Position numbers and translations under genes: made by a program. From positions 186,001 to 250,000 of the forward strand of contig NZ_CP087715.1 in the NCBI RefSeq assembly GCF_020991125.1: 64,000 nucleotides of DNA, written 5' to 3'. The stretch comes from Microbulbifer celer. GTDB lineage: Bacteria; Pseudomonadota; Gammaproteobacteria; Pseudomonadales; Cellvibrionaceae. This document shows positions 1-64,000 of the stretch, one piece after another (positions within the stretch are counted from its first letter, which is position 1; each line of letters starts with the position of its first letter). The notes beneath the pieces were generated by a model. That model did no database searches, had not been told where the DNA came from, and saw only the letters and a program-made list of their open reading frames with translations.

Positions 1-720
1 CGGTGACTGTGGTTTGCAGTGTTTGTCTTCCGGCGGGCAATTCAGGCGCACATGAAAGTGGTAGTTGTGCCCCCACCAGGGGCGGACCTTGCGCAACCAT
101 TCATTGTCGGTACCTGAAATATCGCACATTTTGCGCTTGATGGTGGGGTGTACAAAAATCCGCGCGACCCGGGGATCTTCCGAGGCGAGGCGCAGGATGC
201 TGGGAATACGCGGATCCCAGTTTTTTTCGATCAGGCGGTGTGCGCGTTCATCGGCGAGGGGTACGGCGGAGATGTTGTCCCGTTCCCAGGACGTCAGCGG
301 CCGTTTGGCGGCACGGTGATCCTGTGCATACCAGATATCGGCGTCCAGCCCGGTCTGATGGCTTTTGTGTCCGCCGATCAGCGGGCCGCCGCGGGCCTGG
401 GACATATCGCCGATCTGCAGGCGGCCGAGGTCGTTTTCTTCCACGCTGTTGGAGAGGTCTTTGAGAAATTCCACCAGGTAGGGGCTGCCGTAGTGCCGGT
501 CGCGCCCGGTGCGCACGAGCTGGAATCCTTCGCCCCGCAGTGGCATCTGTTGTGCGCCGCTGACACAGCCGTTGCTGTAGCTGCCGATGCTTTCGGGGGG
601 TTGTTGGGAGGGGGTTTTTACTTGTCCCCAGGTGTTCTGGGCGTGTGCACTGGTTGCCACGAGCAGGGAGATGATTGTGGCGAGGGTCCATTGGCATAGG
701 GTACGAGCGGGTGACGACAT
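1..720 (-). CDS. mepA: Penicillin-insensitive murein endopeptidase (MepA), 3' end outside window
   Basis: A zinc D-Ala-mDap endopeptidase that cuts peptide cross-links in periplasmic peptidoglycan. The reading frame is open from the ATG at 720 to the window edge (240 residues), so the C-terminus is missing. Residues 1-27 look like a Sec signal peptide ending Ala-His-Ala. The family signatures are present in order: GSYSNGCVSGAQ near 46-57, the metal site with H121 and D128 (matching the spacing of E. coli MepA H113/D120), WLRKVRPWWGH near 209-218, and the final HxH (H221, H223). E. coli MepA is about 274 residues, so roughly 30 residues are lost. No operon partner is visible upstream; a decayed palindromic repeat follows behind its start. 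Identification is from family motifs and is firm. Confidence 0.93.
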   Translation of the reverse strand, partial: MSSPARTLCQWTLATIISLLVATSAHAQNTWGQVKTPSQQPPESIGSYSNGCVSGAQQMPLRGEGFQLVRTGRDRHYGSPYLVEFLKDLSNSVEENDLGRLQIGDMSQARGGPLIGGHKSHQTGLDADIWYAQDHRAAKRPLTSWERDNISAVPLADERAHRLIEKNWDPRIPSILRLASEDPRVARIFVHPTIKRKMCDISGTDNEWLRKVRPWWGHNYHFHVRLNCPPEDKHCKPQSP

Positions 721-1086
721 GGATTTACTGCGTTGCTGTCGGTTTGTGGGTTAGATACTCGGGGAATTATAGAGGTTCCGTAGAGGGGTTCTGTGGAATG
801 GTCCGCTTGGGCTTGATTGGGTTTGGTGGTTTTTACTTGGCTGGTTGGGTGGCGGCTCGGCTAGCCGGTATGCTCTCAGACACGAGCTAGGCGCGCCCTT
901 CAACCTATATATGGTCTCCTCTCCGTTTGCAAGGCTCCAGGTGTTAATGGCAGGGACAGGGTTGTTCCCATATCCGGTCTGTTGTCGGAAATTGTGCTCC
1001 TGTCTCGATGAAGATCTGCGTGCACTGTCCTAATCATCCATACGGCGGCTGTGCGCGTCGGGCCACAAGCCCCAGTATTCATTGGC
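721..1086. other. Intergenic region with a degenerate palindromic element
   Basis: No convincing gene was found in this stretch between the mepA start and a small gene. It should contain the mepA promoter on the minus strand, but no clear -35/-10 pair was resolved. The middle (about 848-935) holds a decayed member of the palindromic element family described separately. The rest is unremarkable. Confidence 0.6.
848..935 (+). repeat. Palindromic intergenic element, copy A (decayed)
   Basis: This stretch aligns with copy C at 33185-33326. It shares GGTGGCGG at the left edge, then CCGGTATGC, then the core block GACACGAGCTAGG, then AACCTAT. The right arm that should pair with CCGGTATGC cannot be found, so this copy appears truncated or degraded. 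Confidence 0.6.
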
Positions 1087-1230
1087 TTAATATGGATGTT
1101 TTGCTTTTTTTATTTCCGCGAGCGCTTTGATCACAGCTTGATTGGCTTTTGCTAAAGCGTTTTTGGGGTCTGCCTCCCCCGGTAGAACAGTAAATTGTTT
1201 TTCCCTGTCGGTTAACGGCTTATCGCTCAT
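1087..1230 (-). CDS. Small hypothetical protein, 47 aa
   Basis: A 47-residue open frame starting MSDKPLTDRE and ending AKHPY. It begins inside the last codons of the preceding gene on the same strand (11-base overlap, start ATG at 1228-1230), which suggests translational coupling. It is Lys/Ala rich with a predicted helical second half (alternating Ala and Lys near residues 25-44), and has no signal peptide or membrane segment. The function is not recognised. It is the last member of a three-gene group with the 73-residue and GNAT-like genes. Confidence in it being a gene rests only on the overlap and the shared composition with its neighbour. Confidence 0.5.
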   Translation of the reverse strand: MSDKPLTDREKQFTVLPGEADPKNALAKANQAVIKALAEIKKAKHPY

Positions 1231-1441
1231 CATCGTAATCCTCTTCTAGATCAACAGTCATTTTCCCATTCTTGTCAGTTTTGCCAGAAGCCAACCCCTT
1301 GGGCTCTTTAATTTTATCCCGGTTTGCTTCCAGCTCCTGAGCCAGCTTTTTCAATCCAGCTTTAACTCGCTCCTCTTTGGATAGGTGCTTGAGTTTCTCT
1401 TTGTGTGCAACGTCAAAATCTTTGACTTTTTTATCCGTCAT
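1220..1441 (-). CDS. Small charged hypothetical protein, 73 aa
   Basis: Starts at the ATG at 1439-1441, overlapping the last four bases of the GNAT-like gene upstream (ATGA-type overlap) and itself overlapping the next small gene. This gives a tightly coupled three-gene unit. The protein is very rich in Lys, Glu and Asp, with a KEKLKHLSKEERVKAGLKKL helix-forming segment near residues 14-33 and an acidic C-terminal tail. No domain is recognised, and there is no membrane segment. Such proteins are usually nucleic-acid- or protein-binding accessory factors, but nothing here proves that. Confidence 0.65.
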   Translation of the reverse strand: MTDKKVKDFDVAHKEKLKHLSKEERVKAGLKKLAQELEANRDKIKEPKGLASGKTDKNGKMTVDLEEDYDDER

Positions 1442-1977
1442 ATAATCCTCCGAATACAGCTATTACTTTTCGGGTCATACTTGAAGCCTTTTTGCTCGTA
1501 ATAATCGCGAACTTCATTATTTATTGGATTCAAAATTTTAACATGTGTGGCGCCCAGTAAAGTTGCATAGGAGTAAAGGGCAAGATATGTCAAGTCCAAA
1601 TGTGGCTCATTGGCTTCAGGTGACTTTTCTATGTAATCCAGTCTCAGCCCCGTTGTCTGATATGTTGGCCGTCCCATCGCAAAACCGATTAACCGATCAC
1701 CCTTCCATGTGGCGCATTCAAAACGCTTGGGATAATTGAGCTTCCAGCTTTGCCATGAAGTTGGCCAATCCCAATCAACCCTTCTGTCGGGATGATTCTG
1801 CCAGCGTTGAAAGGCGGCATATGAGGTATGGTCAACAAGCGCGAGTCTGGTGTCAGGTACTCTTAACGCTTGATTGGCCATCTGTATAGATTGCCAGCGT
1901 AGTTGGCCATACCTACGTTCCAAATCATCTCGCATCCTTAGCTTATAGGCCGTCAAGTCAATTTCTCCTTTTGCCAT
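1438..1977 (-). CDS. GNAT-like N-acetyltransferase fold protein, 179 aa
   Basis: A 179-residue soluble protein. The C-terminal half (about residues 85-175) has the pattern of a GNAT acyltransferase: a strand ending in WKGDRLIGFAMGRP, a following LRLDYIEKSP strand, a helix with LALYSYATLLGATHVKI, and the family-typical ending NEVRDYYEQKGFKYD. A textbook R/Q-x-x-G-x-G/A acetyl-CoA loop is not seen, so activity is uncertain. It heads a three-gene unit overlapping by a few bases. Base composition is clearly more AT-rich than hisC next door, which fits acquisition by transfer. The substrate cannot be inferred. Confidence 0.6.
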   Translation of the reverse strand: MAKGEIDLTAYKLRMRDDLERRYGQLRWQSIQMANQALRVPDTRLALVDHTSYAAFQRWQNHPDRRVDWDWPTSWQSWKLNYPKRFECATWKGDRLIGFAMGRPTYQTTGLRLDYIEKSPEANEPHLDLTYLALYSYATLLGATHVKILNPINNEVRDYYEQKGFKYDPKSNSCIRRII

Positions 1978-2348
1978 GGCGTAGGTAGAACAGAAGGGGG
2001 AATGCCCCTATAAATCATTTGGTTGTTGTTGTTGATTACTTCTTCCTATCATACCGGCGGACGAGAAGAAATGGTCAAATCGTGGCACATAGATTGACGT
2101 ATTGGATGGAGAATTGTGGCTTACTACCCAAAATGGCGCCAGAACTTGCCACTGGTAGGCCATTCTGACGCATAGATTAGCATTGGCCTATGAAAGTCGG
2201 AAGCGTGGCCTACCGGGCGGCCCACTGTGAAAAAAACTAGCGATAAATCCGGTAATAGCAACGGTTGCAGGTGATTTTATGACGTGTCTCACTAGAGGGT
2301 GCCCGGCAGCAGAGCTGCCACCGGGTTTCGCTAGAACGAGCCCCTGAG
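1978..2348. other. Intergenic region with inverted repeats, possible cassette boundary
   Basis: No gene was found here. A perfect 9-base inverted repeat, GGTAGGCCA at 2154-2162 and TGGCCTACC at 2206-2214, encloses a third related block (TTGGCCTA near 2183-2190). Two imperfect copies of a CATAGATT..ATTGG motif lie near 2088-2105 and 2171-2185. A second hairpin (GGCAGC and GCTGCC with flanking CCGG) lies near 2300-2330. The region separates the AT-rich GNAT trio from hisC. It could be a boundary of mobile DNA, but integron attC core sites were not recognisable. Confidence 0.5.
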
Positions 2349-3416
2349 CTACAAAATTTCCCGACAGGCGGCAATCAACGCATCCATCTCTTCATCGGTA
2401 CCAATACTGATCCGTAAGTACTCACTAATCCGCGGCTTGTTGAAGTAACGCACAATAATATTGCGCTCGCGCAGGGCCTGATACAGCGCCTCGGCAGTAA
2501 TCTTTGGTGGTTTGGTGAAAATGAAATTGGCGGAAGAAGGCACGATTTCAAAGCCCAGTTCAGACAGCGCCTGACAGGTACGCTCGCGGGTATTGATCAC
2601 CTTGGTGCAGTTGTCCGCCAGCCACTCCCGGTCTGCAATCGCCACTGTCGCCACCCGCTGGCAGATGCCATCGATCGGGTAAGAGTTGAACGAATTCTTC
2701 GCCCGGTTCAAACCCTCGATCAGATGTGCCTGCCCCATCGCATACCCCAGACGCAACCCGGCTAAGGCATGAGACTTGGACAGCGTCTGGATCACCAGCA
2801 GGTTCGGATAACGGTCCACCAGGCTCGCCGCGCTCTCACCGCCAAAATCCACATACGCCTCATCGATCACCACCACCCGCTCCGGGTGCAGTTCGAGCAG
2901 CTTTTCAATCTCCGCCAACGGCAGAAAACGCCCCGTGGGCGCGTTCGGGTTGGGCAGGATCACGCCGCCGGCGCCGTCAATCGCGTAGTCTTCCACGGCA
3001 ATGGAGAAGTCGTCCCGCAGCGGCGGGCACTTGGGTTCGATGCCGTAGAAATCGCAGTACACCGGATAAAAGCTGTAGGAAATATCCGGGAACAGCAGCG
3101 GCTCCGGGCGCTGGAAGAAACTGTAAAACGCGTGCGCCAGCACCTCGTCGGAGCCGTTGCCCACAAACACCTGCTCCGGCTTCAACTTGAACTGGGCGGC
3201 AATGGTTTCCCGCAGGGTGGTGGATTCCGGGTCCGGGTACAGGCGCAGGCTGTCACCGAGATCAGCGGCGGAAAGCGCTGCCTGAGCCTTGGGGGAGGGC
3301 GGATACGGGCTTTCGTTGGTGTTCAGCTTGATCAGGCGCTCGGTGCTTTTCGGCTGCTCGCCGGGCACGTAGGGATGTAGCCGCGCGATGGCGGGGCTCC
3401 AGTAGGGGTTGCTCAT
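2349..3416 (-). CDS. hisC: Histidinol-phosphate aminotransferase
   Basis: PLP-dependent class I/II aminotransferase that converts imidazole-acetol phosphate and glutamate to histidinol phosphate in histidine synthesis; cytoplasmic. The 355-residue length is normal. Motifs seen: LNTNESPYPPSP near residues 31-42, GNGSDEVL near 87-94, PNPNAPTG near 155-162, D185 in VVVIDEAY, and the PLP lysine K214 in TLSKSHALAGLRLGYAMG. The start was placed at the ATG at 3414-3416 because GGAGA lies just upstream; a longer in-frame form reaching 3458 lacks this. It stands alone, not in a his operon. A cell often has a second hisC, so a role in phenylalanine or tyrosine transamination is also possible. Confidence 0.93.
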   Translation of the reverse strand: MSNPYWSPAIARLHPYVPGEQPKSTERLIKLNTNESPYPPSPKAQAALSAADLGDSLRLYPDPESTTLRETIAAQFKLKPEQVFVGNGSDEVLAHAFYSFFQRPEPLLFPDISYSFYPVYCDFYGIEPKCPPLRDDFSIAVEDYAIDGAGGVILPNPNAPTGRFLPLAEIEKLLELHPERVVVIDEAYVDFGGESAASLVDRYPNLLVIQTLSKSHALAGLRLGYAMGQAHLIEGLNRAKNSFNSYPIDGICQRVATVAIADREWLADNCTKVINTRERTCQALSELGFEIVPSSANFIFTKPPKITAEALYQALRERNIIVRYFNKPRISEYLRISIGTDEEMDALIAACREIL

Positions 3417-3500
3417 GCTATCTCCGTGAGTGCCGCCGAAAGAATCTGTTCGGCGCACTCCGATCTTGTGGTCTTACAATCGAACGGGCGGGGATTCCGC

Positions 3501-4562
3501 TCAGCCCGCATTATCCGTGTTGTTATTGGCTGTGCTATCGCTATCGGAATCGTCTTCAGCCTCGTCTGGCGCTGCTTCCCGATCTTCCTCATCCTGTTCG
3601 ATAGTGATATCGAACAGTGCCGGTGTACCGGCGAGGAACTGCTCCAGTGGCACCGGCTCGCGCCACAGGCGGTTGTCGGATTCCAGTGCGGTGGAAACCG
3701 GCGGGATCTCGCTGAATTCATCCATTCTGCCCAGCTCCATTGCTGCCGCCAGCCCCAGAAACCCCCACGGCAGGAGTACGGACGCGAGCAGTCGCCAGTG
3801 GGGGGCGATATTCAGCGCCAGGAAAGCGGCGCACCATAACATGATGGGAATCAGAACGGCGGGCGCGATCAGCTTCAGCAGCGGCATCACCTGGGCCAGG
3901 GAGAAGTTGTAATTCAGTAGCGCCAGGATCCACTCCCAGCCGACATAGAGCAGCGTGGCACCGGCGGCGATGGAAAGGTGGGCAAGGAAGTGGGCTTCAT
4001 GTTTGACCACGCGACCGATAAACGACCAGATCGCGGCGTACACCAGCAGGCCGATCACTGAGTCTGTGAGTACTTCCACACCGCGGGGCCATTCAAACTC
4101 CTGTACGGTGCCGAGGTATGCCCGCCACAGTCCCAGGGCTGCTACCAGCAGGCATAGCCCGATGGCCACGGTGGGTGTTGCGATGCGGTCGAACAGGGTT
4201 TCCGCGTGGTGCAGTGGCACAGCCGGCGGCACGCTGGTTTCGGTGTCGGTAAACCGCAGTTTGCTTTTACCGATCTCGATTTCATCGCCGGACTGGATCA
4301 GATGCTCGCGCACCCCGGCGGCCTTGACGGACTTATCGCGGTAATTGCGCAGCAGGCGTGTGCCATTGAGACTGCCCAGGTCCCGCAGTACGTAACAACC
4401 GTCTTGGTCGCGCACCAGTTCCGCATGTACCGGATCCGCATGGGGGTCTTCCACGATCACCGCGTTACTGAAACAGCGCCCCAGTGTGGCGCGCTCGCCA
4501 TCGACGCGGACGCGGGTGTGCACCCGGTGGGCACGATTGATTTCCTCGATAATCAGTGCCAT
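3501..4562 (-). CDS. Membrane-bound FHA-domain protein
   Basis: A 353-residue protein with an N-terminal FHA (phosphothreonine-binding) domain at about residues 24-105, shown by LGR near 27, VHAELV near 45, and LRDLGSLNGTRLL near 59-71. Several hydrophobic segments follow between about 130 and 270 (roughly six). The tail is very acidic and Asp/Ser-rich (residues 325-350). The FHA domain would face the cytoplasm and read kinase-phosphorylated partners. The start codon overlaps the end of the upstream protease gene by 10 bases, so the two are co-translated. The kinase-TPR genes at 7-14 kb are the obvious source of phosphothreonine, which is an inference from proximity. Confidence 0.82.
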   Translation of the reverse strand: MALIIEEINRAHRVHTRVRVDGERATLGRCFSNAVIVEDPHADPVHAELVRDQDGCYVLRDLGSLNGTRLLRNYRDKSVKAAGVREHLIQSGDEIEIGKSKLRFTDTETSVPPAVPLHHAETLFDRIATPTVAIGLCLLVAALGLWRAYLGTVQEFEWPRGVEVLTDSVIGLLVYAAIWSFIGRVVKHEAHFLAHLSIAAGATLLYVGWEWILALLNYNFSLAQVMPLLKLIAPAVLIPIMLWCAAFLALNIAPHWRLLASVLLPWGFLGLAAAMELGRMDEFSEIPPVSTALESDNRLWREPVPLEQFLAGTPALFDITIEQDEEDREAAPDEAEDDSDSDSTANNNTDNAG

Positions 4563-5920
4563 TGGATCTCACTCACAAACTTCTTGGTAAAGGCGCTGGC
4601 AGACTCCTGGGTAAAACCGGACAGGGTGAAATGGCTCACCAGCGCGCGGTTGTCCTGATCCACCGTCAGGCTGACATAGAACACGTCGTACAGATCCGGG
4701 AACTCTTTGTAGCGGCGCACACAGTAGGAGGTACGGGCTACTACCGGTTCTGTGCTGCCATTGGCTCTGGGCGGTGTGACTTCCTGTTGCTCTGTGTCGT
4801 CACTGGCCGTGTCGCTGTCTGGTTTGTTGTCACCACCATCGCCATCACGGGGATGGGTGGTGAACTGCTGCTTGCAGTTGAAGTCGGTGACGTCATCTTC
4901 CCCGGCGCTGTTGCCCGGGTAGAAGCCGCTCATGTTTTCTTCGTAGACATTGTAAAAGCGGGTGGTACTGATCGGGTCGCGGGCTTCCAGCCAGAAAAAC
5001 TCGTATTCCACCCGGCCGGTATTGAACGTTTCCGACAGGTACACCACGTCCTGGCCAGTACAGCCCTTGGCGATCTGGGTCACCGGGTTGTCTTCATCTT
5101 CGTCGGAATTGCCCCAGCACTGAATGGACGGCACGATCGGCCCCACCACCATGGCGTCCCCCAGGGGGCGCAGCTGCCAGTTGGCCTCAAGCACTTCATC
5201 GATAATGCGCTGCTGATTGTTCAGTAACTGGCGGTGAATCACCTTTTGCAATTCCACTGCACCGTTGCTGCTGTCTTTCTTGAAGTCTGCCAGTAGGCTC
5301 ACCAGTTTGTTCACCGGTACCAGAAAACTGATCTGATTGCCGGCGGTGGCAACGTTGATTCCCACGACCTCACCGTTGCGATTGATCACCGGGCCGCCGC
5401 TCATGCCGGGGTTGATGGAGCCGGAGAAGTGGATACGGTCGTAGAAGCTGCCGCCGGCGATGCCGTTATAGGTGCCGGGTACCAGCGTCATGCCTAAATC
5501 CAGGGGATTGCCCATGGAGATGATGGTTTCCCCTTTACTGGGCGCGGTTTGCGCCAGCTGCAGGAACTTATCACCGGGCTTGCCCTTCTGGCGCAGGATG
5601 GCGAGGTCGTTGACGACATCGACGTCCAGCAGCTCCAGCTCACCTTCCTGTCCGTCGACGGAAAGGTATTGCAGATTGTATTTTTCGGGGTGACTGACGG
5701 CTTCGGAGACGACGTGGTAGTTGGTGGCGACCAGTCCGTTGGCGGAGATCTGGAACCCGGAGCCGAGCCCGGCCTTGGAATTGGAGGACTGCTCGATCAG
5801 CCGGATCTGGTAGAGGCTGCCCCGATATTCGCTGTAGAGCTGTTCGTAACTCTGTGCCCGGGTAACACTGGCACAACACAACAACAGCAGGGCGATCAGG
5901 CCCGTTAAAGGTTTCGACAT
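4553..5920 (-). CDS. Secreted trypsin-like serine protease (DegP/HtrA-like fold, no PDZ seen)
   Basis: A 455-residue protein with a signal peptide (residues 1-22, ending TRAQ). A chymotrypsin-fold protease domain spans about residues 40-215. The catalytic triad is visible: H69 in ATNYHVVS, D105 in VNDLAIL and S174 in NPGMSGGPVIN. After it comes about 240 residues without a recognised PDZ domain, including a Ser/Thr/Asp-rich low-complexity stretch near 365-390. Four or more cysteines in the C-terminal part suggest a disulfide-bonded periplasmic domain. It is the first gene of an overlapping pair with the FHA membrane protein, so a periplasmic proteolysis step may be linked to the cytoplasmic phospho-signalling. 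Confidence 0.87.
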   Translation of the reverse strand: MSKPLTGLIALLLLCCASVTRAQSYEQLYSEYRGSLYQIRLIEQSSNSKAGLGSGFQISANGLVATNYHVVSEAVSHPEKYNLQYLSVDGQEGELELLDVDVVNDLAILRQKGKPGDKFLQLAQTAPSKGETIISMGNPLDLGMTLVPGTYNGIAGGSFYDRIHFSGSINPGMSGGPVINRNGEVVGINVATAGNQISFLVPVNKLVSLLADFKKDSSNGAVELQKVIHRQLLNNQQRIIDEVLEANWQLRPLGDAMVVGPIVPSIQCWGNSDEDEDNPVTQIAKGCTGQDVVYLSETFNTGRVEYEFFWLEARDPISTTRFYNVYEENMSGFYPGNSAGEDDVTDFNCKQQFTTHPRDGDGGDNKPDSDTASDDTEQQEVTPPRANGSTEPVVARTSYCVRRYKEFPDLYDVFYVSLTVDQDNRALVSHFTLSGFTQESASAFTKKFVSEIQWH

Positions 5921-6226
5921 CTTGTTTTTTGGCGCTGATTAATTTGTGGGCGGAAGAGGCCTGATATTACGGGAACCCCGCGGGGGCAACAAGCCGGCCC
6001 GGCTTGCAAACTACTCCGTTTAATATAAGAAAGGCCGATTCGATAGTGTAGTGAATCTTGTGGCTGCTGGTTGAAGTGGAATGTGCGCCACAACACGCTG
6101 TCGTGTAATTGTGTGTAACGGCGTGTGATCGACCTGTAATGGGCTCGTCCGTAAAGTAGCGACCAAGGTTGAGGGACGCGATGCCCGGTCTTCACAGGAG
6201 CCGCGGCAAGGTGGATTGCAGACACC
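5921..6226. promoter_or_regulatory. Upstream region of the CsrB-like RNA with phased TGTAA motifs
   Basis: No gene was found. This region must hold the promoter of the small RNA on the plus strand and that of the protease on the minus strand. Three TGTAA motifs occur at 6104, 6114 and 6135, that is 10 and 21 bases apart, on one face of the helix. GacA/UvrY-family response regulators activate csrB/rsmZ genes from upstream sites containing TGTAAG, so these may be its binding sites. The complete palindromic GacA box is not present. No convincing -10/-35 pair was resolved. Confidence 0.4.
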
Positions 6227-6585
6227 CTGTTATCTGAGTCCGTTATGGAAGACGGCTGTATTCAAAGGAATAGGGGAGAGCGACGGAAATGCTCTCCACT
6301 CGGATAACAGTACCGCGCCTTCAGCTATTGCCAAAGGATTGGTAGCCGAATTGTTTTTGCTGGGATTTTTGCAGGAAAGTTCGGTAAGTCAGGAAGAGTT
6401 TCGGCGCAAGCCGGAAAGCCAGGCCGGCCCGGTAACCGCAGAGCCTAGGAAATCGGGATTTGGGGAAGGGTCTGGCGGGGGCACGGATGCCTCATTTTCG
6501 CTCTTGATAGTGTTGTTGTAACCGTAGATGGCTGGGACCATCTGATTCATACCGGCAGTAAGTTCGCTTACTGCCGGTTTTTTTT
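6227..6585 (+). ncRNA. CsrB/RsmZ-family CsrA-sequestering small RNA
   Basis: The transcript would be about 350 nt with 15 GGA motifs, against about 5 expected by chance. Several sit in hairpin loops, the hallmark of RNAs that titrate the CsrA/RsmA regulator. A 13-bp closing stem pairs CTGTTATCTGAGT (6227-6239) with ACTCGGATAACAG (6298-6310). Inside it are CCGT/ACGG with a loop containing TGGA (6240-6255) and GGAGAGC/GCTCTCC with loop GACGGAAAT (6275-6297). Further hairpins are CCAA/TTGG with an AGGA tetraloop (6331-6342), GGCA/TGCC with a CGGA tetraloop (6480-6491) and GATGG/CCATC with loop CTGGGA (6527-6542). It ends in a strong intrinsic terminator. The 5' end is approximate. Family assignment is by architecture, not by sequence match. 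Confidence 0.82.
6551..6585 (+). terminator. Strong intrinsic terminator of the CsrB-like RNA
   Basis: A perfect 12-bp stem, ACCGGCAGTAAG (6551-6562) with CTTACTGCCGGT (6567-6578), closes a TTCG tetraloop and runs into eight T residues. Confidence 0.93.
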
Positions 6586-6756
6586 CATCAAATTTTTATG
6601 GAACCCTGCAGATCGGTTGCAGTAAGCTATGTGACGTAGTTCTCGTTCTGAGGGCGCGTTTATTTCAGAGAGTATTTCAAGACCATTGGTTGCCCCGGAC
6701 GGTCGGCTGGGGAGAGTGAGCAGGTACTCACCATCAACAATAAAAGGGATGACAAC

Positions 6757-7254
6757 ATGAACAAAGCAGAAGTAGATAATTATTGCGAATCGTTGCCGGT
6801 GCTGGAGATCGAAGTGCCGGAAGACAAGATTGAAATCGATATGATGCTGCGCCCGACCGAGCCGGAAGACGGTGTGGCGCAGTACTGGCCGTTTTATGAA
6901 AAGTGCAATCCGAACGAGCTGTTCGGCAATATGGACTTTAAATTCGGTGGCCGTGGGGGCAAGGTGATTATCAATCTGGCCCTGGACCTTTCCGCCATAC
7001 CGGGCCGCGACCTGGAATTTGCCCTGAGTACCAGCCGCAAGCTGGATGGTATTCTGGCGCTAAGTCCGGATTTCAAGCATCAGTTCAAAACCACCGCCAA
7101 GCGGATTGATGGACGTTATACCGAGCTGAAGATTGTCATCAAGGACAAAGAGAAACGGCCGGATAACTTTAAGTTTCTGTGGCTGTGTGAGTGTGTGGAT
7201 GGTGGGATGCATTTTGTTTCTGGTGACCCGAGAGCCCAAATTGAACCTCTCTAG
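6757..7254 (+). CDS. Conserved-looking hypothetical protein, 165 aa
   Basis: A 165-residue soluble acidic protein starting MNKAEVDNYC, preceded by AGGGATG as ribosome-binding site about six bases upstream. No signal peptide, membrane segment or known motif is recognised. The N-terminal 40 residues are rich in Glu/Asp and Pro, and the middle has hydrophobic strand-like segments (GKVIINLALDLS near 68-79, ELKIVIKDK near 127-135) that suggest a beta-rich fold. Its stop codon shares the palindrome CTAG with the stop of the convergent broken kinase gene. It follows the CsrB-like RNA terminator on the same strand. The function is unknown. Confidence 0.72.
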   Translation: MNKAEVDNYCESLPVLEIEVPEDKIEIDMMLRPTEPEDGVAQYWPFYEKCNPNELFGNMDFKFGGRGGKVIINLALDLSAIPGRDLEFALSTSRKLDGILALSPDFKHQFKTTAKRIDGRYTELKIVIKDKEKRPDNFKFLWLCECVDGGMHFVSGDPRAQIEPL

Positions 7255-7586
7255 TCACAAATAATATCCTTTAGTTTTTCGGATGTCTGGGTATGAGGGC
7301 AGAGCTGTTCGAACGCCGATAAATTAAACCATTCTGCGCTCATACCTTGATCCACCAATTGCTGAGAATAATAAATAGCGGAGCCCCATTCTTTGGCTAA
7401 CGCATAAACTTGAGCGACAGTATATTTAACGTAGGTGTCGCTCGGAGCATCTCTAAGCAACTGGTGGGCTAAAGGGATGGCTTTTTCTGCCTGGTTAGTA
7501 TGGGCTAACGCTAGAGCATAATATTGTTGGTTTATCAGGCCAGTTTTGTTCTTCTTGGTTTCAAGTAATAACTGCAATTTCTTCAC
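7251..7586 (-). pseudogene. 3' fragment of kinase-TPR gene, cut off by IS30 insertion
   Basis: From 7556 down to the stop at 7251, this frame encodes the last 101 residues of the kinase gene that continues at 8634-10952. The fragment resembles the C-terminus of the paralogue at 11056-12054: compare NQAEKAIPLAHQLLRDAPSDTYVKYTVAQVY with the DQAEKAVENLIRIRRDAPDD segment there. Both insertion flanks fall on codon boundaries of the same frame, and the rejoined protein would be about 874 residues, close to the 879 of the frame-corrected paralogue. The first codons as it now stands (7586-7557, GTG start) derive from the IS end. It is a TPR-repeat piece and is unlikely to function alone. Confidence 0.85.
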
Positions 7587-8633
7587 GCAGCGAGCAAATC
7601 GTCTCGCTGCCCCATAAATAATTCATTTGGTGACTTGCCGCCTCGACTTTCTCTCGGCCTGCTGTTCAACCGATTCATAACAAAGTGAACCTGATCGTCC
7701 GTCACCTTGTTGAAGTCCGTTCCTTTTGGAAAATACTGCCGAATAAGACCGTTGGTGTTTTCATTGATCCCCCGCTCCCAAGAGGCGTAGGGGTGCGCGA
7801 AATAAATATCCGCGCCCAGCCCTCTGGCTATAACCTCATGTCCGGAGAACTCAAGCCCGTTGTCGAAGGTTATCGTTTTAATCTTGTCCTTCAGGTGAGC
7901 CATGTGAGCAACAGCTGCATCGGCCAGCAAGTCTGCTCGTTTACCCGTCAGTCGCACAATGACTGTAAACAATGTCTTGCGCTCAACCATCGTCAGCAAT
8001 GCTCCGCTGCGTCCCTTGCCAATGACAGTATCACCTTCCCAGTCTCCAATCCGACTCATCTGATCAACAACAACTGGACGTTCTTCTATACTCACCCTGT
8101 TTTTGATCTTTCCCCGCCGGTCGTAGCTGCCATAGCGTTTACGATATGGCTTGGACGCTATCCGCAGATGTGTATACAAATCCCCACCGCTGGCTTGATC
8201 TGCATAAATTATCTGGTAAATCGTTTCATGGTGTAGCGAAACACCTGTGTGCCTCTCCAAGTAGATCGCAGTCTGCTGCGGGCTTAAATCTTGCATGGTT
8301 AGCAGCTCAATCTGACGCTGCACCTCGTCGGTCACTTTCCGCGCCTTATGGGCCTCTCGTCGCCGGACATCTGATAGCTTATGGGCTTGACCAGGGCGAT
8401 ACCCTCGCAGCCCCGTATTTCTCCGCAGTTCTCGACTGATCGTCGATGGATGCCTTTCCAGCAGCTCCGCTATTTCTGCTTGTGAGTGTCCGGCTTTTCT
8501 CAGGCTGTAAATCTGGTATCGTTCGTTCTCGGTCAGCTGGTAGTAGCTCATCAGTGCTTTTCTCTTGGTCGGGAGAGGCGCCGACTCTACCAGCTGGCCT
8601 CTCTCTTACCAATTGCACTTATTATCCGAAACC
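7557..8633 (-). mobile_element. IS30-family insertion sequence, about 1077 bp
   Basis: A single transposase gene is bounded by imperfect inverted repeats of about 23 bases: GGTTTCGGATAATAAG then TGCAATT at the high-coordinate end, GGTTTCAAGTAATAAC then TGCAATT at the low end (19 of 23 match). The low-coordinate repeat contains the transposase stop codon. Total length is typical for the family. No unambiguous 2-3 bp target duplication can be named, so the exact edges may shift by a few bases. It sits inside the kinase-TPR gene in the same orientation as that gene. Confidence 0.85.
7583..8551 (-). CDS. IS30-family transposase
   Basis: A 322-residue DDE transposase. The N-terminal helix-turn-helix (LTENERYQIYSLRKAGHSQ.., then HPSTISRELRRN near residues 34-45) binds the inverted repeats. 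The catalytic core contains the first Asp in DWEGDTVIG, the second in TFDNGLEF, and the family-typical Glu region ERGINENTNGLIRQYFPKG. The frame is full length and undamaged, so the element may still be active. It ends LLAA within the terminal repeat. Confidence 0.95.
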   Translation of the reverse strand: MSYYQLTENERYQIYSLRKAGHSQAEIAELLERHPSTISRELRRNTGLRGYRPGQAHKLSDVRRREAHKARKVTDEVQRQIELLTMQDLSPQQTAIYLERHTGVSLHHETIYQIIYADQASGGDLYTHLRIASKPYRKRYGSYDRRGKIKNRVSIEERPVVVDQMSRIGDWEGDTVIGKGRSGALLTMVERKTLFTVIVRLTGKRADLLADAAVAHMAHLKDKIKTITFDNGLEFSGHEVIARGLGADIYFAHPYASWERGINENTNGLIRQYFPKGTDFNKVTDDQVHFVMNRLNSRPRESRGGKSPNELFMGQRDDLLAA

Positions 8634-10952
8634 GCGCTTTGTAGTGTTTAGTAGTTGGTAGAATTTTTGTTGAGATTCCTCTTTTTGGCCTCTTAATAGA
8701 TATATTTGAGCAACTTGCTCAAGCGCGGGCGCGTTATTGGGAATCTCTCTTAATATTTTTAGGTTTACTTCTAATGATTCGGAATATTTTTCTTGTAGAA
8801 AGTAGGCTACTCCTAGGTTTGATTTTGTACGAAACCCGCGTAAGTTTTCCGGGATTGAGGTGATGAATTTTTCTGCTTCAGAAAAGTTCCCGCTCTCTAG
8901 CTCGATTACTCCGGTTAATGAATAAGAGGACCAGTGCTCTGGGTGCGCACTTATAATCTGTTTTAAAACTAGGCGAGCGCTCGGGTAATCTCCGGTTGCA
9001 GTATGGTTTATTGCAATTAAATATAGATTGTCAGCAGAAGGGTTCATCGCCGCAGCCAATCTGGCATATTTCAAACCTGCTTCATAGTTTCCATTGCGAT
9101 AGTATTGGCGTGCGCGCTCACTAAACAGTTCCGCAGCCGGGAAATCAGTTGCTTCTGCTTTATTAATTAATTGCTGATATTGTTCTGGGTAGTCGCCCAA
9201 TCCGTATAGAAAGAGTTTTTGGTGTAGTATTTCCGACTCTTTAATGCCGAACTCAGTGACTTTGTCGAGAATCCGCAATGCAGCTTCTAAGTAATTGGTT
9301 TTTCCGCTAAGAACAAATAGGCGTGCTGCTACATCAGCTAGTGTTTGGTAGATGTATATATTTTGAGGGTAGCGCTCACTCAGTGAGATAAGTGTATTTA
9401 AGTCATCTTCACTGAGTTTCTTCGCCTCCATTCGACTGAGAACATCAAGGTAATGGCCGTAGTCATTATCGGACATCGAAACCAGCTTAAGCTCGTTCCG
9501 TTGGTAAGAAGCGGTGAACAACTTGACGGCACTGTTGCTGGTGCGATATTGCGCCTCTTGAGTTTTGTCGGTTAGGAAAGTAAAGCTCTCTTGCTGTTTG
9601 ATTTGGCTGTCTGCAGTTCCCAAGCGCTGCAGCTCAATCTCACACCGGACCTCCGCACACTCCAACCGCGCAAACAGTGCATCGGTAACGCCCTTATCCG
9701 TTAGCTTCTTAAGCTGCGCCTCAAAATCCATCCCCTCCTTAGGCTCAAAACTCACCAACGCACTCGCCTTCAACTGCGAAACCGAATTCATCAACGCCTG
9801 CCGCACCATGGTTTTGGTCAGCGCTTTGGCATTTTCCTCGCCGCGGATCTCGCCGTTAATCTCCACCGGCATCACCGCAATATATTGCGGTTCCAGCCGG
9901 GTGATTTCCTTCCAGCCCCAGTAGCCTCCGGTGCCCACAGTAAGTGCTGCAGCGACACCGGCCACTACCCGCTGCCAGCGGCGGCGTTTTTTGACTTTGT
10001 GGTGGGTAAACAGGTCGGTCAGTGTCGCAGTGTAGTCTTCGGTGTCGCTTTCCAGGCCCTGTTTGTGCAGTAGCGCAAAACCCTGGTACACGATCAGTGC
10101 GCTTTCGGGGCGCAGGGCCGGGTCTTTGGCGAGCAGTTTGTCCAGCAGTATCGCCAGCGGTTCGGGGATTTGTGGCCACGCCTGTTGTGGCGGGGTGTGG
10201 GGTTCGCTGGTGATGCGGTGGGCCATGGCGAGGGCGCCGGCCTCGTGTTTTTCAAACGGGCGGCTGCCACACAGCAGTTCAAACGCAATGGTGCCGAGGC
10301 TGAACAGGTCGCTGCGGGCGTCCAGGGTTCTGCCTTGTACCTGTTCCGGCGACATGGCGGTGATGGTGCCGGCGAGCTGGTTTTCTTCGGTGAGGGTTTT
10401 CTCATCCAGCTGCTGGGATTTGGCGATGCCGAAGTCGGTGATCTTGGCAGTGGGCTGGCCCTTGGGGGGTTCCGCAATCAGGATGTTGTCCGGCTTCAGG
10501 TCTCGGTGGATGATACCGAGGTTGTGGGCCTCAGACAGGCCCTGGCAGATCTGCATCAGCAGATTGAGCTTCTGCTGCAAGCTTGGGGTGCGCTCGCGCA
10601 TCCACGCGCGCAGCGTGGTGCCCTCGATATATTCCATCACCAGGGCGACGCTGTTTTCGCCATTCTCCCGGGATTCTTCGAGCACATCGTGCAGGGCGAC
10701 GATATTGGGGTGGTTGAGGCGGGCGAGCAGGCGCGCTTCCTGCTGGATGCGGTCGCGGGCGTTCTGGCTGGTGAGGCCGTCCTTGAGCTTCTTGATCGCC
10801 ACCTCGCGGTGCAGTTTCAGGTCTTCCGCCAGATAGACGATGCCCATGCCGCCGGCACCGAGTGTACTTTGAAGACGGTAGCGGTCGCCGCCCGGAAATT
10901 CAGGCATGGCCGTGCCGGGCAACTGTTCAACCTCGGGATCTGCAATATCCAT
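8622..10952 (-). CDS. Transmembrane Ser/Thr protein kinase with TPR sensor (paralogue 1, truncated by IS)
   Basis: The surviving 5' part encodes 776 residues, the last few (GFG) from the IS. A Hanks-type kinase domain covers about residues 25-300: P-loop LGAGGMG, K54 in VAIKK, HRDLKPDN with D151, DFG at 173-175 and MSPEQ near 200. A basic patch KKRRRW and a single membrane segment near 340-362 follow, then a roughly 150-residue periplasmic-type domain and helical TPR-like repeats to the end. About 101 C-terminal residues are displaced to 7251-7556. The catalytic part is intact, so a truncated kinase may still be made. The kinase half is GC-rich while the TPR half (8640 to about 9650) is notably AT-rich. 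Confidence 0.9.
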   Translation of the reverse strand: MDIADPEVEQLPGTAMPEFPGGDRYRLQSTLGAGGMGIVYLAEDLKLHREVAIKKLKDGLTSQNARDRIQQEARLLARLNHPNIVALHDVLEESRENGENSVALVMEYIEGTTLRAWMRERTPSLQQKLNLLMQICQGLSEAHNLGIIHRDLKPDNILIAEPPKGQPTAKITDFGIAKSQQLDEKTLTEENQLAGTITAMSPEQVQGRTLDARSDLFSLGTIAFELLCGSRPFEKHEAGALAMAHRITSEPHTPPQQAWPQIPEPLAILLDKLLAKDPALRPESALIVYQGFALLHKQGLESDTEDYTATLTDLFTHHKVKKRRRWQRVVAGVAAALTVGTGGYWGWKEITRLEPQYIAVMPVEINGEIRGEENAKALTKTMVRQALMNSVSQLKASALVSFEPKEGMDFEAQLKKLTDKGVTDALFARLECAEVRCEIELQRLGTADSQIKQQESFTFLTDKTQEAQYRTSNSAVKLFTASYQRNELKLVSMSDNDYGHYLDVLSRMEAKKLSEDDLNTLISLSERYPQNIYIYQTLADVAARLFVLSGKTNYLEAALRILDKVTEFGIKESEILHQKLFLYGLGDYPEQYQQLINKAEATDFPAAELFSERARQYYRNGNYEAGLKYARLAAAMNPSADNLYLIAINHTATGDYPSARLVLKQIISAHPEHWSSYSLTGVIELESGNFSEAEKFITSIPENLRGFRTKSNLGVAYFLQEKYSESLEVNLKILREIPNNAPALEQVAQIYLLRGQKEESQQKFYQLLNTTKRGFG

Positions 10953-11055
10953 CTGCGGGTGTTCTTTTTGTTAGAGCCTATTGGGTGCCCGGTCAGTCCA
11001 TACTCTGGCGCCGGTGCGTGCCGAGCCTGCGGGATCTGCAGCGGGGCCGGGCCCG

Positions 11056-12054
11056 TTAAAGATTTGCGCTGGTCTCGCCGTTGCGGGCGATCTGGGAATC
11101 GTCCGCTTTGTTGTTGTGTTTAGCGCCGCCACAGAGCCCCGGATATTGCTGCCGGAGGTCGTCGAAGGCGGGTAGGTTGCAGATTTTGGCAAACTGCGCG
11201 GTGCAATACCAGATGGGAGAGATGCCCTGCTCCAGGGTTTTGCGGATATGCGCCTTGGCGGAGAGCAGGTCTCCGGTGGTGATATACACCTGGGCGCGGG
11301 CGTAGTTGACGTAGAGATCGTCCGGTGCGTCCCGGCGGATGCGGATCAGGTTCTCCACGGCTTTCTCCGCCTGGTCGAGTTCTGCGTAGGCGCGCGCCTG
11401 CATCAGCAGTCCTTCCCAGTCGTCCCTGCCGATGGTCAGGGCCAGTGCCTTCTGGGCGAGCGCCCGCGCCTGTTCCGGCTGTTGCTGCTCGCGGGCGATT
11501 TCTGCGCGGTACAGCAGAGGGTCGGCATCTTTGGGGGCGAGGTCAGATACGCGTTTAAAGCAGGATTGAGCCTCTGTGTAGCGTTGCTCGATATAATACG
11601 CCAGGCACAGATTGTAGGTATCCATGGCACCGATACGGTCCAGGCCGGCTCGGGTGAGCAGGCGAATGGTTTCACCGGGCTGGCCGCCATCGAGCAGGTT
11701 GCCGGCCAGCAGTGAGATGGCGAAAACCGTATCGTGGTTTTGCGCGATGGCTTCCTGCAATACCGCATTGGCCGCTTCCAGTTCGCCACCCCGGCTCAGG
11801 ATCATGGCTTTCTGAACCCGGTAGATGTAACTGGGGCGCAGCGCAATGGCCTTGTCGATATCTTCCAGTGCTTTGCCGGTTTCTCCTCGCTGCTGGTAGT
11901 AGATGGCGCTCAGGTAGTGTGCGGCAGCGTGGTCGGGCAGGGTCAGGTGCAATTGGGTGAGCAGCTTTTCGGCCTGTATCGGGTCGTTGTGAATAATTGC
12001 CAGGCGCAATTTGGCTTTTAGCACTTCGGGAGTATGGGCAATGGCTTGCGGCAC
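11056..12054 (-). CDS. TPR half of kinase paralogue 2, separated by a frameshift
   Basis: A 332-residue stretch of tetratricopeptide-type repeats (for example DHAAAHYLSAIYYQQRGETGKALEDIDKA near residues 36-64), starting formally at a GTG at 12054. The same frame remains open upstream to about 12237, encoding FEQRDDERHQKEILDALEQL and onward. It then meets the kinase frame at a run of five A bases (12232-12236 on the plus strand). Adding one base there fuses it to the kinase as one protein of about 879 residues, the same length as the rejoined paralogue 1. Alone it would be a soluble scaffold with no start signal of its own. I read it as the C-terminal half of a broken gene. Confidence 0.78.
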   Translation of the reverse strand: MPQAIAHTPEVLKAKLRLAIIHNDPIQAEKLLTQLHLTLPDHAAAHYLSAIYYQQRGETGKALEDIDKAIALRPSYIYRVQKAMILSRGGELEAANAVLQEAIAQNHDTVFAISLLAGNLLDGGQPGETIRLLTRAGLDRIGAMDTYNLCLAYYIEQRYTEAQSCFKRVSDLAPKDADPLLYRAEIAREQQQPEQARALAQKALALTIGRDDWEGLLMQARAYAELDQAEKAVENLIRIRRDAPDDLYVNYARAQVYITTGDLLSAKAHIRKTLEQGISPIWYCTAQFAKICNLPAFDDLRQQYPGLCGGAKHNNKADDSQIARNGETSANL

Positions 12055-12182
12055 CTGCTGCAGGATGGCCGCCAGTCGCTCTCCTGCCTCTGTGCTGTTG
12101 CTGTTGTACTTGTAATCGAAGGCGATTGCCGCATAGAACTCGTACAGGGGGGCAAAGGTGCTGGCTTTTTGTTGTAACTGTT

Positions 12183-13694
12183 CTAATGCGTCGAGAATTT
12201 CTTTCTGGTGCCGTTCGTCGTCTCTTTGCTCAAAAATAGTTCCAGGTAGCGCTGGTAGTGCTGCGCACTGATTGGCTGTATGTCGCCAGCATCGTTTGCC
12301 GGGTAGTCCGGCAGCAGGTAATTGAGTTGGTAAAGAGTGCGCGAGCGGCTGCCCAGGCTTTCGGTTGGTGCCAGGTGCGTGCTGCGGCTGGCGACGACGG
12401 CAAAGCTATTGGCGTTTATCAGATCCAGTGTGAGCTCGCAGGTCGTGTCGTTGCAGTCCAGTTGCGGGACGAGGAGCAGTTGTGCATTGAGCGCGCGAGC
12501 CTGCTGCTCCAGTGATTGCCCGGCAAATTTCCGCGACTCGCTGAAAGGGATCAGAAGCAGGCCATCGCGGGTGGAAAGTCCTTGCTTCAGGGCGCTCATT
12601 ACGTTGCTTTTGAGCAATCGCTGTGCGTCGGAATCCGGTTGCCAGTCAGGGCTGACAACGGCGATATAGCGCCCTTCGGTTTCATGTTCTGGCATCTGGG
12701 TGAAACCGAAATAAGCGAGTGTGGCCAATAGGGCAAGGCAGCCGACAACGGCGGAGGGGATCAACAACCATTTCTGCCAGCGGCGCTTGCGGTGCTGGCG
12801 ATGGTAGTAGCTTTCCACCGTTGCGGTGACACTTTCGGTGCGGGTAAAGCTGTCGGTGCTGTGACGTTCATCCTGCAACAGGTGCTCGATCTCTGCCGCC
12901 ACCGCGGCGGCGTTAAAGGGCCGCTGGTCCGGGTTTTTGGCCAGCAGGCGATCGAGCAGGTCGCACAGTGCTTGTGGCAGGTCCGGGTTGAGCTTTATCG
13001 CCGGTGGATGGGGGTTGTTGACGATGCGATCGATCACCGTATACGGGCTGCTGCCGTCGCCAAACGGATTCTGCCCGCACAGCAGGCGATAGGCGAGTAC
13101 GCCAAACGCAAACAGGTCGCTGCGGTTGTCCAGGGGTTTGCCCTGGGCCTGCTCCGGCGACATGGCGCCCCAGCTGCCGGCAACGTGCTGTTCGCGGGTG
13201 ATCTGGCTGTCTTCGAGCCAGTTCTTGGCGATGCCGAAGTCGGTGATCTTGATGGTGTTGCTGGAGTCCACCAGCACATTTTCCGCTTTCAGGTCGCGGT
13301 GGATGATGCCGGCGCTGTGGGCGCGGGTGAGGCCTTCGCAGATCTGCTTCAGCAGTTGCAGTTTCTGGCGCAGGTTCGGTTCCCGCTCCCGTTGCCAGCG
13401 GTCCAGGCTGCAACCGTCCACGTACTCCATTACCAGGGCGATATCGGCGCCGTCTTCCACCACATCGTAAATCTGTACGATGTTGTTGTGGTTGAGTTGT
13501 GCCAGCAGCCGCGCTTCCTGACGGATGCGCTGGTGGGCATTGCTGCTGTTGGGGTTGGCGTGGAGTTTTTTGATGGCCACCTGGCGGTTCAGGTGTTCAT
13601 CGCTGGCCAGATACACCACACCCATACCGCCGGCGCCGAGTTTGCCGGTGACGAGGTAGCGTCCGATATGGAAGGGCGACTGCTGTGGGTTCAT
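12183..13694 (-). CDS. Transmembrane Ser/Thr protein kinase (paralogue 2, frameshifted after residue ~490)
   Basis: A 503-residue product. The Hanks kinase domain covers residues 12-270 with LGAGGMG, K42 in VAIKK, HRDLKAEN with D134, DFG at 152-154 and MSPEQAQG. A basic segment (HRKRRWQKW near 303-311) precedes a membrane helix near 312-333, then a periplasmic-type domain. The last 14 or so residues (after LELF, near residue 490) are out of frame relative to the paralogue and to the TPR half downstream. It lies 84 bases after the FHA/winged-helix gene on the same strand, so kinase and phosphothreonine-reader are probably co-transcribed. Catalytic residues are complete. Whether the frameshift is real, programmed or a sequencing error is open. 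Confidence 0.9.
   Translation of the reverse strand: MNPQQSPFHIGRYLVTGKLGAGGMGVVYLASDEHLNRQVAIKKLHANPNSSNAHQRIRQEARLLAQLNHNNIVQIYDVVEDGADIALVMEYVDGCSLDRWQREREPNLRQKLQLLKQICEGLTRAHSAGIIHRDLKAENVLVDSSNTIKITDFGIAKNWLEDSQITREQHVAGSWGAMSPEQAQGKPLDNRSDLFAFGVLAYRLLCGQNPFGDGSSPYTVIDRIVNNPHPPAIKLNPDLPQALCDLLDRLLAKNPDQRPFNAAAVAAEIEHLLQDERHSTDSFTRTESVTATVESYYHRQHRKRRWQKWLLIPSAVVGCLALLATLAYFGFTQMPEHETEGRYIAVVSPDWQPDSDAQRLLKSNVMSALKQGLSTRDGLLLIPFSESRKFAGQSLEQQARALNAQLLLVPQLDCNDTTCELTLDLINANSFAVVASRSTHLAPTESLGSRSRTLYQLNYLLPDYPANDAGDIQPISAQHYQRYLELFLSKETTNGTRKKFSTH
12232..12236 (-). other. Homopolymer frameshift site in kinase paralogue 2
   Basis: On the coding strand the sequence reads GAACTATTTTTGAGC. 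With six T instead of five the kinase frame would run on as LELFFEQRDDE into the TPR half. A -1 ribosomal slip on A-TTT-TTG would also join them (LELFLEQRD). A simple one-base deletion or a base-calling error is the commonest explanation. Confidence 0.75.
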
Positions 13695-13778
13695 TTCAGT
13701 ACTGGCTGCGGTTATTACGATTACCTGCGCATCGCCGTCCCTGGTTGTATGCTCCCTGCAGGTGTGTCGTATCTGGTA

Positions 13779-14762
13779 TTACTCGGTGGCCGCCTCGGTG
13801 CTGGCCTCTATGATCTCTTTCTGTGACCCCTTGAAGATATCCAGCTGGTTACAGCCAAGACGCATCTCATGAGATCGGCGCTCTACCAGGCTGGAGGTGT
13901 CAATGGCGTCTGGCAGGCTGTTGGAGATCTGCTTGCGCGCCCGGAAAATCTGCGTATTGAGGTGATTGACTGTGATGCCCAGTTCCCGTGTGGCCAGATC
14001 GATGGCCACCCAGCCCTGGTCTGGCACATCGATGCCGCGGTTGAGGTCGCGGATTCTGGCCCGCGCGAGGTACAGCAGAAGGTAATTGTGCGAGCGCGCC
14101 GCCAGGTCTACGGTGAGGTCGGACTTGGTCAGCTGTAGCTGAACGTGTTCTTCATGGTGGCTGACGGTAAGGCGCAGGCGGAAGTCTGAGATACACAGGT
14201 TCTTCATCGCCAGTTCGGTGGTAGCCCCCTGACTGTTGCCGAGAAACAGCTCCCAGCTGTCGCGGGCGCAATCGATACGGCTGCCGTGATTGACGATACG
14301 CGCGGTTTCGCGGGTATCTGAGCCGTCCAGCAGTTCATAGATCCACACCCCGTTCACGGGATTGAAGTGCAGGCTGGCGATGGGGTCGTGTTCGTCTGGC
14401 AGCAGGTGGTAGCTTTCCAGGGATTGCGCCTCGCCGCTGTGCAGGTCGAGCAGCAGGTTTTCCGGCGGGTCTAGGTTTTCCACTTTCCACACCGGGTTGC
14501 CGGCACGGCCGAAGCATATTTCGTCGCCGAGCCCCAGGGGCTGATTTTTCGCGGGGATCAGTTGAATGCCATTGACCCAGGTGCCGTTACGGCTGAGGTC
14601 GCGGATTACCCACTGACAGCCGCTCCACTGGATAGAGGCGTGAATTCCGGAAATCTCGGGCGCGGTGATACGCGTATCGGCAGCCCCTGCACGGCGGCCA
14701 ATGGTGTGGTGCGCCAATAGATAGACAGGCTGATCCCGATCGGGATGCTGCAGGCAAGCCAT
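13779..14762 (-). CDS. FHA-domain protein with probable winged-helix C-terminus
   Basis: A 327-residue cytoplasmic protein. The N-terminal FHA domain (about residues 5-95) shows IGRR near 22, ISGIHASIQW near 36-45 and IRDLSRNGTWVNG near 52-64. The middle region (110-205) is unassigned. The C-terminal part (about 205-290) has the pattern of a winged helix: a leucine-rich helix LLLYLARARIRD, then ATRELGITVNHLNTQIFRARKQI, in which the last helix resembles a recognition helix. It is therefore a candidate transcription factor that reads threonine phosphorylation directly. The start at 14760-14762 follows AAGGGGG. It is the first gene of the kinase unit, immediately upstream of kinase 2. The DNA-binding assignment is inference. 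Confidence 0.8.
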   Translation of the reverse strand: MACLQHPDRDQPVYLLAHHTIGRRAGAADTRITAPEISGIHASIQWSGCQWVIRDLSRNGTWVNGIQLIPAKNQPLGLGDEICFGRAGNPVWKVENLDPPENLLLDLHSGEAQSLESYHLLPDEHDPIASLHFNPVNGVWIYELLDGSDTRETARIVNHGSRIDCARDSWELFLGNSQGATTELAMKNLCISDFRLRLTVSHHEEHVQLQLTKSDLTVDLAARSHNYLLLYLARARIRDLNRGIDVPDQGWVAIDLATRELGITVNHLNTQIFRARKQISNSLPDAIDTSSLVERRSHEMRLGCNQLDIFKGSQKEIIEASTEAATE

Positions 14763-15221
14763 GTTTCCCCCTTCCCTCAAAAAATGCTGCAGTTGGCCTC
14801 TGCGCAAGTTGGCGAGGCGCAATTACAGTGTTCTGCAAGACAGAGGCAGATGGTGTCTTCGGGTAACCGGGAGTGACACCGGACACGGCTTTGTGCCGGG
14901 CGCTACATCGTGTGATGCGAGCGAGTGATTTCGCCGGGAGCGCTGCACGTCATACATACCGCCAACCATGGCCCCCAGCGGGAGTCAAGTCCGTATAAAC
15001 GCTTTTCCAGCGGTGCCGGGCACGTGCTCGGCCCCTGTCTTGAGTAAGTGGTCACTAACGGAGTAAACCGCAGAGACTTCAGTGTTGTTGGGTTATTTAT
15101 ACCGGACTGCGGAACGAATGCAATGATTGAATGAGAATTGCTTATAAACCAGACAGAGATTGCCTTGTGACCATTTGTGACACTTTTTGCGAGGCTTTTC
15201 AGGGGCCTGTCTTGCTCCAGG
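14763..15221. other. Intergenic region between FHA/kinase unit and ectR
   Basis: About 460 bases hold no convincing gene. The right part probably contains the end of the ectR message, and the left part the promoter of the FHA/kinase operon on the minus strand. No clear promoter or intrinsic terminator was resolved, and no repeat element was seen. Confidence 0.5.
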
Positions 15222-15923
15222 TCACCTTTCTCCGTGGGGGAGCTGGGAAGGCAGGTTGCGGCTGTCTTTGCGGTCCAGGTCGCCCACGTCCAGAACCGGG
15301 GAGGCGTCGATATGCTCTGCGTCCATCATCAGGGCGACCCGTTGCAGGGAGGAGATGATCATGGATTGTTCCCATTCCCGCAGGTCGCGGAACTGGCGCA
15401 CGAAATGCTCCTGAAGGGGAGTGGGCGCATCGCGAATGATATCCATGCCCTTGTCCGTCAGGTGAGCGTGCACTTTGCGCTTGTCTTCTGATGAGCGCTC
15501 GCGATAAACCAATCCGCGTTTTTCCAGGCGGTCTAGAATAGTGGTGACGGTTGCCTGGCTGAGGCTGATTTCTTTGGCCAGGGCGCCGATGGTGACCTGG
15601 CCCTGTTCGCGAATGGCCTGCAACAACAGTAGTTGTGGCGCGGTAAGCCCGGCGGTTTTTACCAGCTGCTTGGAGTGCAGGTCGGTGGCGCGGATCAGGC
15701 GGCGCAGGGTGATCAGTACTTCTTCAATCTTATCCATCAGCAGCAGGCTCTCGAGTTCGCGGCGGGATAGTTGCCCGCGGCTGACTTTATGTGCTGGGGC
15801 GTCTTTGTCAACTGTTTGCTGACGCCCGTGTGCGGTTTGGGCGCGCCCGCCAGAGGGTGCGCTGTGGCCGCTGGGCCTGTCTTCCTCCGCCTTAGGGGTG
15901 TTTGTATTTTGATCTGGTGGCAT
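15222..15923 (-). CDS. ectR: MarR-family regulator of ectoine synthesis (EctR-like)
   Basis: A 233-residue MarR-type winged-helix repressor. The first 50 or so residues are a hydrophilic extension; the DNA-binding core follows, with LTAPQLLLLQAIREQGQVTIGALAKEISLSQATVTTILDRLEKRGLV split across residues 93-139 and a wing containing RERSSEDKRKVHAHLTDKG near 141-159. MarR-family EctR proteins repress ectABC-ask in halotolerant bacteria and are typically encoded divergently next to ectA, exactly as here. Assignment to EctR therefore rests on family plus position. The shared 190-base intergenic region would carry the operator. Confidence 0.88.
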   Translation of the reverse strand: MPPDQNTNTPKAEEDRPSGHSAPSGGRAQTAHGRQQTVDKDAPAHKVSRGQLSRRELESLLLMDKIEEVLITLRRLIRATDLHSKQLVKTAGLTAPQLLLLQAIREQGQVTIGALAKEISLSQATVTTILDRLEKRGLVYRERSSEDKRKVHAHLTDKGMDIIRDAPTPLQEHFVRQFRDLREWEQSMIISSLQRVALMMDAEHIDASPVLDVGDLDRKDSRNLPSQLPHGER

Positions 15924-16117
15924 GAGCCTCGGCCTTGCGTCGTGGATAATGTTTAGAGTACTATAGATTTAATTGTTTAGACCAGTAAATAATTTTCTCG
16001 TGTGAACGTCAACCAGGCGTCACACTTCCGGGGTATAAGCTGGTCTTAAGGGATCCAGGTTGCCCGCTACCGAACGGTCGATCCAGGTCTAATTATTTGA
16101 CAACTAAAGGTGTTGAT
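15924..16117. promoter_or_regulatory. Divergent ectR/ectA control region
   Basis: An AT-rich block at 15945-15998 contains two GTTTAGA repeats (15951-15957 and 15975-15981, 24 bases apart) in otherwise GC-rich surroundings, a plausible EctR operator. A TATAAG hexamer near 16034 could be a -10 element for ectA, but a matching -35 is unclear. TTGACA at 16097-16102 overlaps a possible alternative start and is probably coincidental. Confidence 0.45.
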
Positions 16118-16729
16118 TTGAGCGCTAGCAGCGAAGGTAAAGAAGGCAAGGATGAAGAACCCAGTGACGAAAAGGTCACGTCGGCGCAGTCGCCCAACGA
16201 TTCCGCCGAAATCGGCGCTAAAAAAGTAGTACTGCGCCGCCCGGTCAGTGAAGACGGTGCTCATGTGCATGATCTGATTGGCCGCTGCCCGCCTTTGGAT
16301 GAAAACTCCATTTACTGCAACCTGTTGCAGACCAGCCATTTTTCCGCCACCAGTGTCGCTGCCGAATTGAATGGTGCGTTGGTGGGGTTCATTTCCGGTT
16401 ACATCGTGCCCGATCGTCCCGACACCCTGTTTGTATGGCAGGTAGCGGTGGCGGAGCAGGGCCGTGGCATGGGGCTCGCCGGCCGTATGCTGCGCGAGAT
16501 ACTGCAGCGCCCGGCCTGCAGTGAGGTGCGTTTCGTAGAAACCACGATTACACCGGACAACGACGCCTCCTGGGCGTTGTTCCGCAGTCTCGCGCGCAAG
16601 CTCGAAGCCGAATGTAACGATTCCGTGATGTTTGACCGCGAGCGCCATTTCCTGGGGCGTCACGACAGTGAGATGTTGCTGCGAATTGGTCCGTTTGCGG
16701 GTCAGTCTGCCGGCAGCAGCGCTCTCTGA
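16118..16729 (+). CDS. ectA: L-2,4-diaminobutyrate N-acetyltransferase (EctA)
   Basis: Catalyses the second ectoine step, acetyl-CoA plus diaminobutyrate to N-gamma-acetyl-diaminobutyrate. The GNAT domain spans about residues 35-185: VVLRRPVSEDGAHVHDLI, the EctA signature LDENSIYCNLL, FVWQVAV, and the acetyl-CoA loop EQGRGMGLAGRML, then FVETTITPDN. The N-terminus is an acidic, lysine-containing extension of about 35 residues. The start was placed at the TTG at 16118, which has AAAGGTG upstream; an in-frame TTG at 16097 would add seven residues. It is the first gene of ectABC-ask. The product is a compatible solute made under salt stress. Confidence 0.95.
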   Translation: MSASSEGKEGKDEEPSDEKVTSAQSPNDSAEIGAKKVVLRRPVSEDGAHVHDLIGRCPPLDENSIYCNLLQTSHFSATSVAAELNGALVGFISGYIVPDRPDTLFVWQVAVAEQGRGMGLAGRMLREILQRPACSEVRFVETTITPDNDASWALFRSLARKLEAECNDSVMFDRERHFLGRHDSEMLLRIGPFAGQSAGSSAL

Positions 16730-16796
16730 TACCGCAGCGGGCCCGTCACAGTTTTCCGAATCCGTATTTAGATAATCCACTCAAAAGGTTGGAATC

Positions 16797-18125
<1,329 letters not shown>

Positions 18126-18149
18126 TCGGCCCGGAAATTGAGTTAACGG

Positions 18150-18176
18150 AAAGAAGTCGCAAAGCGGCTTCTTTTT
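18150..18176 (+). terminator. Terminator-like hairpin between ectB and ectC
   Basis: AAAGAAGTCGC (18150-18160) pairs with GCGGCTTCTTT (18164-18174) through a three-base AAA loop, 11 pairs including one G-U, followed by further T residues. It looks like an intrinsic terminator but lies inside an operon, so partial termination that sets the ectB to ectC ratio is possible. Confidence 0.6.
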
Positions 18177-18208
18177 ACAAGTGAACACCGAGAAATTAGA
18201 GGTAGAAC

Positions 18209-18613
18209 ATGATCGTTCGTCAACTACAAGATTGTGAAAAAACTGACCGTCGTATTGTTTCAGAAGGCTGGGAAAGCACCCGTCTGGCGCTCAAGAACGA
18301 CAACATGGGCTTTTCCTTCCACATCACCACCATTTACGAAGGCGCCGAGCTGCACCTGCACTATCAGAACCACCTGGAGTCCGTGTACTGCATTTCCGGT
18401 GAAGGTTCTGTGATGGCGGAGTCCGATGGTGTGGTGCACGAGATTACTCCGGGAACCATCTACCTGCTGGACAAGCATGATAAACACGTGCTCAAAGGCA
18501 AAACTGAAATGAAAATGGCCTGTGTCTTCAACCCGCCGCTGCACGGCAAAGAAGTACACAACGCGGAAGGCGCATACGAGCTGGATGCGGAAGAGGTATC
18601 GGACGAAAAATAA
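18209..18613 (+). CDS. ectC: L-ectoine synthase (EctC)
   Basis: Cupin-fold enzyme that cyclises N-gamma-acetyl-diaminobutyrate to ectoine. The 134-residue length matches the family. Motifs: [16 protein letters not shown] at the N-terminus, [33 protein letters not shown] near 31-63 with metal-binding Glu, Tyr and His of the cupin core, and [12 protein letters not shown] with the second His cluster near 90-101. An AGAGGTAG ribosome-binding site precedes the ATG. It sits between the ectB hairpin and ask. Confidence 0.97.
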
Positions 18614-18707
18614 GCCGTCCGCGCCCAACAACAAGGCGTTGGAGTTCTGGGGTGCGACTAACCGCGCCCCACACTTGCAACTCACGCACAAGGCAAACAA
18701 GGAACCC

Positions 18708-20153
18708 ATGAAGATTCATACGGTGGAAAAAATCGGCGGTACGTCCATGAGCGACTACCAGGCCGTACGCGATAACATCATTTTTAAAAATGGCAGAGCG
18801 AAAGCCGAGGGGTTGTACCAGCGCATTTTCGTGGTCTCAGCCTACGGCGGTATTACCGACCTGCTGCTAGAGCACAAAAAGTCTGGTCAGCCGGGTGTCT
18901 TTGCCCTGTTTGCCGGTGCGGACGACGAGATGGAGTGGTCCGATGCGGTGCGCGGTCTGCGCGAACGCATGGAAGAAATCAACGCGAGTCTGTTTACCGA
19001 CCAGGCGACACTGACCAAAGCCAACCAGTTTATTGGTGAGCGCCTGGACGATGCGGCCAACTGCCTGTCGGACCTGGAGCGGGTGTGTCAGCACGGTCAC
19101 TTTGCCCTGGAAGGTCATCTGGATACCGTGAGTGAAATGCTCGCGAGCCTGGGGGAAGCCCACAGTGCCTGGAATACCGTGCAACTGCTGAAGCAGGAAG
19201 GTGTAAATGCGCGTTTTGTTGACCTGACTGGTTGGCGCGATGGCGATCACATGACCCTGGACGCGCGTATCGAGCGTGCGTTTGCGGACGTTGATCTGGC
19301 CACCGAGCTGCCGATTGTGACCGGGTACGCGCACACTGCCGACGGCCTGATGAAAACCTTCGCCCGCGGTTACAGTGAGATGACGTTCAGCCGTCTCGCG
19401 GTAAAGACCGATGCCAGCGAAGCGATCATTCACAAGGAATATCACCTGAGTAGTGCCGATCCCCGCCTGGTCGGGGAAGAGCAGGCCGTACCCATCGGCC
19501 GCACCAACTACGATGTGGCGGACCAGCTCGCCAATCTGGGGATGGAAGCCATCCACCCGCGCGCGGCTAAAGGTCTGCGCCAGCAGGAAATCCCCCTGCG
19601 GATCATGAACACCTTTGAGCCGGAACACCGCGGTACCCTGGTGACCGGTGATTACGTCAGTGAGAAGCCGCAGGTGGAAATCATTGCGGGGCGCAAAAGC
19701 ATCTATGCTGTTGAATGTTTCGATCAGGACATGATGGGCAGCATGACCGTGTACGACCGCGCCATTAACGAAATCATCGCACGCTTCAAAGGCAGTGTGG
19801 TGACCAAGGATATCAACGCCAACACCATTACCCACTATCTGGGTAACAACCTGAAAACCGTCAAGCGTATAAAGAGTGCGATTGGCGAGCGCTTCCCGGA
19901 CTGCGATATGCAGGTACGTAAAGTTGCGGTTGTTTCGGCGATTGGCAGCGACATGAAAATTTCCGGTATGTTGTCCCGCGCGGTGAGCGCACTGGCCAAA
20001 TCCGGTCTCAGCATCCTTGCAGTACATCAGTCCATGCGTCAGGTGGACATGCAGTTTGTGGTCGACGAAAGCGATTATGAAGTCGCGGTCAAGAGCCTGC
20101 ACGAGGCACTGGTGGAAGTGCACGAGCACGGCGAAGCGATATGCGCAGCGTAG
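18708..20153 (+). CDS. ask: Ectoine-pathway aspartokinase (Ask_Ect)
   Basis: Phosphorylates aspartate to supply aspartate semialdehyde to EctB. The 481-residue protein starts MKIHTVEKIGGTSM after an AAGGA ribosome-binding site; an in-frame extension back to 18522 overlaps ectC and is rejected. The kinase core includes the KIGGTSMSD ATP site and the segment SRLAVKTDASEAIIHKEYHLSSADPRLV, split here near residues 225-252. The C-terminus carries paired ACT domains (KVAVVSAIGSDMK near 401-413, LSILAVHQSMRQVDMQFVV near 433-451). The specialised Ask of ectoine operons is reported to escape the usual lysine/threonine inhibition. The end overlaps the next gene by 13 bases. Confidence 0.96.
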   Translation: MKIHTVEKIGGTSMSDYQAVRDNIIFKNGRAKAEGLYQRIFVVSAYGGITDLLLEHKKSGQPGVFALFAGADDEMEWSDAVRGLRERMEEINASLFTDQATLTKANQFIGERLDDAANCLSDLERVCQHGHFALEGHLDTVSEMLASLGEAHSAWNTVQLLKQEGVNARFVDLTGWRDGDHMTLDARIERAFADVDLATELPIVTGYAHTADGLMKTFARGYSEMTFSRLAVKTDASEAIIHKEYHLSSADPRLVGEEQAVPIGRTNYDVADQLANLGMEAIHPRAAKGLRQQEIPLRIMNTFEPEHRGTLVTGDYVSEKPQVEIIAGRKSIYAVECFDQDMMGSMTVYDRAINEIIARFKGSVVTKDINANTITHYLGNNLKTVKRIKSAIGERFPDCDMQVRKVAVVSAIGSDMKISGMLSRAVSALAKSGLSILAVHQSMRQVDMQFVVDESDYEVAVKSLHEALVEVHEHGEAICAA

Positions 20154-21130
20154 TATCGCAAACGGCGGGCATTTGCCCGCCGTTTTGGTATCTGCGTGTC
20201 TTCGCGCTGTGTGGCGGCCTGTTTTTTGCCACCTGCTCCCTCGCGCAAGACCAGGAGCCTGCAGAGGTTTCTGGACAAACGGAGACGGCCACTGCGGAGC
20301 AGCAGCAACAACAACGCCGTGCCGAGCGGGCGGTTGATGAGCTCGAGAAGCCCCTCTATTCCCCCTTCATCGAGCGCTATGTGCTGGATGAGCTCAAACA
20401 GTTGCGTACCGATATGGCCGCGCAAAAGGTATCCCTCACAGAAAGTATCACCGACCGGCAGCTGAGCGCCGCGGACAAGGCGATTTCATACGCCACGGAT
20501 ACCATTACCTACTTCTTTTACCTGATCGCGGGCTTCAGTTCCCTGCTGGTGATCATGGGTTGGACTTCCATTCGCGACGTGAAGGAGAAGGTCCACAGCC
20601 TCGCCAACGAAGAAATCTCCAAACTGGTAGAGCAGTACGAGGCGCGTTTGCGCAGTATTGAAGAGCAGCTGTCGGAAAAGACCCAGCATATTGAAGACAA
20701 CCGCGATGAAATTGAGCTCACCCAGGAAGTCCATTCCCTATGGCTGCGCGCCGGTCGCGAACAGACGCCTACCGGTAAAATTGCGGTTTACGATCAGATC
20801 CTGAAGTTGCGTCCCAATGATGGTGAGGCGCTGACCTACAAAGCAGATGCAGTACTGGAGTTGGACGAGCCTCAGTGGGCGATCAATCTCTGTCTTCAGG
20901 CGTTGCAGATTGATAGTCAGAACGGCAACGCTTATTACCAATTGGGCTGTGCCTACGCTTATCTGGAGCAATGTGATGAGGCGGTGGAATACCTGTCCAA
21001 AGCACTGGATATTTCAGTTACCTACCGGGATGAAGCGCTGGAGGACTCCGCGTTTAACAAGTTGCACGAATACCAGCCATTTGTTGAACTGATGGGGATT
21101 CAGTCAGACGAGGGAAGCCTCAAGGGATGA
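20141..21130 (+). CDS. Membrane-anchored coiled-coil/TPR protein
   Basis: A 329-residue protein. A hydrophobic stretch near residues 18-34 ending SLAQ looks like a signal peptide, a second hydrophobic segment (YFFYLIAGFSSLLVIMGW) near 123-140 is a membrane helix, a charged coiled coil follows (about 145-195), and TPR repeats occupy 200-310 (for example AYYQLGCAYAYLEQCDEAVEYLSKAL). Function is unknown; TPR parts bind other proteins. The only ATG overlaps the end of ask by 13 bases, yet its codons 7-15 form a terminator hairpin, so the true start may lie further down at a non-standard codon. Position suggests expression with the ectoine genes. Confidence 0.78.
   Translation: MRSVVSQTAGICPPFWYLRVFALCGGLFFATCSLAQDQEPAEVSGQTETATAEQQQQQRRAERAVDELEKPLYSPFIERYVLDELKQLRTDMAAQKVSLTESITDRQLSAADKAISYATDTITYFFYLIAGFSSLLVIMGWTSIRDVKEKVHSLANEEISKLVEQYEARLRSIEEQLSEKTQHIEDNRDEIELTQEVHSLWLRAGREQTPTGKIAVYDQILKLRPNDGEALTYKADAVLELDEPQWAINLCLQALQIDSQNGNAYYQLGCAYAYLEQCDEAVEYLSKALDISVTYRDEALEDSAFNKLHEYQPFVELMGIQSDEGSLKG
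20160..20186 (+). terminator. Intrinsic terminator of the ect operon, inside the next reading frame
   Basis: AAACGGCGGGC (20160-20170) pairs with GCCCGCCGTTT (20175-20185) around an ATTT loop, directly followed by T. It lies 6 bases after the ask stop codon and within the first codons of the TPR gene. Ribosomes that start at 20141 would keep it from folding. Confidence 0.8.
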
Positions 21131-21237
21131 GACTGTCTGAAATGTTAGTGCCGTAAATTCTGATGCGGGTCTGATGTTCTGCCCGAATTAGCAAAGAAAC
21201 ACGCCATATTTAATAAAAACGACAAAGGGGAGAAGTC

Positions 21238-22656
21238 GTGCTTATCAGTTTCCTATTATTCCTGGGTATGTTTGCCGCGGTCGGGATCAGCTCATTCCGC
21301 AAAAGTCGCGGTACCAAAAAAGACTACTATCTCGCGAGTCAGGACGTGCACCCGATGCTGGTGGGGCTTTCCGCTGTTGCCACCAACAACAGCGGTTATA
21401 TGTTTATTGGCGTGATCGGTTATACCTACGCGACGGGCCTCGCTTCCATCTGGATGATGGTGGGGTGGATTCTGGGGGATTTCCTCGGTTCCCTGTGGAT
21501 GCACAAAAACCTGCGCGAGGCCGCGAAACGTAGTGGCGAGTCCAGCTACGCGGGCGTGCTGGCCAGCTGGAACGGCACCCGCTTCGCCGGTTGGCAAAAA
21601 CTCGCCGGATTATTGTCTTTGATATTTCTTCTCGCTTACGCCAGTGCCCAGCTGGTTGCCGGTAGCAAGGCGCTTTCGGTGGTCCTCGGAATGCCCGCCT
21701 GGAGTGGTGCCGTGATCGGCGGCATTATCGTCGCTGCCTACTGCCTGGCCGGCGGTATCCGCGCTTCCATCTGGACCGATGCAGCCCAGTCCATCGTGAT
21801 GGTGGTAGCCATGGGCCTGTTGCTGGTTGTGGCCACCAGTTCCATCGGTGGCCTCGGCGCCGCCTGGACGGCGATGGGACAGGTAGAGGGCTATCTCGAC
21901 CTGTACCCGCAGGATCTGGCACTGCCGGGCATTGCTGGTCTCGTGCTGTTTGCCTTGGGCTGGCTGTTTGCCGGTATCTCGGTGGTAGGCCAGCCCCATG
22001 TCATGGTGCGCTTTATGGCGCTGGACGATGCCGGCCGCATGGTACAGGCGCGTTGCTGGTACTACCTGTGGTTTACGGTGTTCTACATGATGGCCACTGC
22101 GGTGGGTATGCTGTCTCGCATCCTGCTCAGTGACCCGGGAACATTCGACGCAGAGCTGGCGTTGCCAATGATGGCGATGGAACTGTTGCCGCCGGCGCTG
22201 GTGGGGCTGATTCTGGCGGGTATTTTTGCGGCGACTATGTCCACTGCCGATTCCCTGGTGCTGAGCTGTTCTGCGGCACTGACCAGCGATCTACTGCCCA
22301 AGCGCACCGAAGATACCCGGATACTGAAAATCGCGACCTTGGGAATCACTACCCTGGCGGTGGTCTGGGCATTGGTAAATCAGCAGAGTGTGTTCAGCCT
22401 GGTGGTGATGTCCTGGTCGGCTCTGGCCTCGGCCTTCGGCCCGCTGCTGATGGTGCTCGCCGCCGGTGGCCGTCCGTCCCAGCGCCTGGCGATCATCATG
22501 AGCGTGTTGGGGCTGGCAACGGCACTGATCTGGCGCTGGCTGGGCTGGCAGGCATTTGTGTACGAAGGTATGCCGGGTATCCTGATGGGATTGGTGACCT
22601 TTGCGGTTGGCCGATTTCTGGCCCGGGAACCTGTTGGGCGCACCGTGAACGCGTGA
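21238..22656 (+). CDS. Sodium:solute symporter (SSS/PutP family)
   Basis: A 472-residue membrane protein with about 12-13 hydrophobic segments. It starts with a GTG at 21238 preceded by GGGGAGAAG. Family features include KKDYYLASQDVHPMLVGLSAVATNNSGYMF near residues 28-57, GGIRASIWTDAAQ near 168-180, and AGIFAATMSTADSLVLS near 327-343, the conserved sodium-site region of SSS carriers. These carriers import solutes such as proline, pantothenate or sugars with sodium. Placed after an ectoine operon, osmoprotectant uptake (proline, ectoine or betaine) is likely but not shown. No terminator follows; palindromic element copy B begins about 35 bases downstream. Confidence 0.88.
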   Translation: MLISFLLFLGMFAAVGISSFRKSRGTKKDYYLASQDVHPMLVGLSAVATNNSGYMFIGVIGYTYATGLASIWMMVGWILGDFLGSLWMHKNLREAAKRSGESSYAGVLASWNGTRFAGWQKLAGLLSLIFLLAYASAQLVAGSKALSVVLGMPAWSGAVIGGIIVAAYCLAGGIRASIWTDAAQSIVMVVAMGLLLVVATSSIGGLGAAWTAMGQVEGYLDLYPQDLALPGIAGLVLFALGWLFAGISVVGQPHVMVRFMALDDAGRMVQARCWYYLWFTVFYMMATAVGMLSRILLSDPGTFDAELALPMMAMELLPPALVGLILAGIFAATMSTADSLVLSCSAALTSDLLPKRTEDTRILKIATLGITTLAVVWALVNQQSVFSLVVMSWSALASAFGPLLMVLAAGGRPSQRLAIIMSVLGLATALIWRWLGWQAFVYEGMPGILMGLVTFAVGRFLAREPVGRTVNA

Positions 22657-23673
22657 TTGGTCCTGTGCCTGCCGAGCTTTGGTTCTACTCGGGTGGCGGC
22701 GAAGCACCGGGTATTCCTTTTCGGGACCGAGCTAGCCGCCCCCCACCTGTGGACACTTCCCTGTACGCTGCGGCGGCGACGTGGCCCGGCCGCTTCAACG
22801 CGGCGCCTTCGGCCCCTGTCGCCGACGCTCCTGAAAGGAATACCCGGCACTTTGCCTTCAATTCTGGCAATGCGCTTCGTAGCTCCGATTTCACCCTCGC
22901 TCTATTATCCGCCATCGATGCCTTGCCAGATATTCGTGTGGTTCAAGGCCATTTAGAATCGAAGGCGGTTCTATAGATAGCAGGTTGTAAGAAAACTTCT
23001 TTCATTCATTTCAATCTTGACTGCCATTTGGCCACTTATAGTATCTATGGCCCCCTTTTTTGTAATAAATTCAACTTGGCTCTCTCGATTCCGCGCGCAA
23101 ATATAAGAGGGCCTATTCGAGCAGCACTGAACTTTCCATTATGTGATCTGTGAATATGAATCTATTAGAAGGGATATTAATACTGCCCTGATAGTTTGGG
23201 GTTTTTAATGTAGCGGGGCTATGTGGTTAATTCACTGGCGAGGAGTTCTGAAGTGAATGGAAGTCAGCATTTGATGCGCTATGAATGGTCCAGTTCAAAT
23301 TGAAGGGAATAGAGAACAAAGCTTACCATTTAGTTTCTGGGCAAAAAAAGCTCAGCCTGTGTATTGACCGTTCAGTGTCATCAGCCAAAAAAAGTGGATT
23401 ATATTGAAGGAGTTGAATAAAGATTTTTTCATGCCAGTAAAAATTTCGTCACCAATAGTTACTGGTATTGCGGGTGTGGAAGGCCATAAGTCTATTAATC
23501 TTTATTTCTTAGGGAAGTATTCACAGAGCGTCTTTAGTCAAGCGTGGTCAAAAACTCTAAGTTGGAGCCCCAGCCCTTCAATCGAGACAGGGTAATGCTA
23601 GGATTTCCGCCAAATTAAGTTAGGGGGATAGACTGGACATCGCTTCCAGTCAGTATTTTCTGGGGAAAATCAA
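22657..23673. other. Long intergenic region upstream of the RHS gene
   Basis: About 1 kb without a supported gene. It holds palindromic element copy B (22691-22862), then a sharp change to AT-rich sequence that continues through the RHS gene. This marks the left edge of an apparently transferred segment. Short open frames with weak start signals exist (near 23253 and 23404) but have no features. Just before the RHS start, GACTGGA (23631-23637) and TCCAGTC (23645-23651) form a hairpin above the ribosome-binding site. Confidence 0.6.
22691..22862 (+). repeat. Palindromic intergenic element, copy B
   Basis: Begins GGGTGGCGGCG like the other copies. The left arm CCGGGTATTCCTTTT (22707-22721) pairs with the right arm CTGAAAGGAATACCCGG (22831-22847), at least 14 bases. 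The core block GAGCTAG (22729-22735) is shared with copies A and C. The interior is longer than in C and D and contains a further GC-rich stem (GCGGCGGCGAC with GTCGCCGACGC). Confidence 0.75.
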
Positions 23674-26600
23674 GTGACAAAAATTCTAAGAAGAATTTCG
23701 GGATTCATACTGTTTTTTGTGGCAAGTTCGGCTCTTGCTGTAGGGTTATCCGGACCGACGACAGATAAGACTGGTCAGTTTAGGATTAATCTGGAAGGAA
23801 ATAGTGGGTACGTATCTAGTTTCTATATATCGCGGGACGGAGAAACCTTAGGTAGATCGGATACCCTGGGTAAAAACTACAAAGACGTTTCTCTTGGCGA
23901 ATCTGGTAAGTATAGGTTTAAGCTTACGGTAGCTACTACCTGCTTGCAATTTTACTACAGTACATGCATGGAACCAGACGGCTATCAGTCAGCCTTTCAC
24001 TATGTCGATGTAGCCCTTAAGCCTAATAGGCCAACTAGCGCCAGTTTTTCAGAAATAACTAGTGGTTCAGTAGACAGAAATGGCCAGTTTAAATTCAACT
24101 GGGGGACGTCTCAGACACCTCCGAAAATCACAGGCTATCAAGTTCAGCAACAAGTAAATGGCGGTGGCTGGTCACAGGTCTACAGGAAGTCAAGTACTAC
24201 AACTCGATCAATCCAAAGGCCGTCATCTGGAAGGCTAGCGGATGGTACCTATCGATATCGTGTTCGCGCATTCACAACAGTTGGAAGCACTACCAATTGG
24301 GGGGATTTCCGCTACTCGAGTACCATAACTGTTAACCGAAAACCGGATCCAGTTGGCTCATTTACACAGCCCGGGTCTGGGACCCAAACAACAGCGTTTC
24401 AGGTTGCATGGAGTCCAGTATCTGGTCAGTTCGATACTGTGACTAGATATGAACTTCAGTGCAAGATTCCAGGCCAATCTAAATGGGGCGATTCAAGTTG
24501 TACCAAATGGGATGACAGCGCCACCAATAACGGAACTAGTACGAAAAAGACAATTAACTTGGAGACCGGGTCCGAAGGTCAATATCGATTTCAAGCACGC
24601 GCATGTAATGGACGAGGGTGTGGCGACTGGTCTCCTGCAAAGGTGGTAGTAGTCGATATACCGATTCCCCCACCTAGCACAGCATCGTTCGATAAGTTGC
24701 CTGAGGAGAGTGACTACGGTGACTATGACATTCGTTGGAAATTACCATCCGGCAGCGTGACTTCCTATAAACTGGAAAGACGGTGCAAATTGGGGGGCGC
24801 GACATGTGGCGTTGCTGGCTGGCATGAAATTGAGCCTACTGGCGGGCCTCTAAGTCGTATATTTGAAGCTAGAGGAGATATTGCAGATAAATATCAGTAT
24901 CGCGTGAAGGGTTGTAATGTCGATGCGTGTGCCAATTCATGGGCTACTACGGCTTGGATTGATGTGCATAACTTAGAGGGGGTGGCTCCCGCGGTATCGT
25001 TAACTTCTGCTACAAGCCCTGGCAGCATCGAATATGACGCAAGCGTGACCTACCAAGGGGATGCTGCTGTTTCAGTACCAGTGGAAGTTGCTCCTGGCGT
25101 TAATGGTCTTATGCCAAATGTCGGTATCCACTACTCTGGCGCGCGATATCGAGAGCGTAATAATGAGGTTTTGCCCGAAGATATTCTCGGTTACGGCTGG
25201 CGTATTTCCGGTATGAGCGCTATCCGTCGGTGTGTGAAAAATCGACCGGCGGAAGATTCAATTGAACTCGATACCACTGACTCAATCTGTTTGGACGGTG
25301 AGCCGCTTGTTCTTGTTTCAGGGGCACATTGGCAGGCAGGTGCAACGTACAGAACTTTGCGTGATAGCTTTCGCCTAATCGAGTTGAAAGTTCTAAATGG
25401 AAAAACGTGGTTCCAAGTGTCCGAGCCAAGTGGTGAGGTTAAGGAATACGGAAAGACAGCTGATAGCCGACTGAAGGCCGGAAGCTCAGTGCACTTTGGA
25501 TGGACGCTAAATAGGGTCGAAGACTCCTTTGGTAACGAAATTAACTATCTTTACCACCGCGATACAGTTGAGGGTATCAATTATCCGCTTGAGATTACTT
25601 ATGGAAACAATGCAGATGCAAAAATCGAGTTTTTGTACGGGACTCGGAATGATGCACCACCACAACCGTTGAGCCATGGTGAAATTGAGCAAGAACAGTT
25701 GGTATTGTTGCATCACATCAAAGTCAGTTTGGATGGAAATCTACAGCGTGAATACCGACTTATTACTGAACCTGATACCGAAGAATATCGGCGCCTGAAG
25801 TACGTCCAGCTTTGTGGGTATGGCGAGTTTGGGCAGAGCTCCGAATGCCTTGAACCCTTATCTATTGGGTGGCTAGATCCGGACGGCGAAAACCCAATTG
25901 ATATTAAAACAGGTGTGGGCGAGGTCACAGACGGCTTAGGTAAAACGACGCAATTTCATCACGCGATGATGCGCGAAGGCTCTGTCGATGGCCTTTTCAG
26001 TGAGCGTCCCTTTGGCGAGGGTGTGGTACCACCAGGGGTGAAACTACTGGATCCCGTAAATGGTGAGTATCGCTGTGTTGTCACCGAAGTGCATCGATCT
26101 AATGGCTTCGCCGATGGCTGGCACGTCACTCGCTACAGCTACCAAGGTACGGGTCTAGTTAGTGAGAACCACTGGGGTTTCCTTGGCTACTATGCACAGA
26201 AAATCGCCGACGCTGAGACTGGAGTCGTTACCTATAAACAGTTTCGTTCCGATTTCCCTTACATTGGGAAAGTCGCGCGTATCGAGCAGTACGAAGGAAA
26301 CTATGATGACAATCTACAGCGTCTAACAGCGCAACAATTCCATTATCAATCTCTCTCTCTTGATGTAGTAGGCGGCTCTACTCTCTATCCGTTTGTGAAG
26401 CAAAAGCTTCAGGTACAACTTGAAAACAACGAAGTCATTGGGTACGTAGCAGAAGAAACGGATCTGACGACGGAGTTGATTAGTGGCTATGGAGAACTTA
26501 TTGATGGAGAGGTGCATACAAAAGTGTATGCGCAGGATGCCCAGGTTAGTGCCCCTGGTAGTACCTGGGGCGATGTTTCGGTTACCAGTTTTTCAGAAGT

Positions 26601-29600
26601 AGAGCGAACTACCGAAAGTGTCTTTACCCTCGATAACCGTGTTTCTCCCTGGATAGTTGGGTTTGTAAGCGGTAAAGCAGTAAATCACTATGATGGTGCA
26701 AGTGACTTAGCTCCTGATCGAAGCCAGATTGTTACCGCTATTCCCTACCAAGGTAGTAATAAGGTAGGAGCTGTTACACGTTTCCCTGAAGACCCAGACC
26801 TAGAGTTATCTACTACCTATACTTATGATGGCTACGGTAATGTATTAACGGAGACAACATTCGGTGTTAATGTTGATACAAGAACAGCTTCCGCAAGTGG
26901 TTACATCGATGCTCGGTACCCTAGCCAGCTCACGAATGCGCTCGAACAGCCGATGACGGTCACTTACGACAAGCGATTTGGAGCGCCTAAAAAAATTACC
27001 AACGCTAATTCCAAGTTAACAGAAACTACATACGATGAGTTTGGTCGAGAGATTTCTCGGAAGAATATTGATGGTGTCGAGTTCACGACAAGTTATAGTG
27101 TGTGTTATTCCTCTACTTGTCCTGTTTACAACAATGTAATTACCGCATATAAGGTGACGACAAGTTCACCGGTTACACCTCTTTCTGAACGATACTTTGA
27201 TATTCTCGGTCGGCCGGTACAGCTTGATGTCGAGTCATTCGATGGCACTAAGGTGTCGCGAAAGGAATACAACTACGATGAGGCTGGTCGCCTGTACTTG
27301 GAAACCGAGCCGTATTATGAAAACGAAACTAAACCGATATCGATTTATAAGTACGATATTCGAAATCGAATTGAATCAATACAAAAGGCTGCTGGCGGTG
27401 AGGTAAGAGCAACTTATAGTCCTCTGTCTTCAGAAGGGAAAGTGAAAGTCACTGTTGAAGAGGATGTATATGATCACGGTGGAAGTTTTGTTGAAACGCA
27501 AAAGAAGGTATCGCACTACAATGTAGCGGGTGACCTGGTTGAAACGATCGATGCATTCGGGACCGTGGATCAGGTATCGACTGTTTATGAGCATGATGGG
27601 ATGGGGCTGCTTGAGAGTGTGGTGATTAATGGTGACCCTGCAACAGAGTCAACATTCGATTACGATGCGGCAGGAAATCGTACCTTCCTATCTGATCCCA
27701 ATTTGGGCACAGTCACTACAACTTATACCGCACTTAATGAAGTCTGGAACCAGATTGATGGAAAACTTCAAGAAATAGATTATCGCTATGATAAGTTAGG
27801 TCGCATTGTAGAAAAGACGAATTCTGATGGGGTTGCTCACTGGAATTACGACCCTGAAGGTGCAATCGGCCAGCTCGCTAACACTGTTTATACAGAAGAT
27901 GGCGTGGAAATTTTCCGTGAAAGCTATTTCTATATCGACTCGAAAGTTGATTATAAAACCACCGCTTTGGTTGCCGGGGGGCTGAGTAAGTCCTATCGTC
28001 ATGATTATGACTATGACGGGCTGGGGCGCTTACAATACATCACCTACCCCAGTGGCGTTGAGGCGCATTATCAGTATAACTCTGCAGGCTATTTGGAAGC
28101 GATTACAGATGGTAGCTCCACGCTTAAAAGCATCGTAGATACTACAGCTGGTGGTCACTCTATCGCAGAGACCTACGGAAATGGCGTTGCGACAAGTCGT
28201 GTATACGATCCGATGACAGGGCAACTTGAATCCATAGCGACACTGGGCGCAAGTACTATTCAGGATAATACATACGAGTGGCGGACTAACGGAACGCTGG
28301 AGAGCAGAGTATCATCGGTCGGCGCTGTAAAGCGCGAAGAGTTTACCTACGACTCGATTAATCGACTCAAAACTTCGGATACTAGAGTGGATGGATCTTT
28401 GATTCGTTCACTCTCGAACGAGTATGACAAGTTAGGGAATATTTTATCGAAAACTAGCACTAACTCTGAGTACGCTAGTGTCAGCGGTTATCAATATGGA
28501 CAGGGCGGTAATGCTGGTCGCAACGCTGTCAGTTACGTATCCGTAAATGGAGAGGGATATAACCTACATTATGATAATAATGGAGCTATCACCAGATACG
28601 ACGCTGTATCTGGTGACGATAAGTGGATAACCTGGAATGGAAGGCATCTGCCGACGGAGATCACGGTGGGTAGCTCCAAGTCGACGGAAACACCGACGGC
28701 TCGAGATCGATTCAAGTACGGTCCGAGTGGGCAGAGGTTCTACCGTGAAAGCGCATGGTGGGATGAAGCGAGTCAGTCCATGCAATCAGAAAAGGTGTTT
28801 ATAGTCGGGGGCTATGAAGATGTTCTTCCGGCGAATGATCCAGATTACCAGCGTATTCAAAAGGTGCAGATAGAGAAAAATATCCAGCACGTGGCGCTTA
28901 CTGATATCGCAGGCATCTCTTTTGGAACGTTTGAATACATACACAGAGATCATCTCGGTTCCATTGAAAAGGTTACCGATGAAACCGGCAATATCATTCT
29001 TGATAGTAGCTTCGATGCATTTGGTTCTCGTCGCGACACCAGCTGGCAGAGCGAGATATCGGCTAGTGACTTGGAGAGTGTTCTCACTGCCCAGGGATTG
29101 ACCACCAAGAGAGGATTCACTGGTCACGAACATTTGGATCGTACTGGTTTGATTCATATGAATGGGCGTTTGTACGACCCAACCTTAGGCCGGTTCCTGA
29201 GTCCCGACCCATTTGTCCAGGCGCCAGCTAATAGTCAAAGTTGGAATCGTTATAGTTATGTATTTAACAGTCCACTTAATTTCACTGACCCTAGTGGTTT
29301 CATAGGAATCCGCCAGAAGTTCCACGACTCGACAGGTGGAGGAAGCTCTGATGGCTGGGACGTCTATGTTGTTGGAAATCGGCTGGGTAGTGGATTTAAG
29401 GAGACCACCTGGAATGATGTAATCCGTGAATACGGTAACTACTATGACAACCGTAGGACTCCTGGTGAAGAAATAGCTATAGCTTCATCGACCGATGGTG
29501 AGGATGAAACAATTGACGAAGTTGTTTGTAATGCGGATCCAGAAACCGGAGAGTGTGCACAAGAGGATCCGCAGTTCAATTCAAACGACCCAAATTATCA

Positions 29601-29988
29601 TGAGTACGAATTACGCACCCAAATTTGTCATACGATGACAACTAGTTGTACAGCGCAGAATGTCTATTCAGCACTGAAACGATTCCCTGCACCTGGATAT
29701 GATGGGACAAGTTCCGTTGAGAATGGACAAGTTGCAAATGTTCCAGGCTTGGGACACGTAACACATATTGTTAATGATGATCGAATGTCAGTTGTGAATG
29801 TGACAATGGGTGACCACTTGCTTTATCCAGGCAAAGTCGTGAGGAGTGTTGTTGTGGAGGGGCCGAAAATTTATGTGAATACATATGGTGATGGTACTGG
29901 CCCGCTAGGAACTATGAATGAGATTTTAGACAATGTTGTCTGGGAGCCGGTGGATTGGAAGATACGTAATGCGATATATAATGAATAG
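23674..29988 (+). CDS. Secreted SpvB/TcdB-like RHS-repeat protein with C-terminal toxin-type tail
   Basis: A 2104-residue protein starting at a GTG (23674) after GGGGAAAA. Order of parts: signal peptide (1-22, ending SALA); about four fibronectin-III-like domains (24-440); SpvB-like domain (about 448-760, beginning near VPVEVAPGVNGLMPNVGIHYSG); a TcdB-middle-like segment; then YD/RHS repeats (about 1040-1740, such as YDEAGRLYLETE). The RHS core boundary is at about 1745-1877, with IHRDHLGSI, GFTGHEH, GRLYDPTLGRFLSPDP and NPLNFTDPSG-type ends. The 227-residue tail after the core is unlike the rest, as in polymorphic RHS toxins. It is much more AT-rich than its neighbours. The two small genes downstream are candidate immunity genes. 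Confidence 0.9.
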   Translation: MTKILRRISGFILFFVASSALAVGLSGPTTDKTGQFRINLEGNSGYVSSFYISRDGETLGRSDTLGKNYKDVSLGESGKYRFKLTVATTCLQFYYSTCMEPDGYQSAFHYVDVALKPNRPTSASFSEITSGSVDRNGQFKFNWGTSQTPPKITGYQVQQQVNGGGWSQVYRKSSTTTRSIQRPSSGRLADGTYRYRVRAFTTVGSTTNWGDFRYSSTITVNRKPDPVGSFTQPGSGTQTTAFQVAWSPVSGQFDTVTRYELQCKIPGQSKWGDSSCTKWDDSATNNGTSTKKTINLETGSEGQYRFQARACNGRGCGDWSPAKVVVVDIPIPPPSTASFDKLPEESDYGDYDIRWKLPSGSVTSYKLERRCKLGGATCGVAGWHEIEPTGGPLSRIFEARGDIADKYQYRVKGCNVDACANSWATTAWIDVHNLEGVAPAVSLTSATSPGSIEYDASVTYQGDAAVSVPVEVAPGVNGLMPNVGIHYSGARYRERNNEVLPEDILGYGWRISGMSAIRRCVKNRPAEDSIELDTTDSICLDGEPLVLVSGAHWQAGATYRTLRDSFRLIELKVLNGKTWFQVSEPSGEVKEYGKTADSRLKAGSSVHFGWTLNRVEDSFGNEINYLYHRDTVEGINYPLEITYGNNADAKIEFLYGTRNDAPPQPLSHGEIEQEQLVLLHHIKVSLDGNLQREYRLITEPDTEEYRRLKYVQLCGYGEFGQSSECLEPLSIGWLDPDGENPIDIKTGVGEVTDGLGKTTQFHHAMMREGSVDGLFSERPFGEGVVPPGVKLLDPVNGEYRCVVTEVHRSNGFADGWHVTRYSYQGTGLVSENHWGFLGYYAQKIADAETGVVTYKQFRSDFPYIGKVARIEQYEGNYDDNLQRLTAQQFHYQSLSLDVVGGSTLYPFVKQKLQVQLENNEVIGYVAEETDLTTELISGYGELIDGEVHTKVYAQDAQVSAPGSTWGDVSVTSFSEVERTTESVFTLDNRVSPWIVGFVSGKAVNHYDGASDLAPDRSQIVTAIPYQGSNKVGAVTRFPEDPDLELSTTYTYDGYGNVLTETTFGVNVDTRTASASGYIDARYPSQLTNALEQPMTVTYDKRFGAPKKITNANSKLTETTYDEFGREISRKNIDGVEFTTSYSVCYSSTCPVYNNVITAYKVTTSSPVTPLSERYFDILGRPVQLDVESFDGTKVSRKEYNYDEAGRLYLETEPYYENETKPISIYKYDIRNRIESIQKAAGGEVRATYSPLSSEGKVKVTVEEDVYDHGGSFVETQKKVSHYNVAGDLVETIDAFGTVDQVSTVYEHDGMGLLESVVINGDPATESTFDYDAAGNRTFLSDPNLGTVTTTYTALNEVWNQIDGKLQEIDYRYDKLGRIVEKTNSDGVAHWNYDPEGAIGQLANTVYTEDGVEIFRESYFYIDSKVDYKTTALVAGGLSKSYRHDYDYDGLGRLQYITYPSGVEAHYQYNSAGYLEAITDGSSTLKSIVDTTAGGHSIAETYGNGVATSRVYDPMTGQLESIATLGASTIQDNTYEWRTNGTLESRVSSVGAVKREEFTYDSINRLKTSDTRVDGSLIRSLSNEYDKLGNILSKTSTNSEYASVSGYQYGQGGNAGRNAVSYVSVNGEGYNLHYDNNGAITRYDAVSGDDKWITWNGRHLPTEITVGSSKSTETPTARDRFKYGPSGQRFYRESAWWDEASQSMQSEKVFIVGGYEDVLPANDPDYQRIQKVQIEKNIQHVALTDIAGISFGTFEYIHRDHLGSIEKVTDETGNIILDSSFDAFGSRRDTSWQSEISASDLESVLTAQGLTTKRGFTGHEHLDRTGLIHMNGRLYDPTLGRFLSPDPFVQAPANSQSWNRYSYVFNSPLNFTDPSGFIGIRQKFHDSTGGGSSDGWDVYVVGNRLGSGFKETTWNDVIREYGNYYDNRRTPGEEIAIASSTDGEDETIDEVVCNADPETGECAQEDPQFNSNDPNYHEYELRTQICHTMTTSCTAQNVYSALKRFPAPGYDGTSSVENGQVANVPGLGHVTHIVNDDRMSVVNVTMGDHLLYPGKVVRSVVVEGPKIYVNTYGDGTGPLGTMNEILDNVVWEPVDWKIRNAIYNE

Positions 29989-30024
29989 GTTGTCGCATAA
30001 CAGGTGTTATAGAAGGTCTGTTTT

Positions 30025-30456
30025 ATGATGGCCGCACTTGGTTTTTTGTCTGCTTCGATTGCGGCAAGCGCCATTTACACTTTCTGGGCAGTTAGTGGAG
30101 ATCTCGCATTGTATGCAAGAGTATTTCCAGTTGTTTTCGTGGCGGCGCTTTTGCAATCCTTTTTGTTTGCAGGTCCAGCCTATTTATGGCTTAAAGCAAA
30201 GGGTAATTTAAGGTTGATGCCTATAATGGGAGCAGCCGTTTTGTGTGCTGTTCTACCTTGGGCAGTTTTGCACCTAATGAGTGGCTTAGATCATCAGTAT
30301 TTGCGGTCCGGCAGTCGTATACTTATTGAGGACGGTCATTTGACAATACATTGGTGGAGAAGGTTTTTTATTAATTTAGCCAAGCTGGCTTTTTGTGGGG
30401 CTGTTGCGGCAGTGGTATTTAAGGTTGTTATTGATAACAAGAAATTGAACTTATGA
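30025..30456 (+). CDS. Small polytopic membrane protein, candidate RHS immunity
   Basis: A 143-residue protein with about four hydrophobic segments (near residues 5-22, 31-54, 66-85 and 117-136) and a short hydrophilic loop with RILIEDGHLTIHWWRR near 98-113. No family is recognised. It starts 37 bases after the RHS stop and overlaps the next gene by four bases (ATGA). Low GC like the RHS tail. In polymorphic toxin loci the gene directly after the toxin is usually its immunity gene, and a membrane location would suit a toxin acting at the membrane or periplasm. That role is inferred from position only. Confidence 0.65.
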   Translation: MMAALGFLSASIAASAIYTFWAVSGDLALYARVFPVVFVAALLQSFLFAGPAYLWLKAKGNLRLMPIMGAAVLCAVLPWAVLHLMSGLDHQYLRSGSRILIEDGHLTIHWWRRFFINLAKLAFCGAVAAVVFKVVIDNKKLNL

Positions 30457-30851
30457 GAGTTATTCTAGGGCTCGTATTAGGCCTTGCCCTTTTAACACAG
30501 GCCCAAGGTCAAGTTGAGGTATCGGTGGAGGATATTCCGAAAGAAAAATGGGATTCCATGTGGCAAGAGGTGACTAGTGCAACGGGTAGTGCTGTCATTG
30601 ACGAGGGGACTAGTTATCGAGTGGATGTTCCCGATGAAATGGCTGTTTATTTTTTTACAAAGCCTAACCATACAGCACACCCTGCAGTGGTTAAGCGGTC
30701 CGTTGCAACGGAAGGACAAAGCATAGAGTTAAAGACCCAAGCATGGGTGGCAGGTTCGAAAAAGGAATTTGAGGCGTGGTTTGAGGGTTTTCTCCATCAG
30801 GACATGGAGGTCAGGAATGAGATGGATGGATCAAGCGATAACAGCGACTAG
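30453..30851 (+). CDS. Small secreted protein downstream of the RHS toxin
   Basis: A 132-residue protein with a signal peptide (MRVILGLVLGLALLTQAQGQ, cut near residue 19). The mature part is about 113 residues, acidic, with a stretch YFFTKPNHTAHPAVVKR near 68-84 and a Ser/Asp-rich C-terminus; no cysteines are seen in it. It overlaps the upstream membrane-protein gene at ATGA, so the two are translated together. A periplasmic immunity protein is plausible given the secreted toxin upstream, but no family is recognised. Confidence 0.65.
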   Translation: MRVILGLVLGLALLTQAQGQVEVSVEDIPKEKWDSMWQEVTSATGSAVIDEGTSYRVDVPDEMAVYFFTKPNHTAHPAVVKRSVATEGQSIELKTQAWVAGSKKEFEAWFEGFLHQDMEVRNEMDGSSDNSD

Positions 30852-30939
30852 AAAGAGGGTGTTCAGAATTCTGTGTCAGCCATATAGACTCACAGTTGAA
30901 TAAGGTGTGATACCTTGGCGTTTATCTATTCACGAGGCA

Positions 30940-30966
30940 TAAAAAACCCGGCACTAAGGCCGGGTT
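30940..30966 (-). terminator. Intrinsic terminator of yceJ-yceI
   Basis: On the minus strand AACCCGGC and GCCGGGTT pair around a six-base loop (30945-30966 region) and run into six T residues. It lies about 40 bases after the yceI stop. The plus-strand reading lacks a T run, so it serves mainly the minus strand. Confidence 0.85.
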
Positions 30967-31003
30967 CTCAAACGTTCATCCTGTGAGAGATGAAATCTGA
31001 CGA

Positions 31004-31570
31004 TTACTGGCGAATACCTTCCACATCCAGGATCATCTCAACGGTCTGGGAGGCCGGGCCCAGATCGTAGTCGATGCCGAAGTCTTTCAGTTTGAATTCG
31101 GTAGTGCCGGTAAAGCCTTGACGGTAGCCGCCCCACGGGTCCTTACCACCGCCCACTTCGCTGACATCGATGGTGATCGGCTTGGTTACACCGTGCAGGG
31201 TCAGGTTACCCTTCAGCAGCGCTTTACCGTCGCCTTGCGGTTCAAAGCTGGTGCTCTTGAAGGTGGCGGTGGGGAACTCGGCCACGTTCAGGAAATCTTT
31301 GCCGCGCAGGTGCTTGTCGCGCTCCGCGTGGTTACTGTTCAGGCTGGTGGTGTCCACGGTGACTTCAACAGTAGAGGCTTCGGGCTTGGCTTCATCGTAA
31401 ACAAAGTTGCCGTCGAACTTGTCGAAACGGCCATACAGCCAGCTGTAGCCCAGGTGCTTGATGCGGAACTGGACAAATGCGTGGGCGCCTTTGGTGTCGA
31501 ATTTGTAATCAGCGGCCTGGGCGGTGGCGCCAATCAGTGTGGCAAACAGCAGAACTGCAAGTTTTTTCAT
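31004..31570 (-). CDS. yceI: YceI-family periplasmic lipid-binding-type protein
   Basis: A 188-residue protein with a clear signal peptide ([19 protein letters not shown]). YceI proteins form a lipocalin-like barrel that binds isoprenoid or polyprenyl lipids such as ubiquinone-8 analogues. Motifs: [28 protein letters not shown] near residues 22-49, the [20 protein letters not shown] signature near 80-99, and [12 protein letters not shown] near 122-133. The start was chosen at 31570, preceded by GGAAGAGACC; a longer frame to 31663 overlaps the upstream gene. It is paired with the cytochrome b561 gene as in E. coli yceJI. Confidence 0.95.
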
Positions 31571-31589
31571 GGTCTCTTCCTGTTTTGGT

Positions 31590-32174
31590 TTATGGACGAT
31601 TGGTTTGTAAGCTTTTTTCGTGTGCGCGGGGCCCAAGCCCCAGGATCTTGCGCAATGTGGCATCGCGGTTGATAAAATGGTGTTTCAGTGCAGCCAGGCC
31701 GTGCAGCAATACCAATCCCATCAGCGTCCACGCCAGCCACTTGTGAATGGTCCCGGCGATATCTTCCTGATTCTCCAGCCCCTGCAGCGTTGCGGGTACC
31801 GTGAACCAGTTGAAGACTTCAATAGCGCGTCCGTCCGCGGTGGAAATCAGGTAACCGGCGATGGAGATCACAATCAGCAGCAGGTAAAGCAGGCCGTGTG
31901 CCGCGCCGGCGATTTTCTGCTGCCAGCGGGGAGCCGCTTCCGGTGCCGGTGCGGGGTTGGCCCAGCGCCACAATAGCCGCGCGACCAGCAACGCAAACAG
32001 GATAATCCCTACCGCCTTGTGGATTTCCGGTCCCTGACGATACCAGGGGTCGTAATAGGAAAGCCCACGCATCCACCAGCCGAGCGCGAACATACCGATG
32101 ATTGCCGGCGCCATCAGCCAGTGGAACGCGACGGCGACCCAGCCGTAGTGAGTGTCTGTATTACGGGTCTGCAC
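31590..32174 (-). CDS. yceJ: Cytochrome b561 (YceJ-like)
   Basis: A 194-residue inner-membrane di-heme cytochrome with four membrane helices. Candidate heme ligands are the histidines in VAFHWLMAP near residue 18, [10 protein letters not shown] near 52, [10 protein letters not shown] near 144 and [13 protein letters not shown] near 158-167. The start is a GTG at 32174 with a perfect AAGGAG eight bases upstream. It probably passes electrons between the quinone pool and a periplasmic partner. The gene order with yceI immediately downstream (19 bases) is the conserved yceJI pair. Confidence 0.93.
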
Positions 32175-32401
32175 TGTAAACTCCTTGATCCGCGACCGCT
32201 TATCTCAGGTCAGGGCAGCATTATAAAAATTCTACGCGCAGGGAATAGCGCAAAAAGCTGAATCTATTGTTCGAAATTTTCGCATGAGCGCAAATAGCGG
32301 CAGGCTATTGCCAGCTGGCCAAGAGGTAATAGATCAGATTTACCGCGATAAGTTCAGGTACGATCAGGGGCTGGTGGCGAGAGTCGGCAGGATAGAAGGT
32401 T

Positions 32402-33091
32402 TCAGTGGTGGGACTGGTGGCGGCGCTCCGCGGCGTGCAGCACGCGGTCGAGGATCGCGGGCTCCAGTTGTGTACGGTCACTCAGGGTATGGGCAAGCCA
32501 CTGTAGGTCGTGCCGGGAGGGATCGTTGGCGTTGCCGTTTTCCAGCGCCAGTTGCTCCAGTTCCCAGATGACGTCCAGCAACAGTTGTGGTTCCAGGTCG
32601 CTGTCTTCATCACTCTGGAACAGGCGCTGTTCCAGCCGCTCAATGTCACGCCGCTTGACCACCAGCTCTCCGTACTGGGGATACCAACGCCCACTGAACG
32701 GCTCTGGACGGCCGTTGAAGTCGAATGTGATGCGCATTTTGTTGCCATCAGCGTCCCGCAGCAGGGGCGTATCGTTTTCTTCCGCGGGGAAGGCGGGGCG
32801 CTGGCGCAGCACACCGACGATTGCCTGCCAGTCGCTTTCGATCGTCGGGCACAGGCGCAGCGGTTGGCTGAGTTCGGTGGTGGGGGTATGGGGGTGGTCG
32901 ACATAATGGAGTTGCTGGCCGGGGCGGTACCAGTAGAGATCAAGCTGGTGGTCTTCTGCGAGGCGTGCGAGATCGTCGCTGGTGAGGGGCTCTTCGGACA
33001 GGGCGCTGAGGTGATCGACCGCCTGCTGAATACTTAGCCAGCGCCGCATATGGAAGGGTCTGCTGCCGGTTTTGCTGCCAGCCTGTGCCAT
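32402..33091 (-). CDS. Hypothetical protein, 229 aa
   Basis: A soluble, acidic 229-residue protein with no signal peptide or membrane segment. The N-terminal part (MRRWLSIQQAVDHLSAL.., near residues 15-45) resembles the helix-turn-helix-like start of excisionase or phage-regulator-type hypothetical proteins, with a following aromatic segment LDLYWYRPGQQLHYVDH. The C-terminal half is helical and Glu/Asp/Leu-rich (RDIERLEQRLFQSDEDSD near 148-165). No function can be named. It precedes palindromic element copy C and is transcribed in the same direction as corA upstream. Confidence 0.65.
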   Translation of the reverse strand: MAQAGSKTGSRPFHMRRWLSIQQAVDHLSALSEEPLTSDDLARLAEDHQLDLYWYRPGQQLHYVDHPHTPTTELSQPLRLCPTIESDWQAIVGVLRQRPAFPAEENDTPLLRDADGNKMRITFDFNGRPEPFSGRWYPQYGELVVKRRDIERLEQRLFQSDEDSDLEPQLLLDVIWELEQLALENGNANDPSRHDLQWLAHTLSDRTQLEPAILDRVLHAAERRHQSHH

Positions 33092-33184
33092 CTCCGCTCC
33101 CTATGGCTTTATGGAGTTTTACCCATCAAGGGTAGCAGGTAGCGATGGGTTTTGTTGGCTCAGGAGCTTTAGTTTTTGACTAGC

Positions 33185-33326
33185 TGGGTGGCGGTGTCGC
33201 TACCGGGTATGCCCCTGCGAGACACGAGCTAGGTGCCCCCGTAACCTATCCCTGGGGGCTCTTCTGCGAGGTCCCCTGTCGCAGAAGGTCTCGCAGGGAC
33301 ATACCCGGTATCGCCGCCTTCGCTTC
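33185..33326 (+). repeat. Palindromic intergenic element, copy C (best preserved)
   Basis: Outer arms TACCGGGTATGCCCCTGCGA plus GAC (33201-33223) and its partner at 33288-33310 pair at 22 of 23 positions. Two internal hairpins follow: GCCCCC/GGGGGC (33235-33240 with 33254-33259) and CTTCTGCGA/TCGCAGAAG (33261-33269 with 33279-33287). This gives a three-branched cruciform. It lies between corA and the 229-residue gene, both on the minus strand, and touches the corA stop codon. Confidence 0.85.
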
Positions 33327-34278
33327 ACAACCATCCCTTCTTCTTGAAATACAGAAATGGCGCCATACCCGCCATCAACATCAATAACAGTGCCCAGGGG
33401 TAGCCCAAAAGCCAGTCCAACTCCGGCATGTATTTAAAGTTCATTCCGTAGATACTGGCGACCATGGTGGGGGGTAGGAAAACCACCGCGGCAATGGAGA
33501 AGATCTTGATGATCTTGCTCTGCTCGATATTGATAAACCCCTGGGTGGAATCCATCAGAAAGTTGATCTTCTCGAACAGAAACGTGGTGTGGGAAAGCAG
33601 GGTGTCGATATCACGCAGGATACCCCAGCAGCTTTCGCGCAGGTTGGCATCGTCTTTGAATTGCCGTTGCAGAAAGGCCACAGAACGCTGGGTATCCATC
33701 AGGCACAGGCGGATCTTACCGTTGGAGTCTTCCAGTTTTGCCAGGTAGTCGATGGCTTCTTCGAGATCTGCGCCCTCGTCTTCCAGCACCAGGTGGCTGA
33801 CCTCTCCGAGCTTGAGATAGTTGTCTTCCAACGCATCGGCCAGGTTTTCCACTTTCTGTTCAAACAGTAGCGTGAGTAACTCCTGGGCACTGTGGGCTTC
33901 TACCTGGTCGCGTCGTGCCCGCATCCGCAACAGGCGGAAGTCCGCCAGTTCGCTGTCGCGCACGGTAATCAGGCGTTGCGGCTGGAGGATAAACGCCGCA
34001 GTGGCGGTTGCATGCCGACCTTCGCTCTGGGTCAGGTACAGGGAGTGAACGTGAATACCTGCGGTATCCACAAAATAACGTGCGGAAGATTCCAGTTCGT
34101 CGACATCTTCCGACTCTGGCAGTTCGGTGCGCAGTAACTGTTCCAGCAGGTCCCGTTCATCTGCCTCGGGCTCTTGCAGATCAATCCACGCCGCTTCTGC
34201 GAGGGCCCGGTTATCGTAATGACTACCGGAATTGGACTCCCTGATCTTGCCGTGCTGGATTTCAAACAGTCTGAGCAT
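33325..34278 (-). CDS. corA: CorA-family magnesium/divalent cation channel
   Basis: A 317-residue protein. A long acidic and helical cytoplasmic domain (1-255) is followed by two C-terminal membrane helices (about 255-275 and 290-310), with the family signature G278-M279-N280 in ASIYGMNFKYMPEL between them. The protein forms a pentameric channel that brings in Mg2+ (or Co2+/Ni2+). The start was placed at 34278, where AGGACGCGGCA precedes ATG; an in-frame extension reaching 34320 has less support. It has a basic KKKGWL tail, typical of the family. Confidence 0.95.
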   Translation of the reverse strand: MLRLFEIQHGKIRESNSGSHYDNRALAEAAWIDLQEPEADERDLLEQLLRTELPESEDVDELESSARYFVDTAGIHVHSLYLTQSEGRHATATAAFILQPQRLITVRDSELADFRLLRMRARRDQVEAHSAQELLTLLFEQKVENLADALEDNYLKLGEVSHLVLEDEGADLEEAIDYLAKLEDSNGKIRLCLMDTQRSVAFLQRQFKDDANLRESCWGILRDIDTLLSHTTFLFEKINFLMDSTQGFINIEQSKIIKIFSIAAVVFLPPTMVASIYGMNFKYMPELDWLLGYPWALLLMLMAGMAPFLYFKKKGWL

Positions 34279-34396
34279 TGCCGCGTCCTGATGATGATAT
34301 TGCTTACGCCATGTTCGCAAGCTCCCCGCGACAAATCAATTGCCGTCGCTGTGGCGGCAATAAGGTGCTTGGCGCTGCTGATCAAGACTCACACTA

Positions 34397-34837
34397 TCAG
34401 GAAAGCCACATGGGGAGCTCTGCACGGATTTTTTCCGAATCGCAGGTGACCAGATTTTTGCGGGACTCTCCGGCAATGGTGGCCAGGGTCGGTGAACTCA
34501 TGGACATACGCAGTGTGCCCGCCATCGACGGCTCCGCAACAATGTAGAGTTTGTCGTAACGGCCTTCCACGCGGCCTTTTTCCAGGGCGTGCGCAATGTC
34601 CCGGGCGAACTTCTGCGCACCCTGTTTGCGCAGTCCGGTGGAGGGGGACATGGCGTGGCGCCCCTCACCACTGCTGTCAAAACTGCGCCCCGGGGCGTCG
34701 GTGATCAGGTCGCGCCCTTTCATGCGACCTTCCGGATACACCATGGATTCGATTTCGTGGAGCGTTTTGGCCCGCTTTTCCCCCTCAAAGAGGCGCGCGT
34801 GCGTATGGTTTGCTACCAGTACCCAGGCTTTTGACAT
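34397..34837 (-). CDS. Host-attachment-like protein (AtsA/baeRF superfamily)
   Basis: A 146-residue soluble protein beginning SKAWVLVANHTHARLFEG, the strand-loop start typical of the host attachment protein family first described in Agrobacterium; many bacteria carry it without plant contact. It continues with a Lys/Gly/Ser-rich segment (PGRSFDSSGEGRHAMSP near 49-65) and a helical C-terminal part ending VTCDSEKIRAELP. The family is related to archaeal/bacterial release-factor eRF1-like domains and is often linked with stress or ribosome rescue. It precedes corA on the same strand by 118 bases. Confidence 0.85.
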   Translation of the reverse strand: MSKAWVLVANHTHARLFEGEKRAKTLHEIESMVYPEGRMKGRDLITDAPGRSFDSSGEGRHAMSPSTGLRKQGAQKFARDIAHALEKGRVEGRYDKLYIVAEPSMAGTLRMSMSSPTLATIAGESRKNLVTCDSEKIRAELPMWLS

Positions 34838-35055
34838 GACCTTTTACCTCTCATTTTCATTGGGTCGGTTGCGACAGGACTGCGATACAGACCCCGTGCG
34901 ACTTTTCTCCTTGATAGAGAATTCAATGGTAGAGAGTGCGGCAGGCAGTTCGTAATCCAACCGTGAGACCCGGATCAGCGCACTATACTGGCGGTGTAAT
35001 CAACCGGGGTTTCAAACCCTAGACCCAGTCCGAAATCTTGAGTAGGAGGTGTGCG

Positions 35056-35472
35056 ATGAAAGTGGAACAGGCAATGCACCGGGGAGTCACCTGGTGCCCG
35101 CCGGAAACGCCCTTACGGGAAGTCGCAGAGATGTTACGAGACCACGATGTGGGGGTAATACCGGTAGGGGAAAATGACAAATTGATCGGGATGGTCACGG
35201 ATCGCGATATCGTCTGTCGCGGTGTGGCGGAAGGTTCGGACCTGAGTGGCCTGACGGCTCGCGATGTGATGAGTGACGGTGTGGAGTTCTGTTTTGCCGA
35301 TGACAATATGGAAGAGGCCATTGCGCATATGGCGCGCGAGAAGGTCCGTCGGCTGCCGGTAGTGAATGGCGCCAAACGCATGGTGGGAATGCTCAGTATG
35401 GGGGATATTTCCCACGGCGCGAATGACGAAGAATGCACCCGTTACGCCTCGGCGGTTTCGGCACATCATTGA
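35056..35472 (+). CDS. CBS-domain pair protein
   Basis: A 138-residue protein made of two CBS motifs, the first at about residues 6-60 (WCPPETPLREVAEMLRDHDVGVIPVGE.., then GMVTDRDIV) and the second at about 72-125 (DGVEFCFADDNMEEAIAHMAREKVRRLPVV, then GMLSMGDI). CBS pairs bind adenine nucleotides and act as small energy or ionic sensors. The start at 35056 has a perfect AGGAGGTG; a longer frame from 35038 is discounted. It is a lone gene, oriented away from the host-attachment-like gene. Confidence 0.92.
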   Translation: MKVEQAMHRGVTWCPPETPLREVAEMLRDHDVGVIPVGENDKLIGMVTDRDIVCRGVAEGSDLSGLTARDVMSDGVEFCFADDNMEEAIAHMAREKVRRLPVVNGAKRMVGMLSMGDISHGANDEECTRYASAVSAHH

Positions 35473-35889
35473 CCGTGTGAGTGTACTGGTCAGTTGGTTT
35501 TCGTACCCGTTTACGGGGGCGCTACTGTCCAAAAAATGTGCATCCGTGCACAAAATGACGACCGGTGGGCGTATATCACTGGTCGGCCCGTTTCCGGGAG
35601 ATGTTGGAAGCGGGCATTCCTTCCCTGGTTCTGTGAACAAAACCTGTTGACGATGACGCAATCCTACCTCTGATCGGAGAATGCGAATCGTTATTGTTTA
35701 TGTTATGTTAATGGGCAGCCCCAGTGAAGTGTTTATGGTATTGCGCGAGGGGCAATTGCTATGCGCAATCGTCAGCCCCCCATGTTGTCCGGATTTGCGG
35801 GAAGCAATCAGGCCGGTGCAGGGGATGTATCGGCCACACGCAGTAGAGAGCAGAACAGTAGTGCAGGGGAAGAGTAAGAGTGGTGGGAA
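35473..35889. other. Intergenic region between CBS gene and AraC regulator
   Basis: No supported gene. A short open frame at 35681-35899 has no ribosome-binding site and odd composition. A hairpin near 35509-35520 (CCCGTTTACGGG) may end the CBS transcript, but no T run follows. The promoter of the AraC gene probably lies in 35650-35880. Confidence 0.5.
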
Positions 35890-36963
35890 ATGGACATGAC
35901 CACGGACACGGATAAGTCGCCCATCATCGCCGGTAATGGTAGGCAGGGGATGCTGGATCATTCGGTGACCGGTCACCAGCTGCAGGCACCCGGCCAAACA
36001 GCGAGGGGGAGAAGTACGCCAATAGGCGAGGGTGTCTTGCGTGGCAAGTTTTTCCACCACAGTTTCAGTGGTGGCCTGTCAGTGCAGGGTAGCGACGCGG
36101 TAGAGCTGCAGAACCTGAGCAGTATGAGCGAGTTACAACCCGGGATCAGCTTCAACCTGATCTTTGCCGGGCAGGTGGATTTCACCCTTGGCCCGCAACG
36201 CTGCAGGTTGGGGGCCAGTGAATACCGGTCACTGGAGTGTTCCGCCTATGTCCTGGCGCGCCCGGATATAATGACGCGCTTCACCTGCAGCGGCATGCAT
36301 GTGCGTAAACTGAGTGTATTTGTGGAGCGGGGCTGGTTGCAGCAGCGTTGCCGCCTGGAAGCGGAACAGGCGCAATTGCACAGGCTGTTTGCCGGTCACG
36401 GACAGTTGCGGGTGTGGCGGCCGCAACAGGATACAGCCGGACTGGCGCAGTCCCTGCTTGACGATCAATTGGCGGAACCTGAGTCACCGGGGCTGCCACA
36501 GCGTCTGAGTCTCGAATGCCGCACCCTCGCGCTGTTGGAAGCGCTGTTGCAGGAGCTGATCGATCAGCTGCCGGAACCCAGTGAAAAGTGCGATGATTTT
36601 CCTCCTGTCCTTCCATCCTTCAAAGACAAAGTGGATACCTGCCTGAAAGAATGCCGCAGGCTGGAAGACGTCGCCACAGCGTTGGGAATCTCTGTCAGCA
36701 CACTGCAGAGAAAGTTTAAAGCCGCCTACGGATACACGGTAATCGACTATGTGCGTCGCCGCCGGCTGGAAATGGCCCGCTCGGCACTGGTCATTGACGG
36801 CATCAGTATCGGTGAAGCGGCCTATATGGCCGGCTACAACCATCCGTCCAATTTTGTCGCGGCGTTTCGCCGTCAGTTCGATGTCACGCCGGCGCGGCTG
36901 GTGCGCCAGCATCGCAATCGGCAGCGTCAACCTGTCACGGCAGAGCGGGAAACTGCTGAGTAA
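35890..36963 (+). CDS. AraC-family transcriptional regulator (PchR-like)
   Basis: A 357-residue regulator. The N-terminal half has the layout of PchR-type sensor domains (MSELQPGISFNLIFAGQVDFTLG near residues 79-101), and the C-terminal 100 residues form the double helix-turn-helix: LEDVATALGISVSTLQRKFKAAYG near 257-280 and IGEAAYMAGYNHPSNFVAAFRRQFDVTP near 309-336. PchR-type regulators control TonB receptors by sensing an imported ligand. Here it is followed by two membrane proteins and a TonB receptor gene on the same strand, so it probably regulates that receptor. The ligand is unknown. Confidence 0.9.
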   Translation: MDMTTDTDKSPIIAGNGRQGMLDHSVTGHQLQAPGQTARGRSTPIGEGVLRGKFFHHSFSGGLSVQGSDAVELQNLSSMSELQPGISFNLIFAGQVDFTLGPQRCRLGASEYRSLECSAYVLARPDIMTRFTCSGMHVRKLSVFVERGWLQQRCRLEAEQAQLHRLFAGHGQLRVWRPQQDTAGLAQSLLDDQLAEPESPGLPQRLSLECRTLALLEALLQELIDQLPEPSEKCDDFPPVLPSFKDKVDTCLKECRRLEDVATALGISVSTLQRKFKAAYGYTVIDYVRRRRLEMARSALVIDGISIGEAAYMAGYNHPSNFVAAFRRQFDVTPARLVRQHRNRQRQPVTAERETAE

Positions 36964-37102
36964 CCTGAAGTGGAATCGCCGCACGCGGCTTCCTGCCGCG
37001 TGCGCCACTGGTCATCGGTTTGTCATAAAAAATACATAGACTGCGGGCATAACCTGGCGGCCCGGAACAGTTGGTCGCCTTGCAATTGCAGGCCGCAGTT
37101 TC

Positions 37103-37990
37103 ATGTCGTCTTTCTCTCCCAACCGATGGATAAATCGCCGGCTTCCTACTATCGGCGTCTCGTCCCGGCGCAGTTACACGGCTGCACTGCTGGGTTTACT
37201 GCTCGTTACAATCGCAGTTTCCTCCCTGCTGGCGCGCCAGCATATTGAACTCGATACCCTGGGGAAGTATCACGTATACCAGTGCCAGACCGGCGGAGTG
37301 ACATCTGCGCCGGTGTTTGACCTTCTCGCGGTTTCCTCACACCGCGCGCGCCAGGTAGCGGACCACCTGTGCGCGGCTGCCTCTATGGGGCAGTACTACA
37401 GCGCAGTTCGGATCGACTGGCAGCCCCGTGGCCAGCTGAGCGCAAAGGATATCCTCAATGAAACCTACGATCTGATCTGGAGCCGGGAGCACACCATGAC
37501 TGGCCTGGTGCCGGAATATGCGTCCTATTACGAACCTCTACTGCATTACGATCACTACCAGGTTTACTGGTTCAGCCGCGGCGCCCCACCCAGGCTCACT
37601 CCCGAGTACTTTCACGGTAAACGGATCGGGCTGCTGAATGATCGCCAGAGTCACACCATGTACCTGCTACCGCTGGCATCACTAAAGGAAGCGGGGATCG
37701 ATTTCTCCGCCGAGGAGCTGGTGTACTTTGACGATGCGCCCAGTCTCTACGGCGCCTTTGCCCGCGGTGAGTTGGATCTGGTCAGCGGTGGGCTTTTTCT
37801 GGAGCAGGATCTGGATATCCCCCTGTCTCGCACTCTGATTGCCGGCAACGCCACCGCGGCGACACTGTTTGTGCGTAAAGATCGTCCTACGGAGGTAGAT
37901 TGTGCGGTAGCGTCAGCGCTCGACCAGTTTACCGGGGAGTACCTGCGCAGCCAGCGTGTGTTCGCCGGAGGGCAGCGCTGTGGGTCCTGA
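37103..37990 (+). CDS. Membrane-anchored periplasmic-binding-protein-like sensor
   Basis: A 295-residue protein with one N-terminal membrane segment (about residues 26-43). A periplasmic domain follows that looks like a phosphonate/phosphate-type solute-binding protein (family including PhnD): DLIWSREHTMTGLVPEYASYYEPLL near 128-152, PEYFHGKRIGLLNDRQS near 167-183 and FARGELDLVSGG near 214-225. No transporter subunits lie nearby. The next gene overlaps it by 11 bases and encodes a membrane protein with a probable DNA-binding end, so this is likely the ligand sensor of that regulator. The binding-domain assignment is tentative. Confidence 0.68.
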   Translation: MSSFSPNRWINRRLPTIGVSSRRSYTAALLGLLLVTIAVSSLLARQHIELDTLGKYHVYQCQTGGVTSAPVFDLLAVSSHRARQVADHLCAAASMGQYYSAVRIDWQPRGQLSAKDILNETYDLIWSREHTMTGLVPEYASYYEPLLHYDHYQVYWFSRGAPPRLTPEYFHGKRIGLLNDRQSHTMYLLPLASLKEAGIDFSAEELVYFDDAPSLYGAFARGELDLVSGGLFLEQDLDIPLSRTLIAGNATAATLFVRKDRPTEVDCAVASALDQFTGEYLRSQRVFAGGQRCGS

Positions 37991-39038
37991 GCGTATTCGA
38001 CAGACTATCCGGCTCGCCGGACTGTGGCTGCTGGTATCTGTATTGCTGTCCGGTCTGGCCTACTGGCAGGCACAGCGGACCGTTGCGCAAGATCTCGCCC
38101 GGCAGCTACAGGTCGAACTACCTTCCCGCCTGTCACTGGCGCTGCAGTCTCGCTTTGGGGACGATACCGTGTCGGATCTGGTAGCGGAAAAGCTGGGTAA
38201 AGACCTGCAGTCGCTGCCGGTCGATGGCCCTCTGAATCTGGTCGAGCAATGCCAGCTGCATGTGCTGCAGCTCGAAGCCGAACAACACCGTGCAGCAGCG
38301 GGGGTTATCAGCGTGCCCTGGTCTCTTGGCAGTGAGCCGCGGTTTGTGCAGCTGCAGCTGACATGTGATTTCCGGTGGGGGTGGCTGCTGGGCAGCCAGA
38401 GCCTGCTGGCGCTGATGGCCATTTTATCGATCGCACTGTTACCGCACCCAATGTCGATCAATCACCGCCAGCGGATGCGCCGACTGGTCGAAGCCGGTAT
38501 TGCACCGGGCAATGCACGGCAACGTGCAGCACAGCTTTCGGATCGTGCCATGGCCTGGTTTGATTGTGCGTTGCGCGCGGACGATATGGATGGAGAAAAG
38601 GCCCTGGCGGCCGCCGTTTGTGAGGATTCACTGGTTTTTGACTGCAGGCAGCGCCGGGTGATTGTGCACGGTATCCCGGTTGCGCTGGCGAAAACGCCGT
38701 TCTTCTATTTTCTCTGGTATGCCCGCCAGCGCCAATACGGAGATGGCTGGTATCGGAACCCGCCGGTAAACCGTCCTGATCGCGATGCCGCTGCGTCACT
38801 GATTACATTGATGGAAGCCCACGGTGGCCATAATAAGTCCATCAACGACCTGAAGGAGCACGGGCTGCGCGCGAAAACCCTGGACCAGAACCGCAATAAA
38901 ATCCGCGATGAACTGATCACTGTACTGGGAGAAGATCTGGCTGCGCCCTACCTTTTTGCCTCTGAACGCGATCTCAAAAGCGGTCGTTACCGCTACCGGC
39001 TGCTCCTGGATGCCCGGCAGATTGAATTTATAACTTAA
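37980..39038 (+). CDS. Membrane-bound regulator with periplasmic domain and probable C-terminal winged helix
   Basis: A 352-residue protein starting at a GTG (37980) with GGAGG eight bases upstream, overlapping the previous stop codon. Two membrane segments (about residues 11-30 and 134-155) enclose a periplasmic domain of about 100 residues. The cytoplasmic part ends in a region (about 215-345) reminiscent of a winged helix: VFDCRQRRVIVHGIPVALAKTPFFYFLWYAR, then LRAKTLDQNRNKIRDELITVLG as a putative recognition helix. CadC/ToxR-type regulators have the opposite layout, with an N-terminal winged helix. It lies just before the TonB receptor, which it may control. No close family is recognised. 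Confidence 0.72.
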   Translation: MGPERIRQTIRLAGLWLLVSVLLSGLAYWQAQRTVAQDLARQLQVELPSRLSLALQSRFGDDTVSDLVAEKLGKDLQSLPVDGPLNLVEQCQLHVLQLEAEQHRAAAGVISVPWSLGSEPRFVQLQLTCDFRWGWLLGSQSLLALMAILSIALLPHPMSINHRQRMRRLVEAGIAPGNARQRAAQLSDRAMAWFDCALRADDMDGEKALAAAVCEDSLVFDCRQRRVIVHGIPVALAKTPFFYFLWYARQRQYGDGWYRNPPVNRPDRDAAASLITLMEAHGGHNKSINDLKEHGLRAKTLDQNRNKIRDELITVLGEDLAAPYLFASERDLKSGRYRYRLLLDARQIEFIT

Positions 39039-39207
39039 TGATTAATAAGGATTTTTTCTTTAGAGATATCTCTTTTTGCCATTGAGGTGTCTTTTTAACC
39101 CGACTGTCACAGGCAATTTTGATCATGCGCTCCGAACGCCCCGGCAATGATCCGGGCCCTTGCGAGACCTGACGTGCAAACAACCGAGTCTTATTCGGAG
39201 CAGAACA

Positions 39208-41754
39208 ATGATCAAATTCAAGCGCAACAGACTTTCTCTGTTGATTTCACTCTCCCCCTCCCTTGTCCTTGCCGGTGTGGCCCTGCCGGGCATGGCGCAG
39301 AGCGTCGACGGTAGCGCAGCGGAGGCGGTTGAAGAAATCGTGGTGATGGCATCGCCGATCCGCGACAGTCAAAAGGCCGCGATCGATGCCAAGCGCGATG
39401 CGGACAACAATGTTGACGTGATCTCCGCCGATACCATTGGCCGCTTCCCCGACCAGAACCTGGCGGATTCCCTCGGCCGTGTACCGGGCCTCGCCATCGA
39501 GCGCGACCAGGGACAGGCGCGCTATATCAATTTCCGCGGTGCCCCATTCCGCTATACCTCGCTGGCCATCGACGGTCTGAGTATTCCCGGTGCCGAGAAC
39601 GGTCGTGTGCCGCGTTTTGACAGTTTTCCGTCGGTGATCACCAGCCGCATCGACGCCAATAAGGCGATCATGCCCAACATGCCCGGGGAGGCGGTTTCCG
39701 GCTACATCAATATTTCCACCTTCGATCCATTCGCACAGTCCGGCTGGGCGGTTTCTACCGATGTGGGGCTCGGCAACCAGCAGCTGGGCGACGGCGATAT
39801 CGAAAAGCTCGCCCTGCGCACTTCCTGGTCCGGTGACAATTTCGGATTCTCCCTGTTCACCTCCGAGAACAGCCGCGAGCAGACCACCGACAACCGCGAA
39901 TACGGCATCGAGCGCGATGCCAATGGCGAGCTGCTGGTCAACGAGCTGGACTTTCGCAGCTATAAAGTGACCCGTGAAGACCGCGCCCACGGTGGCCGCT
40001 TCGAGTTCCGCGGCGACGGTGCGGTGGAGCGGGTATTTGTCAGTACCCTGTACAACGAATTTCAGGACTTTGAAGAGCGCAACCAGTTTGTGTTCGATTT
40101 CGCCGGCGGCGCCGACGCAGTAGGCGCACCGCAAGTGAGCGGAGAGGTGGGTGAAAATCAGTTCGCCCTGGTTGGACGCGCGCTGGAATACGGGCTGTAC
40201 GAAAACTCCACTTTCACCAACACCCTCGGTGCCGACTTTGCCCTGGGTGAGTGGCTGCTGGAATCCCGCATCAACTTCACCGAAACCGAAAACATCATGT
40301 ACCTGCCGATGCCCCGCAGCGAAGGCGGCTTCGTGATGGCGAGTTTTGATGTCAGCGATCTGTACGACCCGGCAGTTTCTGACCTGGTGGATTTTGCCAC
40401 CCAGACGCCAGTCGGCATCAACGATATTCAGTACAGCGCTCGCGGACGACTGGGCATGCAGATCGGTTCCGAAATGAGTATCGATGCCACCAAGTTCAAA
40501 CTGGACGCCGAGCGCGACCTGATGTTGTTTGGCCTGGACGCCACTGTGAAAACCGGTGTGGAAATGGATTCCCGTGAGGCCGACGGTTACGGCATGGTAC
40601 TGGCCATGGGTGAATTCCCGGCGGAAATCAATATCGCCGATTACGCCACCGATAAAGCCTGGGACAGCAACTTCAGCAACGGCATTACCGGCGCAACCTA
40701 TTACGACAACAAAGCTCTGCGTAAAGCTTGGGCCGACGTTGCTGGCGGCCTGAACCTGACCCCGAACGATTCCCAGGCCATCCGCCTGGAAGAAGACGTC
40801 ACCGCCGGTTACGTCATGGTAACCACCCGCTACGACTGGGGTAATCTGGTACTGGGCGCACGGGCGGAAAATACCGATTACCTGAGCGAAGGCCCCACCG
40901 GCAACTTCGAAGACAGCTTCACCCATGTGCTTCCCAGTGCACACCTGAATGTGGACCTGGCGGAGGATGTGAAACTGCGTATGTCCGTCTCCACCGGCGT
41001 CAGCCGCCCGACCTATTCCGAGTGGCGCGGCGACGACATGGTGGATTTTATTCAGAGCACAGTCACCGCGGGCAACCCGGAACTGGACGCGGAAGAATCC
41101 CTGGGTGCGGATCTGGCGCTGGAGTGGTATGCGGGCGATGCCAGCCTGCTGAGTGCCGGCCTGTTCACCCGGAACATCGACAACGTGATCTACGCGCAGA
41201 GCGACTACATTCCCGGTGATGCCTACCTGCCGGACGTGGGGGCCGATGGCTGGGTCTACACCCAGTACATCAATGGCAGCAACGGCAAGATGCGCGGCGC
41301 CGAGTTCAATGCTATCGCCCAGGCGGCGGATTTTCTGCCGGCACTGGATGGCTTCGGCATCAGCGCCAACCTGACCTTGCTGGACAGCGAGTTTGAAACC
41401 CGCGATGGCAGTCGCCACAGCCTGCCGGGTACTTCCGACAGTATCTTCAATGCCTCCGTGTTCTACGAGATGGAAGGGTTCTCCATCCGCCTGAACCACC
41501 AGTACCGCGACGATTGGCTCTCCACCACCGAGAACGTCGGCATGACCGATTACTGGGCAGAGCAGCAGCGTGTAGATCTGTCAGTGAGCTACGACCTGCC
41601 GACGCCGGTATTGGGTGCGGATGTCACCCTGTATGCGAATGCTAACAACCTGACCGATGAACAGGATGTGCGTTACACCGGTGATGAAAGTATGCCCAAT
41701 CAGGTGGAAAACTTCGGCCGCCGCTACCTGGCTGGCTTCCGGGTGAACTTCTGA
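39208..41754 (+). CDS. TonB-dependent outer-membrane receptor
   Basis: An 848-residue TonB-dependent receptor. Signal peptide about 1-30 (ending GMAQ), TonB-box-like segment EEIVVMASP near 43-51, plug domain about 60-190 with DTIGRFPDQNLADSLGRVPGLAIERDQGQ, and a 22-strand-type beta-barrel to the C-terminus, which ends YLAGFRVNF with a terminal aromatic, as required for outer-membrane assembly. The start was set at 39208, after CGGAGCAG. The plug sequence FPDQNLADSLGRVPG is typical of receptors for carbohydrates and other organic substrates rather than iron chelates. The gene is followed by a lipoprotein phosphatase, so a phosphorylated ligand is possible. Confidence 0.93.
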   Translation: MIKFKRNRLSLLISLSPSLVLAGVALPGMAQSVDGSAAEAVEEIVVMASPIRDSQKAAIDAKRDADNNVDVISADTIGRFPDQNLADSLGRVPGLAIERDQGQARYINFRGAPFRYTSLAIDGLSIPGAENGRVPRFDSFPSVITSRIDANKAIMPNMPGEAVSGYINISTFDPFAQSGWAVSTDVGLGNQQLGDGDIEKLALRTSWSGDNFGFSLFTSENSREQTTDNREYGIERDANGELLVNELDFRSYKVTREDRAHGGRFEFRGDGAVERVFVSTLYNEFQDFEERNQFVFDFAGGADAVGAPQVSGEVGENQFALVGRALEYGLYENSTFTNTLGADFALGEWLLESRINFTETENIMYLPMPRSEGGFVMASFDVSDLYDPAVSDLVDFATQTPVGINDIQYSARGRLGMQIGSEMSIDATKFKLDAERDLMLFGLDATVKTGVEMDSREADGYGMVLAMGEFPAEINIADYATDKAWDSNFSNGITGATYYDNKALRKAWADVAGGLNLTPNDSQAIRLEEDVTAGYVMVTTRYDWGNLVLGARAENTDYLSEGPTGNFEDSFTHVLPSAHLNVDLAEDVKLRMSVSTGVSRPTYSEWRGDDMVDFIQSTVTAGNPELDAEESLGADLALEWYAGDASLLSAGLFTRNIDNVIYAQSDYIPGDAYLPDVGADGWVYTQYINGSNGKMRGAEFNAIAQAADFLPALDGFGISANLTLLDSEFETRDGSRHSLPGTSDSIFNASVFYEMEGFSIRLNHQYRDDWLSTTENVGMTDYWAEQQRVDLSVSYDLPTPVLGADVTLYANANNLTDEQDVRYTGDESMPNQVENFGRRYLAGFRVNF

Positions 41755-41847
41755 TTTCCTTTTCGTGAATGTCCTTTTTCAGGGTGCTTGGGCCAGCCCA
41801 TTGGCCCGGTATCCATACCCACTTACAAACTGATATTGAGGTAGACC

Positions 41848-42756
41848 ATGCAAAATAAATTCATCCATGGAATCCTGGCGGCGGCGATTTCTCTGGTCCT
41901 CGGGGCCTGCAGTGCAACGGCCCCGGTTGCGGATAGCGCGCAGACCGCTGCGGTTAAATCCAACGTAGAGCAGACCCGTGTGCTGCCGCTGGAAGGCGGG
42001 CGCAACTTCCGCGATCTCGGCGGTTATGAGACCACCGATGGCAAAACCGTGAAGTGGGGCAAACTGTATCGTTCCGGCGTGCTGACCAACCTGACCGGCG
42101 ATGATTATGACTACCTGCGTGATCGTGCAATTGCCACTATCGTGGATTTCCGCTCCACCCGCGAACGCACAGAAGAACCTACCAACTGGCAGGCGGGCAG
42201 CGTGATGCAACTGAAGTGGGACTACGACATGGGCAACTGGGAGCAGGAGTTCGCCAAGGTCATGTCCAAACCTGACTTCGGCAAAGAAGATCTGGTGGAA
42301 ATGATGGACAAAGGCTATGTGGGCCTTGTGAAGCAGCAGACGCCGGCCTACCGCGCCATGTTCCAGAAATTGATCGAGAGCGACGATCCGTTATTATTCC
42401 ACTGCTCCGCCGGTAAAGACCGCACGGGAATTGGCGCTGCGCTGATTCTCACCGCCCTGGGGGTGGATCGCGAAACCATCAAGCAGGATTACATGCTGTC
42501 GAACAAAGCCCTGCAGGGTTCGAATATGATGGAGTTGCCGGAAGACGCCACCGAGAAGCAGAAGCAGATGTTTGCCTTCTTCTCTCAGCTCCCCCCGGAA
42601 GTGCGTCAGGTGCTGGCGGGAGTAGAAGTATCCTGGCTGGAAACGGCTTTCGCCGAGATGGAGCGTGAACATGGCTCTGTGGAAGGCTATATCGAGCATG
42701 CGCTGGATGTGGATGCTCAGGAATTGGCTCTGCTGAAGTCGCGCTACCTGCAATAA
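41848..42756 (+). CDS. Lipoprotein tyrosine-phosphatase-family enzyme
   Basis: A 302-residue protein with a lipoprotein signal peptide (lipobox LGAC, C21). The phosphatase domain begins with GGRNFRDLGGYETTDGKTVKWGKLYRSG near 50-77 and has the P-loop HCSAGKDR with catalytic C186 and R192. FRSTRERTEEP near 100-110 fits the general-acid region of PTP-like enzymes. Members of this group are secreted or lipid-anchored and act on phosphotyrosine or inositol phosphates. It lies 93 bases after the TonB receptor gene in the same direction, so the two probably act on one substrate, with hydrolysis before or after uptake. Confidence 0.9.
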   Translation: MQNKFIHGILAAAISLVLGACSATAPVADSAQTAAVKSNVEQTRVLPLEGGRNFRDLGGYETTDGKTVKWGKLYRSGVLTNLTGDDYDYLRDRAIATIVDFRSTRERTEEPTNWQAGSVMQLKWDYDMGNWEQEFAKVMSKPDFGKEDLVEMMDKGYVGLVKQQTPAYRAMFQKLIESDDPLLFHCSAGKDRTGIGAALILTALGVDRETIKQDYMLSNKALQGSNMMELPEDATEKQKQMFAFFSQLPPEVRQVLAGVEVSWLETAFAEMEREHGSVEGYIEHALDVDAQELALLKSRYLQ

Positions 42757-42915
42757 CTCTGCTCCGGGCGATAATGCTCGTATTGCTCAGAGGCAACATG
42801 CAATAGCGGGCTGCGCTGTATCTGGCCCGCTGATTGCAGGGAGTGGTGATCGGGCATTTCTGGTTGAGGCCGGGAGTGCTCCATCCACTAACCCGGAGCG
42901 CACGAGAGCGATGCC

Positions 42916-43650
42916 ATGCCCCTCAATCGATTTGTTTACCTGAAAGCCCTTACTGCCAACCCCCTGAGAGTATCCCTTTCTCTGTTTTTTGCTGTAGCAG
43001 CGGGCTGGTCTTCTGCGATCTTTGCCAAGGCGTCCAGCACCTGGCCCGGATACAACGGGGAGAATCCTGTCATCCGGCTGGCGGTAACGCCCGTTGAAAT
43101 TCGCATAGAGGCCCCGACACCGCTCTCTGGCAACAATCTGCAATTACTGCTTGCCCTGTCCGGGAGCAATGGGGGACTGGGGGAATTGCGCGAGAAGGCC
43201 AGCCGGGAGTTCAGTGCTTATCTGAGTCAGCAGGTACAGCAGCGGTTCGGTGATTTTTTTGCCGGCGAGCGTGTGCATCTGGTGGATGCTGGGGCGCCGC
43301 TGACGTTATACACCAGCTTTGATGTGATCATCCGCCAGAAAATTCTCGATATTTTCAGCCGCCGTGACTACGACCTGGAGAAAGGCACCATGTCGGCGTA
43401 TGGCCAGTTCCATTATCGTGTGCAGGGGGCCGTAAAGGGGGCGACAGCCCTGCGCGAGGGTTCGGTGGATTTGTCCAGCCTCAAACTCAAGACCCACTAC
43501 AGTACCCGAGCCCCGAAAGATGGTGGCGTCGTTGAGGATACCACTCGCGAGGCTACCGAGCGTCTGCTGGCGGAAATGGCCGAAGAAATACTCGACGAAA
43601 TTGAAGATACGTTGGAGGCAGATGCTCTGCTGGCTATGGCCCACAGATGA
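42916..43650 (+). CDS. Hypothetical exported protein, 244 aa
   Basis: A 244-residue protein with an N-terminal signal-like hydrophobic segment (about residues 17-38) after a basic start. The mature part is acidic, with a Gln/Arg region REFSAYLSQQVQQRFGDFF near 96-114, a beta-like segment near 125-140, and a helical acidic C-terminus rich in Glu and Leu (RLLAEMAEEILDEIEDTLEAD). No known domain was recognised. It probably acts in the periplasm or envelope. It lies 160 bases after the phosphatase gene. Confidence 0.68.
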   Translation: MPLNRFVYLKALTANPLRVSLSLFFAVAAGWSSAIFAKASSTWPGYNGENPVIRLAVTPVEIRIEAPTPLSGNNLQLLLALSGSNGGLGELREKASREFSAYLSQQVQQRFGDFFAGERVHLVDAGAPLTLYTSFDVIIRQKILDIFSRRDYDLEKGTMSAYGQFHYRVQGAVKGATALREGSVDLSSLKLKTHYSTRAPKDGGVVEDTTREATERLLAEMAEEILDEIEDTLEADALLAMAHR

Positions 43651-43696
43651 TATCCGTTAGCGGCTACCTTCAACTTCAAGTTGGTCAATGTGGCCG

Positions 43697-44077
43697 TCAG
43701 TTGCGTACTGGCTGGCCGCGATACATTTTGCGCGGAAGTTCAGGTTTGCCCCGACCATTGTGAAGCGCCAGGTCCTTCCCATAAATCAGCTCGTATATAT
43801 CCTGCCCCTTTTTTTCCTGCAGTATCTTTTGTCCCCGATAGAGCCTTTCCGGTGGTTCGTGACCGGTCATGAACGGCGCACCCTTGAGTGCCTCCAGTTC
43901 GGTAATCAGATTCAGGGTGTCGGTGTCGTGACTGCGGTGTTTGAGCTCCGCCAATTGGGTTTCAAAGTCGAAATCAGAAAAGCGCAAATTGATATCAAAT
44001 TCTGCCTGAATCCGTTTGCGCAGTTTGCGCAGCGTATTGAGAGCCTGGGAATTCATCAACCACTGGTGATCGTTCAT
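43697..44077 (-). CDS. Hypothetical soluble protein, 126 aa
   Basis: A 126-residue soluble protein, rich in Leu, Lys and Arg in the first half (LNTLRKLRKRIQAEFDINLRF near residues 13-33) and with an acidic helix after it. The C-terminus is basic and Gly/Arg-rich (LALHNGRGKPELPRKMYRGQPVRN). It has no signal peptide or membrane segment. No family is recognised. It is convergent with the preceding gene (46 bases between stops) and divergent from the giant repeat-protein gene. Confidence 0.65.
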   Translation of the reverse strand: MNDHQWLMNSQALNTLRKLRKRIQAEFDINLRFSDFDFETQLAELKHRSHDTDTLNLITELEALKGAPFMTGHEPPERLYRGQKILQEKKGQDIYELIYGKDLALHNGRGKPELPRKMYRGQPVRN

Positions 44078-44621
44078 CGTCTTTGAGCCTGTGTTGTCTT
44101 TTTATGTTTTCCTTGGGTAACAGTTGACGAGCAAATACCGGGCCAGTTTGCATTCAGTCCACATGACACAGGTGACTGCTGTCACGGTTCACAACTGTGT
44201 GGAAGCACCAACGAGGTGCAAATGTGCGTCTGTGCGGCGGGATGTGCTCTAGAGGGGGGCAATGGTGGGGCAGTCCCCGTGTTTCCTTGGCGGTTCCCTT
44301 TCTCAACTCCCAGTTCCCAACTTCCTGATACTTGATATTCGTTAAAAATGGCGTCAATGGTTCCGCACAGTGTCAGTTTCACTGGGTATCACAGGGTGAT
44401 CAGCGGTCAGTAATGATTTGCCACCTGCTCGCATGGCGGAAAAATTTTGTCGGCCGTTGCAACATTGAAACTCCGGTGGCTGCTAATTAAGTGCAGTGGA
44501 TTTTTATAACAAAGAAGGAACTTATGTCAGGTCAGAATAAAGAACTATCTATTCTGCAATCGCTCCGCGTGCCATGTTTCCTTTTGCTGACCGACGCTTG
44601 AATGCAGTCTTGGAGAGCAGG
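44078..44621. other. Intergenic region upstream of the giant repeat protein
   Basis: About 540 bases. No convincing gene was found. It must contain the promoter for the repeat-protein operon on the plus strand, but no -35/-10 pair is clear. The first plus-strand ATG (44574) lacks a ribosome-binding site. Confidence 0.5.
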
Positions 44622-47600
44622 ATGGCGCATCTATTGTTGCTGGAGCCGTTTGTTATGCCGACCCCGGTAGTCGGACCGCCAAAGAAACGCTGCCTGAACT
44701 GCGGACGCACTTTTATCTGGCGCCTGCTTTTGTTACTGGCGGTGGTCTTCTCGGCGGCTGCTGGTCCCGCGTCTGCACAGCAGATGGAGAACACGGCGAA
44801 TATCAGCCTGTCACCGGACAGCAATCTGGTCGACAGCAATCCCGATAACAATACCTCCACCGAAACCCTGAACGTTCTGCCGCCGCCGGAGATCAGTTAC
44901 AACAAGGTGGCGGATGTTTCCGAAGTGGCGGTGGGGGATACCGTCACTTACACCGTGACAGTCACCGTAGCCGATGCGCCCCTGAGTGCAGACCTGCAGA
45001 TCACGGATACCCTGGGTGCCGGCCTGCAATTCAGTGCTGTCACGGATGCCGGCAGCTTTACCTGCAACAATTCCAATCCTCTGGTCTGTGCCCTGCCAAC
45101 AGGTACGCCCGAAGGCACCTACAGCCTTACTTATACCGCACTGGTGACTGAAGATGCCGATACCGAAGTGAGCAACAGCGTCACCGCAAGCGGGGGGGGT
45201 GACGATACGCCGGTGTGCGACGCCGAGTGTGCACTGGATATCCCGGTATTACCGCAGATCACCTACAACAAGGTTGCCGATCCTGCCGATGGTGTGGAGA
45301 TCGGGGATGCGATTACCTACACCTTCGACGTTACCGTGGACAATGGTCCGCTGGCGGAAGACCTGACACTGGAGGATACCCTCGGTGTCGGTCTCGCCTT
45401 TGATACGTTTATCAGTACTGCACCGTTCAATTGCTCTGCGGGTACACCGTTACAGTGCGTCCTGCCTGCAGGTACTGCCCAGGGCACTTACAGTGTGAGT
45501 TACACCGCGACCGTAACAGATGCCGCCGGCGATTCCGTGAGTAATGATCTGGTAGCCAGCGGTGGTGGTAGCGACCCGGTTTGTGATGTGAGCTGTTCCA
45601 CGGTTGTTCCGGTACGGTACCCGAGTGTTCATTACAACAAATCCACCGACGAGTCGGGCCCGGTCACCTCCGGTGATCAGTTCATTTACACCGTGTCAGT
45701 AACGATTGAAGACGCGGCATTGGTCGATCCGCTACAGGTAGCGGACCAGCTGGGAGTGGGGTTGGACTTTGTCGGCTTCGTCGGCGGTACCAATCCGTTC
45801 AGCTGTTCCAGCGGTAATAGTTTCACCTGTACCCTGCCGGCCGGTACCCAGCCGGGAACCTATGAATTCCAGCTTACGGTGGAGGTCAATGACGAGGCGG
45901 AAAACTTCGTTACCAACACCGTTACCGCCAGTGGTGGAGGCGGCGAGTCGGATCCGGTTTGCGATAGCGAATGCAGCCCGGATACGCCGGTTGACGCACA
46001 GGATCAGACTTACATTACGTATCGGAAGTCCGCTGCACCGGGCGAGGTACAGGTTGGGGATACGATTACCTATACCGTCGATATTACCATCGCTGAGGGC
46101 GTTACTAGCGCAGATACTTCACTGGAGGATACGCTGGGTGGCGGATTGCAGTTCGACGCTATCGTCAGTGCCGAGACCGCCGCTGAATATATCTGCCAGC
46201 CCGGAAATCCACTGCTCTGCAGCTTGCCTGCGGGTACGGGCGAGGGCACCTACACCCTGACCTACACCGCCACGGTCACCGATGACGCCGGCGATACGGT
46301 AAACAACGCTGCGGTCGCGACCGGTGGCGGTGGTGGCGGCCCCGACTGTATCGGTGACTGTTCCATTGAGACGCCGGTGATCCGTCCTGAGGTAACCTAC
46401 AGCAAGGTTGCCGACCCCAGCGATATGGTGTCGGTGGGAGAGGAAATCACCTACACCATCACCGTGACTGTCGAAGGTGCGCGGCTGACCGATGATCTCA
46501 CCCTGGAGGATACGCTGGGCCCGGGGCAGGACTTTGTTGCATTCAGTGGCAGTACCGACCCGTTCACCTGCACCAGCGGCAATGCATTTACCTGCACCCT
46601 GCCGGCGGGTTCTGAGCCCGACAGCTACACGCTCTCTTATACCGCCTCGGTCAACACTCAGGCACAACTGCAGGTGGAAAATGCGGTTGTTGCCACCGGC
46701 AACGATAATCCGCAGTGTGATGGGGATAATTGCAGCACGGTGGTGCCGGTACAGCTGCCGGACGTGACCTACAGCAAATCCGCCAGCCCCGATCAGGTAG
46801 AGATTGGCGATACCATCACCTACACGGTGACAGTCAATATCAGCGGCGGCGCCCTGACCGAAGATCTTCAGGGGACTGATGCCTTCGGGACAGGGCTGGT
46901 ATTCGATCAGCTCGATCCCGCCTCGGACCCGGAGTTTCAATGTGCGCAGGGCAACCCGCTTGGCTGTTCCATGCCCGCCGGCACGGCGCCGGGCACCTAT
47001 CAACTGATCTACACCGCCACTGTTACCAGTGACGCGGGCGATGTGGTCAGCAATAGTGTGACCGTAACCAGCGGCAGCGAGAACCCACCAGTATGTGACG
47101 GTGCCTGTGCCACGGATACACCGGTGGTGCGCCCATCGGTGACTTACGAAAAAGCGGTGGACAAAAGCGAAGCCGCGATAGGCGATACACTCACCTACAC
47201 CGTTACCGTGGTGGTAGAAGATTATACGCTGACAGACACCGTGAGGGTCACCGATACACTGGGAACGGGCCTTACCTTTGACAGCTTTGTTGAGCCTGTT
47301 GCGCCATTTGTCTGCTCTACCGGTAACCTGTTCAATTGCGACTTACCGCAAGGGAGCGAGCCCGGTATTTATACCTTCCAATACACGGCAACGATAACCG
47401 ACGACGCTCGAGATAGCGTAGAGAATGTGGTTACAGCCTCCAGTCCCGAAGGGGAGCCCCCGCAATGCAGTGCCCCCAGCTGTACCGTGGTCACGGCTCT
47501 GACTCAGCCCGACATCACCTACGAGAAAAGCGCAGATAAAAGCGAAGTGGAAGTGGGGGATACCATCACCTACAGCGTGGAGGTTTCTGTCACCGGTGCA

Positions 47601-50510
47601 GCCCTGACACGACCGCTTGTGGTGGATGATGCGCTCGGGTTCGGATTGGCACTTGATGGATTTGTGGAGCCCACGGACCCGTTTAATTGTGGAGAAATAC
47701 CCCCCCGCTGCGTCTTGCCCAGTGGCACGCCCGCGGGCGACTACACCTTCCGTTATACCGCAGTCGTCACCAGTGATGCGCAGGATTCAGTCGTCAACAG
47801 CGCGATTGCAACGGGCGGCGGTGGCACGGCGCCACAGTGTCGCGGTGACTGTGACCTGGAGATCCCGGTTACAGCACCGGATGTCGGTTTCAACAAAACT
47901 GCAGACAAAACATCGGTGCAAGTGGGTGATGCTGTCACGTATACCGCCACGGTCAGCGTGGCCAATGCCGCTACCCGCGATGACGTGGTATTGAGTGATG
48001 CGCTCGGTGTTGGGCTGGAATTCGACAGCTTTATTGAACCGGTGAACCCTTTTATCTGCTCGCAAGGTACGCCTTTACAGTGCACGCTTCCGGCTGGATC
48101 TGAACCGGGTACTTATTCGATCAGTTATACCGCAACCGTTACTGCAGAAGCCTCGCAAAGCGTGACCAATAACCTGCGTGCCCGCGGGGATGATAACCCT
48201 GTCTGCGACGCCCAGTGTGAACTGGAGATTCCACTGCGCCCCACGGTATTGTATGAAAAGTCTGCCGATACCAGTGAAGCGGAAGTGGGTGACCTGGTGA
48301 CCTACACTCTGTCGGTTGAGGTCGAAAGTGCAACCCTGACGGAAGCGGTAATTCTGGAAGATATACCGGGTGCTGGCCTGGAGTTCCAACAGGTCACCGA
48401 TAGCGGTGAATTCAGCTGTGACGACGGTTCGCCACTGCACTGTGCATTGCCCGCCGGCACAGGGCCCGGTGTTTACAGCCTGAGTTACACCGCACTGATC
48501 ACCTCGGGCGCGGCGGGCGAAGTTCAGAATACCGTGACCGCCACCGCTGGTGAGGATGTCGACCCGCAGTGCAGTGATGCGTGCACGGTAATCATTCCTG
48601 TAATCGCTTCACAGGTGACCTACAGCAAGTCGGCCAACCGGAGTGAAGTCGCCGTTGGTGACACCGTTACCTACACCCTTTCTGCTACCGTCAATGGTGC
48701 ACCGCTCAGCGCCCCTCTGACACTAACGGATACCGCGGGCTCCGGTCTGTCCCTGATTGAGGTCACAGACAGCGGTGACTACAACTGCAACGAAGAATCC
48801 CCGCTGGTATGTACCCTGCCTGCCGGCACCGAACCGGGTACCTATAACCTGAGTTATACCGCACGGGTTACCAGTGATGCCGCGGTAGAAGTGGATAACC
48901 AGGTGCTTGCGGACGGCAATGGTGGCTCGAACCCGGTCTGCGACGATGAATGTGCGGTAACGATTCCGGTACTGGCACCGCAGGTCAGTGTCAGCAAAGT
49001 CGCCAATCCCGAATCCGGGACAGAGGTGGCAGTGGGTGACCCGATCGCCTTTACCATTGAAGTCCGGGTGGAGGACTCGGCGCTTACCGAAGACCTGATC
49101 TTGTCCGATACACCCAGCCAGGGATTGTCCGGCGGTCCGCTACCGGATGGCTGCACCCGACTGGATAAAGAAATTACCTGCACATTGCCGGCGGGAACGC
49201 CGGCGGGCATTTACCAGTACAACTATGTTGCTGAGGTCGACAGCAGCGCCGGTAACCTGATTACCAACGAAGTTTCTCCCTCCGGCGGCGGGGACTTGGA
49301 TCCCGAGTGTTCTCCCTGCAGAACCGAACACCCGGTACGCGCCCCTGAAATTGTTCTGACCAAAACCGTTGCACGCAGCGAAGTCCAGATCGGCGAAATC
49401 GTGTTCTACACCTTGGTGGCGGAAAATATTGGCCGCCGCGATCTCACCGACGGAGTGATTGTGGACACCCCCGCAGCGGGCTTCACCTATGTGGATGACA
49501 CCTTGCAGGTAGAAGACCTGGATGGCAGTGGCACGTTACTCAATACACAACCATTGGTGGTCGGTGATATTGATATCGCCGCCGGAGACAGTGCCACCAT
49601 TATTTACGGTATGCGTGTGGGCGCGGGTGTCCGCACCGGTGTCCATACCAACCGCGCCCAGGTACAGGATGTTGACGGTACGGGCATATCCAACGAGGCA
49701 ACGGCCAGCGTGGTGCTTGCCGCAGATCCACTGCTGGATGAATCCCTGATTATGGGGCGGGTGTTCCACGACCGGAACGGTAATGGTCGCCAGGATTCGG
49801 CCACGCTCACCGGCGTGCGAATTCGGGGCGGTTATACACCGGAGGTTTATGTCCCCGGTTCTACCACCGTCAATGGCGTGCCCGTACCGGATGCCAGTGC
49901 GCCGCTATTGCGCGGAATTGACCTCGGTGTGCTTGCTGCCCGCGGTGAAGAGCGTGATGCAGCAACGGTGGTGGTAGGGCAGCGGCTCACTGCACTGAAG
50001 TTTACCAATGGCTTCCGCCTCACCAGTAACCAGGGGTACACGGTGCGTCTCGAGGGACAGGACCAGTTGCGGGTGGAGACCGTTGCCTCTGCGGAAGGGT
50101 TCCGAGCGCAGGTGACGGTAGAGCGCCGCGTGCAGAGAGAAGGGGATGTCTACCTGGTGGAATACCTGATCCGCAATCACGGAGTGGATGAAAACGGGCT
50201 GCCGGGTGTGCGCATTGCCTCGGTAGAAGGCCTGTTGATGGAAACCGATCAATTCGGCCGCTACCACCTGGTAGGCATTGATGGTGGTGACTGGGGGCGC
50301 GGGCGCAACTTTATTCTCAAAGTGGATCCGGCCACGCTGCCCAAAGGTAGTCGTATCACTACCGACAATCCCCTGATTCGTCGCATCACCCCGGGGTTAC
50401 CGGTACGGTTCGACTTTGGGGTGCAGTTGCCAACGCCGGATACGGCCGTTCCCCTGAGCGATACCGGTAAGAGTCAGACCAGCCGGGCCGAGAGGGGAGG
50501 TGCTCTATGA
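44622..50510 (+). CDS. Giant secreted DUF11-type repeat protein
   Basis: About 1962 residues. A signal-like hydrophobic segment (WRLLLLLAVVFSAAAGPASAQ) precedes thirteen DUF11-like beta-sandwich repeats of about 120 residues (from about 44898 to 49700). Each begins with a Y-x-K motif (SYNKVAD, TYEKSAD, TYSKSAN) followed by VGDTVTYTV, DTLG, a C-x(n)-C pair, LPAGTxxGTY and CD-x-x-C, so disulfides are likely. The last repeat is classical DUF11. The C-terminal part has SdrD-B/collagen-binding-like elements (GRVFHDRNGNGRQD near 1710), then ends abruptly without an anchor. The start at 44622 has GGAG; ATG 44574 or 44655 are alternatives. Probably surface or matrix protein. Confidence 0.82.
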   Translation: MAHLLLLEPFVMPTPVVGPPKKRCLNCGRTFIWRLLLLLAVVFSAAAGPASAQQMENTANISLSPDSNLVDSNPDNNTSTETLNVLPPPEISYNKVADVSEVAVGDTVTYTVTVTVADAPLSADLQITDTLGAGLQFSAVTDAGSFTCNNSNPLVCALPTGTPEGTYSLTYTALVTEDADTEVSNSVTASGGGDDTPVCDAECALDIPVLPQITYNKVADPADGVEIGDAITYTFDVTVDNGPLAEDLTLEDTLGVGLAFDTFISTAPFNCSAGTPLQCVLPAGTAQGTYSVSYTATVTDAAGDSVSNDLVASGGGSDPVCDVSCSTVVPVRYPSVHYNKSTDESGPVTSGDQFIYTVSVTIEDAALVDPLQVADQLGVGLDFVGFVGGTNPFSCSSGNSFTCTLPAGTQPGTYEFQLTVEVNDEAENFVTNTVTASGGGGESDPVCDSECSPDTPVDAQDQTYITYRKSAAPGEVQVGDTITYTVDITIAEGVTSADTSLEDTLGGGLQFDAIVSAETAAEYICQPGNPLLCSLPAGTGEGTYTLTYTATVTDDAGDTVNNAAVATGGGGGGPDCIGDCSIETPVIRPEVTYSKVADPSDMVSVGEEITYTITVTVEGARLTDDLTLEDTLGPGQDFVAFSGSTDPFTCTSGNAFTCTLPAGSEPDSYTLSYTASVNTQAQLQVENAVVATGNDNPQCDGDNCSTVVPVQLPDVTYSKSASPDQVEIGDTITYTVTVNISGGALTEDLQGTDAFGTGLVFDQLDPASDPEFQCAQGNPLGCSMPAGTAPGTYQLIYTATVTSDAGDVVSNSVTVTSGSENPPVCDGACATDTPVVRPSVTYEKAVDKSEAAIGDTLTYTVTVVVEDYTLTDTVRVTDTLGTGLTFDSFVEPVAPFVCSTGNLFNCDLPQGSEPGIYTFQYTATITDDARDSVENVVTASSPEGEPPQCSAPSCTVVTALTQPDITYEKSADKSEVEVGDTITYSVEVSVTGAALTRPLVVDDALGFGLALDGFVEPTDPFNCGEIPPRCVLPSGTPAGDYTFRYTAVVTSDAQDSVVNSAIATGGGGTAPQCRGDCDLEIPVTAPDVGFNKTADKTSVQVGDAVTYTATVSVANAATRDDVVLSDALGVGLEFDSFIEPVNPFICSQGTPLQCTLPAGSEPGTYSISYTATVTAEASQSVTNNLRARGDDNPVCDAQCELEIPLRPTVLYEKSADTSEAEVGDLVTYTLSVEVESATLTEAVILEDIPGAGLEFQQVTDSGEFSCDDGSPLHCALPAGTGPGVYSLSYTALITSGAAGEVQNTVTATAGEDVDPQCSDACTVIIPVIASQVTYSKSANRSEVAVGDTVTYTLSATVNGAPLSAPLTLTDTAGSGLSLIEVTDSGDYNCNEESPLVCTLPAGTEPGTYNLSYTARVTSDAAVEVDNQVLADGNGGSNPVCDDECAVTIPVLAPQVSVSKVANPESGTEVAVGDPIAFTIEVRVEDSALTEDLILSDTPSQGLSGGPLPDGCTRLDKEITCTLPAGTPAGIYQYNYVAEVDSSAGNLITNEVSPSGGGDLDPECSPCRTEHPVRAPEIVLTKTVARSEVQIGEIVFYTLVAENIGRRDLTDGVIVDTPAAGFTYVDDTLQVEDLDGSGTLLNTQPLVVGDIDIAAGDSATIIYGMRVGAGVRTGVHTNRAQVQDVDGTGISNEATASVVLAADPLLDESLIMGRVFHDRNGNGRQDSATLTGVRIRGGYTPEVYVPGSTTVNGVPVPDASAPLLRGIDLGVLAARGEERDAATVVVGQRLTALKFTNGFRLTSNQGYTVRLEGQDQLRVETVASAEGFRAQVTVERRVQREGDVYLVEYLIRNHGVDENGLPGVRIASVEGLLMETDQFGRYHLVGIDGGDWGRGRNFILKVDPATLPKGSRITTDNPLIRRITPGLPVRFDFGVQLPTPDTAVPLSDTGKSQTSRAERGGAL

Positions 50511-53500
50511 GCTTTCCCCGGATAAAGACAATAATCAGATCGCAAGCTATGTCAGAAAGTGCCAGCAGTCGAAACTCATTTTTTTGCCCGCCAGTACTGT
50601 GGTTGATGCTGTGCTGTGCACCGTTACTGGCGCAGTCCACCTACGGGCAATCCGATCAATCGCAGCCGGATTTCGGAGCCTGCGATAGTCGTATCTGGAT
50701 TGTGGGAGCCAGCGCATCCGGGCGCACGGCGTTGATGCCGGTGGATCACGATGGGCCTGAAATCGACCTGCACCCTGCCGGTGATCCCGGTGCAGAAATT
50801 CAGATAAGCGCGCCGGCGTTCCATCACGGTGAGCGTCAGGTCTTCGGCATCGGCGCCGGCAGCGATGGCCGCTTTCAGTTACTGCGTGTACACGGTGATG
50901 GCGCGGTTACCGCGGAAGCGTCCCTGAACGGTGTCGTGGCGGACTGGCAGCCAGCCGCCGGGGCCATTGATCTCGACGATAACTATTTTGTCGCAGCAGG
51001 GAATTCCAAAGCGCTTTACCGGATAAACCTGAATGATGGTGAAGTGCATAAGCTGCCAATGGACCGGTCACTTCTGTTGAGTGGACTCACCTGGTATGAC
51101 GGCCATCTGTATGGTTTGACCGGTGACCGGAAGGTTGTGGTATTGGATTCCAGCGAGCCAGAAGGCCCGCTCTCGATAACGCCGCTCTTGGGGGCAGATT
51201 CTGATCTGGACCTCCGCGGATTGTTTTCTGCGACAGAGGGCGTATATGGCTATGACGCCGAAGGCCGAGTTTATCGCTTGCACGCGGAAACCGGCGTAGC
51301 CAGCCAGGTCGCCCTTTGGGGACCGGTGACAAATGGTATGCCGGTGCGATGTGTACAGTCGCCGTTCCAGGCCACATCCCCTGGCCAGCGTTTCCATATG
51401 AGCCGTAAGTCCCACGTTGAAGGCGAAGTGGGTAGCCAGCGTATGCCGTCGGCAGATATCTATCTGGAGCTGCAGGATGACGACAGCAGCTTTACCGCAG
51501 GTGGAGTGCAGCGCTACAGCCTTACCGTGGGCAGTAATAGCCCAGGCAGGGTGGAGAACCTTCCCGTAACCGTACCGGTACCCGCGGGTGTTACCAGAGT
51601 CGCCTGGCGTTGCGTCGCCGAAGCCGGTGCGCGCTGCGAAGTGGCGTCGGGCACCGGCCCGATTGATACCCTCGTGCATCTGGACGGCGGGACCGTCCGC
51701 TTTATCATCGAGCAGCAGATAGCAGAGCAGCTTGTCGGCTCTGTCACCACTACCGTTTCCGCAGCACCGCCCGCGGGCACGGTAGATCCGAACCCGAGTA
51801 ACAACAATATCCGTCATACCAATACCCGTGTATTGCAGGAAGATTTTGGCCGCTGTGACAGTCGGGTATTCATCCATCAGGGCGCGGGTACCACCAATCT
51901 GCTGTTACTGGAGCCGGGAAGCGGAGCGACGACATTTATTGGCAATTCTCCCAACGTGCAGTACAACGCGGCCGCCTACAATCCCGATGATAATTACATC
52001 TACGCCATTTCTTCAGATTATTCGCTGATCAGAATCTCCAGTGATGGGACCTCCGAAGTCGTACGGATCAATATTGTTCCGGCGGCAGACTGGGTTGCCG
52101 GTACTTTCGCCAGTGATGGCTATATGTACGTCACTACCAGCGGTGCAATTCAGAACGTATACCGTATTGATGTCACATTGCAGGATCCGTTTGTCTCCCA
52201 GCAACTGCTCTTTGACACCACCCAAGTGACCAGCTCGGGGGATTTGGCGTTCTATAACGGTCGGATGTACACGGTGGATACGGGTAATAACCAGCTGCGT
52301 TCCTATGATGTGGTGGGCCAGCCGAACGGTGCGGTTTTGTCTGTAACGAAAATTGGCAATGGCTATTCAGGGGCACCGGTAACCTCGATGTGGTCCGGCA
52401 CTAACGGCGTGTTCGGAGCCGACGATGCGGGTAATGTTTACCAGTTTGATTTGACCACCGGCGTGCCCACCCGAGTCGGCTCAGCGCCAACCTCCAGCGT
52501 AAGTGACGGCTCCCACTGCAACGAGGCGCCGTTTGAGCTCTCTACGGATCTTGGCATATTCAAGTCTGCACTGGATTTCAATCAGTATTACAAGCCCACT
52601 GGTGAAGTAACCTATCAGGTTCTAGTTTATAACAATGGCCCCACGCCGGTTCAGGATGCCGTAGTGAGTGACCCGTTGCCGGCGGGAATTACCGATGCTA
52701 CCTGGACCTGTAGTGCTAACGGGCTGGCCAGCTGCGGTGCGGCCAGTGGCAGTGGCGACCTGCTGGATACGCCGGATCTGCAGGTAAACGGGCAGGTGAC
52801 ATACCTGATAACAATACAGATTCCGCGCGATTTCACCGGTGATCTGACCAACACGGCCACCGTGGAGCCACCGGAGGGAATTGTAGATTCCAACCCTGAT
52901 GACAATACGAGTACATACAACCAGCAACGTATCCCACTGGTGCAGTTTGAAAAAGTTTCCATCGGTGGCGTTGGTGGTTTTGGATTCCAGACCACCAATG
53001 TGCAGGACGGTGGGCCTTATCTGGTTACCCAACAGGAGGGGGTGCCAGTTCAGAGTGGCCTGTATCCGGCGATCAATCCGGGGCAGCCGATAACGATCAC
53101 GGAGAATGCGATCAACGATCCCAGCTTCAGCCTGACCGATATCAGCTGCACTGGTATGTCTCCCGGCGGTAACGCGACGGTAGATCTGAACGCGCGCAAC
53201 GTGACCTTTGACAGCGCCGCCACGCAGCCCGGTGCTGATATCTTCTGTACTTTTACCAATGAATCGCAACAGGCGACACTCACGATTGAGAAAATATCCA
53301 TTGGTGGTGTGGGCAGTTTCAGCTTCAGCGTCAGCAATGCCGGTGGCTCGCCCAATATCACCACTGTGGAAGAGGGGGTCGCAGTCCAGGCGCCAACGCA
53401 GACGATCGTCAATCCGGGCCAGCAGGTCAGCGTCAGTGAACCTACACTTCCCGATGGTTTTACCCTGACTGATATCAGTTGTACGGGGCTTTCCGATGGC

Positions 53501-54991
53501 GGTAGTGCCGACGTGGATCTGGATGGGCGTCGGGTAACCATTGACGGTGCCGGCACTCAACTGGGCGCCGATATCATCTGTACTTTTACCAATACCGCGA
53601 CGCCGCCGGCCAGTATCACGCTGCAGAAGGCGCTGCCGAACGGACGTTTTGTGGATAGTGATCAATTTGATCTGACCATCAGTGGTGCGGGTGGTACAAG
53701 TGCCACCACCCAGGGCTCGGGAAGTCAGGTTTCTCCTGTCATCAGTGCTACCAACCCGGTAGTGGGGCAGAGTTACACACTCTCGGAAGCCGGAAACGGG
53801 TCGACCAACCTGGGTAACTATGCGACCTCCTATGCCTGCACCAACGCGTTGTCCGGTGGTCAGATGCCCAGCGGTGATGGCAGCAGTTTCAGTTTTACCC
53901 TGAATCAGGGCGACCAGTTGAGCTGTACCTTCACCAATACGCCCCTCGATCGCCAGGCGGATCTGGCGGTAACCAAAACGGATAACAGCGATATCTACAC
54001 TCCCGGTAGCGATGTAACCTATCAGATTGTGGTCAGCAATAATGGGCCTGACGATGTGTCCGAGGCGACGTTAACCGATGCCTTACCTTCGGCGATCAGC
54101 AACGCAAGTTGGACCTGCAGTGCCGCCGGTGGGGCAAGTTGTGGCGCAGCCAGTGGCAGCGGTGCGATCAATGACATGCCGGATATCCCTGTAGGGGGAA
54201 ATGTGACTTACACCTTTACCCTCTCGGTGCCGGCGGATTACTCCGGCAGTCTTGCCAATACCGCGACCGTGGCGGTACCGGATGGTTTTGTTGACCCGAA
54301 CCCGGACAACAATGCAGCCACGGATATTGACCAGCGGGCGCCTGCGGTGACGATTGAGAAAATTACCGAAGGTGATGTGGGCACCTTTGGTTTCTCTGGC
54401 AATAACGGGATTCCTTCGCTGGATCTCACTACCGTCAGTGAGGGCGTTGCGGTGGACTCACAGCTGATTTACCTGTTGTCGGCGGATACGGAAACCACGA
54501 TCACAGAAGGCTCAATACCCGATACGTTTGAGTTGTCTGCGATCAGCTGTACGGGGCTCGGCAGCGGCGGTACCGCCAGTGTCGACCTGAGCGGCGGTAG
54601 CGTCACACTCGACGCTGCCGCGATCGCCCCCAATACCGATATTGTCTGCACCTTCACCAATACCCGCCTGGCCACCGACCTGGCGGTGACCAAAACCGCA
54701 CCGGTAGATACCGTGCAGACCGGGGATCAGGTGACCTACACCCTGACGGTGGACAATCTCGGCCCCAATGACACCACCAACGCGGTACTTACCGACACGC
54801 CGGACAATAATCAGAACTGTGCAGCCCCCGATAGCGTCACCTGTAGCGCCAGCGGCGGCGCGCAGTGCCCTGCGCCGCCGATTGATGTCAATGCGCTGCT
54901 CGGCAGCGGTGTAATCATTCCGTCACTGCCTGCCAACAGCGAAGTCATCTTTACGGTGGTATGTGATGTCACCGGAACCGGTAATCCTTAG
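50507..54991 (+). CDS. Large secreted multi-domain protein (propeller-like, DUF11 and prealbumin-like repeats)
   Basis: A 1494-residue protein overlapping the previous gene by four bases (ATGA). The N-terminus has a hydrophobic segment (LWLMLCCAPLLAQSTYG, about 30-48) as signal peptide. Two related blocks beginning DFGACDSR and DFGRCDSR look like beta-propeller-type domains (about 52-300 and 445-680). They are followed by DUF11 domains (about 685-810, 1145-1275, 1390-1490) and prealbumin-like repeats with VQFEKVSIGGVGGF or LTIEKISIGGVGSF. It ends in CDVTGTGNP without any anchoring sequence. Close coupling with the first repeat protein suggests one extracellular complex. Function unknown; adhesion or biofilm matrix is possible. 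Confidence 0.8.
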   Translation: MSFPRIKTIIRSQAMSESASSRNSFFCPPVLWLMLCCAPLLAQSTYGQSDQSQPDFGACDSRIWIVGASASGRTALMPVDHDGPEIDLHPAGDPGAEIQISAPAFHHGERQVFGIGAGSDGRFQLLRVHGDGAVTAEASLNGVVADWQPAAGAIDLDDNYFVAAGNSKALYRINLNDGEVHKLPMDRSLLLSGLTWYDGHLYGLTGDRKVVVLDSSEPEGPLSITPLLGADSDLDLRGLFSATEGVYGYDAEGRVYRLHAETGVASQVALWGPVTNGMPVRCVQSPFQATSPGQRFHMSRKSHVEGEVGSQRMPSADIYLELQDDDSSFTAGGVQRYSLTVGSNSPGRVENLPVTVPVPAGVTRVAWRCVAEAGARCEVASGTGPIDTLVHLDGGTVRFIIEQQIAEQLVGSVTTTVSAAPPAGTVDPNPSNNNIRHTNTRVLQEDFGRCDSRVFIHQGAGTTNLLLLEPGSGATTFIGNSPNVQYNAAAYNPDDNYIYAISSDYSLIRISSDGTSEVVRINIVPAADWVAGTFASDGYMYVTTSGAIQNVYRIDVTLQDPFVSQQLLFDTTQVTSSGDLAFYNGRMYTVDTGNNQLRSYDVVGQPNGAVLSVTKIGNGYSGAPVTSMWSGTNGVFGADDAGNVYQFDLTTGVPTRVGSAPTSSVSDGSHCNEAPFELSTDLGIFKSALDFNQYYKPTGEVTYQVLVYNNGPTPVQDAVVSDPLPAGITDATWTCSANGLASCGAASGSGDLLDTPDLQVNGQVTYLITIQIPRDFTGDLTNTATVEPPEGIVDSNPDDNTSTYNQQRIPLVQFEKVSIGGVGGFGFQTTNVQDGGPYLVTQQEGVPVQSGLYPAINPGQPITITENAINDPSFSLTDISCTGMSPGGNATVDLNARNVTFDSAATQPGADIFCTFTNESQQATLTIEKISIGGVGSFSFSVSNAGGSPNITTVEEGVAVQAPTQTIVNPGQQVSVSEPTLPDGFTLTDISCTGLSDGGSADVDLDGRRVTIDGAGTQLGADIICTFTNTATPPASITLQKALPNGRFVDSDQFDLTISGAGGTSATTQGSGSQVSPVISATNPVVGQSYTLSEAGNGSTNLGNYATSYACTNALSGGQMPSGDGSSFSFTLNQGDQLSCTFTNTPLDRQADLAVTKTDNSDIYTPGSDVTYQIVVSNNGPDDVSEATLTDALPSAISNASWTCSAAGGASCGAASGSGAINDMPDIPVGGNVTYTFTLSVPADYSGSLANTATVAVPDGFVDPNPDNNAATDIDQRAPAVTIEKITEGDVGTFGFSGNNGIPSLDLTTVSEGVAVDSQLIYLLSADTETTITEGSIPDTFELSAISCTGLGSGGTASVDLSGGSVTLDAAAIAPNTDIVCTFTNTRLATDLAVTKTAPVDTVQTGDQVTYTLTVDNLGPNDTTNAVLTDTPDNNQNCAAPDSVTCSASGGAQCPAPPIDVNALLGSGVIIPSLPANSEVIFTVVCDVTGTGNP

Positions 54992-55457
54992 ATAAAGCCG
55001 TTTGCTGAACGTGATTACGGCCCTTCTGCGGTGATCAGTGATAGTGGGCAGTTCCTCGTTAGGGGAAGTGCCCGCAGCGTCAAATACGTCCCCCCCCCTT
55101 TTTTGGCTCTCGCCAAGACTTGCATGACTTTTATCTATTTACTGACTTAAGTGAGCAGGTCCTCAGTAGAATTTGTGAAAATAGTTTTCACAATATTTCA
55201 TTTTTATTGAAAGTTATTTTCCCAGTTGTTATGTTCCTATCATCCATCGAGTTTCACCTTGTACCGCTTGTCGGTCGGGAGGAGCCGCGATATCCGTGCA
55301 ACTCCCGCTTTTTTTAAAGCAGGTGAGGGCTGGGCTCGAAGGAATGGCCTCGGCCTTGCCGGCAAATAGCCGGGTAGTCGAGAGCCAGTTACCGCGGGCA
55401 GGTGGTCAGGTCCAGCGGTAGCCGACTAACAATAAATAAATCCACCGAGGGTGCACC
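54992..55457. other. Intergenic region between repeat-protein operon and TonB receptor
   Basis: No supported gene. A low-GC stretch (55090-55260) contains a short featureless frame. CGGGAG (55276-55281) and CTCCCG (55302-55307) could form a hairpin before a run of seven T (55309-55315), a weak terminator. The TonB receptor promoter probably lies just after it. Confidence 0.5.
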
Positions 55458-58400
55458 ATGCAAGGAAAATACAATCACAAGCTGCTCAGTATTGCGGTCT
55501 GCAGTGCCGTTTATGGCCTGCTGCCGGGCAATGCCGTTGCCCAGGACGCCGCGCAAGAAAAGATTGCGCCAGAGTCCGTGGAAGAAGTCGTCGTATATGG
55601 GGATATCCGCGCGACATTACAGTCTGCCCAGGCGATCAAGCGCGATGCGGATACCGTAAAAGATGTGATAACCGCATCGGACATTGGCGCGCTGCCGGAC
55701 AAGTCCGTCACCGAGGCCCTGCAGCGGGTGCCCGGTGTCAGTATCGAGCGTTTCGCCGCGTCCGATGATCCCAACCACTATGCCGATGAAGGTACCGGCG
55801 TGCTGGTGCGCGGCCTGGATCGCGTGCGCAGTGAAATCAACGGCCGCGATTCCTTCAGTGCCAATCCCAATGGCGGACTCAATTTCGAGGATATTTCCCC
55901 GGAGCTGCTGGGCGCGGTAGAGGTGGTCAAAAACCAGACCGCAGACATGATTGCCGGCGGCATTGCCGGTACCGTGAACCTGGTGACCCGCAAACCCTTC
56001 GACGCTGACGGTCGCATGGTTGCCGGTACCGTAAAGAGCAACTACGGCGACTTCCGCGAAGAAGCGACACCCACCAGCTCCGGTCTGTTCAGTGATGTGT
56101 GGGAAACCGATGCCGGGGATTTTGGCGTGCTGGTTTCCGCGTCCCATTCTGAACTCGCCACCCGCGGTGATGGTATTGGTGTCGCCAACTACTATTCCCG
56201 CGGCGACTCCCATATTCACGTAGGGGCTGGTTGGGATCCCTCTGTGGTTGCCGGCACCGCGCCGGACTCCCCGGTAGAGGGCCCGGTGGCGTTTGACGGC
56301 CAGCCGGAAGGTTCTGTCTATTACACTCCTGGCCAGTACTCCCTGCGCAGTGCCGAAAACGATCGCGAGCGCACCGGGTTCGCTTCCTCGTTTCAATGGC
56401 GGAGCCCGGATGACAGCGTTATCACCACGCTGGAATACGTGCGCTCCGATGCGTCCCTGGAGTGGCGCGAGAACGTGATTGGCCCCCAGGCCCAGGGTTT
56501 TGAGCAGGTGCAGTGGTTTGATTCCCGGGTGCTTACCGATGTACCGGCGGGCATGGAACCCACCTGGGATGAAAGCAACCGCTTCACCAGCGGGGTGCTC
56601 AGCTTCGGTGCCAATATGCCCATGCACCTGTCGTCCCGCTATAACGAAACCGAAACCTCGGTGGAGGACCTGTCGTTCAACGTCAACTGGCAGGCTACCG
56701 ATCGCCTGAACGTGGCTTTGGACGTGCAGCGGGTGGACTCCAATGAAGAGATGATCAACAACGGTATCAATGCCCGCGCCCAGCACACCGTGTCCGATGT
56801 CTATCTGGATTTGAGCGGCAGCCGCCCGAGTATCGAATTTCTGAATGAGCGTCTGTTCACCCCGGACTACACACCCAACTGGGATGGCGATCGCCCGGAT
56901 GTGTTCCTCGCCACCGCACTGGATACCGCCACCGACTCCGATGCCAGTATGAACGCGGTCAAACTGGATCTGGATTACGAGCTGGGTGACGGCTGGGCGC
57001 GCACCCTGAGCGGCGGTGTGTACAGTTCTGACAAAGATCTTACCGTGCGGGACAGTGAATATTCCAACTGGGGCGCAGTCAACACGCCGTGGAATACTGC
57101 ACTGTCCATGAACGGTGACTACAACGCGATCAGCGACGAATTCGAGCGCCAGAACTGGGGTGGTTTCTATCAGGGCGGTATTCTCGAGGGGCGCAATGAT
57201 TTTCTGATGATCGACATGGCATCGGCAAAAGACTTTGCCAACTTTATGCGACGCGCCTGTGAGGAGGGATTCAATACCGCACCTTACGGGGAAACCAATA
57301 TTGGTGGCGCCTCCGATGTGGGCCAGAGCAACCCTGACTGTTATCAGGCCATGGAAGATATGGCCGGCCGTGTTGCCCCCGGCAGTCCGTTTGCGCCCCA
57401 CGATATTACTTCCACTAATGAAAAACGCGCGGAAGCCTATGTGCGCTTTGATTTCGCGGACGATGAACTTGACACGCCTTATCGCGGTAATTTCGGTTTG
57501 CGCTACGTCAGCTATCAGCTGGAGTCCACCGGTTACACGGTGATGCCGAATGTGAGCGGCGAAGGGGCCGAATTCCTGAGCGAAAACCTGCAGGCGTTTG
57601 CCGATGGCATGGGCGCGGTGAGCACGGTGGACGGCACCGATTACACGACCGTATTGCCCAGCTTCAACCTCGCGCTCAATCTGCGGGAAGATGTGGTCAT
57701 GCGTTTCGGTGCCTCCGAGAGCCTGTATTTCCCCAACCTGCGGGATACCCGCAACTCTCGTATTGTCAACCTGAGCTACAACGTCGAGACCGACGGTGAA
57801 GGCGGTCCGGCGACGGGGATTGTTCCCGGCAGTGTGCAGATCAACGGTACTTCCCGTAACCCGTTCCTGGAACCGGAGGAGGCGCTCAATATCGACCTGT
57901 CCACGGAGTGGTATTTCTCGGATACCGGTGCGCTGGCGTTGGCGCTGTTCCGCAAGGATATCGACAATCTGTTCCGCGAGCGTCCTTTTCTGCAGGAGGT
58001 GACCAACCCGCGTACCGGTGTTACGGAGTCGGTTTCCTTCAATGGTCCGGCCAATGATGGTTCCGGTTCCATTCAGGGCTTCGAGGTTTCCTACAGTCAG
58101 TTCTTCGACAACCTGCCGGGTGCCTGGAGCGGCCTGGGGGTGCAGATGAACTACACCTACATTGACCAGAATGATCTGAACGATCCGATGAGCGATGCGC
58201 AGTTGGGGGCGGTGCGGTTTGATACCACGGGTGCGCCGATTTCCGACGGGCGCAACAGTTTCCGTGCGTTTACGGATCTGCCGCTGCCGGGCTATTCGGA
58301 TGAGAGTTACAACATTGTGGGTATGTACGAGTATGAGGATCTGTCGATGCGCCTGGCGTATAACTGGCGTTCCGAGTATCTGGTGACCCGTCGCGATTCG

Positions 58401-58619
58401 AATGAGTTTGCGCCGGTGTATGCGAAGGCGGCGGGCTTCCTGGATGGCTCTGCGTATTATCACCTGACAGATAATATTCAGGTGGGCCTGGAGGCAAGCA
58501 ATATCCTGAATACGGAAACCCGCACGGAGCTGCAATTGGATCAGCAGGGTACCCGCACGGATTCCCTGAACTTTATTACCGATCGCCGCTATGCCTTGAG
58601 CCTGCGCGCGAAGTTCTAA
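55458..58619 (+). CDS. TonB-dependent receptor, 1053 aa
   Basis: A large outer-membrane TonB-dependent receptor of the carbohydrate type. Signal peptide about 1-28 (ending NAVAQ), TonB-box-like EEVVVYGDI near residues 42-50, plug with DIGALPDKSVTEALQRVPGVSIERF near 73-97 and a large barrel ending SLRAKF. A large size with FADSVTEALQRVPG-type plug signatures is common in chitin and plant-polysaccharide uptake receptors of Cellvibrionales. A GAGGGTG ribosome-binding site precedes ATG 55458. It is convergent with the GH20/lactonase operon, so an aminosugar oligosaccharide is a plausible ligand. Confidence 0.93.
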   Translation: MQGKYNHKLLSIAVCSAVYGLLPGNAVAQDAAQEKIAPESVEEVVVYGDIRATLQSAQAIKRDADTVKDVITASDIGALPDKSVTEALQRVPGVSIERFAASDDPNHYADEGTGVLVRGLDRVRSEINGRDSFSANPNGGLNFEDISPELLGAVEVVKNQTADMIAGGIAGTVNLVTRKPFDADGRMVAGTVKSNYGDFREEATPTSSGLFSDVWETDAGDFGVLVSASHSELATRGDGIGVANYYSRGDSHIHVGAGWDPSVVAGTAPDSPVEGPVAFDGQPEGSVYYTPGQYSLRSAENDRERTGFASSFQWRSPDDSVITTLEYVRSDASLEWRENVIGPQAQGFEQVQWFDSRVLTDVPAGMEPTWDESNRFTSGVLSFGANMPMHLSSRYNETETSVEDLSFNVNWQATDRLNVALDVQRVDSNEEMINNGINARAQHTVSDVYLDLSGSRPSIEFLNERLFTPDYTPNWDGDRPDVFLATALDTATDSDASMNAVKLDLDYELGDGWARTLSGGVYSSDKDLTVRDSEYSNWGAVNTPWNTALSMNGDYNAISDEFERQNWGGFYQGGILEGRNDFLMIDMASAKDFANFMRRACEEGFNTAPYGETNIGGASDVGQSNPDCYQAMEDMAGRVAPGSPFAPHDITSTNEKRAEAYVRFDFADDELDTPYRGNFGLRYVSYQLESTGYTVMPNVSGEGAEFLSENLQAFADGMGAVSTVDGTDYTTVLPSFNLALNLREDVVMRFGASESLYFPNLRDTRNSRIVNLSYNVETDGEGGPATGIVPGSVQINGTSRNPFLEPEEALNIDLSTEWYFSDTGALALALFRKDIDNLFRERPFLQEVTNPRTGVTESVSFNGPANDGSGSIQGFEVSYSQFFDNLPGAWSGLGVQMNYTYIDQNDLNDPMSDAQLGAVRFDTTGAPISDGRNSFRAFTDLPLPGYSDESYNIVGMYEYEDLSMRLAYNWRSEYLVTRRDSNEFAPVYAKAAGFLDGSAYYHLTDNIQVGLEASNILNTETRTELQLDQQGTRTDSLNFITDRRYALSLRAKF

Positions 58620-58660
58620 AGTCTGTCCTGTACCGAGTTATCCACCGGTGCAAAATGAAG

Positions 58661-58693
58661 AAGCTCACCTGTCAAAAGCGGGTGGGCTTTTTT
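58661..58693 (+). terminator. Intrinsic terminator of the TonB receptor gene
   Basis: AAGCTCACC (58661-58669) pairs with GGTGGGCTT (58681-58689), followed by T residues, about 40 bases after the receptor stop codon. Confidence 0.85.
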
Positions 58694-58717
58694 GCTGAGT
58701 GGTTATTGCTCCGCTAT

Positions 58718-58846
58718 GGTGGCGGCGCCGCTGCTGGTAACTGCTTTGTGAGACACGCCGTAAACCCATCCATGGGGGCTCGGCTGCGGCCGTCCTGGCC
58801 GCAGACGGTCTCACAAAGCAGTTCCCAGCATCGACACCTTCGCTTC
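58718..58846 (+). repeat. Palindromic intergenic element, copy D
   Basis: Outer arms GCTGGTAACTGCTTTGTGAG plus AC (58733-58754) and the partner at 58808-58829 pair at 21 of 22 positions, with a sequence quite different from copy C except for the inner GAGAC/GTCTC. An internal hairpin CTGCGGCC/GGCCGCAG (58784-58791 with 58797-58804) and a smaller CCCAT/ATGGG fold are present. Flanks match copy C (GGTGGCGGCG at left, CACCTTCGCTTC at right). It lies between two convergent genes. Confidence 0.85.
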
Positions 58847-58927
58847 AGACTCAATACAGTGTTTATTAACGAACTTCAGGATATATGTGAAGGTAGCGCT
58901 ATCCTGGGAATGCCACTGCCATAACCG

Positions 58928-59794
58928 TTATTTGGAGCGAATAAAGAACCGCTCAATAGCACCACGCTTCTGCATGGTCACAAAAGCAGACTGACCATCG
59001 GCACTGAGCGCAATATTCGTTGGATGCTGCCCCTTGAGCTGAATGGTTCTCAGGATCTTGCCCGCGGGAGAAACTTTCAAAACCACACCGGCACCATAGC
59101 GGGTGATATACAGGTTGCCGGTGCTGTCGGTCTGCATGCCATCGAGACCGAAGTCTTCAAACGCCATCAGCAGTTTTTTATTGGTCACGTCGCCGTTGTC
59201 CAGAACATCGTAGACCCATACCCGCCGCTGGACGCTCTCATTCAGGTACAGCTTTTTACCATCCGGGCTCAGTTCGATCCCGTTGGTCGTACCCATATCT
59301 TTTTCCAGCAGAGTAAAAATACCTTCCGGGCTAACCCGCCAGAGCTGGCCGCTGTTGTTGTTCCAGTCGGGGTCACTGGCATAGAGGGTGCCGTTGTCGG
59401 CAATAGCAATATCATTGGGCTGGTGCATCTGCGGGTTGTGCAGTGTGCGCTGGATTTTCCGGCTGTCCGGGTCTATCACCAGAATATTATGGCCGGTGTA
59501 GTCCGCTACATAGAGACGGTTGTTATGAAAACGCAGACTGTTGCCAGTACTGCCTTCGGGCAGCTGTAGCCATACCTCCCCCGCTTTTTTTGCCGAGATT
59601 TTTCCGATCGTACCCTGGTGGGAAAAATTGACCGCATAGAGGTTGCCGTCGGGGCCTATAGCCGGACCTTCAACACCATCGGTGAAGCTGCCTTCCGGCA
59701 TCCAGTCCCGGGTGTCGGGATTTTTGGTCGATGCCGTTGTGTACAGCGAGCCAGTGGCGAGCAATAGCGCGAGTGCGAGCGTTGTTTTAATCAT
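58928..59794 (-). CDS. Exported SMP-30/gluconolactonase-like protein
   Basis: A 288-residue protein with a signal peptide (MIKTTLALALLLATGSLYTTA). It follows the SMP-30/regucalcin beta-propeller pattern: VEGPAIGPDGNLYAVNF near 41-57 with Glu as metal ligand, TTNGIELSPDGKKLYLN near 172-188 with Asn, and DGMQTDSTGNLYITRY near 221-236 with Asp. These lactonases open sugar lactones. It overlaps the end of the GH20 gene by eight bases, so the two are co-translated; it probably acts on oxidised sugar released from, or accompanying, aminosugar oligomers. Substrate unproven. Confidence 0.88.
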   Translation of the reverse strand: MIKTTLALALLLATGSLYTTASTKNPDTRDWMPEGSFTDGVEGPAIGPDGNLYAVNFSHQGTIGKISAKKAGEVWLQLPEGSTGNSLRFHNNRLYVADYTGHNILVIDPDSRKIQRTLHNPQMHQPNDIAIADNGTLYASDPDWNNNSGQLWRVSPEGIFTLLEKDMGTTNGIELSPDGKKLYLNESVQRRVWVYDVLDNGDVTNKKLLMAFEDFGLDGMQTDSTGNLYITRYGAGVVLKVSPAGKILRTIQLKGQHPTNIALSADGQSAFVTMQKRGAIERFFIRSK

Positions 59795-62420
59795 GTTCGT
59801 GTTCCTTTCCTTGTGGGATTGCTCTCGCAGCAGACTTTGAACCGGTGCCTGAACCGGTATTTGATCTATCGGCAGAGGAGTGCTGCAGATGATCCAGTAA
59901 CCGTTCGAGCGCGGGAACGGCGGGTAGTATCATTTCGTGGTGTATTCCTTTGAGTGGTTGCAGGCGGTTGCGCAAGGCGACTTCCTCGGTGGGAGAAAAC
60001 GGCGTCGTATCCAGATAGCGCTCGACCACCAGGAAGGCGAGCTCGGATTGCTGTTGAGCGAGTTTGGCGATGCTGGTGACTTCCGCCGGCACCGTATTGC
60101 GGGACTGCAAAATCGTGCTTGCTGCCCGATGACTTTTCCACAGTTGCATCAGGCTGCTTTCCAGCGCCGGGTGCGTTTCATCGGTTATCTCGTTGCCCGG
60201 TAGTTTCGATTGTCCCGCAAACAGACGTAGCGGCCCCAGGGCGACACTCTCCGCCGGCAGGCTGTCCGCAAGGCGATCCAGTGGATCGCGGCGGGAGTAG
60301 GTTTCACTTGCGGACTTTTCGTGGTGGCGATGGTAATAGTGTGCCGGTTCCAGAACGGCGGCGAGCTCCCGTGCCTGCGGCAGTAGTGGGTCGGGGAAGA
60401 GCTGTTCCAATGCGGCGGATTGTTGTTGCCGGTGTTGCAGGCCGGTGGCCGTTTGCGTCCAGTCACTGATGGTATGCAGACGTCGGTAAAGGAAATCCTC
60501 GTTGCGCAATTCTCCGTTGGACCACAGCCGCTCTGCTACTGCAAATGCGCGTGGCCACAGTTTTACGTCGATATTTTGCTCGGTCACCATCTCTGACCAT
60601 AGTGCCACTTCGCCGCCGAGGATTCGGTCCGCCTGTGCGGAAGTCAGCGGCGTATCTGTGTCGGTAAATGTGGGGGCTGTGTCTTCGTTGGCGCTACTGG
60701 CGAGCAGGTGGCCGCTGGGGTGGTAAGGTGCGTTCCCCACCAGGAACTCGCCTTCAAGCGTGTTCTTCTGTAACTGTAGCCGTGCGGTGAGCGGCCCCAT
60801 CCAGGTATCGAGACTGAATGTGGTATAGGGGCCTATTTGCGATACGTTGTTCAGTGGCTGCGGGCGTTTGCCGGCAAATACCATGATGCCGCGTGCGGGG
60901 CCGGTTTCCGGCTTGATCAGGGTGAAGTGTCCACTGACCGCACTGCCACGTTTGCGCGGGGCGGAAAATGCCCAGGTCTGCCATTGCGCTCCCGCTCTTG
61001 GGGCTGTGACATCTGTTGGCCGTGGCAGGATATTGTTGCGATAGTGATAGCCGGCGTACTGGGGCTGATCCAGGTAAAATCCGGTGGATAGGATTCCGAA
61101 GTGGCCGGCGCGGGCAATATCGCCGAGGGCGTCGGGGCCGCGCCAGGACTGTACTGCTGCGCTGGGCGCAAGCCCGGGATGCAATATTTCGTCCCAGCCG
61201 ATCATTTTGCGGCCGTGACGGGCGAGGATTTCTGCCAGGCGGTGATTGAAATCATTGTGTAGCGCGCGGCTGTCGGTGAGCTGGTGCTGGTTCATATACT
61301 CGCGGATCTGTGGATTGTTCAGCCACTGCGCCGGATCGACTTCATCACCACCGATATGCACGTATTCAAACGGAAACAGGTCCGCTACTTCCGCAAGAAT
61401 TTTTTCCGCAAATTCATACACCGCCGGATCGGCGGGATTCAATAGCGGCTTGTGTACGCCCCAGCGATCTTCCGGCGGGTAAGGGCCTGGCGCCGATATC
61501 AGTTCCGGATAGGCATGGGCGATTGCACTGGCGTGCCCTGGCATATCGATTTCCGGCACCACTACGATCCCGCGGTCACGGGCATAGCGGACAATCTCCC
61601 GTACCTGTTCACGAGAATAATAATCGCCACCCGGTGCCGTTTCGTGCAGGCGCGGATAAGCCTTGCTTTCCAGTCGCCAGCCCTGGTCATCGGTGAGATG
61701 CCAGTGGAATACATTGAGCTTTGACGCTGCCATGCCATCGAGTTGACGCTTGATGGTGTCCACAGAAAAAAAGTGACGCGCAGAATCGAGCATTAACCCG
61801 CGCCAGCGAAATCGAGGGTAGTCGAGGATTTTCAGCGCCGGTAGTTCGCTATAGCCCGGTTTACTATCGGAGATACCAATCAGCTGTGACAGTGTCTGCA
61901 ACCCGTGTAGCAGGCCCGGTTCATTTTTTGCGCTGACTTGAACCCCGTCAGTATTGATTCGCAGGTGATAGGATTCGCGCTTTGTGTCCAATGCGGCAAG
62001 GGTGGTTTCATCGTGGTCATCTGCGGTATTTTCTACCGTCAGCACCAGTCGAGTGAGTGCGCTGTCGTCAGTCAGCGTTGAGCAGTCTGTGGCGGCGTCC
62101 AGCTGGATATCCTGCTGTCGCACCAGGCGTTCCCGGAATCGCGCGCTGGCGGCGCTTACACGCGGCGTGGGCGGTATGGTGAAACAAAGCCGGGTGCTTT
62201 GGTCCAGTCGCAGCGCCGATGACTGATTGCGCTCCAGTCCGACCTGTAGTTCGACCTGCTGTGGATAGGGTATGAGTGCCGGGATACGCGGATCGTGTGG
62301 TGCGTGATTAGCGGTTTCTGCTTTTGCCAGTGGTAGACAGGCAAGTGCGAGCAGGCCCGTCAGCGTATTCTTTATCACACGGTCTTGTTGGGAAACTGGG
62401 CTTTCCATTGTGATTGCCAT
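59787..62420 (-). CDS. Beta-N-acetylhexosaminidase, glycoside hydrolase family 20
   Basis: An 877-residue exported enzyme. Signal peptide about 1-35 (ending LAKAE), GH20b-like N-terminal domain about 45-185, and the catalytic TIM barrel about 190-560 with RWRGLMLDSARHFF near 205-218, FHWHLTDDQGWRLES and the catalytic pair D359-E360 in HIGGDEVDP. It removes terminal GlcNAc or GalNAc from chitobiose or glycans by a substrate-assisted mechanism. The C-terminal 300 residues are an extension of unknown function. It is in an operon with the PLP enzyme upstream and the lactonase downstream. Confidence 0.95.
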   Translation of the reverse strand: MAITMESPVSQQDRVIKNTLTGLLALACLPLAKAETANHAPHDPRIPALIPYPQQVELQVGLERNQSSALRLDQSTRLCFTIPPTPRVSAASARFRERLVRQQDIQLDAATDCSTLTDDSALTRLVLTVENTADDHDETTLAALDTKRESYHLRINTDGVQVSAKNEPGLLHGLQTLSQLIGISDSKPGYSELPALKILDYPRFRWRGLMLDSARHFFSVDTIKRQLDGMAASKLNVFHWHLTDDQGWRLESKAYPRLHETAPGGDYYSREQVREIVRYARDRGIVVVPEIDMPGHASAIAHAYPELISAPGPYPPEDRWGVHKPLLNPADPAVYEFAEKILAEVADLFPFEYVHIGGDEVDPAQWLNNPQIREYMNQHQLTDSRALHNDFNHRLAEILARHGRKMIGWDEILHPGLAPSAAVQSWRGPDALGDIARAGHFGILSTGFYLDQPQYAGYHYRNNILPRPTDVTAPRAGAQWQTWAFSAPRKRGSAVSGHFTLIKPETGPARGIMVFAGKRPQPLNNVSQIGPYTTFSLDTWMGPLTARLQLQKNTLEGEFLVGNAPYHPSGHLLASSANEDTAPTFTDTDTPLTSAQADRILGGEVALWSEMVTEQNIDVKLWPRAFAVAERLWSNGELRNEDFLYRRLHTISDWTQTATGLQHRQQQSAALEQLFPDPLLPQARELAAVLEPAHYYHRHHEKSASETYSRRDPLDRLADSLPAESVALGPLRLFAGQSKLPGNEITDETHPALESSLMQLWKSHRAASTILQSRNTVPAEVTSIAKLAQQQSELAFLVVERYLDTTPFSPTEEVALRNRLQPLKGIHHEMILPAVPALERLLDHLQHSSADRSNTGSGTGSKSAARAIPQGKEHEHD

Positions 62421-62467
62421 AGTAGTCCGTCGTTATTATTGAATGACTGGGCTTGCTCGGATGCGAT

Positions 62468-63670
62468 TCAGAAAAACGTCTCCACTCGCTCGACAACCGT
62501 GTAATCATCGTCGACTACCAGAAGCTGTCGCCACTTGTCGAAAGTGAGACAGGGGTGAGAGGTGGAGAATGCGATTATGTCGCCTACTTGCAAATCCGCA
62601 TTTTGCGGTACCTGCATCATCGCATGCTGATCCATGATGGCGGTAAGCTTCCACGCTGTCGGGGCTGCTGTCGGTTTCTGGTCGCTGCCGGGGCGAAAGT
62701 GCAGTTCCGGCTGCGGCAGCCCGGCATCGTAGGCGGCATCGCGCTTTCCGAAAGCGATAATCGCCATATCGGGTTCCGGTCGGGATTGCACATAAGCCCA
62801 GATTTCCAGACTCGACTGCAGGTCGCCGACGGGACAGCACTGGTTTTGCAGCCGGGCCATCACAGCTGCCTGTGCCTGCTGGTAAATGCCGCGATCGTGG
62901 GTGAGGTAGCAGCCCGGGCGGATCACCGGCAGGATGCGTTGATCGTCATGATCGGTAAATACGGCACTGACCACGTCGTACCAGGCGGAGCCCGCGCCAC
63001 TCAGGATGACCGGTTCGCACTGGATATACCCTTGCGCGATCAGGTCGAGACAGAGATCCCGGGTCTGTTGCAGGTGGGTGCGCACTCTGGCTTCCGCATC
63101 TTCTCCGTGGATCAGGCCTTCGTAGGTTTCCACGCCGCACAATTTCAGTGATCGCCAGTGGGCGATTTCCTCACAAACCTCGATGGCCTGATCGGCATTG
63201 CGACACCCGGTGCGCCCGCCGGATACCCCGAATTCCAGCAACAGTTGCAGGCACTGCTCCTGCTGGGAAAAGAATGCGCCGAGCTGACTTGCGTTCTGCG
63301 CCGAGTCCACCAGGCAGTAAAAGTCCAGGCCCGGGAAATCACGCAGCAGCGCACTGACATCTGCGCAGTTCTGTTTTCCCACCAGCTGGTTCGCCATCAG
63401 GATACGTGACACGCCCGCTTCAGCCGCCACCCGGGCCTGTGCCGGGGTCGCCAGCGTCATGCCCCAGGCGCCGGCGGCCACCTGGTGGCGAAAGAACGCC
63501 GGCACCATGGTGGTCTTTCCATGGGGGGCCAGTTTGACCCCGCGCTCATCGGCAAAGCGCTGCATCCAGTGCAGGTTGTGCTGGAGCCGTGTGCAATAGA
63601 TCACTGCGGCGGGCAGTGCGATCTCTTCCCGGAGCAGGTTGAGAGGGGCGGAATCGGAGGGTGAACGCAT
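62468..63670 (-). CDS. D-threonine aldolase/D-serine dehydratase-like PLP enzyme
   Basis: A 400-residue fold-type-III (alanine-racemase-like) PLP enzyme. The PLP lysine is in LAPHGKTTMVPAFF near residues 47-60. Further family features are TLATPAQARVAAEAGV near 76-91, GVSGGRTGCRN near 148-158 and a C-terminal metal site with FSTSHPCLTFDKW near 368-380. Relatives cleave D-threonine or dehydrate D-serine; some are annotated amino acid deaminase. It is the first gene of an operon with GH20 and lactonase and divergent from an RpiR regulator. The in-pathway substrate is unknown. Confidence 0.85.
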   Translation of the reverse strand: MRSPSDSAPLNLLREEIALPAAVIYCTRLQHNLHWMQRFADERGVKLAPHGKTTMVPAFFRHQVAAGAWGMTLATPAQARVAAEAGVSRILMANQLVGKQNCADVSALLRDFPGLDFYCLVDSAQNASQLGAFFSQQEQCLQLLLEFGVSGGRTGCRNADQAIEVCEEIAHWRSLKLCGVETYEGLIHGEDAEARVRTHLQQTRDLCLDLIAQGYIQCEPVILSGAGSAWYDVVSAVFTDHDDQRILPVIRPGCYLTHDRGIYQQAQAAVMARLQNQCCPVGDLQSSLEIWAYVQSRPEPDMAIIAFGKRDAAYDAGLPQPELHFRPGSDQKPTAAPTAWKLTAIMDQHAMMQVPQNADLQVGDIIAFSTSHPCLTFDKWRQLLVVDDDYTVVERVETFF

Positions 63671-63905
63671 GAACTCTTTCCTGACTGTTCTAAGGATGCA
63701 CTGGCGTCAATGACGATGCCGGAAAAACTGCCTCTGTGTATGGCGGGTATTCTGAAAGAAATTACCATAAAAATAAACAAGTATTGAAAATATCAAACAC
63801 GATACCTATACTGGGCCGACTTACGTAACATCCATATCCGGTTAATACAGCAGCTAAAAAGCCGCTTAGAAAGTTGGAAATCATAGAAGAACAGGATAAA
63901 TCGCC
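63671..63905. promoter_or_regulatory. Divergent control region of the aminosugar operon and RpiR regulator
   Basis: A 235-base AT-rich region between divergent start codons. It should hold both promoters and an operator for the RpiR regulator. An imperfect palindrome GTATTG..CGATAC lies near 63781-63805, but no definite -10/-35 was resolved. Confidence 0.5.
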
Positions 63906-64000
63906 GTGAGTCACGAACCGGATATTGTGTCGAAAATCAACGCCCACTACGGCCAGCTTCGGGATGCGGAGCAGAAAATTGCCGCGCTGGTGCTGGACGA
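63906..64000 (+). CDS. RpiR/HexR-family transcriptional regulator, 5' end only
   Basis: The first 31 residues of a gene cut by the window edge, starting at a GTG (63906). The sequence SHEPDIVSKINAHYGQLRDAEQKIAALVLDD matches the conserved start of RpiR-type regulators (helix with ending KIAxxVL before the helix-turn-helix). RpiR proteins sense phosphosugars through a SIS domain, absent here because of the edge. Being divergent from the GH20 operon, it probably controls that operon. Confidence 0.8.
   Translation, partial: MSHEPDIVSKINAHYGQLRDAEQKIAALVLD

What the first reader, a model, noticed from the sequence alone, without database searches (positions are those of the whole stretch)
6227..6585. 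A CsrB/RsmZ-type RNA in the middle of a kinase-FHA locus
The sequence shows 15 GGA motifs in about 315 bases (chance about 5), at least five hairpins with GGA in the loop, a 13-bp closing stem, and a perfect 12-bp TTCG terminator. By established knowledge this combination defines CsrA-titrating RNAs; the sequence itself is poorly conserved in that family, so automated searches can miss it. Its position between phospho-signalling genes suggests a link between Ser/Thr kinase signalling and post-transcriptional control.
Basis: partly seen in the sequence, partly recalled or inferred. Interest (0 to 1): 0.78.

Follow-up and report, generated by a model that had tools for sequence, protein, structure and literature searches.

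The report
Second CsrA-binding RNA of Microbulbifer
This stretch very probably encodes a large folded small RNA, kept across the marine genus Microbulbifer, that looks built to soak up the regulator protein CsrA but sits behind a different genetic switch from the genus's usual RNA of that kind.

Summary
Window 6164-6585 (+) is a structured non-coding RNA, present in 37 of 37 Microbulbifer genomes searched and not detected outside the genus. It starts about 63 nt before the given start. It has a predicted promoter, a 12-bp TTCG terminator and covarying helices. ANGGAN hexaloops, the CsrA/RsmE recognition element, average 2.37 per copy against 0.10 in shuffles. At homologous hairpins the A and GGA are nearly fixed while the second loop base and the stems change. 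The host CsrA keeps L4 and R44.

CsrB and RsmY models find no Microbulbifer match above cut-off. All 37 genomes carry a separate, compact Rsm-type RNA, about 8.7 kb upstream here, behind a GacA-type box in the 30 copies inspected. The RNA in question lacks that box. Its promoter has four TGTAAT-like direct repeats; in three other genomes near-identical operators precede large genes (three RHS/SpvB proteins, one Ig-like). A near-invariant 3' domain is unexplained by CsrA binding.

Best reading: a second, non-Gac, Csr-type sponge RNA, possibly with a second function. CsrA binding and expression were not tested. A functional link to the neighbouring kinases is not supported.

The parts
6104..6140 (+). 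Operator: four TGTAAT-like direct repeats at 6104, 6114, 6124, 6135 (spacing 10, 10, 11), consensus TGTAATNNCGTGTAATGGCGTGTGATCGACCTGTAAT
   Evidence: Seen before the 46 RNA copies located by the core (0-3 mismatches in its 17-nt part) and before the RNA in 37 of 37 Microbulbifer genomes at <=1 mismatch to a looser pattern (not every one of the multiple copies); only site in own genome at <=3 mismatches to the stricter pattern
6129..6157 (+). Predicted sigma-70 promoter: -35 TCGACC (6129-6134), 17-nt spacer, -10 TAAAGT (6152-6157)
   Evidence: Hexamer 11 nt after the last repeat: TANAGT in 36 of 46 copies, TANATT in 8, others in 2; start site inferred, not mapped
6164..6585 (+). Full small RNA gene (about 422 nt)
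   Evidence: Promoter and terminator conservation; 28 of 121 pairs with both-side compensatory change in a 9-sequence full-length alignment
6167..6325 (+). Outer helix P1 of the 5' domain (6167-6179 with 6315-6325)
   Evidence: same helix by eye in the divergent G007 copy
6227..6310 (+). 13-bp stem (6227-6239 / 6298-6310) enclosing further hairpins
   Evidence: compensatory pairs
6240..6255 (+). Hairpin CCGTT-ATGGAA-GACGG, ANGGAN hexaloop
   Evidence: 14 of 14 long-form copies keep A, GGA and the last A; position 2 is T5 C7 A2; stem covaries
6328..6345 (+). Hairpin TTGCCA-AAGGAT-TGGTAG, ANGGAN hexaloop (H-A)
   Evidence: 46 copies: A 45, N A20/T24/C2, G 41, G 44, A 42, N T28/C16/A2
6400..6415 (+). 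GNRA-type capped hairpin (loop GCAA)
   Evidence: Two pairs with both-side change in the 33-sequence alignment
6418..6476 (+). Long helix P4 (6418-6425 / 6469-6476) holding an inner stem with the conserved loop CACAGAGCCTA
   Evidence: 12 of the 14 both-side compensatory pairs lie in these two stems
6478..6493 (+). Hairpin P5 GGGGC-ACGGAT-GCCTC, ANGGAN hexaloop
   Evidence: 46 copies: A 46, second position C25/A11/T5/G1/gap 4, G 45, G 46, A 46
6498..6525 (+). Near-invariant 3' core UCGCUCUUGAUAGUGUUGUUGUAACCGU, function unknown
   Evidence: 21-nt part found in 31 stretches, all titled Microbulbifer; partly lost in G007
6527..6542 (+). Hairpin P6 GATGG-CTGGGA-CCATC
   Evidence: Stem nearly invariant in 33 distinct sequences
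6551..6585 (+). Intrinsic terminator, 12-bp stem, TTCG loop, T run
   Evidence: stem conserved
6757..7254 (+). Neighbouring fast-evolving 165-aa protein gene, no known family; syntenic, role unknown

Best explanation
Window 6164-6585 encodes a genus-specific Csr/Rsm-type sponge RNA of Microbulbifer. It is transcribed from a dedicated sigma-70 promoter under a direct-repeat-binding activator (inferred; repeat spacing and position resemble OmpR/PhoB-family sites, recalled) and ends at an intrinsic terminator. This copy presents three ANGGAN hexaloop hairpins (0 to 4 in other copies) plus further GGA motifs. These bind CsrA dimers and lower free CsrA, so CsrA-repressed mRNAs are released when the activator fires (inferred). 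It would act beside a separate Gac-type Rsm RNA, giving the CsrA pool a second input. Shown by sequence: RNA-type conservation and structure, hexaloop enrichment, conserved promoter-like block and terminator, absence of a GacA box, presence of the separate Gac-type RNA, a host CsrA with L4 and R44. Inferred: transcription, CsrA binding, the activator and the physiological effect.
For: 15 GGA. 46 copies in 36 genomes: mean GGA 11.4 against 8.0 shuffled, GGA in hairpin loops 3.85 against 0.85 (10 shuffles a copy). ANGGAN hexaloops with >=3-bp stems 2.37 against 0.10 shuffled, present in 44 of 46 copies; in 37 of 46 at most 1 of 100 shuffles reaches the count; A at loop position 1 in 109 of 132 NNGGAN hexaloops. 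Columns counted without selecting for the motif keep A and GGA nearly fixed while position 2 and closing pairs change. No 422-nt window of the 64 kb, either strand, holds more than the 3 hexaloops of this RNA. Covariation: 14 of 31 pairs and 28 of 121. The most divergent copy (G007) keeps CCCG-ATGGAC-TGGG and AGC-AGGGAT-GCT, read by eye. Own CsrA has L4 and R44. The ANGGAN hexaloop as RsmE/RsmN recognition element is stated in PMC7652899 and PMC3791407 (passages).
Against: No binding or expression data. Both G006 copies have no ANGGAN hexaloop and only 4 and 6 GGA, although that genome has 9 CsrA-family matches; 7 further copies have one hexaloop, which 4 or more of 100 shuffles also reach. 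In the 7 genomes with 5-19 CsrA matches the 9 copies average 1.0 hexaloop, against 2.70 in the other 37, so the sites are not indispensable. One control does not discriminate: as a fraction of its own occurrences GGA is in hexaloop positions 3-5 (0.252) no more than CAA (0.250) or TGA (0.234), which sit in conserved hairpins of the same RNA. The best conserved part, the 3' core and P6, is not needed for CsrA binding as known. No GacA box, no Csr/Rsm model match. CsrA was found in 33 of 37 genus genomes, one partial; the four misses are unresolved, and the partial one is cut by a withheld N stretch.
Confidence: 0.74

Rival explanations
1. A structured regulatory RNA whose main work is done by its invariant 3' domain (base pairing with mRNAs or binding another protein), with CsrA binding secondary, as for McaS-like RNAs that pair with mRNAs and also bind CsrA.
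For: The 3' core and the P6 stem are near-invariant in 33 distinct sequences while the 5' domain is rebuilt between clades; U-rich stretch before the terminator; hexaloops lost in both G006 copies while the core stays. McaS and GadY as base-pairing RNAs that bind CsrA: PMC7652899 (passages).
Against: ANGGAN hexaloops are strongly enriched and kept, and two survive by eye in G007, where part of the core is lost. No target was found, and none was sought systematically.
Confidence: 0.33
2. A 5' leader of the downstream 165-aa gene: a conditional terminator (riboswitch-like attenuator).
For: The gene follows on the same strand at the main RNA locus of most genomes; strong terminator in between.
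Against: In G023 and G034 only one of five RNA copies each is followed by this family; in G001 the match to the protein is on another contig than the RNA. No antiterminator appears in the consensus fold, though none was sought by a dedicated search.
Confidence: 0.08
3. A protein-coding or antisense-coding stretch that looks like RNA by chance.
For: A 101-aa ORF (6216-6521) overlaps it; antisense ORFs of one single-linkage cluster overlap 14 of 46 copies, and those of another cluster lie at 10.
Against: Anchored at the core, no frame is open in all copies: the best is >=50 aa (stop to stop) in 31 of 46, and the minimum over copies is 9-31 aa in the six frames. Single-base indels lie on both sides of the core; many compensatory pairs.
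Confidence: 0.02

Closest known systems
CsrB/CsrC (E. coli) and Rfam RF00018
   Same: Many GGA motifs in hairpin loops, intrinsic terminator, size of the order of 350-420 nt
   Different: No match to the CsrB model in 37 Microbulbifer genomes at E 0.1 (strict filters); own covarying architecture, invariant 3' domain, other promoter
RsmY/RsmZ of Pseudomonas
   Same: ANGGAN hexaloop hairpins such as AAGGAU of RsmZ-2 (PMC3791407, passages)
   Different: About 420 or 300 nt instead of about 120 (sizes in PMC9308961, passages); no GacA box; no RsmY match above cut-off in Microbulbifer
Microbulbifer Gac-type RNA (G000:C1:183509-183650, outside the window)
   Same: Same genus, GGA hairpins, terminator; found in 37 of 37 genomes, same neighbourhood in many
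   Different: About 140 nt; GacA-type palindrome at -69 (-72 in one) in 30 of 30 copies inspected, with 0-3 mismatches; one ANGGAN hexaloop in 22 and none in 8 of these 30
RsmV and RsmW of P. aeruginosa
   Same: Additional RsmA-sequestering RNAs beside the classical pair (PMC9308961, passages)
   Different: Other sequences and sizes (192 and 224 nt); RsmW is derived from a 3' UTR
McaS and GadY of E. coli
   Same: Base-pairing RNAs that also bind CsrA through GGA motifs (PMC7652899, passages)
   Different: 'At least two GGA motifs' reported there; 18 GGA here; base pairing here is only a hypothesis
Pf2 and Pf3 of Pseudoalteromonas fuliginea
   Same: Additional Csr RNAs first recognised by GGA motifs, putative promoters and terminators (PMC11882849, passages)
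   Different: Other genus; examined by experiment

Membership tests
CsrA-sequestering small RNA (functional class) | Multiple GGA motifs in hairpin loops, ANGGAN hexaloops | tested here: met
   for this copy and the enrichment; exceptions: both G006 copies have no hexaloop
CsrA-sequestering small RNA (functional class) | Own promoter and intrinsic terminator, non-coding | tested here: met
   promoter predicted from conservation, not mapped
CsrA-sequestering small RNA (functional class) | CsrA with L4 and R44 in the host | tested here: met
   Own genome one CsrA; 33 of 37 genus genomes, misses unresolved
CsrA-sequestering small RNA (functional class) | Physical binding and titration of CsrA | not testable with these tools
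   Needs gel shift or CLIP-seq
CsrB family (Rfam RF00018) | Match to the covariance model at the gathering score | tested here: not met
   0 of 37 Microbulbifer genomes even at E 0.1 (strict filters, 21 candidates scored per genome)
RsmY family (Rfam RF00195) | Match at the gathering score | tested here: not met
   none over cut-off in 37 genomes; weak sub-cut-off hits in 35 of 37
PrrB/RsmZ family (Rfam RF00166) | Match at the gathering score | tested here: not met
   Scan of the window with all Rfam models; other genomes not searched with this family
Gac/UvrY-controlled Csr RNA | TGTAAGN6CTTACA-type upstream box | tested here: not met
   None at <=1 mismatch in the window; of the exact boxes found in 13 genus genomes, all but one each in G016 and G018 precede the other RNA
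Dual-function base-pairing sRNA (McaS-like) | Conserved seed pairing with target mRNAs | not tested
   Only the near-invariant 3' core is known

The most novel reading that the evidence does not exclude
A dual-function RNA: ANGGAN hairpins that sequester CsrA, joined to an invariant 3' domain with a separate target, under an activator shared with secreted RHS/SpvB-type proteins. It would release CsrA-repressed functions together with a polymorphic-toxin-like programme, bypassing Gac signalling.
Probability: 0.25. Interest if true: 0.72.

Novelty: new variant of a known kind. Interest (0 to 1): 0.52.

Why it matters
Csr RNAs are poorly conserved and easily missed by models. This one is kept genus-wide, is larger and more elaborately folded than the Gac-type RNA of the same genomes, and has another input. 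It would show how a second signal can be plugged into the CsrA pool. The conserved 3' domain and the operator shared with large secreted proteins give concrete tests. Genomes with many CsrA-family genes and fewer sites in this RNA offer a natural experiment on RNA-CsrA co-evolution.

Tried and rejected
Rfam at gathering score and, around the RNA, at E up to 10 gave only hits of other families with scores far under their cut-offs. RsmY hits in Microbulbifer at E below 0.1 were many and weak; many of those listed cover only model positions 90-121 (terminator). Of the longer ones I read five by eye (L108-L111, L114) and saw terminators or coding ends, no shared RNA; L112 did not print. G416's weak model hit (E 0.006 among 390 genomes) was taken as chance. 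Phages (blastn, 6200-6600), plasmids (blastn, 6410-6600) and IMG/VR (exact 21-mer) held no match. A coding reading was rejected. An OmpR/PhoB-type activator is an analogy from repeat spacing, recalled and not tested. Base-pairing targets were not sought: the last whole-genome search went to the operator.

Literature: the listings for 'Microbulbifer + small RNA' (5 papers) and 'Microbulbifer + CsrA' (2 papers) showed no paper with Microbulbifer small RNAs or CsrA in its title; only listings were seen. Of PMC7652899, PMC3791407, PMC9308961 and PMC11882849 only passages were read.

A structure prediction of the 165-aa neighbour was asked for 12 times and the machine was busy each time. One structure count failed because my bracket string was one character too long and was not repeated. 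A first version of the GGA script crashed and was rerun with a fixed start offset. Alignments A1 and A2 mixed strands and were replaced by A3. A6 holds 33 of the 45 distinct 3' domains listed; 12 that I judged near-duplicates were left out, and G007 was never in it. In A8 the G002 row was cut short of its 5' end; G002 was left out of the fold, as were G021, G025, G026 and G032. One search was a filing of this report that failed its format check.

Full report
What is there. Window 6227-6585 contains the reported features: 15 GGA (mean of equal-length + strand windows 5.8; 0.27% of windows reach 15, windows on the RNA included), a 13-bp stem with one G-U and a perfect 12-bp TTCG terminator with a T run. 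The fold is z = -4.4 against shuffles. Rfam gives no match at gathering score in the window, and none of the Csr/Rsm kind at E up to 10 in 5920-6760.

Distribution. BLASTN finds the RNA in the own genome and 36 of 36 same-genus genomes, and in none of the 21 same-order genomes of the set. A 21-nt core pattern scanned over GTDB contigs gives 31 stretches, all titled Microbulbifer, and none in IMG/VR. Phages and plasmids have no match. A covariance model of the 3' domain (R1, built from 33 distinct sequences) run on 390 genomes of the order finds Microbulbifer (9 genomes, among them G242, not in the first set) and none of the 9 same-family genomes of other genera that are listed; one hit at E 0.006 elsewhere is at chance level (strict filters, 7 candidates scored per genome, 360 genomes without match not listed). 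G023 and G034 carry five copies each within 26 and 20 kb, G006 and G010 two each.

Boundaries. The 46 copies located by the core (36 genomes; G007 handled apart) share an upstream block, TGTAATNNCG TGTAATGGCG TGTGATCGACC TGTAAT, with 0-3 mismatches in its last 17 nt. A -10-like hexamer follows 11 nt later: TANAGT in 36 of 46, TANATT in 8, others in 2. In the window the repeats lie at 6104, 6114, 6124 and 6135 and the -10 at 6152-6157, so the RNA should start near 6164. The 5' end GGUUGAGG pairs with CCUUCAGC-type strands at 6315-6325. The full RNA is about 422 nt; 14 of 46 copies are long (404-580 nt) and 32 are 281-318 nt.

Structure. In the 3' domain 14 of 31 pairs show both-side compensatory change (33 sequences). 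In a full-length alignment of 9 of the 14 long-form sequences 28 of 121 pairs do. No reading frame anchored at the core is open in all copies: the best is >=50 aa in 31 of 46, and the minimum over copies is 9-31 aa in the six frames. Single-base indels flank the core. This is RNA-type conservation.

CsrA-type sites. In 46 copies GGA averages 11.4 against 8.0 in shuffles, and GGA in MFE hairpin loops 3.85 against 0.85. Hexaloops ANGGAN closed by at least 3 bp average 2.37 against 0.10; 44 of 46 copies have one or more, and in 37 of 46 at most 1 of 100 shuffles reaches the count; the other nine are G003, G004, both of G006, both of G010, G011, G014 and G031. Among NNGGAN hexaloops position 1 is A in 109 of 132. 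GGA is the most frequent of the 64 trinucleotides at loop positions 3-5, but relative to its own abundance it (0.252) does not exceed CAA (0.250) or TGA (0.234), which lie in other conserved hairpins. In the 64-kb window no 422-nt stretch on either strand holds more than the three of this RNA. Counted without selecting for the motif, hairpin H-A shows A 45/46, N variable, G 41, G 44, A 42, N variable, with the stem pair next to the loop changing from A-T to G-C or G-T; P5 shows A 46, G 45, G 46, A 46 with a variable second position; the long-form 5' hairpin shows A and GGA (and the last A) fixed in 14 of 14, with a variable second position. Shared descent inflates such counts, but the hairpins differ between clades, and the change falls mainly on the loop positions that PMC7652899 calls variable. 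PMC7652899 and PMC3791407 (passages) describe the ANGGAN hexaloop as the recognition element.

The host has one CsrA, with L4 and R44 by position count. CsrA-family matches were found in 33 of 37 genus genomes; G008's is partial and ends at a withheld N stretch, and G018, G019, G027 and G028 had none and are unresolved. Seven genomes have 5-19 matches; their nine RNA copies average 1.0 hexaloop against 2.70 in the other 37, and both G006 copies have none. These genomes may be one clade (no tree was made), so this may be one observation; it counts against strict necessity of the sites.

A second, Gac-type RNA. Exact GacA boxes were found in 13 of 37 genus genomes. Twelve of them hold the same box, TGTAAGACATCTCTTACA; in the 11 that I read it is followed by a GGA-rich RNA of about 140 nt with terminator, and in the twelfth (G018) the model below places the RNA at the same distance. 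In the own genome the box is at G000:C1:183440, 2.56 kb before the window and about 8.7 kb upstream of the RNA's operator. A model from those 11 (R2) finds the RNA in 37 of 37 genus genomes (weakest G007, E 3.8e-5) and 0 of 21 others. In the 30 copies inspected (L151-L180) a box-like palindrome lies at -69 (-72 in one), with 0 mismatches to TGTAAGN6CTTACA in 12, 1 in 6, 2 in 2 and 3 in 10; a stray 3-mismatch hit at -109 in L164 shows that such matches can be chance, but the position is constant. One ANGGAN hexaloop was found in 22 of these 30 and none in 8. The RNA of this finding has no such box at <=1 mismatch. So the genus has a compact Gac-type Rsm RNA, and this RNA is a second, differently controlled one.

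The operator elsewhere. With one mismatch allowed, TGTAATN4TGTNATN5TGTAAT occurs before the RNA in 37 of 37 genus genomes, and in 1 of 21 others; the reversed control pattern is found in 1 of 58 genomes. I examined the four most similar extra sites, in G016, G023 (two) and G034; each precedes a large gene with a signal-peptide-like start, with a -10-like element at a similar distance by eye. Against a weight matrix of the 46 RNA promoters three of the four score 25-39 and one (G023:C5) -5.7, where the RNA's own promoter scores 80.7 and the next site of the window -28. Three of the proteins (2108, 2169 and 2160 aa) match RHS repeat and SpvB and are 45-54% identical to the window's own 2104-aa RHS protein over most of their length; the fourth (620 aa, G034) has Ig-like and cadherin-like domains and only weak similarity (25% over 237 aa). 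Extra hits in G001, G011, G023 (C2:265454), G028, G032 and G047 were not examined. The window's own RHS gene has no such operator.

Neighbourhood. The order FHA gene, protease, RNA, 165-aa gene, kinase on the opposite strand recurs with variants. Kinase proximity is inherited synteny and gives no evidence of regulation.

Conclusion. A structured RNA gene is nearly certain. A CsrA sponge is the best explanation (0.74): it works like RsmZ/CsrB but is not a member of those sequence families by the models used. The invariant 3' domain suggests an additional, unknown task.

Noticed in passing
G000:C1:183440-183650 (2.56 kb before the window; locus L135): A Gac-type Rsm RNA of about 140 nt with a GacA box at -69; the RNA is found in 37 of 37 Microbulbifer genomes. 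The CsrB and RsmY searches gave no match above cut-off in these genomes.
   Followed up: yes
L190, L191, L192, L193 (G016, G023 twice, G034): Operators like the RNA's also precede large secreted-looking proteins, three of RHS/SpvB type.
   Followed up: partly
G003, G004, G006, G009, G010, G014, G030: Five to nineteen CsrA-family matches per genome, against one in most of the genus.
   Followed up: no
window 6757-7254 and loci L072-L102: A fast-evolving 165-aa protein family (18-85% identity to the window copy in 23 relatives), next to the RNA and kinase; the window copy has no Pfam or NCBIfam match.
   Followed up: partly
L056, L057, L068, L069 (G023, G034): Five RNA copies in a row with their operators. 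In G034 a Mutator-family transposase and a C39-peptidase ABC exporter with a second ABC protein lie between them; G023 was not searched for families.
   Followed up: partly
L010, L011 and L014 (G025, G021, G002): A long palindromic insert with CTCACACTAAATTCGA arms sits inside the RNA between P1 and hairpin H-A.
   Followed up: no
window 7583-8551 (-): An IS30-family transposase lies between the 165-aa gene and the kinase in the own genome.
   Followed up: no
L040 (G007): The most divergent RNA copy lacks part of the 3' core but keeps P1, the terminator and, by eye, two ANGGAN hairpins.
   Followed up: partly
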